This document shows positions 1 to 53,530 of a stretch of 53,530 bases of DNA, in pieces. Origin of the DNA: Clostridiales bacterium (GTDB taxonomy: Bacteria > Bacillota > Clostridia > Christensenellales > DTU072). Made by a program: the position numbers and the translations under genes. The stretch spans positions 1 through 53,530 of the forward strand of contig JAAZJD010000060.1 in the NCBI GenBank assembly GCA_012800525.1, written 5' to 3'. Position 1 is the stretch's first letter. Every line of letters begins with the position of its first letter. The notes under the pieces are model-generated. The model saw only the letters and a list, made by a program, of their open reading frames with translations. It ran no database searches and had not been told where the DNA came from.

Positions 1-44
<44 letters not shown>

Positions 45-174
45 AAGGAGCAGAAATATTCTGCATCTAGTCGAGGTTAACCTTATGGTTAATCACACTA
101 ACAGCAAGGCTGAGTGTATAAATTTTTTAAAAGTTCTAAACGAAACATGTCTGTTCAATATCAAAGTTCAAAAG

Positions 175-202
175 TCCGCAATTTGCGGATTTTTTGTTTT
201 TT
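175..202 (+). terminator. Terminator directly downstream of 16S rRNA
   Basis: Stem TCCGC (175-179) / GCGGA (185-189) with an AATTT loop is followed by a 13-base T-rich run (190-202). It lies about 130 bases after the 16S end, before the next promoter, so it should end the rRNA transcript without a 23S gene. Confidence 0.8.
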
Positions 203-222
203 AGGAGAAAAGTACTTGATGT

Positions 223-251
223 TTGACAATCAGCATATGTATTATTAATTT
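223..251 (+). promoter_or_regulatory. Promoter of the aromatic amino-acid operon
   Basis: A consensus -35 TTGACA (223-228) is followed after 17 bases by a -10-like TAATTT (246-251). A TATTAT at 280-285 is an alternative -10 without a good -35. Either would give a transcript that carries the leader peptide at 307. The -35 is clear and the -10 is less certain. Confidence 0.55.
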
Positions 252-306
252 AATTGTAGATATTTCAAAAAAAGTGTGATATTATCTAAATAAGGAAAAT
301 TAAACT

Positions 307-357
307 ATGGTTACAAAAGCATACAACTACGCATATTACTTCTTTAGCAAAAGTTAA
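307..357 (+). CDS. Tyr/Phe-rich attenuator leader peptide
   Basis: A 16-codon ORF reads MVTKAYNYAYYFFSKS and stops at TAA (355-357). It has four Tyr and two Phe codons within nine consecutive residues. A ribosome binding site AAGGAA (292-297) sits nine bases upstream of the ATG. It precedes a mutually exclusive antiterminator/terminator pair and the tyrosine/phenylalanine biosynthesis operon, which is the arrangement of classical leader peptides such as pheL. Inferred role: ribosome stalling at the Tyr/Phe codons when charged tRNA is scarce favours the antiterminator and operon transcription. It is too short to identify by homology; the call rests on composition, ribosome binding site and position. 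Confidence 0.8.
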   Translation: MVTKAYNYAYYFFSKS

Positions 358-364
358 GTCTAGT

Positions 365-430
365 GCGGTTTTTGTATACAATAAAATATTTATAAAATAA
401 TATTAAAACCGCAAAAGAAGCGGTTTTTTT
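365..430 (+). promoter_or_regulatory. Transcription attenuator: antiterminator and terminator of the aro operon
   Basis: GCGGTTTTT at 365-373 is an exact duplicate of the 3' arm of the terminator stem. The terminator pairs AAAACCGC (405-412) with GCGGTTTT (420-427) around an AAAAGAA loop, followed by T's to 430. The 365-373 copy can pair with 405-412 instead and prevent termination. The leader stop codon at 355-357 is eight bases upstream of 365, so a ribosome reaching the stop would cover the antiterminator arm. The structure is seen in sequence; the regulation is inferred from trp/phe attenuators. Confidence 0.8.
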
Positions 431-485
431 AATATATACATAAAATGTATAAATAGGATAGAATATATTATAGGGAGATAAAGTT

Positions 486-1505
486 ATGGTTATTACAATA
501 AAAAGCAATGCGGATAAAAAACAATTTGAGAATTTACTAAATTGGATTGAATCAGTTGGCCTACAAATAAATTTAAGTGAAGGTGAAAACTACACCGTTG
601 TAGGATTAGTAGGAGATACTTCTTTAGTTGATATAAGTTTACTTAGATCTTTAGATATTGTTGATTCAATTGTTAGAATCCAAGAACCGTATAAGAGTGC
701 AAATAGAAAATTTCATCCAGAAGATAGCATAATTGATGTTGGTGGTCATAAATTCGGAGGTAATCATTTCCAAATAATTGCAGGTCCTTGTTCGATAGAA
801 AGCTATGACCAAGTTTTAGCAATTGCAAAAGCTGTCAAACAAGCGGGAGCTACTATTTTACGCGGTGGTGCTTTTAAACCAAGATCAAGCCCTTATTCTT
901 TCCAAGGACTTGGAATAGAAGGGCTAAAAATGCTAGTTGAAGCAAAAAGGCAAACGGGGCTACCAATAATTACAGAATTAATGAGTGAAAATTTTTTACC
1001 ATATTTTGATGATGTCGATATAATTCAAATTGGTGCTAGAAATATGCAAAACTTTGATTTATTAAAAGCCGTTGGTAAAACAAGAAAACCTATTTTATTA
1101 AAAAGAGGTTTAGCAAACACTATAGAAGAGTGGTTAATGAGTGCAGAATATATTATGGCAGGAGGCAATTCGCAAATTATTTTGTGTGAAAGAGGAATAA
1201 GAACTTTTGAACCATATACTAGAAATACTTTAGATTTATCCGCTATTCCTATTTTAAAGGAAAAAACGCATTTGCCAGTTATAGTTGACCCAAGTCATGC
1301 TTCCGGGTTATCAAGACTCGTAAAACCATTGTCTCTAGCTTCTGTTGGTGCGGGTGCTGATGGTCTGATTATAGAGGTTCACAATAATCCAGAATGTGCT
1401 CTTTGTGACGGAGCTCAATCTTTAAGACCAGAACAGTTTGATGATCTTGTTAAAGCTGTTGATATAATGCTACCAATAGTAAATAAAGAAAGGGATAAAG
1501 AATAA
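486..1505 (+). CDS. aroF: 3-deoxy-7-phosphoheptulonate synthase (DAHP synthase, type I-beta)
   Basis: Catalyses the first shikimate-pathway step, phosphoenolpyruvate plus erythrose-4-phosphate to DAHP. The 339-residue length and architecture match the Thermotoga/Bacillus type: a ~70-residue N-terminal ferredoxin-like regulatory domain, then a TIM barrel. Visible motifs are AGPCSIES (99-106, with the metal-ligand Cys102), KPRSSPYSFQG (131-141) and DPSHASG (268-274, with metal-ligand His271). In the Thermotoga enzyme the N-terminal domain mediates Tyr/Phe feedback inhibition, so this operon probably has both enzymatic and attenuation control by the same amino acids. It is the first structural gene after the attenuator. 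Ribosome binding site GGGAGA lies just upstream of the ATG. Confidence 0.95.
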   Translation: MVITIKSNADKKQFENLLNWIESVGLQINLSEGENYTVVGLVGDTSLVDISLLRSLDIVDSIVRIQEPYKSANRKFHPEDSIIDVGGHKFGGNHFQIIAGPCSIESYDQVLAIAKAVKQAGATILRGGAFKPRSSPYSFQGLGIEGLKMLVEAKRQTGLPIITELMSENFLPYFDDVDIIQIGARNMQNFDLLKAVGKTRKPILLKRGLANTIEEWLMSAEYIMAGGNSQIILCERGIRTFEPYTRNTLDLSAIPILKEKTHLPVIVDPSHASGLSRLVKPLSLASVGAGADGLIIEVHNNPECALCDGAQSLRPEQFDDLVKAVDIMLPIVNKERDKE

Positions 1506-1595
1506 TTTAAAAGCAGATTTTAATATATTTATGCTAATGATAAAAAGAGTTAAACAAAGTACAGTTTAGATTTAAATTAAACAATAGGGGTAAAA

Positions 1596-2447
1596 ATGAA
1601 AATAGGTATTGTAGGTTTGGGATTAATGGGAGGTTCTCTTGCAAAGGGAATAAAAAGAAACATTAGCGATGCTGTTGTGTATGGCTTAGATATAAGCAAA
1701 GAAATAATTATGCGAGCAAAGCTTTTAGAAATTATTGATGAAACTTTGGATAAAAAAAATATTGGAGAAATGGACTTGGTTTTTGTATGTGCAGGTCTTG
1801 AAGAAACAAAGCAAATTATCAATGATATTGCCCCTCTCCTAAAACCTAAAACAATGTGTTTTGATATAACTGGAGTAAAGAAAACAATAGTTGAGTTTTT
1901 GAAAGAAAAAAGCAAAGAATATCCTCAAATAGATTTTATATCTCTTCATCCTATGGCAGGAAGAGAGTATAGTGGATTGAGGCATAGTACAGTAAATTTA
2001 TATGAAAATGCATATATATTAGTTGTTCCAATAAATTCTTCTTTGTCTAGTTTGCAAAAAATGAAAAACTTTTTGAAAAAATTAAAAATTGCAAACATAA
2101 AAATTACTTCTGCAATTGAACACGATAAAATGATTTCATATACCTCTCAGTTACCTCATGTTCTTTCAAATGCATATGTTAAAAATAGCCTTGCACAAAA
2201 AAGCCTTGGTTTTTCAGCAGGAAGTTTTAGAGATTTTACAAGGGTGGCTCAAATTTCAAGTAAGATGTGGGTCCCACTGATGCTAGAAAATAAAGAAAAT
2301 GTACTAGATGCAATTAAAGATTTTAAAGAAAATCTTGAAAAGCTTGAAAAAGCAATAGAAACAGATGATGCAAAGGCTTTGAAAAAATTGCTTGATGAAG
2401 GAAATGATGCAAAGCTTAGTTCAGATAAACAAAAATGGGAAGATTAA
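1596..2447 (+). CDS. tyrA: Prephenate dehydrogenase
   Basis: Oxidatively decarboxylates prephenate to 4-hydroxyphenylpyruvate with NAD(P)+, the committed step to tyrosine. The N-terminus carries a Rossmann GLGLMGGS motif (residues 7-14), and the family motif HPMAGRE is present near residue 117. At 283 residues it lacks the C-terminal ACT domain found in Bacillus TyrA, so Tyr feedback probably acts elsewhere (AroF, attenuation). Ribosome binding site AGGGG precedes the ATG. The stop is two bases from the aroB start, so the two genes are likely translationally coupled. Confidence 0.93.
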   Translation: MKIGIVGLGLMGGSLAKGIKRNISDAVVYGLDISKEIIMRAKLLEIIDETLDKKNIGEMDLVFVCAGLEETKQIINDIAPLLKPKTMCFDITGVKKTIVEFLKEKSKEYPQIDFISLHPMAGREYSGLRHSTVNLYENAYILVVPINSSLSSLQKMKNFLKKLKIANIKITSAIEHDKMISYTSQLPHVLSNAYVKNSLAQKSLGFSAGSFRDFTRVAQISSKMWVPLMLENKENVLDAIKDFKENLEKLEKAIETDDAKALKKLLDEGNDAKLSSDKQKWED

Positions 2448-2449
2448 TT

Positions 2450-3466
2450 ATGAAAAAATTAATTGTACAGGCAGAAAAAAAATACGATATATACATACAT
2501 TCTAATTGGATCGCTGATATTCAAAATGAAATTTTAGCTAAGTATAATGTAGAAAAGATTTTCGTTTTGGTCGACGAAAATGTAGAAAAAATATATGCAG
2601 AAAAATTATTTCCTTTGTTTTCACACGATAGAGTTAGAAAATATGTTTTGCCTTCAGGTGAAAATAGTAAAAATATAAATGAATATGCTTCTATCTTAAC
2701 TGATTTAGCAAGAAATGATTTCACGCGAAATGATTTAGTTATTGCTCTTGGCGGCGGAGTTACGGGAGATCTTGCAGGATTTGCAGCTGCAACATACTTA
2801 AGAGGAATAAGATATATCCAAATTCCTACAACTTTATTGTCAATGATAGATTCATCTATTGGTGGAAAAACTGCAATTGATTTTGATAACAAAAAAAACA
2901 TAGTTGGAGCATTTCATTCGCCAATTGCTGTATATATTGATACGAACTTTTTAGAAACTTTACCAGATGAAGAGTTGCTTAGTGGTTATGGTGAACTTGT
3001 AAAATATGCAATTTTAGATAAAAAGATATATAAGTTAATAGTTAAAGATGTTGAGATTGAAGATGTCATTAGGGCATGTTTAGTTTATAAAAAATGGATT
3101 GTAAAGAAAGATTTTAAAGAAAAAAACTTAAGAATGCTTTTAAATTTAGGACATACAGTAGGCCATGCAATAGAATCAAAGTCTCAATTTAAAATTAAAC
3201 ATGGAGCTGCAGTTGCACTTGGAATAATCAAAGCAAGTAAAATTTCTAATAAATTAAAACTATTAAAAGATTCAGAAGAAATAAAAATATTTAATTTGTT
3301 ACAAAAATTTAAGTTATATTCTGAAAAAGAGTTTGAAGTAGGTAGCTATATAGCAAGTGACAAAAAAATGCGAGCTGGTGGAATAATAAATTTCGTAGCA
3401 ATTAAAAAGATAGGGAAATGTAAAATAATAGCTATGCCACTTGAAGAATTTTTAGCATTACTGTAG
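2450..3466 (+). CDS. aroB: 3-dehydroquinate synthase
   Basis: Cyclises DAHP to 3-dehydroquinate (second shikimate step; NAD+ and divalent-metal dependent). Motifs: GGGVTGD (101-107), IPTTLL and SSIGGKTAIDF (about 125-145), and candidate metal ligands Glu182, His235 (LGHTVGHA) and His251. I chose the ATG at 2450 over an in-frame ATG at 2435 because the latter overlaps tyrA; 2450 gives 338 residues, normal for the family, with GGGAAG upstream. The last codons (ending LALL-stop) fall in the first of four tandem repeat units that fill the following intergenic region. Confidence 0.95.
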   Translation: MKKLIVQAEKKYDIYIHSNWIADIQNEILAKYNVEKIFVLVDENVEKIYAEKLFPLFSHDRVRKYVLPSGENSKNINEYASILTDLARNDFTRNDLVIALGGGVTGDLAGFAAATYLRGIRYIQIPTTLLSMIDSSIGGKTAIDFDNKKNIVGAFHSPIAVYIDTNFLETLPDEELLSGYGELVKYAILDKKIYKLIVKDVEIEDVIRACLVYKKWIVKKDFKEKNLRMLLNLGHTVGHAIESKSQFKIKHGAAVALGIIKASKISNKLKLLKDSEEIKIFNLLQKFKLYSEKEFEVGSYIASDKKMRAGGIINFVAIKKIGKCKIIAMPLEEFLALL

Positions 3467-3716
3467 CTGTAAAGTAATACTTGTATCACTTGAAAAGCAT
3501 CTAGAATGAATGTTAATGCCACTTGATTATAGTATTGCTGTAACTATAAAACAATACTTATATTACTTAAAAGGCGTCTAGAATTTATAGCATTACTGTA
3601 GCTGTAAAATAATGCTTATATCGCTTGAAAAGAATCTAGAATGATTGCTAAAAATAATAACATACTAATGAAGAATTCATAGCATTACTGTAGTTATTAA
3701 AATAATGGCAATATCT
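3453..3716 (+). repeat. Four tandem degenerate ~57-bp repeats spanning the aroB 3' end, each with a stem-loop
   Basis: Units begin at 3453 (inside the last aroB codons), 3530, 3588 and 3680 (partial). The shared core is TAGCATTACTGTAGCTGTAA, then an A-rich stretch, TAATACTT, and a tail ending in TCTAGAAT. Each unit can fold: unit 2 pairs AGTATTG with CAATACT and unit 3 pairs AGCATTA with TAATGCT. Paired positions change together between units. The 360-base aroB-aroA gap holds no gene beyond these repeats. Confidence 0.75.
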
Positions 3717-3826
3717 GAACTTTAAAATAGCAAAGAGATATGGAAGGGTGTGAAAATTTAGGTTTGCTGTTGTATTGTGTTAATGTGTAATATATATGTA
3801 ATAAATGTTAGAAAAGGGGAAGGTTT

Positions 3827-5107
3827 ATGAAAGGTTCTATTGTATTAAAAAAATCTATAATTGAAGGTAAAATTGATGCAAATGATTCAAAGTCATATTT
3901 GCATAGGCTACTATTTATGGCTTTTATCCAAGATGATCTAGATAAAATCACAATAAATTTAAAAGAAGAAGATTTGTCAAATGATATTATCGCTACAATT
4001 GGAGTACTAAATAAAATAGGAGCCGATATAAAAGTTTTAGGAAAAACCATAACGATTGAAAAAAACAAAAAATTTTATTCGGGAAAAGTGTTAGATATCA
4101 ATGTTTTAGAAAGTGGTTCTACACTGAGATTTGTTTTACCAATTATAGCAAAATTAGGCTTAGCGGTGAGAATTTTTGGTGAAGGAAGAGTATTGTCAAG
4201 ACCTTTGACAGATTTAACCACATTGTTAACATCACATGGTTATATAGTAGAGCATTGTGATGGGTATTTAAATTGCTATGGTAAATTAAAGCCCTCAGTA
4301 TATAAAATTAAAGGCTATATTTCAAGTCAATATATAACTGGATTAGCTTTTGCTCTAGCCTTGTCTGATGGTGGCGAAATTGAAATTGAGGGAATGATAG
4401 TATCAAAACCTTATATTGAATTAACTTTCCAAGTTATGGAAAAATTTGGATTTAAAACATCGATAGATGAAAATGGTCTAAGTGTACGAAAAGAGAGAAT
4501 TTTGGAAAAAGAAGATTCCATATTTGAAGTTGAAGGAGATTGGTCATCTGCAGCAGCACTATTAACTATTGGGGTATTTTCAAAATGTATGGAAGTAAAA
4601 AATGTATCTTCTAAATCTGTTCAAGCAGATAGTGCAATCATTGATATTTTATCAAGAGCAAATGCAAATGTTGAAAAAGTAAGTTTAGGTTATAAAATTT
4701 TAAATTCTAAATTGCAGCCAATAATGAAACTAGATATAAATTCTTGTCCTGATTTAGCTCCATCTTTAGCCGTGCTTTTTGCTTTTGCCAATGGACAAAC
4801 AAAGCTATCAGGTGTTAGAAGATTGCAAGATAAAGAAAGTGATAGACTGCATGAAATAGCTGTATTTTTAGAAAAAATGGGAAGAAGATTTGAGCTTTCA
4901 GACGATGAGTTGATAATTTTTGGGATAGATGAAGATATCAATGAGCCATTAATATATCAAGGTACAGATCATAGACTTGCTATGGCATATACTGCCATTT
5001 CACAAAGAAATCTAAAACCTACGACCATTGTTAATCCAGAATGTGTAGACAAATCTTTTGTTAATTTTTATGAGCATTTAAAAGACATTGGTTTAATTAT
5101 TGAATAG
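3827..5107 (+). CDS. aroA: 3-phosphoshikimate 1-carboxyvinyltransferase (EPSP synthase)
   Basis: Transfers enolpyruvyl from PEP to shikimate-3-phosphate to give EPSP. At 426 residues it has normal family length. Recognisable motifs in order: NDSKSYLHRLL near the N-terminus (K/S/R substrate contacts), LESGSTLRF, GEGRVLSRPLTDL, ISSQYITGLAFAL, DWSSAAALL, RRLQDKESDRL (the family R-x-K-E-S-D-R block) and TDHRLAMAY. A GGGGAAGG ribosome binding site lies just before the ATG. It follows the repeat-filled 360-base gap after aroB but is in the same direction with no obvious terminator, so it is probably co-transcribed. Confidence 0.94.
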   Translation: MKGSIVLKKSIIEGKIDANDSKSYLHRLLFMAFIQDDLDKITINLKEEDLSNDIIATIGVLNKIGADIKVLGKTITIEKNKKFYSGKVLDINVLESGSTLRFVLPIIAKLGLAVRIFGEGRVLSRPLTDLTTLLTSHGYIVEHCDGYLNCYGKLKPSVYKIKGYISSQYITGLAFALALSDGGEIEIEGMIVSKPYIELTFQVMEKFGFKTSIDENGLSVRKERILEKEDSIFEVEGDWSSAAALLTIGVFSKCMEVKNVSSKSVQADSAIIDILSRANANVEKVSLGYKILNSKLQPIMKLDINSCPDLAPSLAVLFAFANGQTKLSGVRRLQDKESDRLHEIAVFLEKMGRRFELSDDELIIFGIDEDINEPLIYQGTDHRLAMAYTAISQRNLKPTTIVNPECVDKSFVNFYEHLKDIGLIIE

Positions 5108-5115
5108 GGGAAGAT

Positions 5116-6186
5116 ATGTTAAAGATAGAAATTTATGGTCAATCAAGATCAGAAAAAATTGGTATAAAAATTTCAAATTTCCCAAAAGGATTTAGAATAA
5201 ATTTGTTGGAGCTTCAAAAGTTTGTTGACAGAAGGAAAAGCCAAGACAATATTTGGTCAACCCCAAGAAAGGAAGCAGACGGCATAGAACTTGTATCTGG
5301 TGCGTTTATGGTAAGTGATGCTGAATTTGAAACAAATGGTGATATATTGGAGTTTTCAATTACAAATATAGATATTAAATCTGATAATTTGTCAGCAAAA
5401 GAAGCGCCATATCTTTGTAGGCCTTCACATGCAGATTTTGTTTCATATAAAAAGTATGGGCAAATTTTCCCAGGAGGCGGTCCTTTTTCTGGAAGAATGA
5501 TGGCTCCTTTTGCAATTTTAGGTGGCATTGCAAGTCAAGTATTAAGCAAAAACTCTATTAATGTTGCAGCATATATTACTCAAATAGGAAAAGAGAAGGC
5601 AAAATCATATTATGACAATAAAAAAGTTTTTAACTTCATAGATGATTCATTTAGGGTTTTAGATGAAAATGACAAGCAAAGACTAGTATCCGAGATAGAA
5701 AAGGCTGCAGAAAAAAAAGATAGTGTTGGCGGGAAAATTGAATGCGTTGCATTTGGTGTGCCAGCAGGACTTGGTGGTGCGATATATGATAGTTTTGAAG
5801 GAAGGCTAGCTTACCATTTGTTTGCAATACCAGCTATTAAGTCATATGAATGTGGTATAGGTGCTAATTTTGCAAGTAGCAATGCTTCTAAAGTAAATGA
5901 CCAATTTTGCAAAACAAATGGAAAAGTTTTGACAAAAACTAATTATAACGGCGGAGTTGTTGGTGGCATAACTAATGGAGAACCTATCGTTTTTAGTGTA
6001 AGTGTGAAGCCCGTTCCATCTATAGGTTTAGAGCAAGATTTTTATAATATTAAGACAGATGAGATTGAAAAATTTGCACTTAAAGGAAGAAATGATGCAT
6101 GTATAGTTCCAAGAGCGGTGGTTTTAGTTGAGTCAGCTCTTGCGATAACAATATTAGAATATATGATAGACAGTAAGTTGATTTAA
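5116..6186 (+). CDS. aroC: Chorismate synthase
   Basis: Converts EPSP to chorismate using reduced FMN. It is 356 residues, as usual. Motifs: FPGGGPFSGRMMAPFAILGG (about 115-135, family G-G-x-S-G-R), a central FEGRLAYHLFAIPAIKS block, TNYNGGVVGGITNGEPI, and the C-terminal GRNDACIVPRAV signature (usually G-R-H-D-P-C-I-V-P-R-A, so His-Asp-Pro is Asn-Asp-Ala here). It starts eight bases after aroA with GGGGAAG as ribosome binding site. Confidence 0.95.
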   Translation: MLKIEIYGQSRSEKIGIKISNFPKGFRINLLELQKFVDRRKSQDNIWSTPRKEADGIELVSGAFMVSDAEFETNGDILEFSITNIDIKSDNLSAKEAPYLCRPSHADFVSYKKYGQIFPGGGPFSGRMMAPFAILGGIASQVLSKNSINVAAYITQIGKEKAKSYYDNKKVFNFIDDSFRVLDENDKQRLVSEIEKAAEKKDSVGGKIECVAFGVPAGLGGAIYDSFEGRLAYHLFAIPAIKSYECGIGANFASSNASKVNDQFCKTNGKVLTKTNYNGGVVGGITNGEPIVFSVSVKPVPSIGLEQDFYNIKTDEIEKFALKGRNDACIVPRAVVLVESALAITILEYMIDSKLI

Positions 6187-6229
6187 CAATAATATACTAG
6201 AAACAAAAAATTAAGCTAACGGAGGATGT

Positions 6230-7369
6230 ATGAGTTTAGAAAAATACAGAAGTGAAATAGATAATATAGATAATGAGATATCAGCTTTATTTAAAAGGAG
6301 AATGGAAGTAGCAAAAGATATCGCAATTGCAAAAAGGACTGAAGGAAAGCCAATTGTCAATGTAGTAAGAGAAAAGGAAATAATTAATAGAGTTTCTAGC
6401 ATGATGCCTATTGAATTAAAACTTTACTCAAAGCAAGTTTTTAATACTATTTTTGATGTAAGTAAAGCATATCAAACAACCTTTTTTAATGACAAAAGTA
6501 AAACAAAAGATAAAATAGCAGGTATTTTAGAAAAGGGATTAGAAAGTTTTCCCGTAGAAGCAAATGTTGCTTGTCAAGGCGTAGCTGGTTCATATTCAAG
6601 TATTACAGCAGAAAGACTTTTTGAGATATCAAACATATTATATTTTAAAGACTTTGAAGGAGTTTTTAATGCAGTTGATAAAGGTCTTTGTCAATACGGT
6701 ATTTTGCCGATAGAAAATAGTTCAGTTGGAAGTGTAAATAAAGTATACGATTTAATGAATAAACATAGCTTTTATATAGTGAAAAGTTATAAGTTAAGAG
6801 TTCAACATTCATTGCTTGTAAAGCCTGGGGTACATATTTCTCAAATAAAAGAAGTTATGTCACATGAGCAAGCGATAGAACAATGTGGCGAATTTTTTAA
6901 AAATCATAAAGACATAAAAGTCACACTTTGTGATAATACTGCTTTAGCTGCAAGGACTGTAGCAGAATCAAATAGAAGAGATTTGGCTTGTATAAGTTCA
7001 AGTGAAGCTGCAAAAATATATAATTTAGAAGAATTGGAGAGAAATATCCAAGACAATGAAAATAATTATACAAGATTTATTGTGATTTCTAGGAATCTAA
7101 AAATTTTTAGAAAAGCCAATAGGATTAGCATAATGGTTAATTTACCACATGTTGCTGGCTCACTTAATAAATTTTTAAATGAATTTTCAATTAGGGGCTT
7201 GAATCTTACAAAGTTGATGTCTAGGCCACAACCTAAAACTCCATTTGAATTTACTTTCTATTTTGATTTTGAGGCAGATATAGAAGATGAGAAAGTTGTA
7301 AACTTAATGAGCATTTTGGAAAATCAAGTGGAAAGATTTGTATTTTTAGGCTGCTATGAAGAGGTTTAA
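6230..7369 (+). CDS. pheA: Bifunctional chorismate mutase / prephenate dehydratase (P-protein)
   Basis: Makes prephenate and then phenylpyruvate. Domain order: AroQ-type chorismate mutase (about 1-85, YRSEIDNIDNEISALFKRRM helix), prephenate dehydratase (about 112-288, with CQGVAGSYS, PIENSSVG at 160-167 and the catalytic TRF at 281-283), then a C-terminal ACT domain (about 299-375, GSL at 310 and SRP at 331). The last two are the Phe-binding motifs of the family (GAL and ESRP), with Met in place of Glu. At 379 residues it resembles the proteobacterial P-protein; many Bacillota have a separate mutase. GGAGG lies upstream, and it abuts the next gene directly (TAA then ATG). Confidence 0.94.
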   Translation: MSLEKYRSEIDNIDNEISALFKRRMEVAKDIAIAKRTEGKPIVNVVREKEIINRVSSMMPIELKLYSKQVFNTIFDVSKAYQTTFFNDKSKTKDKIAGILEKGLESFPVEANVACQGVAGSYSSITAERLFEISNILYFKDFEGVFNAVDKGLCQYGILPIENSSVGSVNKVYDLMNKHSFYIVKSYKLRVQHSLLVKPGVHISQIKEVMSHEQAIEQCGEFFKNHKDIKVTLCDNTALAARTVAESNRRDLACISSSEAAKIYNLEELERNIQDNENNYTRFIVISRNLKIFRKANRISIMVNLPHVAGSLNKFLNEFSIRGLNLTKLMSRPQPKTPFEFTFYFDFEADIEDEKVVNLMSILENQVERFVFLGCYEEV

Positions 7370-8644
7370 ATGTTAGTAAAATATGGATTAATAGGGAGGG
7401 AGCTATCCTATTCTTTATCAAAAGAGATTCATAGTGTTGTTAATAATAACTATGAGTATTACCCTTGTAAAACCGAAAAGGATGTTGAAAATTTAATAAA
7501 ATCAAAAAAACTAAAAGCCTTTAATGTTACTATCCCATATAAAGAAATTATTATGAATTTTATTTCAAAAGTTGATAGTGTGGCAGCTAATATTGGTTCT
7601 ATCAATACAGTTGTTTTAGAGGATGGGAAGTATGTGGGATACAACACAGATTATATAGGGATTTTGGAAACTTTAGATAGGCTTGGAGTAAATATAAAAA
7701 CATCGAAAGCGTTAATTTTAGGCTCGGGTGGAAGCTCTAAAGCAGTAGAGTATGTCTTTAAAAATGCGGGAAATTTTGGCTATTATATCGTTAGTAGAAG
7801 AGCTAGCGAAAATACAAATTATATAACATACAATGATCTTAGTCGCATTAAAGACGAAGTTGAGTTGGTTATAAATACCACGCCAATAGGGATGCATAAA
7901 TATATTTATGAGGAGCCTTTAATCAAACTTTCTGCATTTAAAAATTTAAAATATGTCTTTGACTTGATATATAATCCAAACAAAACAAGGTTATTGTTAG
8001 AAGCAAAATCACTTGGGCTTAAAACTGCAAATGGTCTATGGATGTTGATTAGCCAGGCTCATGCTGCGGAAGAATATTTTTTAAATAAAAAAATTTCGAT
8101 AGATAAGTTTGTAGCTTTAGAAAAAGATTTGACTTTTAAAACTTTGAATATAGTTTTATATGGGCTTGCTGGAGCTGGCAAATCTACAATTGGGAAGGAG
8201 CTTTCAAAACTTTTAGGAAAAACTTTTTATGATGTAGATTCAATAATAGAAAAAAGAACTAACATGACAATTCCAGAAATTTTTTCAACGTTTGGTGAAG
8301 ATAATTTTAGAAATTTAGAAGCAGAAGTGGTTGCAGAACTTGGGACGAAAAACAACTGTTGTATTTCTCTAGGTGGTGGTGCCATATTAAAACCTGAATC
8401 TGTTGAAAAATTAAAATTGAATGCTATGTTTGTTCATATTATGAGAGATTTCAAAGAAATTGCTCTAAAAGGAAGGCCGTTATATCAAGATGTTAGTCCT
8501 GAAGAACTTTATAAGCTAAGGCAAAAGGTATATGAATCAATTGAAGATATTCGTTTTTTAAATGAGGGCAATGATATAGCCTTATCAGTAGATAAATGTA
8601 AAAACTTAATTATACAAAAATTTAATAATGGCTATTTTTTCTAA
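7370..8644 (+). CDS. aroE-aroK: Shikimate dehydrogenase-shikimate kinase fusion (AroE-AroK)
   Basis: A single 424-residue polypeptide. Residues 1-~250 are shikimate dehydrogenase: SYSLS substrate loop (13-17), FNVTIPYK with catalytic Lys58, NTD with Asp94, glycine-rich GSGGSSKA (118-125) and NTTPIGM (169-175). Residues ~258-424 are shikimate kinase: P-loop GLAGAGKST (265-273), DVDSIIE (288-294), FRNLEAE with Arg314, GGG at 335-337 and the lid region GRPLYQD. It would catalyse dehydroshikimate to shikimate and on to shikimate-3-phosphate. It is the last gene of the operon. The intermediate 3-dehydroquinate dehydratase (aroD/aroQ) is not encoded here and must lie elsewhere. Confidence 0.93.
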   Translation: MLVKYGLIGRELSYSLSKEIHSVVNNNYEYYPCKTEKDVENLIKSKKLKAFNVTIPYKEIIMNFISKVDSVAANIGSINTVVLEDGKYVGYNTDYIGILETLDRLGVNIKTSKALILGSGGSSKAVEYVFKNAGNFGYYIVSRRASENTNYITYNDLSRIKDEVELVINTTPIGMHKYIYEEPLIKLSAFKNLKYVFDLIYNPNKTRLLLEAKSLGLKTANGLWMLISQAHAAEEYFLNKKISIDKFVALEKDLTFKTLNIVLYGLAGAGKSTIGKELSKLLGKTFYDVDSIIEKRTNMTIPEIFSTFGEDNFRNLEAEVVAELGTKNNCCISLGGGAILKPESVEKLKLNAMFVHIMRDFKEIALKGRPLYQDVSPEELYKLRQKVYESIEDIRFLNEGNDIALSVDKCKNLIIQKFNNGYFF

Positions 8645-8692
8645 AGTGTTTGCTATTATTTGATTTTATATGTCTATACTTATGGTGTATTC

Positions 8693-8722
8693 TTGCAAAA
8701 AAATCTTAAAGCACAGTATAAT
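8693..8722 (+). promoter_or_regulatory. Promoter of the Fe-alcohol dehydrogenase gene
   Basis: TTGCAA (8693-8698), an 18-base spacer and a perfect TATAAT (8717-8722) lie 84 bases before the start codon. This marks a transcription unit separate from the aro operon. Confidence 0.65.
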
Positions 8723-8805
8723 TCAATCAACATATAATATGGATTTTTTATAGATGATGAAAAAACAACTAAAATATTTAATATGGTGTTGGAGGAAGAA
8801 TTATT

Positions 8806-9867
8806 ATGCAAAAAATTATTGTTACAAATGATTTAAAAAAAGAAATATTTGACATAACATTAAAGGAAAATATAAGCAAATACATGCTAGTTTGTGGTAA
8901 ATCTATAGCTCTTTTAGGGATTGATGATTTACTAAATGATGCAAATTTTAATCACCAAATTTTTAGTGGTGTATCCCCTAATCCAACAACTTTAATTGTA
9001 GAAGATGCTGTTAGGACATACAAAAATAATAAATGTGATGCTATTTTAGCCATTGGTGGTGGAAGCCCGATAGATGTAGCTAAAGGAGTAAAGGATTTAT
9101 TGGTTTTGGAAAAGAATGTCCCTAAATTTATAGCTGTGCCTACCACAGCAGGTTCAGGGGCTGAATCAACAAGTGTAGCCGTAATATATAAAGATGGTGT
9201 AAAAATGTCAGTTGGAGGAGACATTCTACTTCCAGATTATGCTATATTAGTGCCAAAGTTTTTAATGGGTCTTCCTAAATATCAAAAAAAATGTACAGTG
9301 TTTGATGCTCTAGCACAAGCGATAGAGTCATTATGGAGTGTAAGTTCTACAGACAAATCGAAAGAGTATGCAAGAAAGGCGATAAAATTAATTGTGCCAC
9401 ATGTTATGGAGTATATAAATGAGAATAAGCATTTAGAAGAAATATCTCTAGGTGCAAATTATGCGGGTAGAGCTATTAACATTTCAAGAACAACAGCCCC
9501 TCATGCTATGAGTTATAAACTAACTACTCTTTATAACTTGCCTCATGGACATTCGGTGGCCCTTTCTTTGCCTATTGTTTGGGAGTTTATGATTAATAAC
9601 ATTGAAAAATGTATAGATACAAGGGGAGTGGATTATCTTAAAAATATTTTTCAAGAAATTGCCACATTACTTGGGTATCAAAATATTGATGAAGCTATTA
9701 AGTATATACACAATTTAATCAAAGTTTTTGATTTGAAAGCTCCTAACATTTTACCCGAAGAGCTTGATGCATTAGTAAATTCAGTTGATGTTGAAAGGTT
9801 GGGCAATACTCCAGTAGCTATTACTAAGGCTGATTTAAATGAATTGTACAAAATGATATCTAAATAG
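8806..9867 (+). CDS. Iron-containing alcohol dehydrogenase, phosphonoacetaldehyde-reductase-like
   Basis: Group III (iron-type) alcohol dehydrogenase of 353 residues. The NAD-binding GGGSPIDVAKG (84-94) and PTTAGSGAE (112-120) motifs are clear. Metal-site candidates are Asp167, His233 and His247. The usual fourth ligand (His in D-A-L-x-H) is Gln171 here (DALAQAIES). The SRTTAPHAMSYKLT and PHGHSVAL blocks resemble, from memory, the phosphonoacetaldehyde reductase subgroup, but no phosphonate genes (ppm, ppd) are nearby, so the substrate is open. It has GGAGG before the ATG and its own promoter. The enzyme class is sure and the substrate is not. Confidence 0.85.
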   Translation: MQKIIVTNDLKKEIFDITLKENISKYMLVCGKSIALLGIDDLLNDANFNHQIFSGVSPNPTTLIVEDAVRTYKNNKCDAILAIGGGSPIDVAKGVKDLLVLEKNVPKFIAVPTTAGSGAESTSVAVIYKDGVKMSVGGDILLPDYAILVPKFLMGLPKYQKKCTVFDALAQAIESLWSVSSTDKSKEYARKAIKLIVPHVMEYINENKHLEEISLGANYAGRAINISRTTAPHAMSYKLTTLYNLPHGHSVALSLPIVWEFMINNIEKCIDTRGVDYLKNIFQEIATLLGYQNIDEAIKYIHNLIKVFDLKAPNILPEELDALVNSVDVERLGNTPVAITKADLNELYKMISK

Positions 9868-9977
9868 TTTGGATTAGCAAAATTGCAAAGTTAATTAATT
9901 TAAAAAATCAATTCTTATGAAAATCGATAAAACAGGCTATAGTGTAAAACTAATTTTTATTATTAGCCTTTGTAATC

Positions 9978-10007
9978 TTGATAGTTTTTTGTTTGCTGTG
10001 ATATAAT
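9978..10007 (+). promoter_or_regulatory. Promoter placed almost on the start codon of the GPH transporter
   Basis: TTGATA (9978-9983), an 18-base spacer and TATAAT (10002-10007) end only six bases before the ATG at 10014. No Shine-Dalgarno sequence is visible. If this promoter is used, the mRNA would be leaderless or nearly so. Confidence 0.55.
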
Positions 10008-10013
10008 TCGCTT

Positions 10014-11495
10014 ATGGGGAAAAGAGATTCAAATAAAAAAAGGACAATAACGCCAGCACAAAAGTGGGGATTAGGACTTGGTGATTTAGGATATAGTCTA
10101 ATAGCAAACACTTTGGCTTCGTATATTTTGTTTTTTGGCAATACTGTAATGGGAGTCCCTGGTACTGTCATGGGTGCTGCAATTTCAGTAGGAACAGTAT
10201 GGGATGCTATCACAGATCCAGCTCAAGGTTTTATTAGTGATAACACTAGAAATAAATTTTTTGGAAGACGCCATTTATACATACTCATAGGTCTAATTGG
10301 GATGGTTATAGGAAATATTTTCTTATGGGCTGTTCCTCAAAGTTTTCCTATTTGGGCAAAGTTTGTTTGGTTTTTATTTTTTATGCTATTGATGAAAACC
10401 TTTTTTACTTTATTTTCAACGCCAAATAATGCTTTATCACTCGAAATATCTTACGATTATGATGAAAGATCTAGCATACAAATATTTAAAGGAATTTTTA
10501 CAATATTAGGATTATTGCTACCAACGGTATTGATGGTTTTATTCCAAAAACCTACTGCGGAAATTAGTGATGGGCGTTTAAACCCTCAATCATATGTTAA
10601 TTTCTCATATTTTACTTCTGCTGCAGCTATAGTTTTATGCACATATATGTTTATAATAACTTTTAGCCATGTTCCTAGACTTCGTGAGCTTGCAAAAAAA
10701 GAAAAAGAACAAGAAGGCGGATTTAAACAAGGTTTCATTAGGATATTTAAAAATTTTGGTGGGGCATTAAAAGATAAAAACTTTAGAGCTGTGGCAATAG
10801 GGTTTGCTGTTTCTATGTTTGCAGCCTCAGTTATTATAGCTGTTGGATTTAATGTTTTTACATTTACTTTTAACACATCAAATATTCAAATGTACATCAT
10901 TATGGCAGGCTTATTTGTCATGACAATTGTTGGTCAGCCACTTTGGATGAAAATATCGAAAAAATATGATAAGAAAAAGGCTTTAATTATTGGTCAAATA
11001 ATAAGTTTAGTAGGTTGCTTAATGCTTGGAGTTATGGTTGCATTGCGTACGCCAATAAATAACTTACTTGCTCAAAACAAAGCTGCTGTAATAGTTATGA
11101 TGCCACCACTTATGGTTGCTGGTCTTGGAACTGGCGTTCTATATTCGCTTCCTATGGCACTAATAGGTGATGTCACAATAGTTGAGAAGTTAAAAAGAGG
11201 TGAAGATAAGACCGCAACATATTCTGGGTTTTTAACTTTTTCAAATAAAACTGGTCAGGCACTTGCTCAAGTTGTACTTGGAGTTTGTTTAGATTTAATT
11301 AAATTTGTACCTGGCTCACAAACACAAACTGAAGCTGTTAAGATTTCACTAGGATGGTTGATGTTTGGAGGATGTACATTAGCTGTAATTGCTGGATTAT
11401 TAATTTTCTCAACCTTTAAACTAAAAAGACCTTATGTTGAAAAAGCGTTAGATGAACTTGGGGATGGCTTAAAAGAGGAAGTTCAAAAGTCCTAA
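10014..11495 (+). CDS. GPH-family (MelB-like) sugar:cation symporter, MFS superfamily
   Basis: A 493-residue integral membrane protein with about 12 hydrophobic segments. The N-terminal region GLGDLGYSLIANTL and VGTVWDAITDPAQGFISDN (about 62-80) matches the glycoside-pentoside-hexuronide signature, in which the conserved Asp residues take part in cation coupling, and is followed by GRRHLYIL. The sugar cannot be told from sequence, and no glycoside hydrolase is adjacent. The ATG lacks a Shine-Dalgarno sequence and lies right behind a TATAAT box; no later in-frame Met would keep helix 1. It is a distant paralogue of the transporter at 51516-53057. A terminator-like inverted-repeat element follows it. 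Confidence 0.88.
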   Translation: MGKRDSNKKRTITPAQKWGLGLGDLGYSLIANTLASYILFFGNTVMGVPGTVMGAAISVGTVWDAITDPAQGFISDNTRNKFFGRRHLYILIGLIGMVIGNIFLWAVPQSFPIWAKFVWFLFFMLLMKTFFTLFSTPNNALSLEISYDYDERSSIQIFKGIFTILGLLLPTVLMVLFQKPTAEISDGRLNPQSYVNFSYFTSAAAIVLCTYMFIITFSHVPRLRELAKKEKEQEGGFKQGFIRIFKNFGGALKDKNFRAVAIGFAVSMFAASVIIAVGFNVFTFTFNTSNIQMYIIMAGLFVMTIVGQPLWMKISKKYDKKKALIIGQIISLVGCLMLGVMVALRTPINNLLAQNKAAVIVMMPPLMVAGLGTGVLYSLPMALIGDVTIVEKLKRGEDKTATYSGFLTFSNKTGQALAQVVLGVCLDLIKFVPGSQTQTEAVKISLGWLMFGGCTLAVIAGLLIFSTFKLKRPYVEKALDELGDGLKEEVQKS

Positions 11496-11532
11496 GCTCT
11501 TTTTAAATAAGTCTTATGTTGTATTTTTAATA

Positions 11533-11668
11533 GGGCTGTTAAGAAACTAAAATTTTTAACAGTTTTTCTTTATAAAAAACAAACATGATGAGGGTGAAGG
11601 CTGCTTTTGATGTTAATTGAAACATAAATACATTTATGAGTCGCCTTCAAGGCTTTCTTAACAGCCCC
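11533..11668. repeat. MITE-like element with GGGCTGTTAAGAAA terminal inverted repeats, copy 1
   Basis: Left end GGGCTGTTAAGAAA (11533-11546) is repeated inverted as TTTCTTAACAGCCCC (11654-11668). TTAATA flanks both sides, a possible target duplication. The left end also forms a hairpin (CTGTTAA with TTAACAG, 11536-11556) followed by TTTTTC, so it can act as the transporter's terminator. A second copy is at 53094-53221. No coding capacity is visible. Confidence 0.65.
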
Positions 11669-11704
11669 TTAATATGTAAGTGACATGAAAATTGAGGAAG
11701 TGAG

Positions 11705-12076
11705 ATGTTACAATATTTTGCTACAAATGACAAAAAACAATTAGATGAAATTATGCAAGACATTTTTGGGAAAGATTTTCCAGGAAAAGTTGGGTATGTC
11801 TTGTCATATGAAGATAAGGTAATTGGTATTGCAAAAGTGTCTGTTACACCAGAAGAGTCACACATTGAGTTTGTTGGTATATCGAAGTTATATAGGAAAA
11901 AGGGGTTAGGCGATTTCTTTACAAGGTCACTAATGAATACACTGTCTTATGTATCCAAAGTCATAATAATTGAATATGTGGCTGATTACTATTTAAAGTT
12001 CGGATTTACTAAAAAAAATAAAAAAATGGTAATTAACAGTGAAGATATTGTTTTTCCATCCAAATGTGGACACTAA
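11705..12076 (+). CDS. GNAT-family N-acetyltransferase (small)
   Basis: 123 residues with the GNAT core: a beta-strand block SYEDKVIGIAKVSV, the acetyl-CoA-binding R-K-K-G-L-G-D-F motif A (about 64-71) after FVGISKLY, and the C-terminal YYLKFGF (about 98-104) typical of these enzymes. It would use acetyl-CoA to acetylate an unknown substrate, perhaps an amine or a protein N-terminus. GAGGAAG lies seven bases before the ATG. It lies alone between the MITE-like repeat and glnS, so context gives no substrate. Confidence 0.75.
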   Translation: MLQYFATNDKKQLDEIMQDIFGKDFPGKVGYVLSYEDKVIGIAKVSVTPEESHIEFVGISKLYRKKGLGDFFTRSLMNTLSYVSKVIIIEYVADYYLKFGFTKKNKKMVINSEDIVFPSKCGH

Positions 12077-12202
12077 TTTTAGTCTTATTTTAAAGTAACC
12101 CATCATATTGTCAAAGTTGAAAATGCTTGTTATTGTATATACTTTTAGAGTATATTTATATGTAGCTACATATTATTTTTAAGTAAGTCACGGAGGTTTA
12201 AA

Positions 12203-13855
12203 TTGAGCAAAACTGATATCATTCCAACTAATTTTATTGAAAATATTATAGTCGATGACTTAAATTCAGGAAAGCATGATAAAATTTTGACAAGATTTCC
12301 GCCCGAACCAAATGGATATTTGCATATTGGTCATGCAAAAAGTTTAGCAATAAATTTTGGTATTAAAAACAAGTTTGGTGGGACTTGTTATTTGAGATAT
12401 GACGACACTAATCCTGAAAAAGAAGAACAAGAATATGTTGATTCAATAAAAGAAGATATAAAGTGGTTAGGACATGTATGGGATAAAGAATTATATGCCT
12501 CTGATTATTTTGAAACAATGTATCAATGTGCAGTTTTATTAATCAAAAAAGGTCTAGCTTTTGTTTGCGATTATAGCGATGAAGAAATTTCTAAAACTCG
12601 TGGAAGTTTTAACGAGCCAGGAGTAGAGAGTAAATATAGAAATAGAAGCGTTGAAGAAAATTTAAAGTTATTTGAAAATATGCGTAAAGGTTTATATGAA
12701 GATGGCTCAAGGGTTCTAAGGGCAAAAATAGATATGGCAAGCCCTAATATGAATATGCGAGATCCTGTCATATATAGAATTTTAAGATCAACACATCATA
12801 GAACTAAAGACAAGTGGGTTATATATCCAATGTATGATTTTGCTCACCCAATAGAAGATGCAATAGAGCACATTACACATTCTATTTGCACATTAGAATT
12901 TGAAGATCATCGCCCTTTATATGATTGGGTAGTAGATAATTGTGAGTTTGATCCAAAGCCAAGGCAAATTGAATTTGCTAGATTGAATATAAAAAATACA
13001 ATAATGTCGAAACGATTTTTGAAAAAACTGGTAGATGATGGTTTTGTTGAGGGTTGGGATGATCCTAGAATGCCTACAATTTCAGGAATGAGAAATAGGG
13101 GTTATCCACCAGAGGCAATAAATGAATTTTGTGAAAGAATAGGTGTAGCAAAAGCTAATAGTGAAGTAGAGCCTAGTTTATTGGAATTTTGTATTCGTGA
13201 AAACTTAAATAGAACGGCAGATAGAGCGATGGTAGTTGAAAGTCCACTGCTAGTTACAATAGAAAATATTGGAGAAGATGAGTCTTTTGAATTTGATATA
13301 GTTGATAATCCTCAAGATGAAAATTCAAAAACCCATAAAGTGGTTTTGAAACGTGAGATTTTTATTGAAAGTTCTGATTTTGCATTAGTACCACCACCTA
13401 AATATCATCGTTTAGTCGAAGGTGGTAAAACCAGACTTAAAGGTGCATATATAATAGAACATGTAAAAACGATATTAGATTGTGATGGCAATGTTGAAAG
13501 CCTTGTATGTAGATATATTCCAGATTCAGCATCGGGTGGAGAAAATGCTCGTATCAAAGTTAAAGCTACAATTCAATGGGTTAGCAAAGCAGATGCAGTA
13601 GATGTAGAGTTACACAATTTTGAATCATTGTTAACAGATGAAGTTGAGGGAGTAAAAAACTTTACAGATAGATTAAATCAAAATTCCAGACAAATAATCA
13701 AAGGTGCAAAAGGCGAGCCATTTGTTTTAGAAGGTGAGGAAAACAAAAGATATCAATTTATGAGAAGCGCATATTACAAGAGAGCAAAAAAGGTAGATGG
13801 AGTTTGGCAATTTTATCGTATTGTAAGTCTAAAAGAGAGTTATTCATTAATGTAA
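12203..13855 (+). CDS. glnS: Glutaminyl-tRNA synthetase
   Basis: Charges tRNA-Gln directly. The class I motif PPEPNGYLHIGH (HIGH at 41-44) and the KMSKS-equivalent IMSKR (near residue 268) are intact. 550 residues fits bacterial GlnRS, with a catalytic core followed by the two-part beta-barrel anticodon-binding region. Many Bacillota lack GlnRS and use GluRS plus GatCAB, so its presence is informative about the lineage. The start is TTG, supported by a perfect GGAGG (12192-12196) six bases upstream and by the conserved TNFIENII N-terminus. A terminator follows. Confidence 0.95.
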   Translation: MSKTDIIPTNFIENIIVDDLNSGKHDKILTRFPPEPNGYLHIGHAKSLAINFGIKNKFGGTCYLRYDDTNPEKEEQEYVDSIKEDIKWLGHVWDKELYASDYFETMYQCAVLLIKKGLAFVCDYSDEEISKTRGSFNEPGVESKYRNRSVEENLKLFENMRKGLYEDGSRVLRAKIDMASPNMNMRDPVIYRILRSTHHRTKDKWVIYPMYDFAHPIEDAIEHITHSICTLEFEDHRPLYDWVVDNCEFDPKPRQIEFARLNIKNTIMSKRFLKKLVDDGFVEGWDDPRMPTISGMRNRGYPPEAINEFCERIGVAKANSEVEPSLLEFCIRENLNRTADRAMVVESPLLVTIENIGEDESFEFDIVDNPQDENSKTHKVVLKREIFIESSDFALVPPPKYHRLVEGGKTRLKGAYIIEHVKTILDCDGNVESLVCRYIPDSASGGENARIKVKATIQWVSKADAVDVELHNFESLLTDEVEGVKNFTDRLNQNSRQIIKGAKGEPFVLEGEENKRYQFMRSAYYKRAKKVDGVWQFYRIVSLKESYSLM

Positions 13856-13881
13856 AATTTAAGCAAACAAACAATTAATTA

Positions 13882-13915
13882 AAAACTGCTAGACTTTGGC
13901 AGTTTTTTTATTTTT
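13882..13915 (+). terminator. Terminator after glnS
   Basis: Stem AAAACTGC (13882-13889) / GCAGTTTT (13899-13906) with a nine-base loop runs into a T-rich stretch. It separates glnS from the membrane-protein operon. Confidence 0.85.
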
Positions 13916-14207
13916 CCAAAATTTCAATTGTGAAGAAAGATAATTTTTTATTTAATTTAAATTATAAAAAATAAATTTTATTTAGTGTTATTTTGTGAAA
14001 TCAAAATAATTTTCATCGTAAAACCAGCATTTATTTTGATAATTATAATAAAGAAATATTAATGAAAGGGGCTCTTAAATGCAAAGTTTTGTTAACTAAA
14101 AGTAGATAATTATAAAAACTTGCACAAATGCGAAGTTGAAAATTTCTAGCTCTTTTTAGCTTATAAAGGACAGTTTTTGGTTGATACATAATATTTAAAT
14201 TTTAGTA
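13916..14207. other. AT-rich intergenic stretch, no gene recognised
   Basis: The gap from glnS to the promoter of the next operon is very AT-rich. I see only tiny unsupported ORFs (for example 15 codons from about 14062), no tRNA and no riboswitch-like conserved core. An upstream regulatory region for the operon is possible but nothing specific stands out. Confidence 0.5.
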
Positions 14208-14236
14208 TTGTAATTTTATCCTCTTGCTTGTATAAT
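14208..14236 (+). promoter_or_regulatory. Promoter of the eight-gene motif/membrane-protein operon
   Basis: TTGTAA (14208-14213), exactly 17 bases and TATAAT (14231-14236) lie about 84 bases before the first gene. No terminator-like hairpin was found until 20732, so this promoter could drive the whole cluster. Confidence 0.7.
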
Positions 14237-14319
14237 AATATTATTGTAAAATTTTAATTAAATACAATAAGTGGGCAATTTAGGGATTATGACACTAATA
14301 AATAATTTTAGGAGCTAAT

Positions 14320-15531
14320 ATGGTTAAGTGCAAATACTGTGGTGAAATGAATTTAGAAGACGGCAAGTATTGTGCAAGGTGTGGGCAAGAGTTGCCATCT
14401 AACGATAACACCGCAATGAAAGATACTTTGTCGAAAGCACAAAAAAGTTTTGATAGAGATTCACTAGTTACTTTAGAGCGTTCAAGAATAACTTATGTTT
14501 GCACGGTTTGTGGAAACATAAATAGCATAGAGCAAGATAGGTGTGATACATGCGGAAAGCCTAGACCTAGAAGCGAGTATGTTGCAGCTCTTAGGAAATT
14601 AAAACAATCTGGAAGAATTCAACCTGAGCAACAAAAGCCAGCACCTCAACCTCAAACTCCAATAGAAGAAGATGTTAAACTTAAAGAGGATACACCAGTC
14701 CAAGCTCCAATCCCAGTTCAAGCAAGTTATCCACAAGTTTCAGGCGGACAGTTGCCAGCTGCGGTACAACCTTTTGTTGTGGTCCCATATGTAAATACGC
14801 AACAGCCATTGTGGCAATATAGACCAAATCAAGTTTACAGATTCCAACCATATACTCAAGAAGAAATTGAGATTATGAAGGAAAAACAAGCAGCCGCTCA
14901 AGCACAAGTGCAAGAAGTTGCTGATAGAGTAACAGCTGAAGAAAAAGAAAAAACTGAAGTAGCCAAGTTCCCCGGAGCAAAGAGAGTAAGAGTTACTGCA
15001 TTTTTAACTTTGATTATTGCACTGGGTATAGTTGCTAGCATGTTTTTGGCTCCTTGCACAAAATCAGGGAATAAAGCATCATTTTATTTGTTTGGAATTG
15101 TTGATTGCTTTAACGAGATGGGCGTTCTTTTAGGAACGGTACCTACAGATTATCAATATAAAGGTTGGCAATTTTTTGTTCCACCAGTTTTACTAACAGT
15201 TGCATCAATACTAATTGTTGCTTTGATTATTCGTTCAATTATTAGGCTCATTACTGGAAAAGCAAGCGTTAAAGGCTTTGTTTTACCATTATTTATTTTT
15301 TTGACAGTAGCTGGTGCACTAATTGGCATAGTTGAGCAAGTTTTAATTGAACAAGGCTCAGGAATAGCAAGTGGTGAGCTTGTAGCATACTTCACCGAAT
15401 ATGCGGATATTGGAACATACTTAATTCCTGCTCTTGCATTGGTTTTGGTTATTGTTGCTCTTTTCAATAAGGCAAACGTGTTAACAAGAAGAAAAATCAA
15501 AAAAATGGAAAAAGAGCAAGAAGAAGAATAA
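14320..15531 (+). CDS. Unknown membrane protein: two zinc ribbons, QL...VQP..VPY motif, four TM helices
   Basis: 403 residues, function unknown. The N-terminal cytosolic part has two CxxC...CxxC zinc ribbons (Cys4, 7, 18, 21 and Cys61, 64, 75, 78; the second resembles RanBP2-type). A Pro/Gln-rich linker (100-143) follows, then the shared motif at 144-157 (QLPAAVQPFVVVPY). An Ala/Glu/Lys helix (about 180-215) leads to four predicted TM segments (about 225-244, 286-308, 320-340, 366-383) and a charged C-terminus. Basic residues before TM1 suggest that the N- and C-termini are inside. It is the first gene of the operon and shares motif and topology with its neighbours, suggesting that it acts with them at the membrane. 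Confidence 0.8.
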   Translation: MVKCKYCGEMNLEDGKYCARCGQELPSNDNTAMKDTLSKAQKSFDRDSLVTLERSRITYVCTVCGNINSIEQDRCDTCGKPRPRSEYVAALRKLKQSGRIQPEQQKPAPQPQTPIEEDVKLKEDTPVQAPIPVQASYPQVSGGQLPAAVQPFVVVPYVNTQQPLWQYRPNQVYRFQPYTQEEIEIMKEKQAAAQAQVQEVADRVTAEEKEKTEVAKFPGAKRVRVTAFLTLIIALGIVASMFLAPCTKSGNKASFYLFGIVDCFNEMGVLLGTVPTDYQYKGWQFFVPPVLLTVASILIVALIIRSIIRLITGKASVKGFVLPLFIFLTVAGALIGIVEQVLIEQGSGIASGELVAYFTEYADIGTYLIPALALVLVIVALFNKANVLTRRKIKKMEKEQEEE

Positions 15532-15583
15532 TATAAAACTGCAAAGACAGATAGATTTATATAATATTTAGGAGAAATAAAAC

Positions 15584-16519
15584 ATGGCAAAAAAATCAGA
15601 TAAAATGGGAATAGGGCAATTTTATGAAGCTCCCGCAAATAGGTTTTATGTAGATGAAAGAGATATGAGTTCTCCATATCTTATGTCATATTATGCTGCA
15701 AGAAGCACAGGGCCACTGATTGTAAATAAACCTAAATCAGATCCTTTTGCAGCTAGACAAGCAGCTAGAGATTCAAGTGAAGTTAAAAAAGCAAAAAAAG
15801 CAAAACAATCAGCAGCAGGACAACAAAAGGTAAAAAGAAATTTCTTTGTTGTGTTGACTTTGTTACTGGTTGTAGTTTTGATTGCGTTTTTAGCAATTAG
15901 CTATGTCGGAATAGATGCAATTGTAGATTACACATCAATTGCAGTAAAGAAAACCACCATAGGTGAAGGTGAAGAGGCTGAGACAACGGTTGAAAACATT
16001 GGTTTAGATGATATTGTAATGGGAACTGTTCAAAGTTTTACAAAGAAACCAGTTGAAGCCGAGGCTGCTGAAGAAGGAGAAACAGGGGCAGAGGAAGAGG
16101 CCGCAGAAGAAAAAGTTTATGTTTATTACTCAGATAGAATGGAAAATGTTGCTTCTTTAGATACAGTTGGCAAGATGTCAGCTTATGGATTGCCAGTAGG
16201 ACTTGCTGTTTTTGCTGTCGTAGCAATTGTATTTTTAATTAGATTGATAATATCGGTATTTACCCCAAAGAGAAGAAAATTCTTTGTGTTGAGCGGTATT
16301 GTACTACTAGTATTAGGAGTTGTTATAAACCTATTCCTATATATGTGGTCTGCAGGTACTGATTTTTCAAAAATATCAGAATTCATTTATCTATTCGCCA
16401 AAGATTCTGAATTAGCTATTCAAGCTGGAGTCGGAGCATTGGTGCTTATAGGACTACCATTATTGATTACAATTACATCCATATTTTGCTTTAGAAGCAA
16501 AAAGAAATTTGGGAAATAA
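15584..16519 (+). CDS. Unknown four-TM membrane protein without the VPY motif
   Basis: 311 residues. The basic cytosolic N-terminus (1-86) contains Tyr-rich and Lys/Ala-rich parts. TM1 is at about 87-109; a long, presumably external loop (110-200) is very acidic (EAEAAEEGETGAEEEAAEE). TM2-TM4 follow at about 201-226, 233-254 and 279-303, with a basic tail. The segment NIGLDDIVMGTVQSFTKKP (138-156) is closely matched in the protein at 16982-18139 (GLDD, then G, then KKP), making the two paralogues. It lacks the QL...VPY motif but is followed 14 bases later by a small gene that carries it. GGAGAA ribosome binding site. No known family recognised. Confidence 0.75.
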   Translation: MAKKSDKMGIGQFYEAPANRFYVDERDMSSPYLMSYYAARSTGPLIVNKPKSDPFAARQAARDSSEVKKAKKAKQSAAGQQKVKRNFFVVLTLLLVVVLIAFLAISYVGIDAIVDYTSIAVKKTTIGEGEEAETTVENIGLDDIVMGTVQSFTKKPVEAEAAEEGETGAEEEAAEEKVYVYYSDRMENVASLDTVGKMSAYGLPVGLAVFAVVAIVFLIRLIISVFTPKRRKFFVLSGIVLLVLGVVINLFLYMWSAGTDFSKISEFIYLFAKDSELAIQAGVGALVLIGLPLLITITSIFCFRSKKKFGK

Positions 16520-16533
16520 AGGAGGAAATCATA

Positions 16534-16896
16534 GTGTCTCGTAAAGAAAGAAGAAAAGAAAAAGAAAGGCAAGAACAGCTTTTACAAGCTAGGCCACAAG
16601 GTCAATATCCTGCTGGCCCAAGGTACTATAATCAAGGGATGCCCCCACAAGGAAACTATCCAAATTATGGACCACCTATGCCTCCTGCTGGAGCTCCGGT
16701 AGCACAAGCACCGGTAAGATTTAAGACTAGATGGAGAAGGATTAATAACAATGGTCCAGTTCCAGTAGCACCACCAGCAGATTTTATTCAATTGACTCCA
16801 ATAGTACAGCCTATACCATTGGTTCCTTATTCAACTCAAATGCAACCACTTGCAACATTTGATGAAGAATATGATGATTTTGATGATTTTTATTAA
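16534..16896 (+). CDS. Unknown small Pro-rich soluble protein with QL...VQP..VPY motif
   Basis: 120 residues, no TM segment. Order: a highly basic N-terminus (SRKERRKEKERQ), a Pro/Gly/Tyr-rich middle (20-60), GPVPVAPPADFI, then the motif QLTPIVQPIPLVPY (86-99) and an acidic/aromatic tail ending in DDFDDFY. The start is GTG at 16534, chosen because a perfect GGAGG lies eight bases upstream; the next downstream Met would lose the basic region. It is paralogous to 18167-18430 (same GPVP..PxDFIQLTP core and DDFY end). It probably partners the four-TM protein encoded immediately upstream, which lacks the motif. Function unknown. Confidence 0.75.
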   Translation: MSRKERRKEKERQEQLLQARPQGQYPAGPRYYNQGMPPQGNYPNYGPPMPPAGAPVAQAPVRFKTRWRRINNNGPVPVAPPADFIQLTPIVQPIPLVPYSTQMQPLATFDEEYDDFDDFY

Positions 16897-16981
16897 AATT
16901 CATCATTAGTTGATATAATCTTATTTAAGGATATAATAATATAATAATTTATTATATATAGATTAGGAGAGATTTACTAGC

Positions 16982-18139
16982 ATGGCAAAACAAGCAAAAC
17001 CAATTCAACCGTATCGTGGCGGAGTAAGACCAGCACCTGGAGTAGGAAGGCCTTACCCTGTGCGTCCTGGAACCCCAAGACCAACAGGTCAAAGACCTGT
17101 GCCAAGACGACCTGAACCTATTCCTGTTAAAAAGAATAGAAGGAAAGAGCGGGAATATTTTTTCATAATGAAAAGAGGCATTTGTTTTTTCATTATGGTT
17201 TTTGCATTGGTGTGGCTTGCAGTTTTTGCTTTAAGTTTCCTTAAAATATTACCAAATTTCACATCCATTTTGATTGAACCAGATAGGACACCAATTTCTT
17301 TGAGAGAAGAGCAAGCAACTGATGAGCTTGATGAAGATGGCAATCCTATAATCCAAGAATATGAAGATAAGAGTGTTTTTATCGGTCTTGATGATATGAT
17401 TTATGGTTCTATTGGTAAATTATTGAAAAAACCACAAGTAGATGCAGATGGAGCCTCTAAATCACCATATTATGATAATTTAATGAAAGAGATAGACACT
17501 ATAAATGGTGCTGCATCTGAAAATGCTGACACGGAAGGTGAGCCAGAAGCTGAAGAAAATCCTGCAGCTACAAGTAGCTTATATTTGGCAGGTGAAGAAG
17601 AAGGTGGGGATGCTGAAGGTGAGGAATCAGAAGAAACGCCAGTTGTAGATGAAAGAGGTGAAGTTGCAGCTGAAGATACAATGTTTTCAATTGGCACCAT
17701 GGCTGTAACCTATTTTCCAATAGTATTAGCAGTAGGAGTAGTTTTAGCGCTTTTAATATTATTGTTAGCCTTTTTTGCCTTGTTTGGAAGACGTATTTTT
17801 AGAGGCTTTACGATAATGGCAATTTTATTGCTAGTTGTTGGAGTTCTTACTTTACTTGGTGGAATAGCAGCTTCAGGAATACGCCAAGGATTACCTACAA
17901 AAGATTCAGAAACTGGCGAAGTGACTAGCATAATAGACTTTTCTAGAATTGTTGAGTTTTTAACTGGTAGTTTTACTCCTGTGCCAGAAGAAGAAGTCGA
18001 AGTTGAAGAAGGTCAATTGGCAGATTTAACTGCCGTAGGAGGAATACCACTCCTAGTCTTTGCGGTGGCTCCAGTAGCAATCCTAGTTTTATCCTTCTTT
18101 ACAAAAAAGAAAGTGCCATATAGTATTTTTGATAGATAG
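16982..18139 (+). CDS. Unknown four-TM membrane protein with acidic external loop, paralogue of 15584-16519
   Basis: 385 residues. The N-terminal 60 residues are Pro/Arg/Gly-rich and basic, hence cytosolic. TM1 is at about 64-88. An external loop (90-243) is strongly acidic and low-complexity and contains FIGLDDMIYGSIGKLLKKP (133-151), matching the upstream paralogue. TM2-TM4 are at about 244-268, 275-297 and 352-373, with another acidic patch (335-344) between TM3 and TM4. It has no QL...VPY motif, but the next gene, 27 bases on, supplies it. An AGGAGA ribosome binding site lies somewhat far (about 11 bases) from the ATG. The preceding 85-base gap is AT-rich with TATAAT-like strings, so an internal promoter is possible. 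Confidence 0.75.
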   Translation: MAKQAKPIQPYRGGVRPAPGVGRPYPVRPGTPRPTGQRPVPRRPEPIPVKKNRRKEREYFFIMKRGICFFIMVFALVWLAVFALSFLKILPNFTSILIEPDRTPISLREEQATDELDEDGNPIIQEYEDKSVFIGLDDMIYGSIGKLLKKPQVDADGASKSPYYDNLMKEIDTINGAASENADTEGEPEAEENPAATSSLYLAGEEEGGDAEGEESEETPVVDERGEVAAEDTMFSIGTMAVTYFPIVLAVGVVLALLILLLAFFALFGRRIFRGFTIMAILLLVVGVLTLLGGIAASGIRQGLPTKDSETGEVTSIIDFSRIVEFLTGSFTPVPEEEVEVEEGQLADLTAVGGIPLLVFAVAPVAILVLSFFTKKKVPYSIFDR

Positions 18140-18166
18140 ATTTAGGATATTTAATAGAGGTGGAAA

Positions 18167-18430
18167 ATGTCTAGAAAAAACAAAAAGAAAGATTTACAAA
18201 ATGAAGGGATGCAAATGTCAAGAAAGACATATACTTTCAGAGTCTTGAATACGACAGGACCAGTTCCAATTGCAAGACCTAACGATTTTATTCAATTAAC
18301 TCCAGCTGTACAACCAGTTCCAATTGTTCCTTATACTGATTCGCAAGGGGCATTTGGCGGAGATCCATATGCTGGAGAAGGTGTTGATGATTATAATGAA
18401 GATTATGATTATAGCGACGATTTTTATTAG
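18167..18430 (+). CDS. Unknown small soluble protein with QL...VQP..VPY motif
   Basis: 87 residues, no TM segment. Basic start (MSRKNKKKD), then FRVLNTTGPVPIARPNDFI, the motif QLTPAVQPVPIVPY (43-56), a Gly-rich patch and an acidic/aromatic end DYDYSDDFY. It is clearly paralogous to the 120-residue protein at 16534, without the Pro/Gly/Tyr middle. It sits between two four-TM genes of the same operon (27 bases from each neighbour). GAGGTGG ribosome binding site. Function unknown; it is probably a motif-bearing partner of the upstream four-TM protein. Confidence 0.75.
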   Translation: MSRKNKKKDLQNEGMQMSRKTYTFRVLNTTGPVPIARPNDFIQLTPAVQPVPIVPYTDSQGAFGGDPYAGEGVDDYNEDYDYSDDFY

Positions 18431-18457
18431 GAAATAATGCCAAAGGAGGACTTTAAA

Positions 18458-19312
18458 ATGGCAAAGAAAGATAAAAACAAAGAAAAAGCTGTCCAAGTTA
18501 ATGCTGTTCCAGCACAAGGACAACCACAACCAGGTCTACCAAGACCAGCAAGAAGGCCATCTAAACCATTACAACTCAACCCAATTATACAGCCAATTGC
18601 ATTTGTTCCTTATTCAACACAACAACAAGAGTTGTATATGTGGGAAGAAGAACAACAATATGATGGAGGCCCATACTATGATGCACAAGCACAAGCAGCA
18701 AGTGCAGCTTATGATGTAGCCGCTCCAGCTTATGGTGATTCTTCATATCAAGCAAGTGCAGGTGCATATGATCAAGGTTATTATGGTGGATATGGTTATC
18801 AAGACTATGGATATGGATATGCTCCAGCTCCAGTAGCTTCAGTAGAAACTAAAAAGAAGAAAAAAGTTAGTGCAGCGGCAATAATTTTGATTATTCTTTC
18901 ACTCCTTTCAATTGCATTAATTGTAGTAGGAAAATTTTTGAACCAAAGCTTTCTACTAATGACAGGCGAAACATCAGGCTTAGATATGATTATTAATTTC
19001 TTTAATGATATGATAGCTGGTGCAGAATTTGGTGAAGCTATGATAATGCCAATAGCAGTATTGGTTGTAGCAGTAGGTGCAGTAATAGTACTTTTAGGTT
19101 CATTATTTGGACTATTTAAAAAAGGCGCAACTGTTTTTGCTAAGTTAGGCGCATGCCTTGCTTTCATTGGAGCATTAGTAGGATTAGTAGTAGGATTAAT
19201 TAAAGCTGATACAGTTCAAATTCAAATTGGATTCTATATTTTGGTTGGTATTGCTGCTTTAACATTAATAATAGCTTTCGCAGCAAAAAATGCCCCAAAA
19301 GCAAAAAAATAG
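18458..19312 (+). CDS. Unknown membrane protein: QL...VPY motif, Tyr/Ala/Gly-rich linker, four TM helices
   Basis: 284 residues. I use the ATG at 18458 because AAAGGAGG lies just before it; an in-frame ATG at 18437 would add seven residues and has no ribosome binding site. Basic N-terminus, Pro/Gln-rich stretch, motif QLNPIIQPIAFVPY (39-52), then a low-complexity Tyr/Gly/Ala/Gln linker (60-125), a Lys5 run (132-136), and four TM segments (about 137-158, 196-219, 228-248, 256-275). After TM1 a GLDMIINFFNDMI segment (174-186) echoes the GLDD segment of its paralogues. Motif and membrane domain are in one chain here, unlike the two preceding pairs. Confidence 0.78.
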   Translation: MAKKDKNKEKAVQVNAVPAQGQPQPGLPRPARRPSKPLQLNPIIQPIAFVPYSTQQQELYMWEEEQQYDGGPYYDAQAQAASAAYDVAAPAYGDSSYQASAGAYDQGYYGGYGYQDYGYGYAPAPVASVETKKKKKVSAAAIILIILSLLSIALIVVGKFLNQSFLLMTGETSGLDMIINFFNDMIAGAEFGEAMIMPIAVLVVAVGAVIVLLGSLFGLFKKGATVFAKLGACLAFIGALVGLVVGLIKADTVQIQIGFYILVGIAALTLIIAFAAKNAPKAKK

Positions 19313-19353
19313 AAAGTTAAATTTCTAAAAAACATACAGAGAGGAAGAGATTA

Positions 19354-19713
19354 ATGTGTAAAAGATTTAGACGAAGAAAAGAGCCGATACATGACGGTTT
19401 ACAGCGCTCAAATGTGCCGACAAGACAATTGCAAGATTCGGCATATCCTATAGCGCAAGCACCATCACAATCGATGCCTATGCCAAATACCAGTGCCTTT
19501 CATGTGGCACCAAATGGCATGCCAATGGGATTACCGACATATTCATCTGTAGATGAGTATGGAAGGGTATATACTCCCATAATGCATTATGGACCACAGC
19601 CAGTTAGTGCGCCGATGCCTATAGCTAAGCCAGCAAGTATTGTTCAATTAGCTCCAATAGTATCGCCAGTGGCCTTTGTTCCATTTAGTGCTCAAGAGGA
19701 TAATGAAGCATAG
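19354..19713 (+). CDS. Unknown small soluble protein with degenerate QL...VSP..VPF motif
   Basis: 119 residues, no TM segment. Very basic N-terminus (MCKRFRRRKE), a Pro/Met-rich middle, then QLAPIVSPVAFVPF (98-111) near the C-terminus with a short acidic end. The Gln-Pro step is Ser-Pro and the final Tyr is Phe, so it is the most divergent copy of the motif. AGAGAGGAAGAG precedes the ATG. It lies 14 bases before the last gene of the operon. Function unknown; it is the third stand-alone carrier of the motif. Confidence 0.75.
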   Translation: MCKRFRRRKEPIHDGLQRSNVPTRQLQDSAYPIAQAPSQSMPMPNTSAFHVAPNGMPMGLPTYSSVDEYGRVYTPIMHYGPQPVSAPMPIAKPASIVQLAPIVSPVAFVPFSAQEDNEA

Positions 19714-19727
19714 AGGAGGGCATTGAG

Positions 19728-20693
19728 ATGGATAAAAATAATAACAACAATAGTATGGTTGATTATGGAAGATGGGTTCCTGTTGATGAAAGTCAGTTAG
19801 GATTTAAATTACCACCAATTCCTACAAATCAACCCGTAGCAGGTCCTGATGGTTCGTTGTATTGTGTAGGCGATTCGAAGCCTGAACTAAGTTCAGTTGG
19901 TGCAAATACCAACAATGCAATTCCAACACCATCATCTATAGTGCAAATGCCATCTATAGTACAACCTATAGCATTGGTGCCTTATACAACACAAAATCAA
20001 CCTATGCTTCAATATGACCCATATTCAAGGCCAGTTGAACCAGAAGGTGCGCCAAAGGCTCCAGTTTATATAAAGAAACCATATAGACCTATAAGTTTTA
20101 CGGCATTTGTGATAGCACTTGTTGCGCTGATAGTATTTTTACTATTTGCAGTTGTGGCATTCCAAGAAAACTCAGCAAGAGAAGCTTTTAAAGCAAATGG
20201 AATTGAGTTGATTAGTGCAGTAGATAATGTGTTTAATTTAGATAGTACTACGCCCTATGGTTCGATAATTGCAGAAAAAAGTGGAGACACTTTTGGCAAG
20301 ATAGTTGTTTATGCATTGCCATTTTTGTCAATAATAGTGGTTGTATTCTTCGTTCTATTAGCATTTAAATATCTGCTTAGATTTTTCACAAAGAAATCTC
20401 CTAGATCATTTAGTGTTCTTGCTTTTTTAAACATCATAGTAACAGCTTTGATGTTTGTAGGGTTATTAATAATGAGCAATGCTGAAGTGCCAATAGATGC
20501 TAGAGCTATGAATACTAGAGCATTTTTTGCATTAGAAGCATCTCCAGCAACCATAATGGGTAAATGGGCGCTAGGTTTTGCCCTTGTGGCATCAATTGTG
20601 CTATTTATTATTCCATTCTTTGCAAGGAAGAATGCATATATGATAGAGCGTGATGATCCAGCAAATAAGACATATATAATTTCAGCTGAATAA
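19728..20693 (+). CDS. Unknown membrane protein: QM...VQP..VPY motif and four TM helices
   Basis: 321 residues, last gene of the operon. The N-terminal region is Asn/Pro-rich (MDKNNNNNS) and carries the motif QMPSIVQPIALVPY (73-86), followed by TTQNQPMLQYDPYSRP. The PLWQY at the same place in the first protein of the cluster matches PMLQY here. TM segments are at about 123-145, 191-213, 228-250 and 279-297. The TM1-TM2 loop holds a less acidic segment with ELISAVDNVFNL in the position of the GLDD region. The basic stretch before TM1 (KKPYR) suggests the motif is cytosolic. GGAGG ribosome binding site; a strong terminator follows. Confidence 0.78.
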   Translation: MDKNNNNNSMVDYGRWVPVDESQLGFKLPPIPTNQPVAGPDGSLYCVGDSKPELSSVGANTNNAIPTPSSIVQMPSIVQPIALVPYTTQNQPMLQYDPYSRPVEPEGAPKAPVYIKKPYRPISFTAFVIALVALIVFLLFAVVAFQENSAREAFKANGIELISAVDNVFNLDSTTPYGSIIAEKSGDTFGKIVVYALPFLSIIVVVFFVLLAFKYLLRFFTKKSPRSFSVLAFLNIIVTALMFVGLLIMSNAEVPIDARAMNTRAFFALEASPATIMGKWALGFALVASIVLFIIPFFARKNAYMIERDDPANKTYIISAE

Positions 20694-20731
20694 TTAAAAA
20701 CACTTTAATCTCTCATAAAGTATAGTTTAAG

Positions 20732-20759
20732 CGGGGCAACAAAAGCCCCGTTTTTATTT
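20732..20759 (+). terminator. Strong terminator closing the motif/membrane-protein operon
   Basis: CGGGGC (20732-20737) pairs with GCCCCG (20745-20750) around AACAAAA, followed by TTTTTATTT. It is the only strong terminator after the one downstream of glnS, which supports treating the eight genes as one unit. Confidence 0.92.
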
Positions 20760-20794
20760 AGCTATTAATAAAAGATATTACACAAAAAGGAATT

Positions 20795-20912
20795 TTGTAG
20801 TTTTTAGATTCAATTGATGCTTGCATGAAAATGTTCCTATCACTTGAGGAAACTTGTAGATTTTTAGATTCAATCGATGTTTGCATGAAAATGCTCCTAT
20901 CACTTGAGGAAA
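20795..20912. repeat. Two tandem 60-bp repeats upstream of acpP
   Basis: The unit TTTTTAGATTCAAT...GCATGAAAATG...CCTATCACTTGAGGAAAC starts at 20801 and again at 20861, a 60-base period. The copies differ at about three positions plus one indel near the TTGTAG leader. No coding function; it fills most of the 306-base gap between the operon terminator and acpP. Confidence 0.85.
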
Positions 20913-20999
20913 CTTGAGTTTTGTTATATCATTAAAACTGTAGTCAAAACAAAAAACAATAAATGTTTTGATAAAAAGGTGTCAAAGAGGATAAAAATT

Positions 21000-21227
21000 A
21001 TGTTAGATAAATTAAAAGCCATTTTAAAAGATCAATTGGATATAGATACTAGTAACATAACAGCAGCCACAAGATTAGTAGAAGACCTAAAAGCAGATAG
21101 TATAGACCTTATGCAAATGGTCATGACAGTTGAAATTGATTTTGATGTCATTTTTGAAGATGATGACATCAAAAAACTCAAGACAGTTGGAGATGTAATG
21201 AAATTTTTAGAAAAAAATAAATCATAA
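21000..21227 (+). CDS. acpP: Acyl carrier protein
   Basis: 75 residues, acidic, four-helix ACP fold. The phosphopantetheine attachment Ser is in DLKADSIDLMQM (Ser34; family D-S-L-D, with Ile here). I start at the ATG at 21000, preceded by AGAGGAT; an in-frame ATG at 20904 would add 32 residues unlike any ACP and would begin at the repeat region. It carries acyl chains for fatty-acid or related synthesis. No fab genes are adjacent, so whether it is the housekeeping or a specialised ACP is unclear. Confidence 0.88.
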   Translation: MLDKLKAILKDQLDIDTSNITAATRLVEDLKADSIDLMQMVMTVEIDFDVIFEDDDIKKLKTVGDVMKFLEKNKS

Positions 21228-21277
21228 AATTTTCTAAATTTAATAAGTTTCATACATAAATAGAGTTTAGAAAGTAG

Positions 21278-21306
21278 TTGACAATAACTGCTTGTAGTGA
21301 TATATT
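21278..21306 (+). promoter_or_regulatory. Promoter of rpmG-secE-nusG
   Basis: TTGACA (21278-21283), 17 bases, TATATT (21301-21306; an overlapping TATTAT is at 21303). It lies 65 bases upstream of rpmG. Confidence 0.8.
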
Positions 21307-21371
21307 ATACAAGCACCGAAACGAAAAGGTGTATTTTTTTGACAACAAAGTTGCATTGGAGGTAAAAAACA

Positions 21372-21521
21372 ATGCGTGAAAGAATAGTTCTTGCATGTAC
21401 AGAGTGCAAACAAAGAAATTATAATACAATGAAAAACAAGAAAACTACTCCTGATAGAATTGAAATGAGTAAGTATTGTAGGTTTTGCAAAAAACATACT
21501 GTTCATAAAGAAACAAAATAA
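21372..21521 (+). CDS. rpmG: 50S ribosomal protein L33
   Basis: 49 residues ([12 protein letters not shown] start). The four cysteines Cys9, Cys12, Cys36 and Cys39 form the zinc-binding C+ version of L33. The R-N-Y-N-T-x-K-N-K motif and K-Y-C-R-F-C-K-K-H end are typical. GGAGG lies about seven bases before the ATG. It starts the classic rpmG-secE-nusG-rplK order; no tRNA-Trp lies between rpmG and secE. Confidence 0.95.
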
Positions 21522-21551
21522 AAAGAGTAGCTTGTTAGTCTGGAGTATATA

Positions 21552-21926
21552 ATGGCAAAAAAGAAGGATTTAATTGATATAGGTGAAGTGGAAGTAAAAG
21601 ATGATACTGCTTCTACTAAAAGTCGTACCCAAAAATCTGGACCTAGAAAACAAACCAAGCAAAGGGTTTCTACTAGGGGTGGACGTAAAGTTGTCATTGA
21701 AAAGGAAAACCCAGGAAAGAAAATAGCAGCTTTCTTTAAAGGGTTAAAAGCTGAATTAAAACTTGTAACTTGGCCACCATGGAGAAGCACTCAAAAAGTA
21801 AAAGGTGTTTGGGCTAATACAGGTGTGGTCTTAATGGTAGTCTTATTTTTCCTAATAATTATAACTGCTTTTGACGCAGGTCTAAGTGCGTTATTAAGAT
21901 TATTAGTAGGGAAAGCAGGCAGTTAA
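21552..21926 (+). CDS. secE: Preprotein translocase subunit SecE
   Basis: The C-terminal ~65 residues are canonical SecE: FFKGLKAELKLVTWPPW (amphipathic helix, W-P signature) followed by one TM helix (VVLMVVLFFLIIITAFDAGL). SecE stabilises SecY in the export channel. The protein is 124 residues, about twice the minimal Gram-positive SecE, because of a ~55-residue basic, probably disordered N-terminal extension. The start at 21552 has TGGAG upstream. Gene order secE-nusG-rplK supports the call. Confidence 0.93.
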   Translation: MAKKKDLIDIGEVEVKDDTASTKSRTQKSGPRKQTKQRVSTRGGRKVVIEKENPGKKIAAFFKGLKAELKLVTWPPWRSTQKVKGVWANTGVVLMVVLFFLIIITAFDAGLSALLRLLVGKAGS

Positions 21927-21960
21927 TTAAAAAACACATTATATAAAGTTGGTAGTATAG

Positions 21961-22572
21961 ATGAGTAAAGAAGATATTAATAATGTAAATCAAAGTGAGC
22001 AAGAGTTAAATCGTGAAGAAGTTGTAGAGGAAACCGCTAAAGTTTCTAGAGAAGAACTTGCTCAATGGTATGTTGTGCATACTTATTCAACTCATGAAAA
22101 AGCTGTTAAGCAAAGTTTAGAGAGCATGATTGATAATAATAATCTTCAAGATGAAATTTTTGAAATTGCTATTCCAACTAAAGAAGAAATGGTAGAAAAA
22201 GATGGGAAGCGAAAAGTTGTTGAGAGAAAAAAATTCCCTAGCTACGTTTTTATTAAAATGATTTTATCAGATAAAATTTTGTATATTGTAAGAAATACAA
22301 AAGGAATAACTGGTTTCGTTGGGCCACAAGGTAAGGCTCTTCCATTGACAAATGAAGAAGTGAAAAAAATGGGATTAGAAAAGGTTACTATTGAAGAACT
22401 CAATGTAAAAGTTGGAGACAATGTTAGAATAGTATCTGGTCCGCTAGAGTCCTTCTTAGGTGTAGTTGACAATGTTAGCTCTGAGAAAGAGAAGATTAGA
22501 GTTATGGTTCAAATGTTTGGTAGAGAGACGCCTATAGATTTAGATTTTAACCAAGTTGAGGTTATCAACTAA
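21961..22572 (+). CDS. nusG: Transcription termination/antitermination factor NusG
   Basis: The NGN domain begins at QWYVVHTYSTHEKAV (about residue 35), with the K-x-F-P-S-Y-V-F-I-K-M strand; the C-terminal KOW domain contains VGDNVRIVSGPLESFLGVV (about 146-165) and FGRETPIDLDFNQVEVI. It binds RNA polymerase and affects pausing and elongation. 203 residues, slightly long because of an acidic 34-residue N-terminal extension. The Shine-Dalgarno sequence is weak (GGTAGT), so translation may be coupled to secE. Confidence 0.95.
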   Translation: MSKEDINNVNQSEQELNREEVVEETAKVSREELAQWYVVHTYSTHEKAVKQSLESMIDNNNLQDEIFEIAIPTKEEMVEKDGKRKVVERKKFPSYVFIKMILSDKILYIVRNTKGITGFVGPQGKALPLTNEEVKKMGLEKVTIEELNVKVGDNVRIVSGPLESFLGVVDNVSSEKEKIRVMVQMFGRETPIDLDFNQVEVIN

Positions 22573-22828
22573 TCTTATTTTGAGAAATAATAACCATTGG
22601 GTTATTGTAATATATCCGCTAGGTGTCGGTAACACCTAAAACAAATTAATAGCTAGAATTTTAGCAAACCAAAGACTTTAGGGGATAAGCTTCTAAGTAT
22701 GAAGAAAAGTCAAAAATGACCAATATATCAAAGCCGCAGAGCTTTGGTATAATCAAAGTCATATGGGAGAATAGCAAAATATTTCAGTGTTATTCGTATG
22801 TACCTTGTAGTCACGGAGGATATGGGCT
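22573..22828 (+). promoter_or_regulatory. Structured leader region upstream of rplK
   Basis: 256 bases without a gene contain several hairpins: AATAACC/GGTTATT just after nusG, AGGTGT/ACACCT (about 22620-22638), and ATATCAAAGC/GCTTTGGTAT (about 22725-22750). The last overlaps a TATAAT (22748-22753) that lacks a good -35. An r-protein autoregulatory leader is plausible for rplKA, but I recognise no specific Rfam-type core. Confidence 0.4.
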
Positions 22829-23254
22829 ATGGCAAAAAAAATTACGGCAGTAGTAAAATTGCAACTTGCAGCAGGTAAGGCAACACCTGGACCACCTGTT
22901 GGTTCGACTCTTGGACCATATGGAATCAATATTCCTGGTTTTACAAAAGAGTTTAACGATAAGACAAAAAATCAAATTGGTCTTATCATTCCAGTCGTAA
23001 TAACGATTTTCGCAGATCGTTCTTTTACTTTTATCACAAAAACTCCCCCAGCAGCAGTTTTGATTAAAAAAGCATGCAAGATTGAGAGTGGCAGTGCTAA
23101 TTCGAAGACAACTCAAGTCGCTACGATTACTGAAGCTCAAATAAGAGAAATTGCAGAACAAAAAATGCCTGATTTAAATGCAGCAAATGTTGAAACCGCT
23201 ATGAAAATGGTAGCAGGAACAGCACGCAGCATGGGCGTTAAGGTAGTGAAGTAG
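22829..23254 (+). CDS. rplK: 50S ribosomal protein L11
   Basis: 141 residues, standard length. N-terminal K-L-Q-L-x-A-G-x-A-x-P-x-P-P-V-G (13-28) followed by LGPYGINI, and the C-terminal RNA-binding domain ends in [10 protein letters not shown]. Forms the GTPase-associated centre with 23S rRNA. The ATG at 22829 is nine bases from GGAGG; an out-of-frame ATG lies seven bases upstream. rplA follows after ten bases. Confidence 0.97.
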
Positions 23255-23264
23255 GAGGTTTGTC

Positions 23265-23954
23265 ATGAAAAGAGGAAAAGCATATAGAGAGTCATTAAAG
23301 TTGTATGAAAAGCTAAATGTATATGATGCAAAAGAAGGTATGGGCATCGTTTTGCAAACAGCAAAAGCAAAATTTGACGAAACGATAGAAGTTTCTGTTA
23401 GATTAGGTGTTGATCCACGTCATGCTGATCAACAAGTTAGAGGTGTTGTAGTATTGCCCCACGGTACTGGTAAAGCTGTTAGAGTTTTAGTTATAGCTAA
23501 AGGCGAAAAGGCTGATGAAGCTAGGGCAGCTGGTGCAGATTTCGTTGGTGATGATGACATGATTGAAAAGATTCAAGCTGGATGGTTTGATTTTGATACT
23601 TGTGTAACAACTCCAGATATGATGGGAAAAGTTGGAAGACTAGGAAAACTTTTAGGACCCAAAGGTTTAATGCCAACTCCCAAAAGTGGCACAGTAACTA
23701 TGGATGTTACTAAGGCTATAGCTGACATTAAGAGTGGTAAAGTTGAATATCGAGTAGACAAAACTGGAATAGTTCACTGTATAATAGGTAAAAAATCTTT
23801 TGGTGAAGACAAGTTGTTTGAAAACTTTGCAGTGTTAATGAATGCTATTATTAAAGCAAGGCCAGCTGCAGCTAAAGGTACATATATAAAGAGTACAGTC
23901 CTATCATCAACTATGGGGCCTGGTGTCAAGGTTTCCTACAAAAAACCAGACTAA
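23265..23954 (+). CDS. rplA: 50S ribosomal protein L1
   Basis: 229 residues, standard length. Family hallmarks: [25 protein letters not shown] near residue 40, [23 protein letters not shown] and the [14 protein letters not shown] block. Binds 23S rRNA at the L1 stalk and in many bacteria represses its own operon by binding a leader mimic. GGAGG at short distance. Co-transcribed with rplK. Confidence 0.97.
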
Positions 23955-23981
23955 TTAAAAATATAAATTAAGCAATAATAC

Positions 23982-24010
23982 TTGACACTAATTTGTTGCT
24001 TAGTTACAAT
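23982..24010 (+). promoter_or_regulatory. Promoter of rplJ-rplL
   Basis: Perfect TTGACA (23982-23987), 17-base spacer, TACAAT (24005-24010). It lies immediately upstream of the L10 leader. Confidence 0.88.
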
Positions 24011-24019
24011 AACATTACA

Positions 24020-24124
24020 ATTAAACATCCTTCCAAGACCGTTTGTGCTTAAGGGCTTAATATCAAACGCAGAAGAAACAGAAAGGCGATTTTATTGCTC
24101 CGTTTCTTTTGGGACGGAGCAATT
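24020..24124 (+). ncRNA. Ribosomal protein L10 leader RNA
   Basis: The region after the promoter has the hallmark internal-loop signature of the L10 leader: AAGACCGTTTG, then TTAAGGGCTTAAT, then CAAACGCAGA, with CGTTTG pairing to CAAACG. Downstream, ATTGCTCCGT (24094-24103) and ACGGAGCAAT (24114-24123) form a strong hairpin, and GAAAC (24075-24079) could pair with GTTTC (24102-24106) as an alternative. In related bacteria L10(L12)4 binds this leader and represses rplJL. No T-run follows the hairpin, so control may be translational or by pausing. Confidence 0.78.
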
Positions 24125-24144
24125 AAAATATAGAGGAGGTTAAT

Positions 24145-24639
24145 ATGTCAAAATTTCAAGATCAAAAGAAAGAAGTGGTAGCAGAAATTAAGGGTAAATT
24201 GAAAGATGCTCAAGCTTTTGTTTTAGTAGATTACAAGGGAATTTCTGTAGCTCAGGATACTGAAATGAGAGCAGCATTTAGAGATAATAATGTAGAGTAT
24301 AAAGTTTACAAAAATAGACTTCTCAAAATTGCATTAAACGACTTAGGGTACAAAGAATTTGATGATGCATTAGTTGGCCCTACAGCAATAGCATTAATTG
24401 CAACAGATGAAGTATATGCACCAGCAAAAGTTGTTAAAGAAAAAGCAGCAGCTTTTAAAAAGATGGAAATGAAATGTGGTATGGTTGAGGGCAAATACAT
24501 CGATAACAAAGGATGTATGGCACTAGCTTCAATGCCATCAAGACAAGGTTTAATTACACAAATAGCAAGTCTATTGATTGCACCATTGTCTGGTTTAGCA
24601 AGAGCTTTAAATGCAGTAGCAGAACAAAAGCAAGCGTAA
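24145..24639 (+). CDS. rplJ: 50S ribosomal protein L10
   Basis: 164 residues, standard for low-GC Gram-positives. N-terminal AFVLVDYKGISVAQDTEMR and YKVYKNRLLKIAL blocks are the RNA-binding part; the C-terminal helix (PLSGLARALNAVAEQK) anchors L7/L12 dimers. GGAGG upstream of the ATG. Preceded by the L10 leader and followed by rplL. Confidence 0.96.
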   Translation: MSKFQDQKKEVVAEIKGKLKDAQAFVLVDYKGISVAQDTEMRAAFRDNNVEYKVYKNRLLKIALNDLGYKEFDDALVGPTAIALIATDEVYAPAKVVKEKAAAFKKMEMKCGMVEGKYIDNKGCMALASMPSRQGLITQIASLLIAPLSGLARALNAVAEQKQA

Positions 24640-24709
24640 TATAACAATAAAAAATAAATGATTATCTACAAAAGTAGAAAATAAACAATTAATAAGGAGA
24701 AAAAATAAA

Positions 24710-25087
24710 ATGGCAGATATTAAAAATTTTATAGAAGAGATAAAAAAATTATCAGTTATGGAACTAAATGAGCTTGTAAAAGCTATAGAAGAAGAGTTTG
24801 GCGTAAGTGCAGCAGCTCCAATGATGATGGCAGGCGCAGCAGCAGGCCCAGTAGCAGAAGCAGAAGAAGAAAAGACAGAATTTGATGTAATCCTAACAGG
24901 AGCAGGCGCAAATAAAATCGCTGTTATTAAAGCTGTTAGAGAAATTTTGCCAGGTCTTGGACTTGTCGATGCAAAAGGTCTTGTTGATGGAGCACCAAAG
25001 CCATTAAAAGAAGGTGTATCTAAAGAAGAAGCAAACGAAATCGTCGAAAAAATTAAAGCAGCTGGCGGTACAGCAGAAGTTAAATAA
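24710..25087 (+). CDS. rplL: 50S ribosomal protein L7/L12
   Basis: 125 residues. N-terminal dimerisation helices ([19 protein letters not shown]), an Ala-rich hinge ([22 protein letters not shown]) and the conserved C-terminal domain, which binds translation factors. GGAGA upstream. In most bacteria rpoB follows directly; here the unit ends in a terminator and rpoB is about 6.3 kb away. Confidence 0.97.
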
Positions 25088-25107
25088 TAATCTTATTTAC
25101 AAACAAA

Positions 25108-25137
25108 AAAGGGAGTTGCTATTTTGCAACTCCCTTT
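25108..25137. terminator. Bidirectional terminator between rplL and rplI
   Basis: AAAGGGAGTTGC (25108-25119) and GCAACTCCCTTT (25126-25137) form a 12-bp perfect stem. On the reverse strand it is followed by TTTTTTG, good for rplI; on the forward strand by TTTAATTGAG and then TTTTTT, serving rplL. Confidence 0.9.
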
Positions 25138-25157
25138 AATTGAGTTTTTTATATTTT

Positions 25158-25598
25158 TTATTCTGAGATAACATTCACAGTGATAACAGCATTCATGTTT
25201 GCATAAGTTCTTATATCAACAGTATGAGGACCTAGATTTTTGATTGGAGCTTTTAGTTGAATTGAACGTTTATCAATTTGAAATCCTGCGTCTGATAGTG
25301 CCTTAGAAATGTCAATTGTAGTAACACTACCATGAAGTTTTTCTTGATTTGTTTTTACAGGAATATCAATAGCAAATCCATTTAATTTTTTTGTAAATTC
25401 AATAGCGGCTTGACGCTCTTCTTCTTTTAATCTTGCTTCTTTTTTGTTTTTTTGTTCTAATTCACTTAAGATTTGTTTAGTCGCTTCAACACCAATTTTT
25501 TTAGGAATTAAAAAATTTTTTGCATATCCATCATTAACATCAACAATTTCACCCTTTTTTCCTTTTCCACTTAAATCTTGTAATAATAAAATTTTCAT
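25158..25598 (-). CDS. rplI: 50S ribosomal protein L9
   Basis: 146 residues, N-terminal MKILLLQDLSGKGKKGEIVDVNDGYA (the L9 signature G-x-x-G-x3-V-x2-G-Y-A-x-N-F-L-I-P), a long central helix, then the C-terminal domain with LHGSVT. It is isolated and on the opposite strand, rather than with rpsF-ssb-rpsR or dnaB as usual. AAGGAG lies before the start on the reverse strand. It converges on rplL and shares its terminator. Confidence 0.97.
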   Translation of the reverse strand: MKILLLQDLSGKGKKGEIVDVNDGYAKNFLIPKKIGVEATKQILSELEQKNKKEARLKEEERQAAIEFTKKLNGFAIDIPVKTNQEKLHGSVTTIDISKALSDAGFQIDKRSIQLKAPIKNLGPHTVDIRTYANMNAVITVNVISE

Positions 25599-25734
25599 AA
25601 TAATTCTCCTTGTAGTGTAGCTAAATTGTACAAATATCTATACTCGTATGATATACTTTCAGGGCTTTAAATGTCAAATGTGCTTTCATATATGATATAA
25701 TGCTGATATTGTAGGTTTAATTTTAGAGGATAAA

Positions 25735-26241
25735 ATGATTGAAACAATTAAACAAATTGAAGGAAATATTGGTTTTGGATATGATATACATCAATTAGTT
25801 CCCAGTAGGAAATTAGTGATTGGTGGTATAGAAATAGATTATCATTTGGGAGCTTTAGCTCATTCAGACGGTGATGTGTTAATTCATGCTCTTATAGATG
25901 CAATTTTAACTGGTATTGGTTCGCTTGATATTGGTTCTCATTTTCCAGATACTGATAGAAAATATTTTGGAATTGATAGTACTATTTTATTATCTGAAGT
26001 TATGACAATATGTCATTCAAAAGGTTATAAAATTAACAATGTAAGTCTTACGGTAATTTTAGAAGAACCAAAACTTGCAGATTATATTCCAATTATGAAA
26101 GTTAAACTTGCAAATTTATTAAAAGTTAAAGTGAGCGATATTGGAATTGCTGCTAAAACTAACGAGAAATTAGGGCTTGCTGGGGAAAGTAAAGCAATTA
26201 TAGCTTTTGCAGCAGTGAGTTTAAATAAAATAGAAACATAG
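25735..26241 (+). CDS. ispF: 2-C-methyl-D-erythritol 2,4-cyclodiphosphate synthase
   Basis: Makes MEcPP in the non-mevalonate isoprenoid pathway. 168 residues, with a nine-residue N-terminal addition. Motifs: GFGYDIHQL (13-21; zinc ligands Asp17 and His19), HSDGDVLIHALIDAIL with the third His ligand, IGSHFPDTD, and the C-terminal KTNEKLGLAGESKAI. Indicates that the cell uses the MEP pathway. GAGG upstream. No ispD neighbour; it stands between rplI and the antiporter module. Confidence 0.95.
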   Translation: MIETIKQIEGNIGFGYDIHQLVPSRKLVIGGIEIDYHLGALAHSDGDVLIHALIDAILTGIGSLDIGSHFPDTDRKYFGIDSTILLSEVMTICHSKGYKINNVSLTVILEEPKLADYIPIMKVKLANLLKVKVSDIGIAAKTNEKLGLAGESKAIIAFAAVSLNKIET

Positions 26242-26310
26242 TTATGTGCTTGACTTATAAAAAGTTCAGGAATAACATTTAATTTATATTTAAGTGGCGG
26301 GTGGTCGGAT

Positions 26311-27936
26311 ATGGATTTTAACACATTAGCAGGCTCTTTAATGTTTAAGGTAGGAGTTGCTATATTTTTAGCTTTTCTTGGAAGTAAAATAATAAAAAAA
26401 TTAAATTTGCCCAATGTAACTGGATATGTTGTTGTAGGCTTACTTTTAGGGCCTTCACTAGGGTTGATTTTTAAAGGTTACGGTGGATTTATAAATGCTC
26501 AAGATGCGGAGAGTCTTAAATTCATTAGTGAATTAACTGTTGCTTTTATCGCTTTTAGCATAGGCGCAGAGTTTACAAAAAAATCTGTGAAAAAGATGGG
26601 AAAATCTGTCTTTATTATGACTTTTTTAGAAAGCTTGTTTGCAGTTGTATTGGTAGCGGTATTATTATATTTTGTACCACAAAAAAATGCAGATGGCTCA
26701 GTTATGCAAGGATCGAAAAAACTCGCATTTTCATTAATTCTTGGTGCTATGGCAGCTTCAACTGCACCTGCTGCAACATTGTTAGTAATGAGACAATATA
26801 GAGCACACGGACCAGTTTCAATGAGAATAGTCGGAATAACTGCGTTAGATGATATATTTGGAATAGTTTCTTTTGGTATTGCAGTTGCTGTTGCAAAAAT
26901 ATTACTTGGTGTTACTGAAGGAATGCATGTTGCCTTGCTAGTATTTATACCACTTATTGAAATAATTGGCTCTATTTTATTAGGTTTTATTTTTGGTTCA
27001 GCTTTACTTTTCCTTGCTAAAAAATACGATAAAGCAAGGGATGATATTCAAGTATTGATTATTTCTACAATTTTATTAACTGTCGGATTAACAACTATGC
27101 TTTCTGATTTATCAAAAGGCATGTTTTCGTTTTCGCCATTGCTAGCAAATATTGTAATAGGCACAATGATAGCTAACCTTGCCAAAAAACCCAAAAGATC
27201 CTTTGATGCTTTAAATGACTTTGTTTCTGTGTTTTTTATTATGTTTTTTACGTTTGCAGGCGCTAGTTTAGATTTGGCAATACTAAAATATGTTGGTATT
27301 GCAGGAATTGTATTCATTGTAGCAAGAGCTTTAGGGAAATACTTGGGTGCATTCCTTGGTGCTAAAATTGCTAAAGAAAGTAGAGCCGTAACTCTTTATA
27401 CAGGTTTTGCATTACTTCCACAAGGAGGTGTTGCAATTGGCTTATTGGTTGTTTTATCTACAACTAAAGGGCTTGAAGATTTATACAAAGCTGCTGCTAC
27501 AATAATTATGGCAAGTATATTGGTTTATGAAACTTTAGGTCCATTAGCTTCAAAGTTTGCTATTTCAAAAGCAGGTGAAATTGGTGGAGCAGATAGGTTT
27601 TTAGAACATGGATTTGAAGATCCTGACGATTATCAACAACCTAAAGAAGAGAAACATAAAACAACTTCTCATTTTTTTAAAAAGAAGAAAGGTAAAAATG
27701 CACTTATAGACAATACTATAGAAAATAATGTTAAAATTGAATTAGAATCTTTAGAAAATAAAGAAAAATTAGACAATCTCGAAAAAAACAATAGCCAACT
27801 TGAGCATATAGAAGGTAAAGAGGCATTAAAAAACTTGGATTTATTACATGTTGAAGCACAAGTGCTTATAGAAAAGGAAGGTGTTCAGCCTAACATTACT
27901 TGTGATGTGCCACCTTATGATAAGCCTAATGAATAA
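26311..27936 (+). CDS. CPA2-family cation:proton antiporter (copy 1 of tandem module)
   Basis: 541 residues: about 12-13 TM helices (residues ~8-425), then a ~115-residue hydrophilic cytosolic tail rich in Glu/Lys. Family features: LPNVTGYVVVGLLLGPSLG near residue 31, FIAFSIGAEFTKKSVKKMG, MAASTAPAATLLVMRQYRA, ALDDIFGI (conserved acidic pair) and FALLPQGGVAIGLL. It exchanges Na+ or K+ for H+; the ion is not predictable. There is no fused RCK/TrkA-N domain. Instead a separate PII-like gene follows 72 bases on. The unusual GGTGGTCGGAT before the ATG is identical in the second copy. Confidence 0.9.
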   Translation: MDFNTLAGSLMFKVGVAIFLAFLGSKIIKKLNLPNVTGYVVVGLLLGPSLGLIFKGYGGFINAQDAESLKFISELTVAFIAFSIGAEFTKKSVKKMGKSVFIMTFLESLFAVVLVAVLLYFVPQKNADGSVMQGSKKLAFSLILGAMAASTAPAATLLVMRQYRAHGPVSMRIVGITALDDIFGIVSFGIAVAVAKILLGVTEGMHVALLVFIPLIEIIGSILLGFIFGSALLFLAKKYDKARDDIQVLIISTILLTVGLTTMLSDLSKGMFSFSPLLANIVIGTMIANLAKKPKRSFDALNDFVSVFFIMFFTFAGASLDLAILKYVGIAGIVFIVARALGKYLGAFLGAKIAKESRAVTLYTGFALLPQGGVAIGLLVVLSTTKGLEDLYKAAATIIMASILVYETLGPLASKFAISKAGEIGGADRFLEHGFEDPDDYQQPKEEKHKTTSHFFKKKKGKNALIDNTIENNVKIELESLENKEKLDNLEKNNSQLEHIEGKEALKNLDLLHVEAQVLIEKEGVQPNITCDVPPYDKPNE

Positions 27937-27964
27937 AAAATATAATTTTTAAAAGGGATACAGG

Positions 27965-27994
27965 GTCAGTTATGACAAATATAAACTGTATTTA
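27965..27994 (+). promoter_or_regulatory. Conserved element before the first PII-like gene (GTCA-N4-TGAC)
   Basis: GTCAGTTATGACAAATATAA... is repeated nearly exactly at 30232-30259 in the equivalent position. It contains the palindrome GTCA-N4-TGAC and an imperfect AATA...TATT inverted repeat. It may be a binding site or an RNA element, or simply residual duplication. Confidence 0.4.
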
Positions 27995-28008
27995 GAAAGG
28001 ATAAGGAT

Positions 28009-28365
28009 ATGAGAGCATTATTTATCATTATTAGAGAAACACGTTATACACAAGAGATACTTGAGGGTTTTTTAAGATTGAAGGTAAGAGGAGCAACAAT
28101 GCTAGATAGCCAAGGAATGGCTCAAGCAGTGCTTCGTAATTCAGATTTATATTCTTCAATGGGTTTAAGTCAATTATTTTCTCAATCGGATCCCGAAGAT
28201 AGTGGTTATTCAAAGACAATAATAACGGTTTTAGAAGAATCAAAAGTTGCAGAAGTTGTGGCAGAAGTTAGAGAAATAGTTGGAGATTGCGAAAAAACTG
28301 GGATAGGTTTTATGTTTAGTGTGCCAGTTGACAATATATTCTTGTTAAAAGGAAAAGAAAAATAA
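28009..28365 (+). CDS. PII-like signalling protein, partner of antiporter copy 1
   Basis: 118 residues with the PII ferredoxin-like order: strand RALFIIIRE, helix QEILEGFLRLKV, strand GATMLDSQGMAQAV, a T-loop-like region (about 42-66, Ser-rich), strand YSKTIITVLEE, helix VAEVVAEVREIVGD, and the C-terminal GIGFMFSVPVDNIFLLKG, which matches the PII pattern G-x-G-x-I-F-V-x-P-V-x-D. PII proteins bind adenine nucleotides and regulate membrane transporters (GlnK-AmtB, SbtB-SbtA). The residue equivalent to the uridylylated Tyr is not obvious. By context it probably gates the antiporter. AAGGATAAGG ribosome binding site. Confidence 0.75.
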   Translation: MRALFIIIRETRYTQEILEGFLRLKVRGATMLDSQGMAQAVLRNSDLYSSMGLSQLFSQSDPEDSGYSKTIITVLEESKVAEVVAEVREIVGDCEKTGIGFMFSVPVDNIFLLKGKEK

Positions 28366-28441
28366 TTATCAATTAAATACTGTTCAAATTTTTGTTTTTA
28401 ATTTTCAAATTGAAGTTTGATTAATTTTACTAAACTAAATG

Positions 28442-28468
28442 AGCGCCGTTTTATAATGGCGCTTTTTA
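28442..28468 (+). terminator. Terminator after the first antiporter/PII-like module
   Basis: AGCGCC (28442-28447) pairs with GGCGCT (28458-28463), followed by TTTTTATG. It separates the two tandem modules into distinct transcription units. Confidence 0.82.
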
Positions 28469-28586
28469 TGTGTTATGATAGTAAATAAGGCTTTTTACTT
28501 GATTATATCTAGAGTTTAATTTAATATGTGATTAGTATATTTATAAAATTTTAAAATGGTTTTAATAGTAAGTGGTGGGTGGTCGG

Positions 28587-30221
28587 ATGATAGATTCTAT
28601 TGATTTATTAGGTTCTCTAATGTTTAAAGCAGGTGTGGCAATTTTCCTAGCCTTTTGGGGAGGAAAATTAGCAAAAAAGTTGCATTTACCAAATGTTTCT
28701 GGTTATGTGATTGTAGGCTTACTTTTAGGCCCTTCTTTAAGCTTGATTTTTAAAAATTATGGGGGCTTTATAAATGTAGAAAATGCTAAGGCATTTAGTT
28801 TTATCAGCGAATTAACAATAGCCTTTATTGCTTTTAGTATCGGTGCAGAGTTTACAAAAAAATCTGTACAAAAAATGGGTAAATCTGTTTTTATTATGAC
28901 CTTTTTTGAAAGCTTATTTGCAATTGTGTTGGTAGCATTGTTGGTATATTTCGTGCCACAAAAACATACAAATGGAACCATGATGGTAGGCAAAGAAAAG
29001 CTTGCTTTTTCGTTAGTGCTTGGTGCAATGGCTGCAGCTACAGCGCCTGCTGCAACATTGATGGTAATGAGACAATATAGGGCATATGGTCCAGTTTCAA
29101 TGCGTGTTGTTGGAATTACTGCGTTAGATGATATATTTGGAATTATTACTTTTGGGATAGCTTTAGCAGTAGCAAAGATACTTATGGGGATTACTCAAAT
29201 GAGCACAGTTTTGATGATATTTTTGCCAATTATAGAAATAGTTTGCTCCGTAGGGATGGGTGTATTTTTTGGAGTTGTTTTAGTTGTGCTTGCTAAAAGA
29301 TATGATAAAGCAAGAGATGATATTCAAGTGTTAATTATTTCTGCAATTTTACTAATAGTAGGATTATCAAAGATTTTATCAAACTTGTGGATTATAACTT
29401 TTTCTCCATTACTTGCAAATATTGTTATGGGTACTTTTATAGCAAATCTTGCTAGAAAACCCAAGAGAACTTTTGATGCTTTAAATGATATGGTTGCTAC
29501 ATTTTATGTTTTATTTTTTACATTTGCCGGAGCAAGTTTAAATTTAGGCGTGTTGAAATATGTAGGATTTGCAGGCATTGTTTTCATTGTTGCAAGAGCA
29601 GTAGGAAAATATTTAGGAGCATTTGTAGGAGCTAAAATAGCAAAAGAGAGTAAAGCCGTAGCTCTTTACACGGGACTTGCATTACTGCCACAAGGTGGAA
29701 TATCTATTGGTTTATTAGTAGTTTTAGCATCAACCCAAGGCTTTGAAGAGCTTTATATTGCTGCTTCTACAATAATTATGGTAAGTATATTATTTTATGA
29801 AACACTTGGTCCAATATTTTCTAAAATTGCAATTTCAAAAGCTGGTGAAATTGGGGGTGCAGATAGATTTTTGCAACAAGAAAGTGAAGATCCAGATGAC
29901 TATCAAAAACAAAAGGACGAACAACCCTCAAAAACTTCAATTGTTTCAAAACTAAAAAATCATGCTAATGTTGTGGCTGTTGAAGAGGGAGCCATAGATG
30001 CTTTGATAGATGAAATCTCTAGTGTTACTGTAGAGAGTACTAAAGATGCTTTAATAGAAGATGAAAAAATCGGCGAAAAATGTGAGTTTTTAGATGGTGA
30101 GGAAGCATTAGGAGAGTTAGAGCCATTATATATTGAAGTAGAGGGACTTTTAGAAAAAAAAGGTATTATAAAAGAAGTAACTTGTGATATTTCTTCACAT
30201 GATAAGCATAAAAAACAATAA
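28587..30221 (+). CDS. CPA2-family cation:proton antiporter (copy 2 of tandem module)
   Basis: 544 residues from the ATG at 28587. A GTG at 28572 is in frame, but the first copy starts right after the same GGTGGTCGGAT string, so 28587 fits better. It is highly similar to the first antiporter throughout the membrane part (ALDDIFGI, GAEFTKKSV and LLPQGGISIGLL conserved), but the C-terminal tail after about residue 430 is divergent and very acidic (EEGAIDALIDEISS). The tail divergence beside conserved cores suggests that regulation rather than transport differs between copies. A PII-like gene follows 108 bases later. Confidence 0.9.
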   Translation: MIDSIDLLGSLMFKAGVAIFLAFWGGKLAKKLHLPNVSGYVIVGLLLGPSLSLIFKNYGGFINVENAKAFSFISELTIAFIAFSIGAEFTKKSVQKMGKSVFIMTFFESLFAIVLVALLVYFVPQKHTNGTMMVGKEKLAFSLVLGAMAAATAPAATLMVMRQYRAYGPVSMRVVGITALDDIFGIITFGIALAVAKILMGITQMSTVLMIFLPIIEIVCSVGMGVFFGVVLVVLAKRYDKARDDIQVLIISAILLIVGLSKILSNLWIITFSPLLANIVMGTFIANLARKPKRTFDALNDMVATFYVLFFTFAGASLNLGVLKYVGFAGIVFIVARAVGKYLGAFVGAKIAKESKAVALYTGLALLPQGGISIGLLVVLASTQGFEELYIAASTIIMVSILFYETLGPIFSKIAISKAGEIGGADRFLQQESEDPDDYQKQKDEQPSKTSIVSKLKNHANVVAVEEGAIDALIDEISSVTVESTKDALIEDEKIGEKCEFLDGEEALGELEPLYIEVEGLLEKKGIIKEVTCDISSHDKHKKQ

Positions 30222-30231
30222 TGAGATATAG

Positions 30232-30318
30232 TGTCAATTATGACAAATACAAACTATATTCAGGAGTAATGTTGCTAACCATTTATAATGGTTAAATTCA
30301 GACAACATTATTATACGA
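30232..30318 (+). promoter_or_regulatory. Second GTCA-N4-TGAC element plus nested hairpins before the PII-like gene
   Basis: GTCAATTATGACAAATACAA... (30232-30259) repeats the element at 27965. It is followed by an extra segment not found in copy 1: outer arms AATGTTG (about 30268) and CAACATT (about 30303) enclosing the perfect hairpin TAACCATTTATAATGGTTA. Function unknown. Confidence 0.4.
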
Positions 30319-30329
30319 GGTAAAAGGAT

Positions 30330-30686
30330 ATGAGAGCATTATTTATAATTATTAGGGAAACACGTTATACACAAGAGATCCTTGAAGGGTTGTTAAAATT
30401 AAAAGTACGCGGAGCAACAATGCTAGATAGTCAAGGCATGGCTCAAGCTGTGCTTGGTAGTTCAGATTTAGGTTCTTCCATGGGTTTTGGTAATTTGTTT
30501 TCTCAACCTGACCCTGAAGATAGCGGTTATTCAAAGACAATAATAACGGTTTTAGAGCAATCAAGAATTGCACAAGTTGTAGCAGAAGTTAGGAATATAG
30601 TTGGAGATTGCGAAAAGTCTGGCATAGGCTTTATATTTAGTGTTCCAGTTGATAATGTCTTTTTGTTGAAAGGCAAAAAAAAATAG
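30330..30686 (+). CDS. PII-like signalling protein, partner of antiporter copy 2
   Basis: 118 residues, same length as the first PII-like protein, differing at about 18 positions by eye (roughly 85% identical). Differences cluster in the T-loop-like region (about 43-60: GSSDLGSSMGFGNLFSQPD versus NSDLYSSMGLSQLFSQSD) while the strands and the C-terminal SVPVDNVFLLKG are preserved. T-loops are the transporter-contacting part in known PII proteins, so the two may have different specificity. GAGG and AAAGGA lie upstream. Confidence 0.75.
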   Translation: MRALFIIIRETRYTQEILEGLLKLKVRGATMLDSQGMAQAVLGSSDLGSSMGFGNLFSQPDPEDSGYSKTIITVLEQSRIAQVVAEVRNIVGDCEKSGIGFIFSVPVDNVFLLKGKKK

Positions 30687-31160
30687 CTTAGTTTTATAAA
30701 TAAAAATAGACTTATTGCATAATTTAGAAGGCTTCTATCTTCTTTTTGCTGATGAGTGCGCAGTTACTTCTGAAATTAACTCCTTTGCATTTTGATTGTT
30801 AAGTCATCTAATATTAAGTGCAAATGAATTTTACCAGCGAGAAGCTTAGGAGTAAGTGCAATTTGTTGTTTTGCAACATTGTCCCCTTTGATATTTGCGG
30901 AACCGCATAAAAGAAAGTATATTGCAAAATGAAAAACTTTGAAAGTTGCATTTACTTTGACAAACTTTTCGAGGGCTGACTCAAAAGTTGCACTTACTCT
31001 GAGAATTAACTTTGAAATGTTTTTATGGTATTTTAAATGACATATACCATCTAAAAGTGATAAGATATTGTCGTTGCAATTTTGTTTTACAAAAATAGAA
31101 TAAAAATTGCTTTTTTATGTCTTATAAAATATTATATATAAATTTAATAATTATCTCATT
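30687..31160. repeat. Gene-free region with degenerate direct and inverted short repeats upstream of rpoB
   Basis: No ORF is convincing. Related strings recur: GCGCAGTTACTTCTGAAATTAAC (about 30758-30780), AAAGTTGCATTTACTTTGACAAACT (about 30942), AAAGTTGCACTTACTCTGAGAATTAAC (about 30984), and in inverted sense AGTAAGTGCAATTTG (about 30852). The first also matches 51391-51420. They look like decayed copies of one repeat, with potential for long imperfect hairpins. Confidence 0.5.
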
Positions 31161-31167
31161 ATTTTAA

Positions 31168-31204
31168 TTGACAACGTTGACATATACTGTTATTATTGTA
31201 AAAT
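31168..31204 (+). promoter_or_regulatory. Two overlapping promoters for rpoBC
   Basis: TTGACA (31168-31173), 17 bases, TATTAT (31191-31196); and TTGACA (31177-31182), 16 bases, TAAAAT (31199-31204). The two are offset by eight to nine bases. The leader to rpoB is then about 155 bases, without a recognised structure. Confidence 0.75.
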
Positions 31205-31364
31205 GTCGTATTATGCGTGAAAAATACTACAATATGCTAAAATGTCTAAAATTTAAGAGAAAACATCAGTTTTTGGCACAAAAAAGATTAGGAGTTTTTA
31301 AATATTAAAGTGTTATTTTATGATAAACGACAAAAAGTTTTATTTTTTTAAGGAGATTTAGCCG

Positions 31365-34300
31365 ATGACCCAAACAACCCATATTGTAAAGAGGGGAAAT
31401 ACAGAGAGACTTTCTTTTGGTAAAATTAAGAATGTTATCGATATTCCCTATCTTATTGAAGTGCAAAAAAGCTCTTATGAAAACTTCATTGCAACAGGCG
31501 TGCAGGAAGTTTTTGATGATTATTCACCTATAATCGACATAGGGAACAAATTTTCTTTGGAGTTTTTAAGTTATAAGGTTGACGGAGAATGCAAATATTC
31601 TCTACAAGAATGCAAAGAACGCGATCAAACTTATACCATTCCAATGAAAGCGAAAGTCAGATTGACAAATAATGCAACTGGCGAAATGAAAGAGTCTGAG
31701 GTCTTTATGGGGGATTTCCCAAGGATGACAGATAATGGAACATTTGTTATCAATGGCGCAGAAAGAGTTGTTGTTAGCCAATTAGTTAGAAGCCCTGGTG
31801 TTTATACTGGCAAAGGCAAACTAGACAAACATGGAAAGGAAAGGTTTGATACTCAAATTATTCCTAGTCGTGGAGCATGGCTAGAATTTCAACAAGATGC
31901 TAATGATGTACTATCAGTTCGTGTAGATAGAGCGAGAAAAATTAGTTCAACTATATTTTTAAAAGCACTGGGTTTTGATTCAAATGAAGATATCAAAGAA
32001 TTATTTGATAATGATCCAATGATTTTAAAAACATTAGAAAAAGATGGAAACATTGATAATTCTGCAAGTGCTAAAAGAGAAGCTTTTTTCAAAATCAAGC
32101 CAGGTGAGCAAGAAACTGAAGCTGGTGTTGAGAATTTGTTAAAGAATTTACTCTTCGAAAGAAGAAGATATGATTTAGCAAAGGTTGGAAGATATAAATT
32201 CAATAAACATTTATCACTCGCAAATAGAATATCTGGGAAGATAGCAGCAAATAATATTGTTTCTCCAGATGGTGAAGTTTTAGTCGAAGCAGGACAAGAA
32301 ATATCTAAAGAAATGGCTAAGATTATTCAAAATGCTCCTATAAATGCAGTGCTAATCAAGGTTGATGAAAATAGAACGACTAAAGTTATAGGAAATAGTA
32401 CTGTTGATATTAGAATGTTTGTTGAGGATTTCGATCCAGTTGAAATTGGTGTAAGCAATGGAATAGTTTATTATCCTGTTTTGAAAGACATTTTAGAAAA
32501 ACATACTGACTCAAAAGAGAAACTACATGAAGCTTTAAAAGAAAATGCACATTTATTGGTAGTAAGAACTATAACTCTTGAGGATATTATTGCAACTATT
32601 AGTTACAACTTAAATATGCGTTATGGTCTATATGTTGCAGATAACATTGACCATCTATCAAACCGTAGAGTACGTTCAGTTGGTGAATTATTGCAAAATC
32701 AATTGCGTGTTGGAATGTCAAGACTTGAAAGAGTTGTTAGAGAAAGAATGTTATCACAAGACCCAGATGAAGCAACGCCAGCATCGTTAATCAACATTAG
32801 ACCAGTATCTAGTGCTTTGAGAGAATTTTTTGGAAGCTCTCAACTGTCACAATTTATGGATCAACCAAATCCAATTGCAGAACTTACTCATAAGCGTAAG
32901 TTATCAGCATTGGGACCTGGTGGTCTTAATAGAGAGCGTGCAGGAATGGAAGTTCGTGACGTTCACCACTCTCATTATGGAAGAATGTGTCCAATTGAAA
33001 CTCCAGAAGGACAAAACATCGGTTTAATAACATCGTTATCTTCATATGCAAGAATCAATGAATATGGTTTTATTGAAGCCCCATATAGAAAGATTGACAA
33101 AAAGACAGGTGTTGTTACTGATAAAGTCGAATATATGACGGCAGATGAAGAAGACAATTACTACATTGTTCAAGCAAATGAGCCTCTAGATGAAAATCAA
33201 AGGCTTATCAATGAAAGAGTTACATGTAGATTCCTCGACAGAGTTATTGAAGTGGGAAGAGATGAAGTTGATTATATGGACGTTAATCCACAACAATTAG
33301 TTTCAATAGCAACATCTTTGATACCTTTCTTGGAAAACGACGATGCAAACCGTGCTCTTATGGGTTCAAACATGCAACGTCAAGCTGTTCCACTAATTAG
33401 ACCAGAGGCTCCAATAGTTGGCACAGGGATGGAGCATAAAGTAGCTCTTAATAGCGGAGTTTGTGTTATTGCCCAAGAAGATGGTGTAGTAACTTACGTA
33501 AGTGCTGATTTTATAGCTGTAGAAAATAAAGATGGTGAAAAAGAATATCAACTAGAAAAGTTTGCAAGGAGTAACCAAGGAACTTGTTTAAATCAAAAGC
33601 CGAATGTTAATGTTGGTGATAAAGTCAAAAAGGGTCAAATAATAGCAGATGGTCCTAGTGTTGATAACGGTGAGCTTGCATTAGGTAGGAATGTATTAGT
33701 TGGATTCATGTCTTGGGAAGGCTTCAACTATGAAGACTCAATTTTGATTAGTGAAGATTTGGTTAAGGACGATGTATTCACATCAATCCACATTGAAAAA
33801 CATGAAATAGAAAGTAGAACTGTTGCTGCAAAACTTGGCGAAGAAGAAATCACAAGAGATATTCCAAATGTCAGCGAAGAATTGCTAAAGAATCTAGATG
33901 AATATGGAATAGTAAGAGTTGGTGCAGAAGTTAGAGCAGGCGATTATTTGGTTGGAAAGGTTGCTCCTAAAGGAGAAACTGAACTTACCCCAGAACAAAA
34001 ACTTTTAAGAGCTATCTTTGGAGATAAAGCTAGAGAAGTTAGAGATGCTTCTTTAAAAGTTCCAAATGGGGCAGGTGGAATTGTTGTTGATGTAAAGGTA
34101 TTTACAAGAGCAAATAAAGATGAATTACCACCAGGGGTAAATCAGTTGGTTAGAGTATACCTAGCACAAAAAAGAAAAATTGGCGTCGGCGATAAAATGG
34201 CAGGCCGTCATGGTAATAAGGGTGTTATATCTAGAGTTTTACCTAAGGAAGATATGCCATTTTTAGAAGATGGAACTCCACTAGACATTGTGTTAAATCC

Positions 34301-35321
34301 ACTTGGTGTTCCAAGCCGTATGAATTTAGGACAAGTTTTAGAAGTGCATTTAGGTTTGGTTGCAAATAAAATGGGTGTCAAAGTTGCAACTCCAGTTTTT
34401 GATGGTGCTACAGAAAATGACATTAAAGATCTTTTTATAAAACATGGAATTACACATAAAGACGAAAATGGTAATGAGTATGTTGACGGGAAAGTTAAAG
34501 TATATGATGGTAGAACAGGAGAAGTATTTGAAAATGCTGCAACTGTTGGCTATATGTATATGTTGAAATTAAACCATTTGGTCGATGATAAGATTCATGC
34601 TAGAAGTGTTGGACCATATTCATTGGTAACTCAACAACCATTAGGGGGTAAAGCACAATTTGGTGGACAACGTTTTGGTGAAATGGAAGTTTGGGCACTT
34701 GAAGCATATGGAGCAGCGAATATATTGCAAGAGTTAGTGACGATTAAATCGGATGATGTTATGGGAAGGCAAAAAGCATATAACAGCATAGTAAAATCTA
34801 CTGGTGAAGCAAGTCCTGGATTACCAGAAAGCTTTAAAGTTTTAAGAAAAGAGTTACAAAGTTTATGCCTAGATGTAAAACTATTAACTGGCGATTCTGA
34901 AGAAGTTCAATATTCTGATATAGATGATGATTCTGATGATATAATGATAAGACCTTATACTGACATCAAAGATGCAGACTTTGATGTTTTATCTCTAGAT
35001 GATATTAATTCTGATAATTTATTCGTCGGTGGCGAACATGATATGAAAACATTTTTAGGTGACAGTGATATTGAAGCTGGCACTGGAACGCTAGATTTAA
35101 ATATGGATAACTTAATTTTTGATGATCCATTAGAGGAAGATGATGATATATTTGGGGAACCTCCTATTGACTTGATGGACCTAGAAAATACTAAATCCGA
35201 TTTTGATGATTCAAAGTCTGATTGGATTAAAGAAGAAATGAAAAAACTTGAAGAATTAGAAGCGAAACAAAAGGAAACAAATAAGGATTCATCAAATGAA
35301 GATGATGAAGATAAGGAATAA
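31365..35321 (+). CDS. rpoB: DNA-directed RNA polymerase beta subunit
   Basis: 1318 residues. Core regions are canonical, including the rifampicin-pocket block [17 protein letters not shown] and [13 protein letters not shown] with wild-type Asp, His and Ser, and the C-terminal [20 protein letters not shown]. The conserved part ends near residue 1180 ([13 protein letters not shown]). After it comes a tail of about 137 residues, highly acidic (many Asp/Glu runs) and ending in a Lys/Glu-rich coiled segment; Bacillus RpoB ends soon after the core. AAGGAGA ribosome binding site. rpoC follows after 15 bases. Confidence 0.97.
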
Positions 35322-35336
35322 TAAAGGAGAGAGATC

Positions 35337-38300
35337 ATGGTTGAAATAAATAGTTTTGATGCAATACAAATTTCACTTGCTTCCCCAGAGAAGATTAAAG
35401 AATGGTCTAAGGGTGAAGTCACTAAGCCAGAAACCATAAACTATAGAACACAAAAACCTGAGCGTGATGGTTTGTTTTGTGAAAGAATTTTTGGACCTAC
35501 AAAAGATTATGAGTGTCATTGCGGAAAATATAAAAAAGTTCGCTATAGAGGTGTGATTTGTGATAAGTGTGGTGTTGAAGTTACAACAAGTAAAGTCAGA
35601 CGTGAAAGAATGGGGCACATTGAACTCGCTTCTCCAGTTTCACATATTTGGTATTTTAGAGGAGTCCCAAGCAGAATAAGTCTCATTTTAGATATTACTA
35701 ACAAAAATATTGAAAAAGTCATATACTATAGTGCTTTTGTAGTTATTGATCCTAAAGATACAAAACTTGTGAAAAATCAAGTTTTATCAGATGAAGAATA
35801 TAGAGAAGCTGTTGCAGAATATGGTGATAAGGCTTTTGATGCAGGAATGGGTGCAGAAGCATTGATTAGGCTTTTGCGAAATGTTGACCTTGAAGAAGAA
35901 GAAAAAGAATTGAGAGAAATCATTGCAACAACTAAAGGTGTAAGACAACAAAAAGCTTCAAAAAAACTAGAACTAGTAAATGCTTTCTTAACAAGTGGAA
36001 ACAAACCAGAATGGATGATATTAACGGTTTTACCAGTTATTCCTCCGGAGTTGCGTCCTATGGTGCAACTAGACGGTGGTCGTTTTGCAACTAGTGATTT
36101 AAATGATTTGTATAGAAGAGTCATTAATAGAAACAATAGGTTGAAAAAAACAATTGAAGCTGGCGCTCCAGATATTATTGTAAGAAATGAGAAGCGTATG
36201 CTACAAGAAGCTGTCGATTCATTAATTGACAATGGAAGACATGGTAAAGCTGTAACAGGAACAGGTAATAGACCATTAAAATCATTAACAGATATGCTTC
36301 GTGGAAAGCAAGGTCGTTTCCGTCAAAATTTACTTGGTAAGAGGGTTGACTATTCGGGAAGATCTGTTATTGTTGTTGGTCCAGAATTGAAAATTTATCA
36401 ATGTGGATTACCAAAAGAAATGGCACTTGAATTATTTAAGCCTTTTGTAATGAAGGTTTTAGTTGATAGAGGAGAAGCAAGTAATATTAAGAGTGCAAAA
36501 GCAATCGTTGCTAGAGAAAAGGAAGTTGTTTGGGACGTATTAGAATATGTAATTAAAGACCATCCTGTTCTATTAAATAGAGCTCCCACACTACATAGAC
36601 TTGGAATTCAAGCTTTTGAACCTGTTTTGGTAGAAGGTAGAGCTATTAAATTGCATCCATTGGTATGTTCTGCTTTCAATGCTGACTTTGATGGTGACCA
36701 AATGGCTGTTCACGTTCCACTATCAATTGCAGCTCAAGTTGAAGCAAGATTTTTGATGCTTTCAACAAACAATATATTAAAGCTATCAGACGGTATGCCA
36801 ATTGTATCGCCAACGCAAGATATGGTTTTGGGAATTTATTACATGACAAAGGCAAGAGCAAAAGCAAAAGGCGAAGGTAGATTTTTCTCTAATGCTGATG
36901 AAGTTAAAAAAGCATATGATCTAAATGAAATATCTTTGCAAGCCTTGATTAATGTTAAATTAACTAAGGTTGTTGATGGTGTTGAGTATAAAAAAATAAT
37001 AAATACAACTGTAGGTAGATTAATATTTAATGAAGCTATTCCTCAAGATTTAGGTTTTGTTGATAGGACAAATGAAGAAAATATAGTAGACCTAGAAATC
37101 AATACTTTAGTAAATAAAGGTAAAATTTCTGAAATTGTTAAAGCTTGCTTTAAGTTAAAAGGCTCTACTACAGTGGCAATAATGTTAGATAAAATCAAAG
37201 ATTTAGGATTTAAATATTCAACACTAGCAGCAGTAACTGCAAGTGTTTTTGATATGCATGTGCCAGGTAGCAAGACTGAAATTTTAGCAGAAGCTGAAGG
37301 CAAAGTTTTAGATTTAGAAAAGAAATATAGAAAAGGTATTATTAGTGATGAGCAACGTCATAAAGAAGTTGTTGGAGTTTGGACAAAGGCAACTGAAGAT
37401 GTCGCAAATAGTCTTGTAAATACTTTTAAAGAAACTGATCAATTTAATCCAATTTGGATGATGGTTGATTCTGGTGCTAGAGGTAATATTTCTCAAATAA
37501 AACAACTTTCTGGTATGCGTGGAGTTATGGAAGATCCAACAGGAAGAGCTATTGAAAGCCCTGTTAAAGCATCATTTAGAGAAGGGTTATCTGTGCTAGA
37601 ATATTTTATTTCATCTCACGGTGCAAGAAAGGGTGGCGCTGATACAGCATTAAAGACAGCAGACTCTGGATATTTTACAAGAAGGCTTGTTGACGTTTCG
37701 CATGATGTTATAGTAAAAGAAACTGACTGTGGAGATACAAAAGGTTTTGAAGTAAGAGATATATTAGATAGTTCAGGAAGACCAATTGAGGGATTAGAGG
37801 AAAGAATTAATGGGCGTTTTACAGTTTCAGATATTAAAGATCCTCAAACTGGTGAGATTATAGTTAAAGCTGGTGAAATGATAAATGAAGAACAAGCTAA
37901 AAAAATTGTTGCAGCTGGAATTAAATCTGTAGTTATTAGGTCAGTTTTATCTTGTCGTAGTAAATCTGGAATTTGTTCAAAATGTTATGGAGCTAATTTG
38001 TCAAGCTGGAATCCAGTTAAAATTGGTGAAGCTGTTGGAATTATTGCTGCTCAGTCAATTGGAGAGCCAGGAACACAGCTAACTATGAGAACATTCCATA
38101 CTGGTGGTGTCGCATCAAGTGCTGACATTACTCGTGGTTTGCCAAGAGTTATTGAATTATTTGAGGCAAGGAAGCCAAAAGGAGCTGCTACAGTTGCATC
38201 TATTTCTGGAACAATATCTATAACAGAAGAGGATCTTAATGGATATAAGCAAGTAACGATTAGCATTACCCCAAATAATGAAGGCGGAAATGTTGTATCA

Positions 38301-38963
38301 CAAAAGCTTCCAATTAAATCAAAAGTTATTGTAGAAGAAGGACAAACGATTAAAGCTGGTGATCCATTAACTGCGGGGTCGATTAATCCGCAAGATATAT
38401 TGACAACAGTTGGACATGTTGGTGTTCAAGAAATTATGATAAAGGAAGTTCAAGCAGCATATCGTTCGAATGGCGTTAAAATACAAGATAAACATATAGA
38501 AGTTATAGTTAGACAAATGCTAAAGAAAGTTAGAGTAACAGACATTGCAGATAGTAAATTTATTCCAGGCCAACTTGTAGATAGAAATGTTTTAGTAGAA
38601 GAAAATGATAGGATTATTCAAAATGATGGAAATCCAGCTCAAGGAAAAAGGGTATTGCTTGGAATTACTAAAGCTGCTTTAGCAACCGATAGTTTCCTTT
38701 CTGCAGCAAGCTTCCAAGAAACTGCAAAAGTTTTAGCTGAAGCTGCAATCAATGGTGCTATTGATAGATTTGAAGGATTAAAAGAAAATGTTATTATAGG
38801 AAAACTAATTCCATCTGGAACAGGAATGAAGAGATACAAATCTGTTAGATGTGAAGAAGTTCTCGGAACAGGAAAAACCACAGAAAATGCTATGGAAAAA
38901 TCCATGGTTATGGAACAAGATCCTACCTTGTTTAGTTTAGATATAGATGATCCCGAATTTTAA
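35337..38963 (+). CDS. rpoC: DNA-directed RNA polymerase beta' subunit
   Basis: 1208 residues, normal for low-GC Gram-positives. Zinc finger 1 ([20 protein letters not shown], about 60-80), catalytic [12 protein letters not shown] near residue 450 with the three Mg-binding Asp, bridge/trigger-helix region ([17 protein letters not shown] and ETGYFTRRL-like block), second zinc site [19 protein letters not shown] ribosome binding site. Ends in a hairpin terminator. Confidence 0.98.
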
Positions 38964-38967
38964 AAAG

Positions 38968-38995
38968 ATGCCGCCAGAAATGGCGGCATTATTAT
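38968..38995 (+). terminator. Terminator after rpoC
   Basis: TGCCGCC (38969-38975) pairs with GGCGGCA (38982-38988) around AGAAAT, followed by TTATTATT. The stem is strong and the U-tract interrupted. Confidence 0.8.
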
Positions 38996-39133
38996 TAAAT
39001 AGGATACATTTATAATCAGTTTAGTTTACAAAATAGCCATTTAGTTTTATATATTTGAATATAGAATGACTTAAAAAGAAGATAATTTATGTTACTAACG
39101 ACTAGGTTAAATATAAAACATTAAGAGGGATAT

Positions 39134-40303
39134 ATGAGATATTTATTTACATCAGAAAGTGTTACAGAAGGACATCCAGATAAAGTATGCGATCAAATTG
39201 CAGATAGGATATTAGATGCTATGCTTGAACAAGATAGTCAAAGTCGTTCTGCTATAGAAGTTGTTTCAACAACTGGGCGAGTCATAGTAGTTGGTGAAGT
39301 CAGTACTAATGCAAAAATTGATATAGAAAAGATAATTAGAAAAACAGTTAAAGATATTGGTTATACAAGAAAAGAATATCTATTTGATTATGCTAACTGC
39401 TCAATTGATATTTATTTAGATAAGCAGTCTTCCGATATTGCTCAAGGTGTAAATCAGTCTTTGGAATCTTCAAGTGGACATGCATATGATTTGATTGGCG
39501 CAGGTGATCAAGGAATGATGTTTGGTTATGCATGTAAAGAAAGTGAAAACTTAATGCCTTTACCAATTTATTTAGCTCATAAATTAACAAAACGTTTAGC
39601 TGAAGTTCGCAAAAATAAAATTATAAAATATATAAGGCCTGATGGTAAATCTCAAGTAACTGTCGAATATATCGATGGTAAGCCAGCTAGAGTTGAGGCA
39701 GTAGTGGTTTCAACACAGCATGATGATAACATAGATATTGAAAAGCTAAGAGCAGATATTAAAAAGGAAGTAATTGAAGCAGTTATTCCCTCAAACTTCA
39801 TGGATAGCGATACTAAAATATATATTAATCCAACAGGAAGATTTGTTTTAGGCGGTCCTGCTGGTGATAGTGGTGTTACTGGGAGAAAGATAATTGTAGA
39901 TACTTATGGAGGAAGTGCACCTCACGGTGGTGGTGCATTTAGCGGAAAGGATGCTACTAAAGTAGATAGAAGTGCAACATATTTTGCAAGATACGTTGCA
40001 AAACATGTAGTTGCTGCAGATTTAGCAGAAAAATGTCAAATTCAAGTAGCATATGCAATAGGGAAAGCTCAGCCAGTGTCAGTTTCTGTTGATACATTTG
40101 GAACAGGAAAATATTCGGACGAAAAAATCTCAAAAGCGATTAGAGATGTCTTTGATTTTAGACCTAAAGCCATAATTGAAAGATTTGATATGACAAAGCC
40201 CATATATGCTCAATGTACGAATTATGGTCATTTTGGTAATGAAGATATGCCTTGGGAAAAGTTAACTCAAAAAGAAGAGTTAAAAGCATATTTTAATAAA
40301 TAG
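39134..40303 (+). CDS. metK: S-adenosylmethionine synthetase
   Basis: Makes SAM from methionine and ATP. 389 residues, standard. Motifs: [23 protein letters not shown] at the N-terminus, [12 protein letters not shown] (about 118-129), and [17 protein letters not shown] (about 260-276). GAGGG upstream. The 139-base gap after the rpoC terminator shows no SAM riboswitch-like structure and is not long enough for a typical S-box. Confidence 0.97.
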
Positions 40304-40442
40304 TTTTAGTTAAAAGAAAAGATATTTTTAGAAGAATTAACTCAAAATTAAGAGCTAACTTTTATCTAAAATAAATTTGTAATTCCTTTCTAAATTTTAA
40401 ATTACATTTTTAATATAATAGAGTGTCTTTAGGAAAATATAT

Positions 40443-42770
40443 ATGATTAAAATAGTCAAAGTATATGGAATAATATTTAAAAATGAAGAAAATGGATATC
40501 ATATTCTTGAGGTTTTTTCTGAAGATGATGGTATATTTGTTGCTAAAGGGTATTTCCCAACCATAGTAGAAGGAAGTTTTTTAAGCCTTAAAGGTGATTA
40601 TGTTATCGATCCCAAATATGGTAAACAGTTTAACGTTGAAGAGGTTTATGTAGAAGCTCCTGCTGATGAACAGGGGATATATGATTATTTGTCATCTGGA
40701 ATGATAAAGGGTATAGGACCTGTGCTTGCTGAGGCTTTAGTAAAAAAGTTTGGGCTTAAAACTTTAGAAATAATTGAAAAAAATCCTGATGCTCTTTTGC
40801 AAGTTCCTGGCATTGGTTCTACAAAAGCAAAAAATATAGTTGAATCGCATGCTGAATTTTTTAAAATGCAAGAGCTAATTTCATTTTGCATAAAGTATGG
40901 TATTCCAACTTCAAGAGCAATTAAAATATTTAATCATTATGGGCAAGATTCAATAATTAAAATAAAAGAAAACCCATATCAATTAGTAGAAGATATAGAA
41001 GGTATAGGTTTTATTAAAGCAGATAGTATGGCTTTATCTTTAGGAATTGAAAAAGATAGCCACTATAGAATTTCTGCAGCAATTATTCATGCTTTAACCG
41101 AAGCTTCAAGTCAAGGTCATACATGTTTACCGTCTAAAGTGTTAATTGATTTTAGCCTTAAGCTTTTAGGTTTTGATGAAAGTTTTGATATTAGAGATAA
41201 CATCGATACACTTATAGAGCGAAAGAAAATTATTAAAACAAAGCAGGATATAGATAATGAAGAAGTTGAAATGTTATCAACATTTGTAAATTTTCATACA
41301 GAAAATGGAATTTTTAGAGAAACAAAAAGACTACTTCAAAATTTAAAATTACAAGAAAAACTTTATAAAGCAGGTATTAAACCATATGCACATCAAGAAT
41401 TAAACTTGGTTAATCAAACGTTTACTAGGGATGATGCTATAGGGGTAGACAAGAAAGAAGCTGCCTTAAAAGAGACAGATGGTTTTAAAAATATTACTAA
41501 GAATTATATTCTAGATGAAATTGAAACTTTTGAAAAAACACGAGATGTCATTTTTGATGAAACGCAAAAACAAGCCATATTAAATTCTTTTTTACATGGA
41601 GTTTCAATTATTACAGGTGGACCTGGAACTGGCAAAACTACAATAATTGATTGTATTGTACATATTTGCTTGTTGCAAAATTTAAAAGTTGAACTTGGAG
41701 CTCCAACTGGAAGGGCAAGTAAGAGATTATCAGAAGCAACAAGGCAAGATGCAAGGACCATACATAGATTACTTGGTGTTATGATGAATGATGATGGTAA
41801 ATTGACGTTTACTTTTAAAAAAAGCAACCAACTAGATGCAGATGTAATTATTATTGATGAAGTTAGCATGGCAGATATTTATATATTTTATTCATTGATT
41901 CAAGCAATAAAATCAGGTTCTAGATTAATTTTAGTAGGAGATAAAGATCAACTTCCAAGTGTTTCAGCAGGAAATATATTGGCAGACTATATAAAAAGTG
42001 AAAAAATATCAGTTACATTTTTAACAAAAATATATAGACAAGATGAGCATAGCTTAATTGTATATAATGCTCATAAAATTAATAGAGGCGAAATGCCAGA
42101 TTTTGACAATAGCTCTAACGATTTCTTTTTTGAATCTCTATCAGATCCTTTAGATATAATTGAAAGTGTTAAGAGTGTATATGGTGGAAGGATAGAAAAA
42201 TACTTTGGAATTAGAAGAGACGAGATTCAAATTCTTTGTCCTACAAAAAAGGGATTAATTGGGACTGACAACTTAAATAAAATTTTGCAACATGAATTAG
42301 TACACAATCCTCATGATAGGCGTTTTGCTGTTGGTGATAAAGTTATGCATATAGTAAATAATTATGATATTGAGTGGAAAGATAGCAAAAATGTTTTGGG
42401 TAGAGGAATCTTTAATGGAGAAGTAGGATATGTCACTGATATCGATTCTAGATCAAACCTTATTGTAACTTTTGAGGATGGTAAAACCGCAGTATATGGA
42501 ACTAGTATGCAAAATGAGTTAATGCTTGCATATGCAATAAGTGTTCATAAATCCCAAGGCTCAGAATTTAAAGGTGTGGTGCTTGTTTTAGGAAACATAT
42601 CCATGCCTTTACTTAATAGGAATTTGCTTTATACTGCATTGACAAGAGCTAGAGAAATGGTTTTGATTATTGGGACCAAACAGGCTATATATAGAATGGT
42701 TAAAAACAATCATACCGAAAACAGATATACACACTTATTATCTTTTCTTAACAAAGAAAAGGATTTATAA
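40443..42770 (+). CDS. recD2: RecD2-type DNA helicase (SF1B)
   Basis: 775 residues: N-terminal OB-like region, helix-hairpin-helix repeats (IKGIGPVLAEALVKKFG and LLQVPGIGSTKAKNIVESH), then the helicase core with Walker A TGGPGTGKTTII (about 392), IIIDEVSMAD (Walker B), GDKDQLPSVSAGN, FLTKIYRQ and the C-terminal SVHKSQGSEFKGVVLVL and LYTALTRAREM. The 5'-3' helicase of bacteria without RecBCD, with roles in replication fork and mismatch repair. Slightly longer than the usual ~740 because of an insert around 330-350. AGGAAA ribosome binding site. Confidence 0.93.
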   Translation: MIKIVKVYGIIFKNEENGYHILEVFSEDDGIFVAKGYFPTIVEGSFLSLKGDYVIDPKYGKQFNVEEVYVEAPADEQGIYDYLSSGMIKGIGPVLAEALVKKFGLKTLEIIEKNPDALLQVPGIGSTKAKNIVESHAEFFKMQELISFCIKYGIPTSRAIKIFNHYGQDSIIKIKENPYQLVEDIEGIGFIKADSMALSLGIEKDSHYRISAAIIHALTEASSQGHTCLPSKVLIDFSLKLLGFDESFDIRDNIDTLIERKKIIKTKQDIDNEEVEMLSTFVNFHTENGIFRETKRLLQNLKLQEKLYKAGIKPYAHQELNLVNQTFTRDDAIGVDKKEAALKETDGFKNITKNYILDEIETFEKTRDVIFDETQKQAILNSFLHGVSIITGGPGTGKTTIIDCIVHICLLQNLKVELGAPTGRASKRLSEATRQDARTIHRLLGVMMNDDGKLTFTFKKSNQLDADVIIIDEVSMADIYIFYSLIQAIKSGSRLILVGDKDQLPSVSAGNILADYIKSEKISVTFLTKIYRQDEHSLIVYNAHKINRGEMPDFDNSSNDFFFESLSDPLDIIESVKSVYGGRIEKYFGIRRDEIQILCPTKKGLIGTDNLNKILQHELVHNPHDRRFAVGDKVMHIVNNYDIEWKDSKNVLGRGIFNGEVGYVTDIDSRSNLIVTFEDGKTAVYGTSMQNELMLAYAISVHKSQGSEFKGVVLVLGNISMPLLNRNLLYTALTRAREMVLIIGTKQAIYRMVKNNHTENRYTHLLSFLNKEKDL

Positions 42771-42797
42771 TATTATTTGGTTTAAGTTAAAGAAAAG

Positions 42798-43850
42798 ATG
42801 AAACGCTATAGTGAAATTAGTTTAGAAAAATTTAATAGATTAAAAGATAGAAACGACTATCTTATTTTAGCATTTGAATCAAGTTGTGATGAAACGGCCG
42901 TAGCAATAACAAAAGGACGCGAAGTTTTATCCTCTATTATATTTTCTCAAATAGATATCCATAAAGCTTATGGTGGAGTTGTGCCAGAGATAGCTTCTAG
43001 AAATCATGTAGAAGTAATTGATAAAGTTTTAGATGAAGCTTTAGAAAAAGCAAATTTAAAATTAAAAGATATAGATTTGATAGCCGTGACGAAAGGGGCA
43101 GGCTTACTTGGTGCATTATTAGTTGGTGTTTGCTATGCAAAAGCTTTAGCATATGCTCTACAAATACCTTTCATCGGCATAAATCATATAAAAGGTCATC
43201 TTGCTGCTAATTTCATTAAATATCCAGAGCTTGAATATCCTTTTATTTGTTTAATTGCAAGTGGTGGACATACTGAAATATTGAAGGTAGATTCTTTTCA
43301 AAAGGCTAAAATTTTAGGCGAAACTGTAGATGATGCTGTTGGTGAAGCTTTTGATAAAGTAGCCAGAGTTTTAGGGCTTCCATATCCAGGTGGACCTGAA
43401 ATAGATAAATTAGCAAAAGAGGGTAAGCCTACATATAAACTTACTAGGCCATTTAAAGGGAAAGACCATTTTAATTTTTCATACAGTGGTTTAAAAACTG
43501 GAGTTATAAATATAGTGCATAATGCAAATCAAAAAGGCGAAGAAATTAATAAAGCAGATTTAGCAAGATCTTTTCAAGATGAAGCAATTGGATTTTTGGT
43601 TGACAATACAATTAGAGCGGCATTAGAAAATAATATTAAAAAGATTGTTATTGCAGGTGGAGTAGCAGCAAATTCATATTTAAGATCAGAATTTGAAAGA
43701 GTATGCAAAAAAGAGAAAATAGATCTTTATATTCCACCAATTGCACTTTGCACAGATAATGCAGCTATGATAGGTGTTGCAGCATTTGAAGAAATTAAAG
43801 AAGGCGCCAATTTAGATGACCTTTCCCTTGATGCTGATCCTTCTTTATAA
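42798..43850 (+). CDS. tsaD: tRNA N6-adenosine threonylcarbamoyltransferase TsaD
   Basis: Transfers threonylcarbamoyl to A37 of ANN-decoding tRNAs with TsaB and TsaE. 350 residues. Motifs: AFESSCDETAVAI, the metal-binding HIKGH (about 129-133, family H-x-E-G-H with Lys replacing Glu), SGGHTEI, FSYSGLKTGV, GGVAANSYLR and CTDNAAMIG. The first ~20 residues precede the usual start. tsaB/tsaE are not in the window. Ribosome binding site weak (AAAGAAAAG). Confidence 0.95.
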   Translation: MKRYSEISLEKFNRLKDRNDYLILAFESSCDETAVAITKGREVLSSIIFSQIDIHKAYGGVVPEIASRNHVEVIDKVLDEALEKANLKLKDIDLIAVTKGAGLLGALLVGVCYAKALAYALQIPFIGINHIKGHLAANFIKYPELEYPFICLIASGGHTEILKVDSFQKAKILGETVDDAVGEAFDKVARVLGLPYPGGPEIDKLAKEGKPTYKLTRPFKGKDHFNFSYSGLKTGVINIVHNANQKGEEINKADLARSFQDEAIGFLVDNTIRAALENNIKKIVIAGGVAANSYLRSEFERVCKKEKIDLYIPPIALCTDNAAMIGVAAFEEIKEGANLDDLSLDADPSL

Positions 43851-43978
43851 CATCTGGTTTTATAACTAAAATGCTTTGTAAAGAGGGTGTTTTTTTGTTA
43901 GAAATTTTTAATAAAATTTAATCTAAAAAATAAACTATAAATGCTTGTTTTAATATATATTATTAGCTTAAAAAATGA

Positions 43979-44008
43979 TTGACAAAAAATCTCTATGCTT
44001 GATATAAT
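43979..44008 (+). promoter_or_regulatory. Promoter of the str operon
   Basis: TTGACA (43979-43984), 18 bases, TATAAT (44003-44008), both perfect. It lies 25 bases upstream of the L7Ae-like gene. Confidence 0.88.
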
Positions 44009-44032
44009 ATCATAGCTTGTACGGTAATTTAG

Positions 44033-44284
44033 ATGATTTTGACAGAAAAGGACATAAAAAATCAAGATAAAGTTATTGGGTTAAGGCAAGTAGTTCGCTG
44101 CATTAAAAGCAATCAATTGAGGTGTGTTTTGATTGCAACAGATGTCGATGAACATATAAAACAAGAAATTGTTGCAAAAAGTACAGCTAAAGATATTCCT
44201 TATGTGATTAAGTTTACACAAAAAAAACTTGGGGAAATTGCTGAAATAGATGTTAAGTGCGCAACTCTTGGATTATTAAAATAA
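44033..44284 (+). CDS. rplGB: L7Ae-family ribosomal/K-turn-binding protein (YbxF-like)
   Basis: 83 residues. The L7Ae fold is visible from GLRQVVRCIKSNQLRCVLIATDVDEHIKQEI and the end KKLGEIAEIDVKCATLGLLK, where the family has L-G-x-A-x-G-I-x-x-x-x-A. In Bacillus the homologue YbxF binds K-turn RNA and sits immediately before rpsL, as here. Shine-Dalgarno sequence poor; the ATG is only about 18 bases from the predicted transcription start. Confidence 0.9.
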   Translation: MILTEKDIKNQDKVIGLRQVVRCIKSNQLRCVLIATDVDEHIKQEIVAKSTAKDIPYVIKFTQKKLGEIAEIDVKCATLGLLK

Positions 44285-44285
44285 C

Positions 44286-44318
44286 AAAGGATCTAACATT
44301 TGGGTTGCGTTAGATTCG
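44286..44318 (+). promoter_or_regulatory. Hairpin in the gap before rpsL
   Basis: ATCTAAC (44291-44297) can pair with GTTAGAT (about 44308-44314) in the 59-base gap, leaving AGGAGG free before the rpsL ATG. A local leader structure for S12 translation is possible; no T-run follows. Confidence 0.4.
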
Positions 44319-44343
44319 AATCACTAAAAAAGGAGGAACCCTA

Positions 44344-44715
44344 ATGCCAACAATTAATCAAATAATTAGGCGCGGAAGAAAATCTCAGGCTGAAAAAAGT
44401 CAAACACCTATGTTGAAAGGGAGCCCACAAAGAAGAGGGGTTTGTTTGTCCGTTACTACAACTACACCTAAAAAGCCAAACTCAGCAGTTAGAAAAATTG
44501 CTAAAGTTAGAGCTGTTAACGGTATGGAAGCAACAGTATACATACCAGGTGAAGGCCACAATTTACAAGAACACAGCGTTGTGTTAATTCGTGGTGGAAG
44601 AGTAAAGGATATCCCAGGTGTTCGTTACCATGTTATTCGTGGAGCACTTGATACAGCTGGTGTTGCAAAACGCATGCAAAGTAGATCAAAGTACGGTGTA
44701 AAACGTCCTAAATAA
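44344..44715 (+). CDS. rpsL: 30S ribosomal protein S12
   Basis: 123 residues. N-terminal [26 protein letters not shown] (with the wild-type Lys at the streptomycin site) and [17 protein letters not shown] are all conserved. Located at the decoding centre. AGGAGG upstream; rpsG follows after 30 bases. Confidence 0.98.
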
Positions 44716-44730
44716 GTTTTTTAAAAATAA

Positions 44731-45216
<486 letters not shown>

Positions 45217-45246
45217 AATTTATCAAACAATAATACTTTTTAAGCT

Positions 45247-45271
45247 AAAAACGGTATCCTTTACCGTTTTT
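45247..45271 (+). terminator. Hairpin terminator/attenuator between rpsG and fusA
   Basis: AAAAACGGTA (45247-45256) and TACCGTTTTT (45262-45271) form a ten-base-pair stem with its own T-run. No promoter is evident before fusA, so it probably terminates partially and sets the S7 to EF-G ratio. Confidence 0.85.
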
Positions 45272-45325
45272 GCTATGTAAAAGGGTTGTTAAATAAATAG
45301 TAAAAATATAAGTAGGTAATACAAA

Positions 45326-47395
45326 ATGAGAGAATTTCCTTTAGAAAAAGTAAGAAACATAGGTATAATGGCGCACATTGATGCAGGGAAAACCACTACA
45401 TCAGAGCGTATACTTTTCTATACAGGAAAATTGCATAGATTAGGCGAAGTTCATGAGGGCGACGCTACTATGGATTGGATGGAACAAGAACAAGAAAGGG
45501 GAATTACTATCACATCTGCAGCTACTACAACTAGATGGAGAGATTTTGTAATTAATATAATTGATACTCCAGGACACGTGGACTTTACCGTAGAAGTTGA
45601 AAGGAGCTTGCGTGTTTTAGATGGAGCTGTAGCAGTTTTTTGCGCAAAAGGTGGAGTTGAACCGCAATCTGAAACAGTTTGGAGACAAGCAAATAAATAT
45701 AATGTGCCAAGAATAGCTTTTGTTAATAAAATGGATGTTGCTGGTGCAGATTTTAATAGAGTAGTAGAAATGCTAAACTCTCGTTTACATGCTAATGCTG
45801 TTCCAATTGCACTACCTATAGGTTCTGAGGCATCTTTTGTTGGTATAGTTGATTTAGTTAGATTTAATGCAATTATTTATAACGATGAAGAAGCTTTAGG
45901 AAAGCATTTTGAAATTGTTGATATACCAAGTGACATGTTAGATCTTGCAACAGAGGCAAGAATGAATCTCATTGAAGCTTGTGCAGAACATGATGATGAT
46001 TTGATGATTAAATTCTTTGAAGGCTCTGAAGTAACAGAAGAGGAGTTGATTTCAGTTTTAAGAAAAGCAACAATAGACATGAAGATGACACCGGTGTTTT
46101 GTGGAAGTGCATATAGAAACAAGGGCATTCAAAGACTTCTAGATTTTATTGTAGATTTATTACCTTCACCTTTAGATGTTAGCAATGTTGTTGGAACTTT
46201 TAAAGATAAAGAAGTAGAAAGAAAAACCTCAGATGAAGCTCCTTTAGCAGGACTAGCTTTTAAAATAATGACTGATCCATTTGTTGGGAAATTAGCATTT
46301 TATAGGATATATAGCGGTGTTTTAAAATCTGGTGCAACAGTTTTAAACTCCACAAAAGAAAAAAGAGAGCGCATTGGAAGAATTTTAAGAATGCATGCAA
46401 ACTCAAGACAGGAAATAGATGAAGCTCATGCTGGGGATATAGTGGCTTTAGTTGGGCTAAAAGACATTTCCACAGGAGATACTTTATGTGATTTGTCTAG
46501 ACCTATAATTTTGGAGAAAATGGATTTTCCAGATCCTGTGATTCAAATTGCTATAGAGCCTAAAACAAAATTAGGTCAAGAAAAGATGGGAATTGCTTTA
46601 AGCAAATTGGCTGATGAAGACCCTACATTTAAAACATATACAAATCAAAGTACTGGGCAAACCATAATAGCCGGTATGGGCGAGTTGCATTTAGAAATTA
46701 TTGTTGATAGACTTTTGAGAGAATTTAGGATTGAAGCAAATATAGGAAAACCTCAAGTTACATACAAAGAAACAATTACGGCTCCAGCTAGAGCAGAAGG
46801 AAAGTTTATTCGTCAAACTGGCGGAAGAGGTCAGTACGGTCATGTCGTTATTGAAGTCGAACCTATTGAAGCCTCAAAAGGTGTCATATTTGAAGATAAG
46901 ACGGTTGGGGGAAGTGTACCAAAAGAATATATTAAGGCAGTTGAGCTTGGGATAAGAGATGCGGCAAAAGGTGGAGTTTTGGCTGGCTATGAATTATCAG
47001 ATTTCTTAGTTAGGTTAGTAGATGGATCTTCTCATGAAGTTGATAGTTCTGAAATGGCCTTTAGGATAGCAGGTTCTATGGCTATTAAAGATGCAGCACT
47101 AGCAGCTTCACCAATACTTCTTGAGCCAATTATGGCTGTAGAAATTACTGTTCCAGAAGAATATTTAGGTGATGTAATAAGCACAATAAACGGTAGAAGA
47201 GGATCAATTAAAGATTTGTCAGATAATAAAGGAGTAAAAATTGTTGATTGTGAGGTTCCGTTATCTGAGATGTTTGGATATGCAACAGATTTGCGTTCAG
47301 CTACGCAAGGTCGAGGAAACTATGTAATGCAATTAAGTTCATTTGCTCCTGTTCCAAAATCTGCTGCAGCTAAAATTACGGGCATGCCACATTAA
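45326..47395 (+). CDS. fusA: Translation elongation factor G
   Basis: 689 residues, full length. GTPase motifs: AHIDAGKTT (P-loop), RGITITSA (switch I), DTPGHVDF and NKMD. Domain [15 protein letters not shown] (family T-G-G-x-G-Q-Y) and domain [13 protein letters not shown] are present. Drives ribosome translocation. A weak AGTAGGT ribosome binding site precedes the ATG. The last ~15 codons are tandemly duplicated downstream of the stop. Confidence 0.97.
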
Positions 47396-47536
47396 TAAAA
47401 TAAGTTTAATTTCTGTTTCAAAATCTGTTACAGCTAAAACTACAGGCATATCGTATTAATTGAATAAGTTTATGTTCCTGTTCCAAAGTTTGTTGCAGCT
47501 AAAATTATAGGTATGCCACATTAACTGAATAAGTTT
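47346..47536 (+). repeat. Three tandem 64-65 bp units: fusA 3' end plus two decayed copies
   Basis: The unit covers the last ~15 fusA codons, the stop and the tail TAATAAAATAAGTTT. Copies start about 47346 (gene), 47408 and 47472. All three keep a reading frame ending in TAA: the EF-G C-terminus [10 protein letters not shown] becomes VTAKTTGISY and VAAKIIGMPH. The copies have no start codon and are presumably not translated. Confidence 0.9.
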
Positions 47537-47740
47537 GTATATGCTATTTAAAGTTAACATTTTATTTGGTAATAAAATCTTAAAAAACGAGTGCTATTAT
47601 TTAAATAAAATGATATAATCGTCGTAGTTATCGGTTAAAATCGTATAATAAAGGGCTTAAATGCTAGACAATGCATTTATTATATATTATAATCTAAAAT
47701 ACATAAAAATAATAAAATATTAAATTTGGAGGACCAATAA
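47537..47740 (+). promoter_or_regulatory. Region upstream of tuf
   Basis: The remainder of the 345-base fusA-tuf gap is AT-rich. TATAAT occurs at 47614-47619 and 47644-47649, each without a convincing -35. A tuf promoter here is likely but I cannot place it firmly. No gene is seen. Confidence 0.4.
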
Positions 47741-48940
47741 ATGGCAAAAGAAAAATTTGAAAGAAGTAAACCGCACGTAAACGTTGGTACTATCGGTCAC
47801 GTTGACCACGGTAAAACAACTCTTACAGCAGCCATTACAATGGTTGCAGCATCTTTAGGAAAAGCTAAAGTCATGAAATATGAAGAAATTGACAAGGCTC
47901 CAGAAGAGAAAGCAAGAGGAATAACAATTAATACATCACACGTTGAGTATGAAACAAAAAATCGTCACTATGCACACGTTGACTGCCCAGGACACGCAGA
48001 CTATGTTAAAAATATGATTACTGGTGCTGCACAAATGGACGGAGCAATACTAGTTGTTGCATCAACAGACGGTCCAATGCCACAAACTCGTGAGCATATC
48101 TTGTTAGCAAGACAAGTTGGCGTTCCATATATCGTTGTATTTATGAATAAAACAGATCAAGTTGATGACCCAGAACTACTAGAATTAGTTGAAATGGAAG
48201 TTAGAGAGCTACTAAGCACTTATGATTTCCCAGGAGACGATATTCCAGTAATTAAAGGTTCTGCTCTAAAAGCTATCGAAGCTGCAGCAGCAGGAGATAT
48301 GAGCGCACCAGCTATTGAGCCAATTAAAGAACTATTAGCTGCACTTGATTCATATATTCCAGAACCAGAAAGAGCAACAGATAAGCCATTCTTAATGCCA
48401 GTTGAAGACGTTTTCACAATCACAGGACGTGGAACAGTTGCAACAGGTAGAGTAGAAAGAGGTGTTGTAAAGGTTCAAGATAAAGTTGAAATCGTTGGAA
48501 TTAGACCTACTGTAGAAACAACAGTTACTGGTGTTGAAATGTTTAGAAAACTTCTAGACCAAGCTATGGCTGGAGATAACATTGGAGCACTTCTACGTGG
48601 TATTGAAAGAAAGAATATCGAAAGAGGACAAGTTCTTGCAAAACCAGGAACAATTAAACCTCATAAGAAATTCCACTCACAAGTTTACGTTCTAACTAAA
48701 GAAGAAGGCGGACGTCATACTCCTTTCGTAGATGGCTATCGTCCACAATTCTACTTCAGAACAACAGACGTTACTGGAACAATCAAATTGCCAGACGGTG
48801 TAGAAATGGTTATGCCTGGAGATAATATCGACATGGACATCGAATTAATTACACCAATCGCTATTGAGCCAGGTCTACGTTTTGCTATTCGTGAAGGTGG
48901 AAGAACTGTTGGTTCAGGTGTTGTTGCTAAGATTTCATAG
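47741..48940 (+). CDS. tuf: Translation elongation factor Tu
   Basis: 399 residues. [10 protein letters not shown]-loop, [14 protein letters not shown] switch [16 protein letters not shown] and NKTD motifs, domain II/III with [21 protein letters not shown]. Delivers aminoacyl-tRNA to the ribosome. GGAGG at eight bases. NKTD replaces the usual NKxD Cys/Val form only at the variable position. Confidence 0.98.
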
Positions 48941-48972
48941 TTAGCTACAATTAAAAACAAATTTATAAATAA

Positions 48973-49055
48973 CAGTAGGGTCGTTTGTTAAATGCGACCT
49001 TACTGCTTTAAATTACTCGCACTATAATTAGATGCGGGTTTTTTATTTTTTAATT
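48973..49055 (+). terminator. Two consecutive terminators after tuf
   Basis: First: CAGTAGGGTCG (48973-48983) with CGACCTTACTG (48995-49005), followed by TTTAAATT. Second: CGCA...TGCG (49018-49035) followed by GGTTTTTTATTTTTT. Tandem terminators fit a very highly expressed gene. Confidence 0.8.
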
Positions 49056-49145
49056 ATTTCCCCTAAAGCAACAAATAGAATAACTGCAGATACAAACCAC
49101 TTTGCTTTTTGTATCTATAGCTACATAAATGCCATCAGAAAACCT

Positions 49146-49425
49146 GACCTCCTTAAGTTGATTTTGTTAATCCAATTTTATGGTGTCAAATAAAACTTTG
49201 AAAACCGATATATATGCATTTGTATTTCAGCTGACATCAAAAACAATCTTCTCTCATTGTGCTCATATTTTGATAAGGAAAAAGCTGTTAATAAACATTT
49301 GAATAACTACAACATATAAACAGTTAATGTCAAACTAGCACTTCTCTCAATGTGTTTGTGTTTTAACAACAAAAAAAACTGACCTCCTTAAGTTAGATTT
49401 TCTTCGTCCAACTTTTGGGGTCAGC
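49146..49425. repeat. Pair of ~45-bp imperfect palindromes in the tuf-galactosidase gap
   Basis: TGACCTCCTTAAGTT recurs at about 49146 and 49380, each time followed about 25-30 bases later by a partly complementary arm (ATGGTGTCA and GGGGTCA). The two palindromes flank about 190 bases without an ORF. The whole gap 49056-49468 has no gene. Confidence 0.55.
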
Positions 49426-49468
49426 TCATAGTCTCTTATCCGTTATTTATATGTTGATTAATTTCAAG

Positions 49469-51142
49469 TTAAGCCTCTATTTTAGATGCTGGTTCATGTT
49501 TAGCTGAAATTTTCGGGGTTATAATAAATACATTTGCAGAATGTCTATCAACAGTAGTATCGATTGATTTTAAATTATTATCTTGTCCATTACTTTCCCA
49601 AACATCCCAAACATAATAGGTATCTGCTTTAGCAAGTTTTATATACTCATCTTTAATCAATGTGCTGAATTTAACCTTGCAATTTTTGGCGCTACCTCTT
49701 CTATTGAAAAAGCAAACTGCAACTTTACCATCACTTAAAGGTTTTGCTAAAATATCCAAAGCACCTTTCTTTATACGCTTAGCTTGTTTCCCAAGAGGAT
49801 CTTGATTTATTTTTACCATTTGAATGTTGGTTACAATTCTCAATGTTTTTCTATCAATTTTTCTTAAATCCATTCCTAAGATTAAAGGTGAATTCATCAT
49901 GGCCCATGTTGAAAAATGAGCTCTATTTTCATCTTCAGTTAAATCTCCATTTCCAACTTCAAGCATATCAGGGTCATTCCAATGTCCTGGTTTTGCATAT
50001 TTGTATAATTTTACATTTCTTCTATATATCATCATTATGCGCCACCATCTAGGCATTATATCCATTGTTGTTCTCCAAGAATTTCCTGCAGTATGACCCC
50101 ATTTCCATGGTCTATTAAATCCCCATTCACAAATTGAGAAAGTAATTGGTTTTTCTTCTTTACCAGTTTCTTTTGCAACTTGCTTAGTAGCTTCATCAAG
50201 GCATTTATCCATATATCTATATTGATATTTTGCACTGACAAATCTACTTGTAATTGGATTGAAAAGTTTTATTGTATTTAAACCTTTCTTCAAGAAAACT
50301 TTAGTTTGATATCTAGCAGTATTGTTGTATTTTTTTAATGATGGAACATAAATTCCATATTCATCACTATCATTTATAACAATATGAACATATTTTCTAA
50401 AAGATCCTTGTTTTTGCACATTTATTGTTAAAACATATTCCCCATCTTCTTCTACAGAAATATTGCAATATGTCATTGCACCTTTACTTCTATCTAAACC
50501 CACTACAACTTTTCCTGTAGGAACAGCTTTGCTTTTTTTAAACATTGCAAGTCCTTCAAGCTCAGCATCGCTAACGGGGTAAAAAGTGCTATCTTTATCT
50601 TTGGAAATATCTATCCCATAAATCCATGGTGCATATTTAGGTATAGGTATATTATTACAAAAATCATACTTAAAATATTCTGCTCCCCATCTTGCAAATG
50701 TTAGAGCATCGATTTTTTCATAATATAGACTTGCAGGTAATTTTTCGCAAGTTTCAGTTCCATTGGATGTATATAATCCAACTTTTATCCCTAAATCATT
50801 AATTTTGCTAATTAGACTTGGAATTCCAGATGGAAATGTTGCAAGGTCTCCTTGCAATTTATTATTTTCATCTCTTTCGCCAGACATCCAGTTATCATCA
50901 ATGTTTATATATTGATATCCAGCATGCAAAAGTCCAGTATCTCTTAAAGCTTTAGCTGTTTCATAAATGACATCTTCGTTGATTTTATTTTTAAAAGTAT
51001 TCCAACTAGACCATCCCATTACAGGAACCGCTGCACCTTTAACTCTAGAATCTTCATTTGCTAAAGGATTATCAATTTTTTGTAATTTATTTGTAAAAAG
51101 CTTTTTCAAATAACAAAAAACACAAACTCCATTAAGTTTCAT
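49469..51142 (-). CDS. GH27 alpha-galactosidase with an inserted beta-rich domain
   Basis: 557 residues. The clan GH-D barrel starts at MGWSSWNTF (42-50), with INIDDNW (80-85), the nucleophile in KYDFCN (Asp160) and the acid/base candidate in HWNDPDML (Asp392). Between the nucleophile strand and CLDEATKQVAKETGK (314-328) sits an extra ~140-residue segment (about 163-305) that looks like a carbohydrate-binding beta-sandwich. C-terminal beta domain from about 450. No signal peptide, so probably cytosolic. Hydrolyses alpha-galactosides such as melibiose or raffinose. GAGG lies before the ATG on the reverse strand. Divergent from a GPH transporter, its likely supplier. Confidence 0.9.
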   Translation of the reverse strand: MKLNGVCVFCYLKKLFTNKLQKIDNPLANEDSRVKGAAVPVMGWSSWNTFKNKINEDVIYETAKALRDTGLLHAGYQYINIDDNWMSGERDENNKLQGDLATFPSGIPSLISKINDLGIKVGLYTSNGTETCEKLPASLYYEKIDALTFARWGAEYFKYDFCNNIPIPKYAPWIYGIDISKDKDSTFYPVSDAELEGLAMFKKSKAVPTGKVVVGLDRSKGAMTYCNISVEEDGEYVLTINVQKQGSFRKYVHIVINDSDEYGIYVPSLKKYNNTARYQTKVFLKKGLNTIKLFNPITSRFVSAKYQYRYMDKCLDEATKQVAKETGKEEKPITFSICEWGFNRPWKWGHTAGNSWRTTMDIMPRWWRIMMIYRRNVKLYKYAKPGHWNDPDMLEVGNGDLTEDENRAHFSTWAMMNSPLILGMDLRKIDRKTLRIVTNIQMVKINQDPLGKQAKRIKKGALDILAKPLSDGKVAVCFFNRRGSAKNCKVKFSTLIKDEYIKLAKADTYYVWDVWESNGQDNNLKSIDTTVDRHSANVFIITPKISAKHEPASKIEA

Positions 51143-51515
51143 ATGCTACCTCACTAATTATTTATCTAGTAAATTATATCAATTAAGGCGATATATTACA
51201 ATAATCATGATAAATTTAGAACACCGCCACTTTTTGTTGGATTTGAATCTATACTTATTCTATTTTGGGTAACATCTTTACAGTAATTACCTAGGTCTAT
51301 AAAAATTATCATAATAAATCAGCAATACATTTTAATTGCTGCAAACAATTTCAAAAAACTAAACTTTAAATTTAAATACCCATTTTACTAATGAGCGTGC
51401 AGTTACTTTTGAATTTAACTTGTTAAAAAAACATCGAATGATTAAAAATTTTGATATTGATATAAAGTGATTTATTATAATATAATGCATGTATTGAGTT
51501 TGAGGGTGGATTTGA
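51143..51515. promoter_or_regulatory. Divergent promoter region between the galactosidase and the transporter
   Basis: The 373-base gap holds no gene. For the transporter, TTGATA (51457-51462) and TATAAT (51481-51486; another at 51476) form a plausible promoter with an 18-base spacer. A stretch at 51391-51420 (ATGAGCGTGCAGTTACTTTT...) matches one at about 30751-30780 upstream of rpoB. I found no clear operator palindrome and no adjacent regulator gene. Confidence 0.5.
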
Positions 51516-53057
51516 ATGAGCAAAGACAATAAGACTAAGAAAAAGGGCAATTTTATAAAAAGATTTTTTGCACATAATGATGATTATGATGTTCAAAATA
51601 AAGAGTTACTTGATTTTGCCATAGGTGTTTATGGGCAAAATAATACCTATAGTTTAGTTAGCGGATGGTTTGAATATTTTGCAAATATGGTTTTATTCAT
51701 TAGACCATTACACACTGGTGCAATAATGTGGCTTGCACGTGGTTGGGATGCAATAAACGATCCTCTAGTCGGTTCAATAATTGATAAAAGGCAATCTAAA
51801 ACGGGCGATAAACTAAGGCCTTATATTAGATATTTATCCCTACCCATAGGAATATTATCTGCATTATTATTTGTTAATTTTGGTTTTTCAAGCTATGGTG
51901 CAAAGATTTTATATTTAGTTGGTATATATCTATTATGGGACACACTATATTCTTTCCAAGACATAGCTCAATGGGGGATGGTTGCAAGAATTACTAATCA
52001 ACCAGAGCGAAGAGAGATGGCAGCATATCTTGGACGAATAGCTGGGACTATGGGTGGTTGGCTACCAGGATTGATTTCACTCGTTATTGGTTTTGTAATG
52101 GATGGTCTTATTCCTTTAACTTTAAGTCAGTTATTTTTAATATTTGGTATAGCTTTTGGTTTTGGTGGAATGGCAATTTCTATGCGTCAACTAAAATGTA
52201 AAGAGCGTGCTCCTGTGCTTCCTCCAGAGGGCGGACTTTTAGCAGGATTAAAACTCATTAGAAAAAATAAAATAGTTATTGCTTTAACTTTAGGAAGTGT
52301 ATTAAATTGTCTAACTTTATCAATGGGGCAAATTTATTTTTTCCAATATATGATAACCCTTAATTTAGGTGGTAAAACAATAAATGGGGCAACAGTTTTG
52401 TTTGCTTTTGGTTTATTGACAGGTTTGCCTGGTATGATTGCTATGTTTTTTACCCCTTATTTTGGTAAAAAATTAGGGGGCATGAGAAATGTTTTATTGC
52501 TATCAACTGTAACAGTAGTTGTATGCAGGGTAATTATGTACTTTATAGGTTTTGAAGGTAATAGTTTTTACATCATGGCTTTACTATTTGCTATTATGAA
52601 TATACCAAGTGCAATGAATGGAATAGCAAGCACAGCTTTATGGGGTGACAGTCTAGACTTAGTAGAACTTGAAACAGGTCAAAGAAACGAAGGAACAGTT
52701 TTTGCCTTTCAAAATTTTATTGCAAAAATATCAGGAAGTATAGCCGCGTTGATGAATGGAATTACATTAGCTTTATTAAAATTTGAACCTGAAGCTATGG
52801 CTAATGGTGCACCGTTATCTGAGACATTTATTAAATACTCATGGCCAATTTTTGCACTAGGACCTGCCCTTGGTGCTTTGATGCAATTTATTCCTATCTT
52901 TATGCTAAAATTTAAAAACAAGGATAGAGACTTGATTTCCGCTGCACTTAAAGAAAAAAGAGCAAAACTTAAAAAAGCGAAAGCTCAAGAAATCTTTGAT
53001 GGTGATTTAGCTGCAGTTTTAGAAACAGTCGAGAAAAAAGTTAAGCTTCCGTACTAA
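51516..53057 (+). CDS. GPH-family sugar:cation symporter, probable alpha-galactoside importer
   Basis: 513 residues, about 12 TM helices. GPH signature region WLARGWDAINDPLVGSIIDKR (about 69-89, with the coupling Asp residues) and a long helical loop; the charged N-terminus KDNKTKKKGNF and the C-terminal KEKRAKLKKAKAQEIFDG tail are cytosolic. It resembles MelB/LacS-type carriers without a IIA domain. Its divergent neighbour is an alpha-galactosidase, so melibiose-like substrates are the best guess. Distant paralogue of 10014-11495. Ribosome binding site GAGGGTGG. Followed by a terminator within an inverted-repeat element. Confidence 0.88.
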   Translation: MSKDNKTKKKGNFIKRFFAHNDDYDVQNKELLDFAIGVYGQNNTYSLVSGWFEYFANMVLFIRPLHTGAIMWLARGWDAINDPLVGSIIDKRQSKTGDKLRPYIRYLSLPIGILSALLFVNFGFSSYGAKILYLVGIYLLWDTLYSFQDIAQWGMVARITNQPERREMAAYLGRIAGTMGGWLPGLISLVIGFVMDGLIPLTLSQLFLIFGIAFGFGGMAISMRQLKCKERAPVLPPEGGLLAGLKLIRKNKIVIALTLGSVLNCLTLSMGQIYFFQYMITLNLGGKTINGATVLFAFGLLTGLPGMIAMFFTPYFGKKLGGMRNVLLLSTVTVVVCRVIMYFIGFEGNSFYIMALLFAIMNIPSAMNGIASTALWGDSLDLVELETGQRNEGTVFAFQNFIAKISGSIAALMNGITLALLKFEPEAMANGAPLSETFIKYSWPIFALGPALGALMQFIPIFMLKFKNKDRDLISAALKEKRAKLKKAKAQEIFDGDLAAVLETVEKKVKLPY

Positions 53058-53093
53058 AAATCACAATTGCACATCATAATTTCCAAACTTAAA

Positions 53094-53221
53094 GGGGCTG
53101 TTAAGAAACTCAAAAATCTTAACAGCTTTTTTGTTGTCGAAACACAAGCAAATTTAGAGAAGCGTTATTTTGACATTAGCTATTTATATGGTGTAGTTAT
53201 TTAAATATTTCTTAACAGCCC
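53094..53221. repeat. MITE-like element with GGGCTGTTAAGAAA terminal inverted repeats, copy 2
   Basis: Left GGGGCTGTTAAGAAA (53094-53108), right TTTCTTAACAGCCC (53208-53221). The left end forms a strong terminator: GCTGTTAAGA (53097-53106) with TCTTAACAGC (53117-53126), then TTTTTT. The interior is unlike copy 1 (11533-11668). Both copies are immediately downstream of GPH transporter genes. Confidence 0.65.
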
Positions 53222-53313
53222 TTTTTGATTTATCATTAAAATCCAACAAAAAATCAATTAATAATTTTTTGCATTTAAGGGAGAAATTTTTAAAATAAGC
53301 GTTAGTTTGGGTA

Positions 53314-53342
53314 TTGTAGCTTTACTTTTTTGATAGTATAAT
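53314..53342 (+). promoter_or_regulatory. Promoter of a truncated gene at the right end
   Basis: TTGTAG (53314-53319), 17 bases, TATAAT (53337-53342), about 30 bases before an AGGAGG ribosome binding site and ATG. Confidence 0.7.
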
Positions 53343-53372
53343 TAAATCAACAACATTTAGGAGGAAGTTATT

Positions 53373-53417
53373 ATGAAAAAGAAAAAATTGAGTTTGATAT
53401 TGGCGTACAAAGTGTAA
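53373..53417 (+). pseudogene. Start of an exported-protein gene, interrupted after 14 codons
   Basis: With its own promoter and a perfect AGGAGG (53359-53364), this ATG opens MKKKKLSLILAYKV and then hits TAA. The Lys-rich start and hydrophobic LSLILA are the beginning of a signal peptide, which normally continues for hundreds of residues. The sequence changes character at about 53403 (GTACAAAGTGTAAAGTAAATTGACCCC), which could be the end of an inserted element running out of the window. No transposase is visible. Confidence 0.4.
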
Positions 53418-53530
53418 AGTAAATTGACCCCTTAATCTTTTTCTCTACTAATATGTTTTTGTTAACTCCTTTCATATCCAATCATTATCCCCCTAGGGGG
53501 ATAAAATTTTTTACGCTACCATCGCTAACG

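Follow-up and report, generated by a model that had tools for sequence, protein, structure and literature searches.

The window, the whole stretch of 53,530 nucleotides analysed here, contains eight genes on the same strand at 14320-20693, separated by intergenic gaps of 14-85 nt and bordered on both sides by terminator-like stems. One stem (13881-13907) lies 3′ of glnS, and a predicted intrinsic terminator, GCGGGGC-AACAAAA-GCCCCGTTT (20729..20753, + strand), with a 9-pair stem and a T-run, follows gene 8. Promoter-like sequences were found by consensus scanning upstream of the operon (TTGTAA-17-TATAAT, 14208..14236, + strand, 10/12 matches) and, with a better match, internally ahead of gene 4 (TTGATA-16-TATAAT, 16910..16937, + strand, 11/12 matches); both are consensus matches only, and the counts of such sites in the region were not above those in shuffles. 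Of the promoter and terminator that the original prediction had assigned to the operon, the terminator corresponds to the terminator-like stem after gene 8 and the promoter stands as a candidate site. Given the candidate second site ahead of gene 4, the operon may be read as two transcripts. A search of Rfam matched nothing.

All eight genes are read on the + strand. Gene 1 (14320..15531, 403 aa) is an open reading frame encoding a double zinc ribbon, a module shared with five other proteins of the operon, and four transmembrane segments (4TM). The cysteines of its first ribbon, CKYCGE...CARCG (14329..14385), are invariant in 15 orthologs; those of the second, CTVCGN...CDTCG (14500..14556), are also invariant, and this ribbon is eL40/RanBP-like, resembling eL40 chains weakly in a profile comparison (E 0.009). 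Gene 2 (15584..16519, 311 aa) is an open reading frame for a 4TM protein without the module. Gene 3 (16534..16896, 120 aa) has a GTG start and encodes a small soluble module protein with an acidic C-terminal end, DDFDDFY. Gene 4 (16982..18139, 385 aa) encodes a second module-less 4TM protein, with large outside loops and a conserved C-terminal end, KKVPYSIFD[KR]; its structure model reached a pTM of 0.73. The open reading frame of gene 5 (18167..18430, 87 aa) again specifies a small soluble module protein. Gene 6 (18458..19312, 284 aa), whose start was placed from sequence and orthologs at the ATG at 18458 with AAAGGAGG 8 nt upstream, encodes the module followed by 4TM. The product of gene 7 (19354..19713, 119 aa) is soluble and joins a DEYGRxxxPxxxYGPQ segment to the module, and that of gene 8 (19728..20693, 321 aa; structure model pTM 0.61) consists of a GRWVPVD..GPDGxxY segment, the module and 4TM.

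A conserved module confined to the operon

The pattern Q[LM]xxx[VI][QS]P..VP[YF] matched the six frames of the window exactly six times, each time within one of the six proteins in which a shared motif had been predicted. A search of all 1.78 Mb of the genome with a profile of the module likewise gave exactly six matches at E<=10, all in the operon, and 20,000 shuffles of each protein yielded no match to the pattern. A chance or low-complexity origin of the motif was thereby ruled out. The conserved unit proved longer than the 14 residues proposed, extending over ~35 residues as PVPVAxPxxhhQLxPIVQPIxhVPYSTQxQPLhQYD. Its copies lie in gene 1 (14725..14832; E 7.4e-12 and 6.4e-14 in two profile searches), gene 3 (16756..16872, E 1.2e-19), gene 5 (18260..18370, E 2.6e-14), gene 6 (18539..18658, E 7.1e-19), gene 7 (19612..19710, E 3.0e-15) and gene 8 (19917..20027, E 3.4e-19), all on the + strand.

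The module was the best-conserved part of genes 6 and 8. Mean pairwise identity in the module versus the membrane part was 0.84 versus 0.29 for gene 8, 0.62 versus 0.26 for gene 6 and 0.63 versus 0.20 for gene 1, and 20 of the 21 invariant columns of gene 8 fell within its cytosolic tail. The module was predicted to be disordered on the basis of pLDDT<50 at residues 77-93 of gene 8, a value that is weak evidence for disorder with alignments as shallow as these (15-25 sequences).

The tetraspan proteins are paralogs

The membrane domains of all five 4TM proteins were homologous in all ten pairs (hhalign 85-99.9%), with 99.9% for genes 2 and 4. Four unrelated multi-TM families used as a control scored 0.1-23%, and an artefact of TM composition was excluded by this upper bound. 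The description of the proteins as mostly unrelated outside the motif was therefore wrong for their membrane parts, which are paralogous even in the motif-less genes 2 and 4. Judged by sequence comparison, the motif is common to these proteins by descent from one another, not by convergence of unrelated proteins. Counts of K and R around the TM segments were consistent with an N-in/C-in topology and a cytosolic module, in agreement with the earlier placement of all copies in the cytosol by the charge rule.

Curated profiles covered only the ribbons of gene 1 above cut-off, and no known family matches the operon set. Gene 1 exceeded the threshold of PF12773 DZR (27.8 bits, cut-off 27.3), and the match recurred at E<=0.01 in 15/15 of its orthologs; DZR spans the ribbons only, however, and no model covered the module and 4TM parts. 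The match of gene 2 to DUF4064 (PF13273) extended over 43 residues and stayed below threshold (23.6 bits, cut-off 32.1). DUF4064, DUF996 and similar small membrane DUFs resembled the proteins over one or two TM segments, but these short overlaps were below the curated cut-off or occurred in 1-3 members only. PADLOC and PHROG, covering anti-phage defence and phage, gave only weak matches to the zinc ribbons or TM regions, and a viral structure library gave nothing significant. No description of such a system was found in a literature search of partial coverage.

The commonest natural structural neighbours of the gene 4 and gene 8 models were claudin/TARP/GARLH-type tetraspans (Z 8-10). These were tied with designed four-helix bundles, so the fold match may reflect only a common arrangement. 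With these tetraspans the operon proteins share four TM segments, the N-in/C-in topology and a short-stranded outside loop after TM1. Claudin_2 of the claudin superfamily (PF00822/PF13903) was matched at E 0.04-0.1 with 12.8-14.2 bits, below the cut-off of 29.1; claudin-3 gave a weak sequence hint (E 0.026), and Foldseek matches to claudin-type folds had E>=0.06. In genes 2, 4, 6 and 8 the first outside loop contains neither Cys nor Trp and so lacks the W-GLW-C-C signature of claudins.

The zinc ribbons that precede the 4TM bundle of gene 1 recall LetA, PqiA and YebS, in which cytosolic zinc ribbons are followed by a 4TM bundle, and the structures found to resemble the gene 8 model included LetA (9n8w, Z 9.1, 4.0 Å over 143 residues). 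A lipid transporter unit of this kind is nevertheless highly improbable. A Z of 9 is within the range of designed four-helix bundles, the operon proteins have a single bundle, and PF04403 was not among the matches of the window proteins to E 1 or those of the 15 gene 1 orthologs. None of 38 genomes from the window's family had an MCE partner (PF02470), while 4 of 14 controls were positive.

Distribution and architecture in relatives

Carriers of the cluster were a group of uncultured Clostridia from animal guts and anaerobic digesters. Clustering of the proteins used one-pass phmmer. The module occurred in nearly every genome of three families within a single order (f1, most of f3, and f14); f20 and the remaining families lacked it. 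Gene 1 was matched in 39/40 genomes of the window's family, including 26/26 near-complete ones, and the module in 23/25 and 3/3 genomes of the other two families. This near-universal presence indicates a core rather than an accessory role in these families. Neither 390 further genomes of the class nor 298 genomes from the phylum gave a credible match to the module; of the weak matches, the four inspected lay in unrelated neighbourhoods without such a protein, and these matches were attributed to chance. The docking idea had been made to depend on a motif that is neither common in unrelated proteins of the genome nor absent from orthologous clusters. All six genomic matches fell in the operon, and the motif was retained in the clusters of relatives.

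The layout was conserved across genera, with variants, as GlnRS / zinc-ribbon+module+4TM / 4TM / module / 4TM / module / module+4TM / module / module+4TM; in some relatives the cluster was split between contigs with its parts kept. The cluster adjoined glnS in two families, and in sister family f20 a zinc-ribbon+4TM protein without the module occupied the same place. Together with the eL40-like ribbon of gene 1, this position would suit a functional link to glutaminyl-tRNA synthetase or to translation, a reading that we consider very unlikely. Two f14 genomes had the cluster with four modules, yet a search of both for GlnRS found nothing closer than a distant synthetase match (E 4e-9, 5e-11), and in other relatives the module genes lay on a contig away from glnS.

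The 184 module proteins of the fetched relatives had exactly one module each, 98 of them fused to 4TM and 86 soluble. In 97/98 fusions the module stood ahead of TM1, at a median distance of 32 aa. Immediately after a 4TM gene without a module there was usually a gene for a soluble module protein, and the other 4TM genes carried the module in fused form. This fusion/split pattern links module and 4TM, and it would be explained if the module plugged onto the cytosolic surface of a neighbouring tetraspan or onto another module. The operon would then be self-contained, with no outside partner, and the small proteins would serve as linkers between tetraspans. Such mutual docking, which we regard as possible though doubtful, also agrees with a second small cluster in one genus (L183 1413-2364), again composed of a small module protein and a 4TM protein, and with the module-less 4TM protein of the sister family, which suggests that the module was added to a pre-existing membrane protein. 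Against it, the membrane domain and cytosolic loop are poorly conserved (mostly 0.15-0.44 per 20-residue block in gene 8), surprisingly so if they have to receive a nearly invariant ligand, and in the gene 8 monomer model the module had no confident placement anywhere on the 4TM domain of the same protein.

The presence of the same module on soluble and membrane proteins could also mark it as a localisation or sorting signal, for instance for the cell pole, septum or growth zone, in which case the tetraspans would be otherwise independent and need not form one complex. The module families lacked MreC, and DivIVA was missing from the majority of genomes sampled in the window's family, so other placement systems may exist. 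This explanation is improbable: families without the module also lacked MreC, and some of them (f15, f28) DivIVA too, which leaves the correlation unspecific, and the retention of the complete set in the same gene order across the lineage favours joint action. MreC and DivIVA were rejected on the same grounds as systems replaced by the operon.

A proposed membrane docking assembly

The reading that we prefer, at somewhat below even confidence, is one membrane assembly of paralogous tetraspans in which the cytosolic module of each unit docks to a common partner. The five N-in/C-in paralogs would sit in the cytoplasmic membrane as subunits, each unit presenting one disordered module of ~35 residues on the cytosolic side, either fused N-terminal of TM1 (genes 1, 6 and 8) or made separately as a small soluble protein. 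The soluble modules of genes 3 and 5, encoded beside the module-less tetraspans of genes 2 and 4, would pair with these neighbours. The extended module would dock on the shared partner and so gather the tetraspans into a patch or complex, with the zinc ribbons of gene 1 as a further binding head. The assembly would be structural rather than a transporter.

Docking to one common partner, as first proposed, gains from a predicted-disordered segment that is conserved far beyond the adjoining folded membrane domain and also occurs alone in small soluble proteins; its sharing is nonetheless by descent, and both the partner and the binding are putative. The single module per polypeptide also fits mutual docking, and genes 2 and 4 show that fusion of the module is not needed on every subunit; in some genomes tetraspans outnumbered modules (two modules found in L072). 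The evidence fits a membrane-associated assembly, and the envelope complex suggested with it may be the form that this takes.

Claudins and TARPs are paralogous sets whose members dock on a scaffold (ZO-1, PSD-95) through a short cytosolic motif that they have in common. By analogy the operon set may work in the same manner, with the difference that its tag lies on the N-terminal side and spans ~35 aa. It is a more speculative proposal, and on balance a doubtful one, that the operon is an independently reached bacterial counterpart of the claudin/TARP principle, in which a single docking code, repeated on the cytosolic side, would hold a multi-gene set of paralogous tetraspans and soluble adaptors together as a membrane scaffold, core to a whole lineage without the MreC elongation system. 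A bacterial precedent for docking peptides is the FtsZ C-terminal conserved peptide, which terminates a disordered tail and recruits partners. There, one peptide on one protein has many partners, whereas the operon module is spread over six proteins. The FtsZ peptide is the topic of PMC12607630.

If the assembly reading is right, the operon would be a membrane system that is core to its lineage and belongs to no described family, and its nearly invariant 35-residue module over six proteins a rare bacterial docking code legible from sequence alone. Since the module peptide can be used as it stands to fish for the partner, the function is open to direct experimental testing. The origin of the system would be traceable from a module-less zinc-ribbon+4TM protein in the sister family, through a three-gene set in another family, to the eight-gene set described here.

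Within its genome the motif is confined to one operon, and it lies within a longer module

The eight genes at 14320-20693 lie on one strand (+) with gaps of 14-85 nt, bounded on one side by a terminator after the glutaminyl-tRNA synthetase (GlnRS) gene and on the other by a strong one at 20729-20753; an acyl-carrier-like ORF and then the secE-nusG region follow downstream. ORFs were called mechanically, and promoters and terminators were predicted by consensus match only. Genes 1, 2, 4, 6 and 8 each encode four transmembrane (TM) segments, and genes 3, 5 and 7 encode small soluble proteins. A promoter-like site inside the operon before gene 4 (16910-16937, 11 of 12 consensus matches) was better than the site upstream of gene 1, so transcription as two units is possible. 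Between the operon terminator and the acyl-carrier-like ORF a 60-nt sequence is directly repeated, its two adjacent copies being 88% alike (20801-20920).

As originally predicted, a 14-residue motif was present in six of the proteins (at 14749, 16789, 18293, 18572, 19645 and 19944). A six-frame scan of the window with the motif regular expression returned no match beyond these copies, and 20,000 shuffles of each protein returned none; the motif is not due to chance. Nor was it common genome-wide: a profile of 40 positions, derived from the six copies in the window together with relatives, gave exactly six matches in the organism's own genome at E<=10, all within the operon. Alignment of orthologs placed the motif in a longer conserved unit of about 35 residues (the module), roughly PVPVAxP-SxhhQLxPIVQPIxhVPYSTQxQPLhQYD. 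At its C-terminus the gene 4 product (16982-18139) has the almost invariant sequence KKVPYSIFD[KR], in which VPYS recalls part of the module, and a [SN]PYxxxY segment is common to the cytosolic tails of gene 2 and gene 4 orthologs.

Distribution and architecture among relatives

Within the window's family, 39 of 40 genomes had a homolog of gene 1, including all 26 near-complete ones; the genomes compared were mostly metagenome-assembled. The operon is present in named records of Candidatus Stercoripulliclostridium and of other Clostridia and Christensenellaceae metagenome assemblies, several of them from ruminant gut. The module occurred in 67 of 396 genomes of the order, with convincing scores only in three families, f1, f3 and f14; searches of single families found it in 39/43 genomes of f3 and 6/6 of f14. 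In searches of 391 class-level and 299 phylum-level genomes, the only matches outside the window's own genome were seven weak ones, and the four inspected were surrounded by unrelated genes.

The motif was retained in the corresponding clusters, in which different genera repeat the order GlnRS, Zm4, 4, m, 4, m, m4, m, m4 (with Z for zinc ribbons, m for the module and 4 for four TM segments). Each of 184 module proteins in relatives carried exactly one module; 86 were soluble and 98 had four TM segments, the module preceding TM1 in 97 of the latter. Family f3 has a three-gene form adjoining GlnRS (soluble zinc-ribbon and module, four-TM, module and four-TM), and in f14 the set is present without GlnRS. 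Some genomes of the window's family split the set over two contigs with its parts kept (L058 and L141 of genome G018), and in one genus there are additional module proteins that stand by themselves outside the operon (L183:1413-2364, L184:4198-4410 and L139 near 6899-7015), one beside an extra four-TM protein.

The sister family f20 encodes, directly after glnS, a 277-residue protein of about seven zinc ribbons with 14 CxxC (L223:9763-10596), and also a zinc-ribbon and four-TM protein without any convincing module, the membrane part of which matched gene 2's family at 94.5%, versus <=0.3% for controls. The simplest history is that a zinc-ribbon and four-TM gene gained the module and then multiplied.

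The membrane domains are related

The proteins had been described as mostly unrelated outside the motif. This did not hold for the TM domains: compared alone as profiles, all ten pairs matched at 85-99.9% probability, versus 0.1-23% when they were set against four unrelated families of multi-TM proteins drawn from these loci. By this comparison the five four-TM proteins are paralogs, so the motif is shared through common ancestry. Two features call for a further explanation: the near fixity of the module beside drifting membrane domains, and its retention alone in small proteins.

No family in Pfam, NCBIfam, PHROG or PADLOC convincingly covered the module or the four-TM domain; the zinc ribbons were the only part with a family model. 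Most structural neighbours of the two operon protein models were claudins and TARPs, at Z 8-10.5. Four-helix bundles made by design scored as high, so this likeness may be only a common arrangement. The claudin signature was absent from the operon proteins examined. Identity as LetA was made unlikely by missing PF04403 and a missing MCE partner.

A putative docking function

In shallow alignments, mean pairwise identity was 0.84 in the module versus 0.29 in the membrane part for gene 8 (24 sequences), 0.62 versus 0.26 for gene 6, and 0.63 versus 0.20 for gene 1, whose zinc-ribbon segment was about as conserved as its module. Twenty of the 21 invariant columns of gene 8 fell within the cytosolic tail. 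AlphaFold gave the module pLDDT <50 and most of the TM bundle 75-97. Segments that are conserved although disordered are usually ones that bind, and the module, conserved yet predicted to be disordered, would be such a segment. Its targets might lie within the operon, the proteins docking on one another; this is the main rival reading, less probable than a common partner, and a role as a localisation signal is less probable again.

MreC was not found in any sampled genome of the module families, which are among many in the order that lack it, and DivIVA was absent from most of the genomes sampled in the window's family. Both are likewise missing from some families that have no module, and these absences are a lead, not evidence.

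The reading we tentatively prefer, at somewhat under even odds, is of a common partner. Each tetraspan unit would offer one cytosolic module, either fused or as a small companion protein, and the modules would dock on that putative partner to give one membrane assembly.
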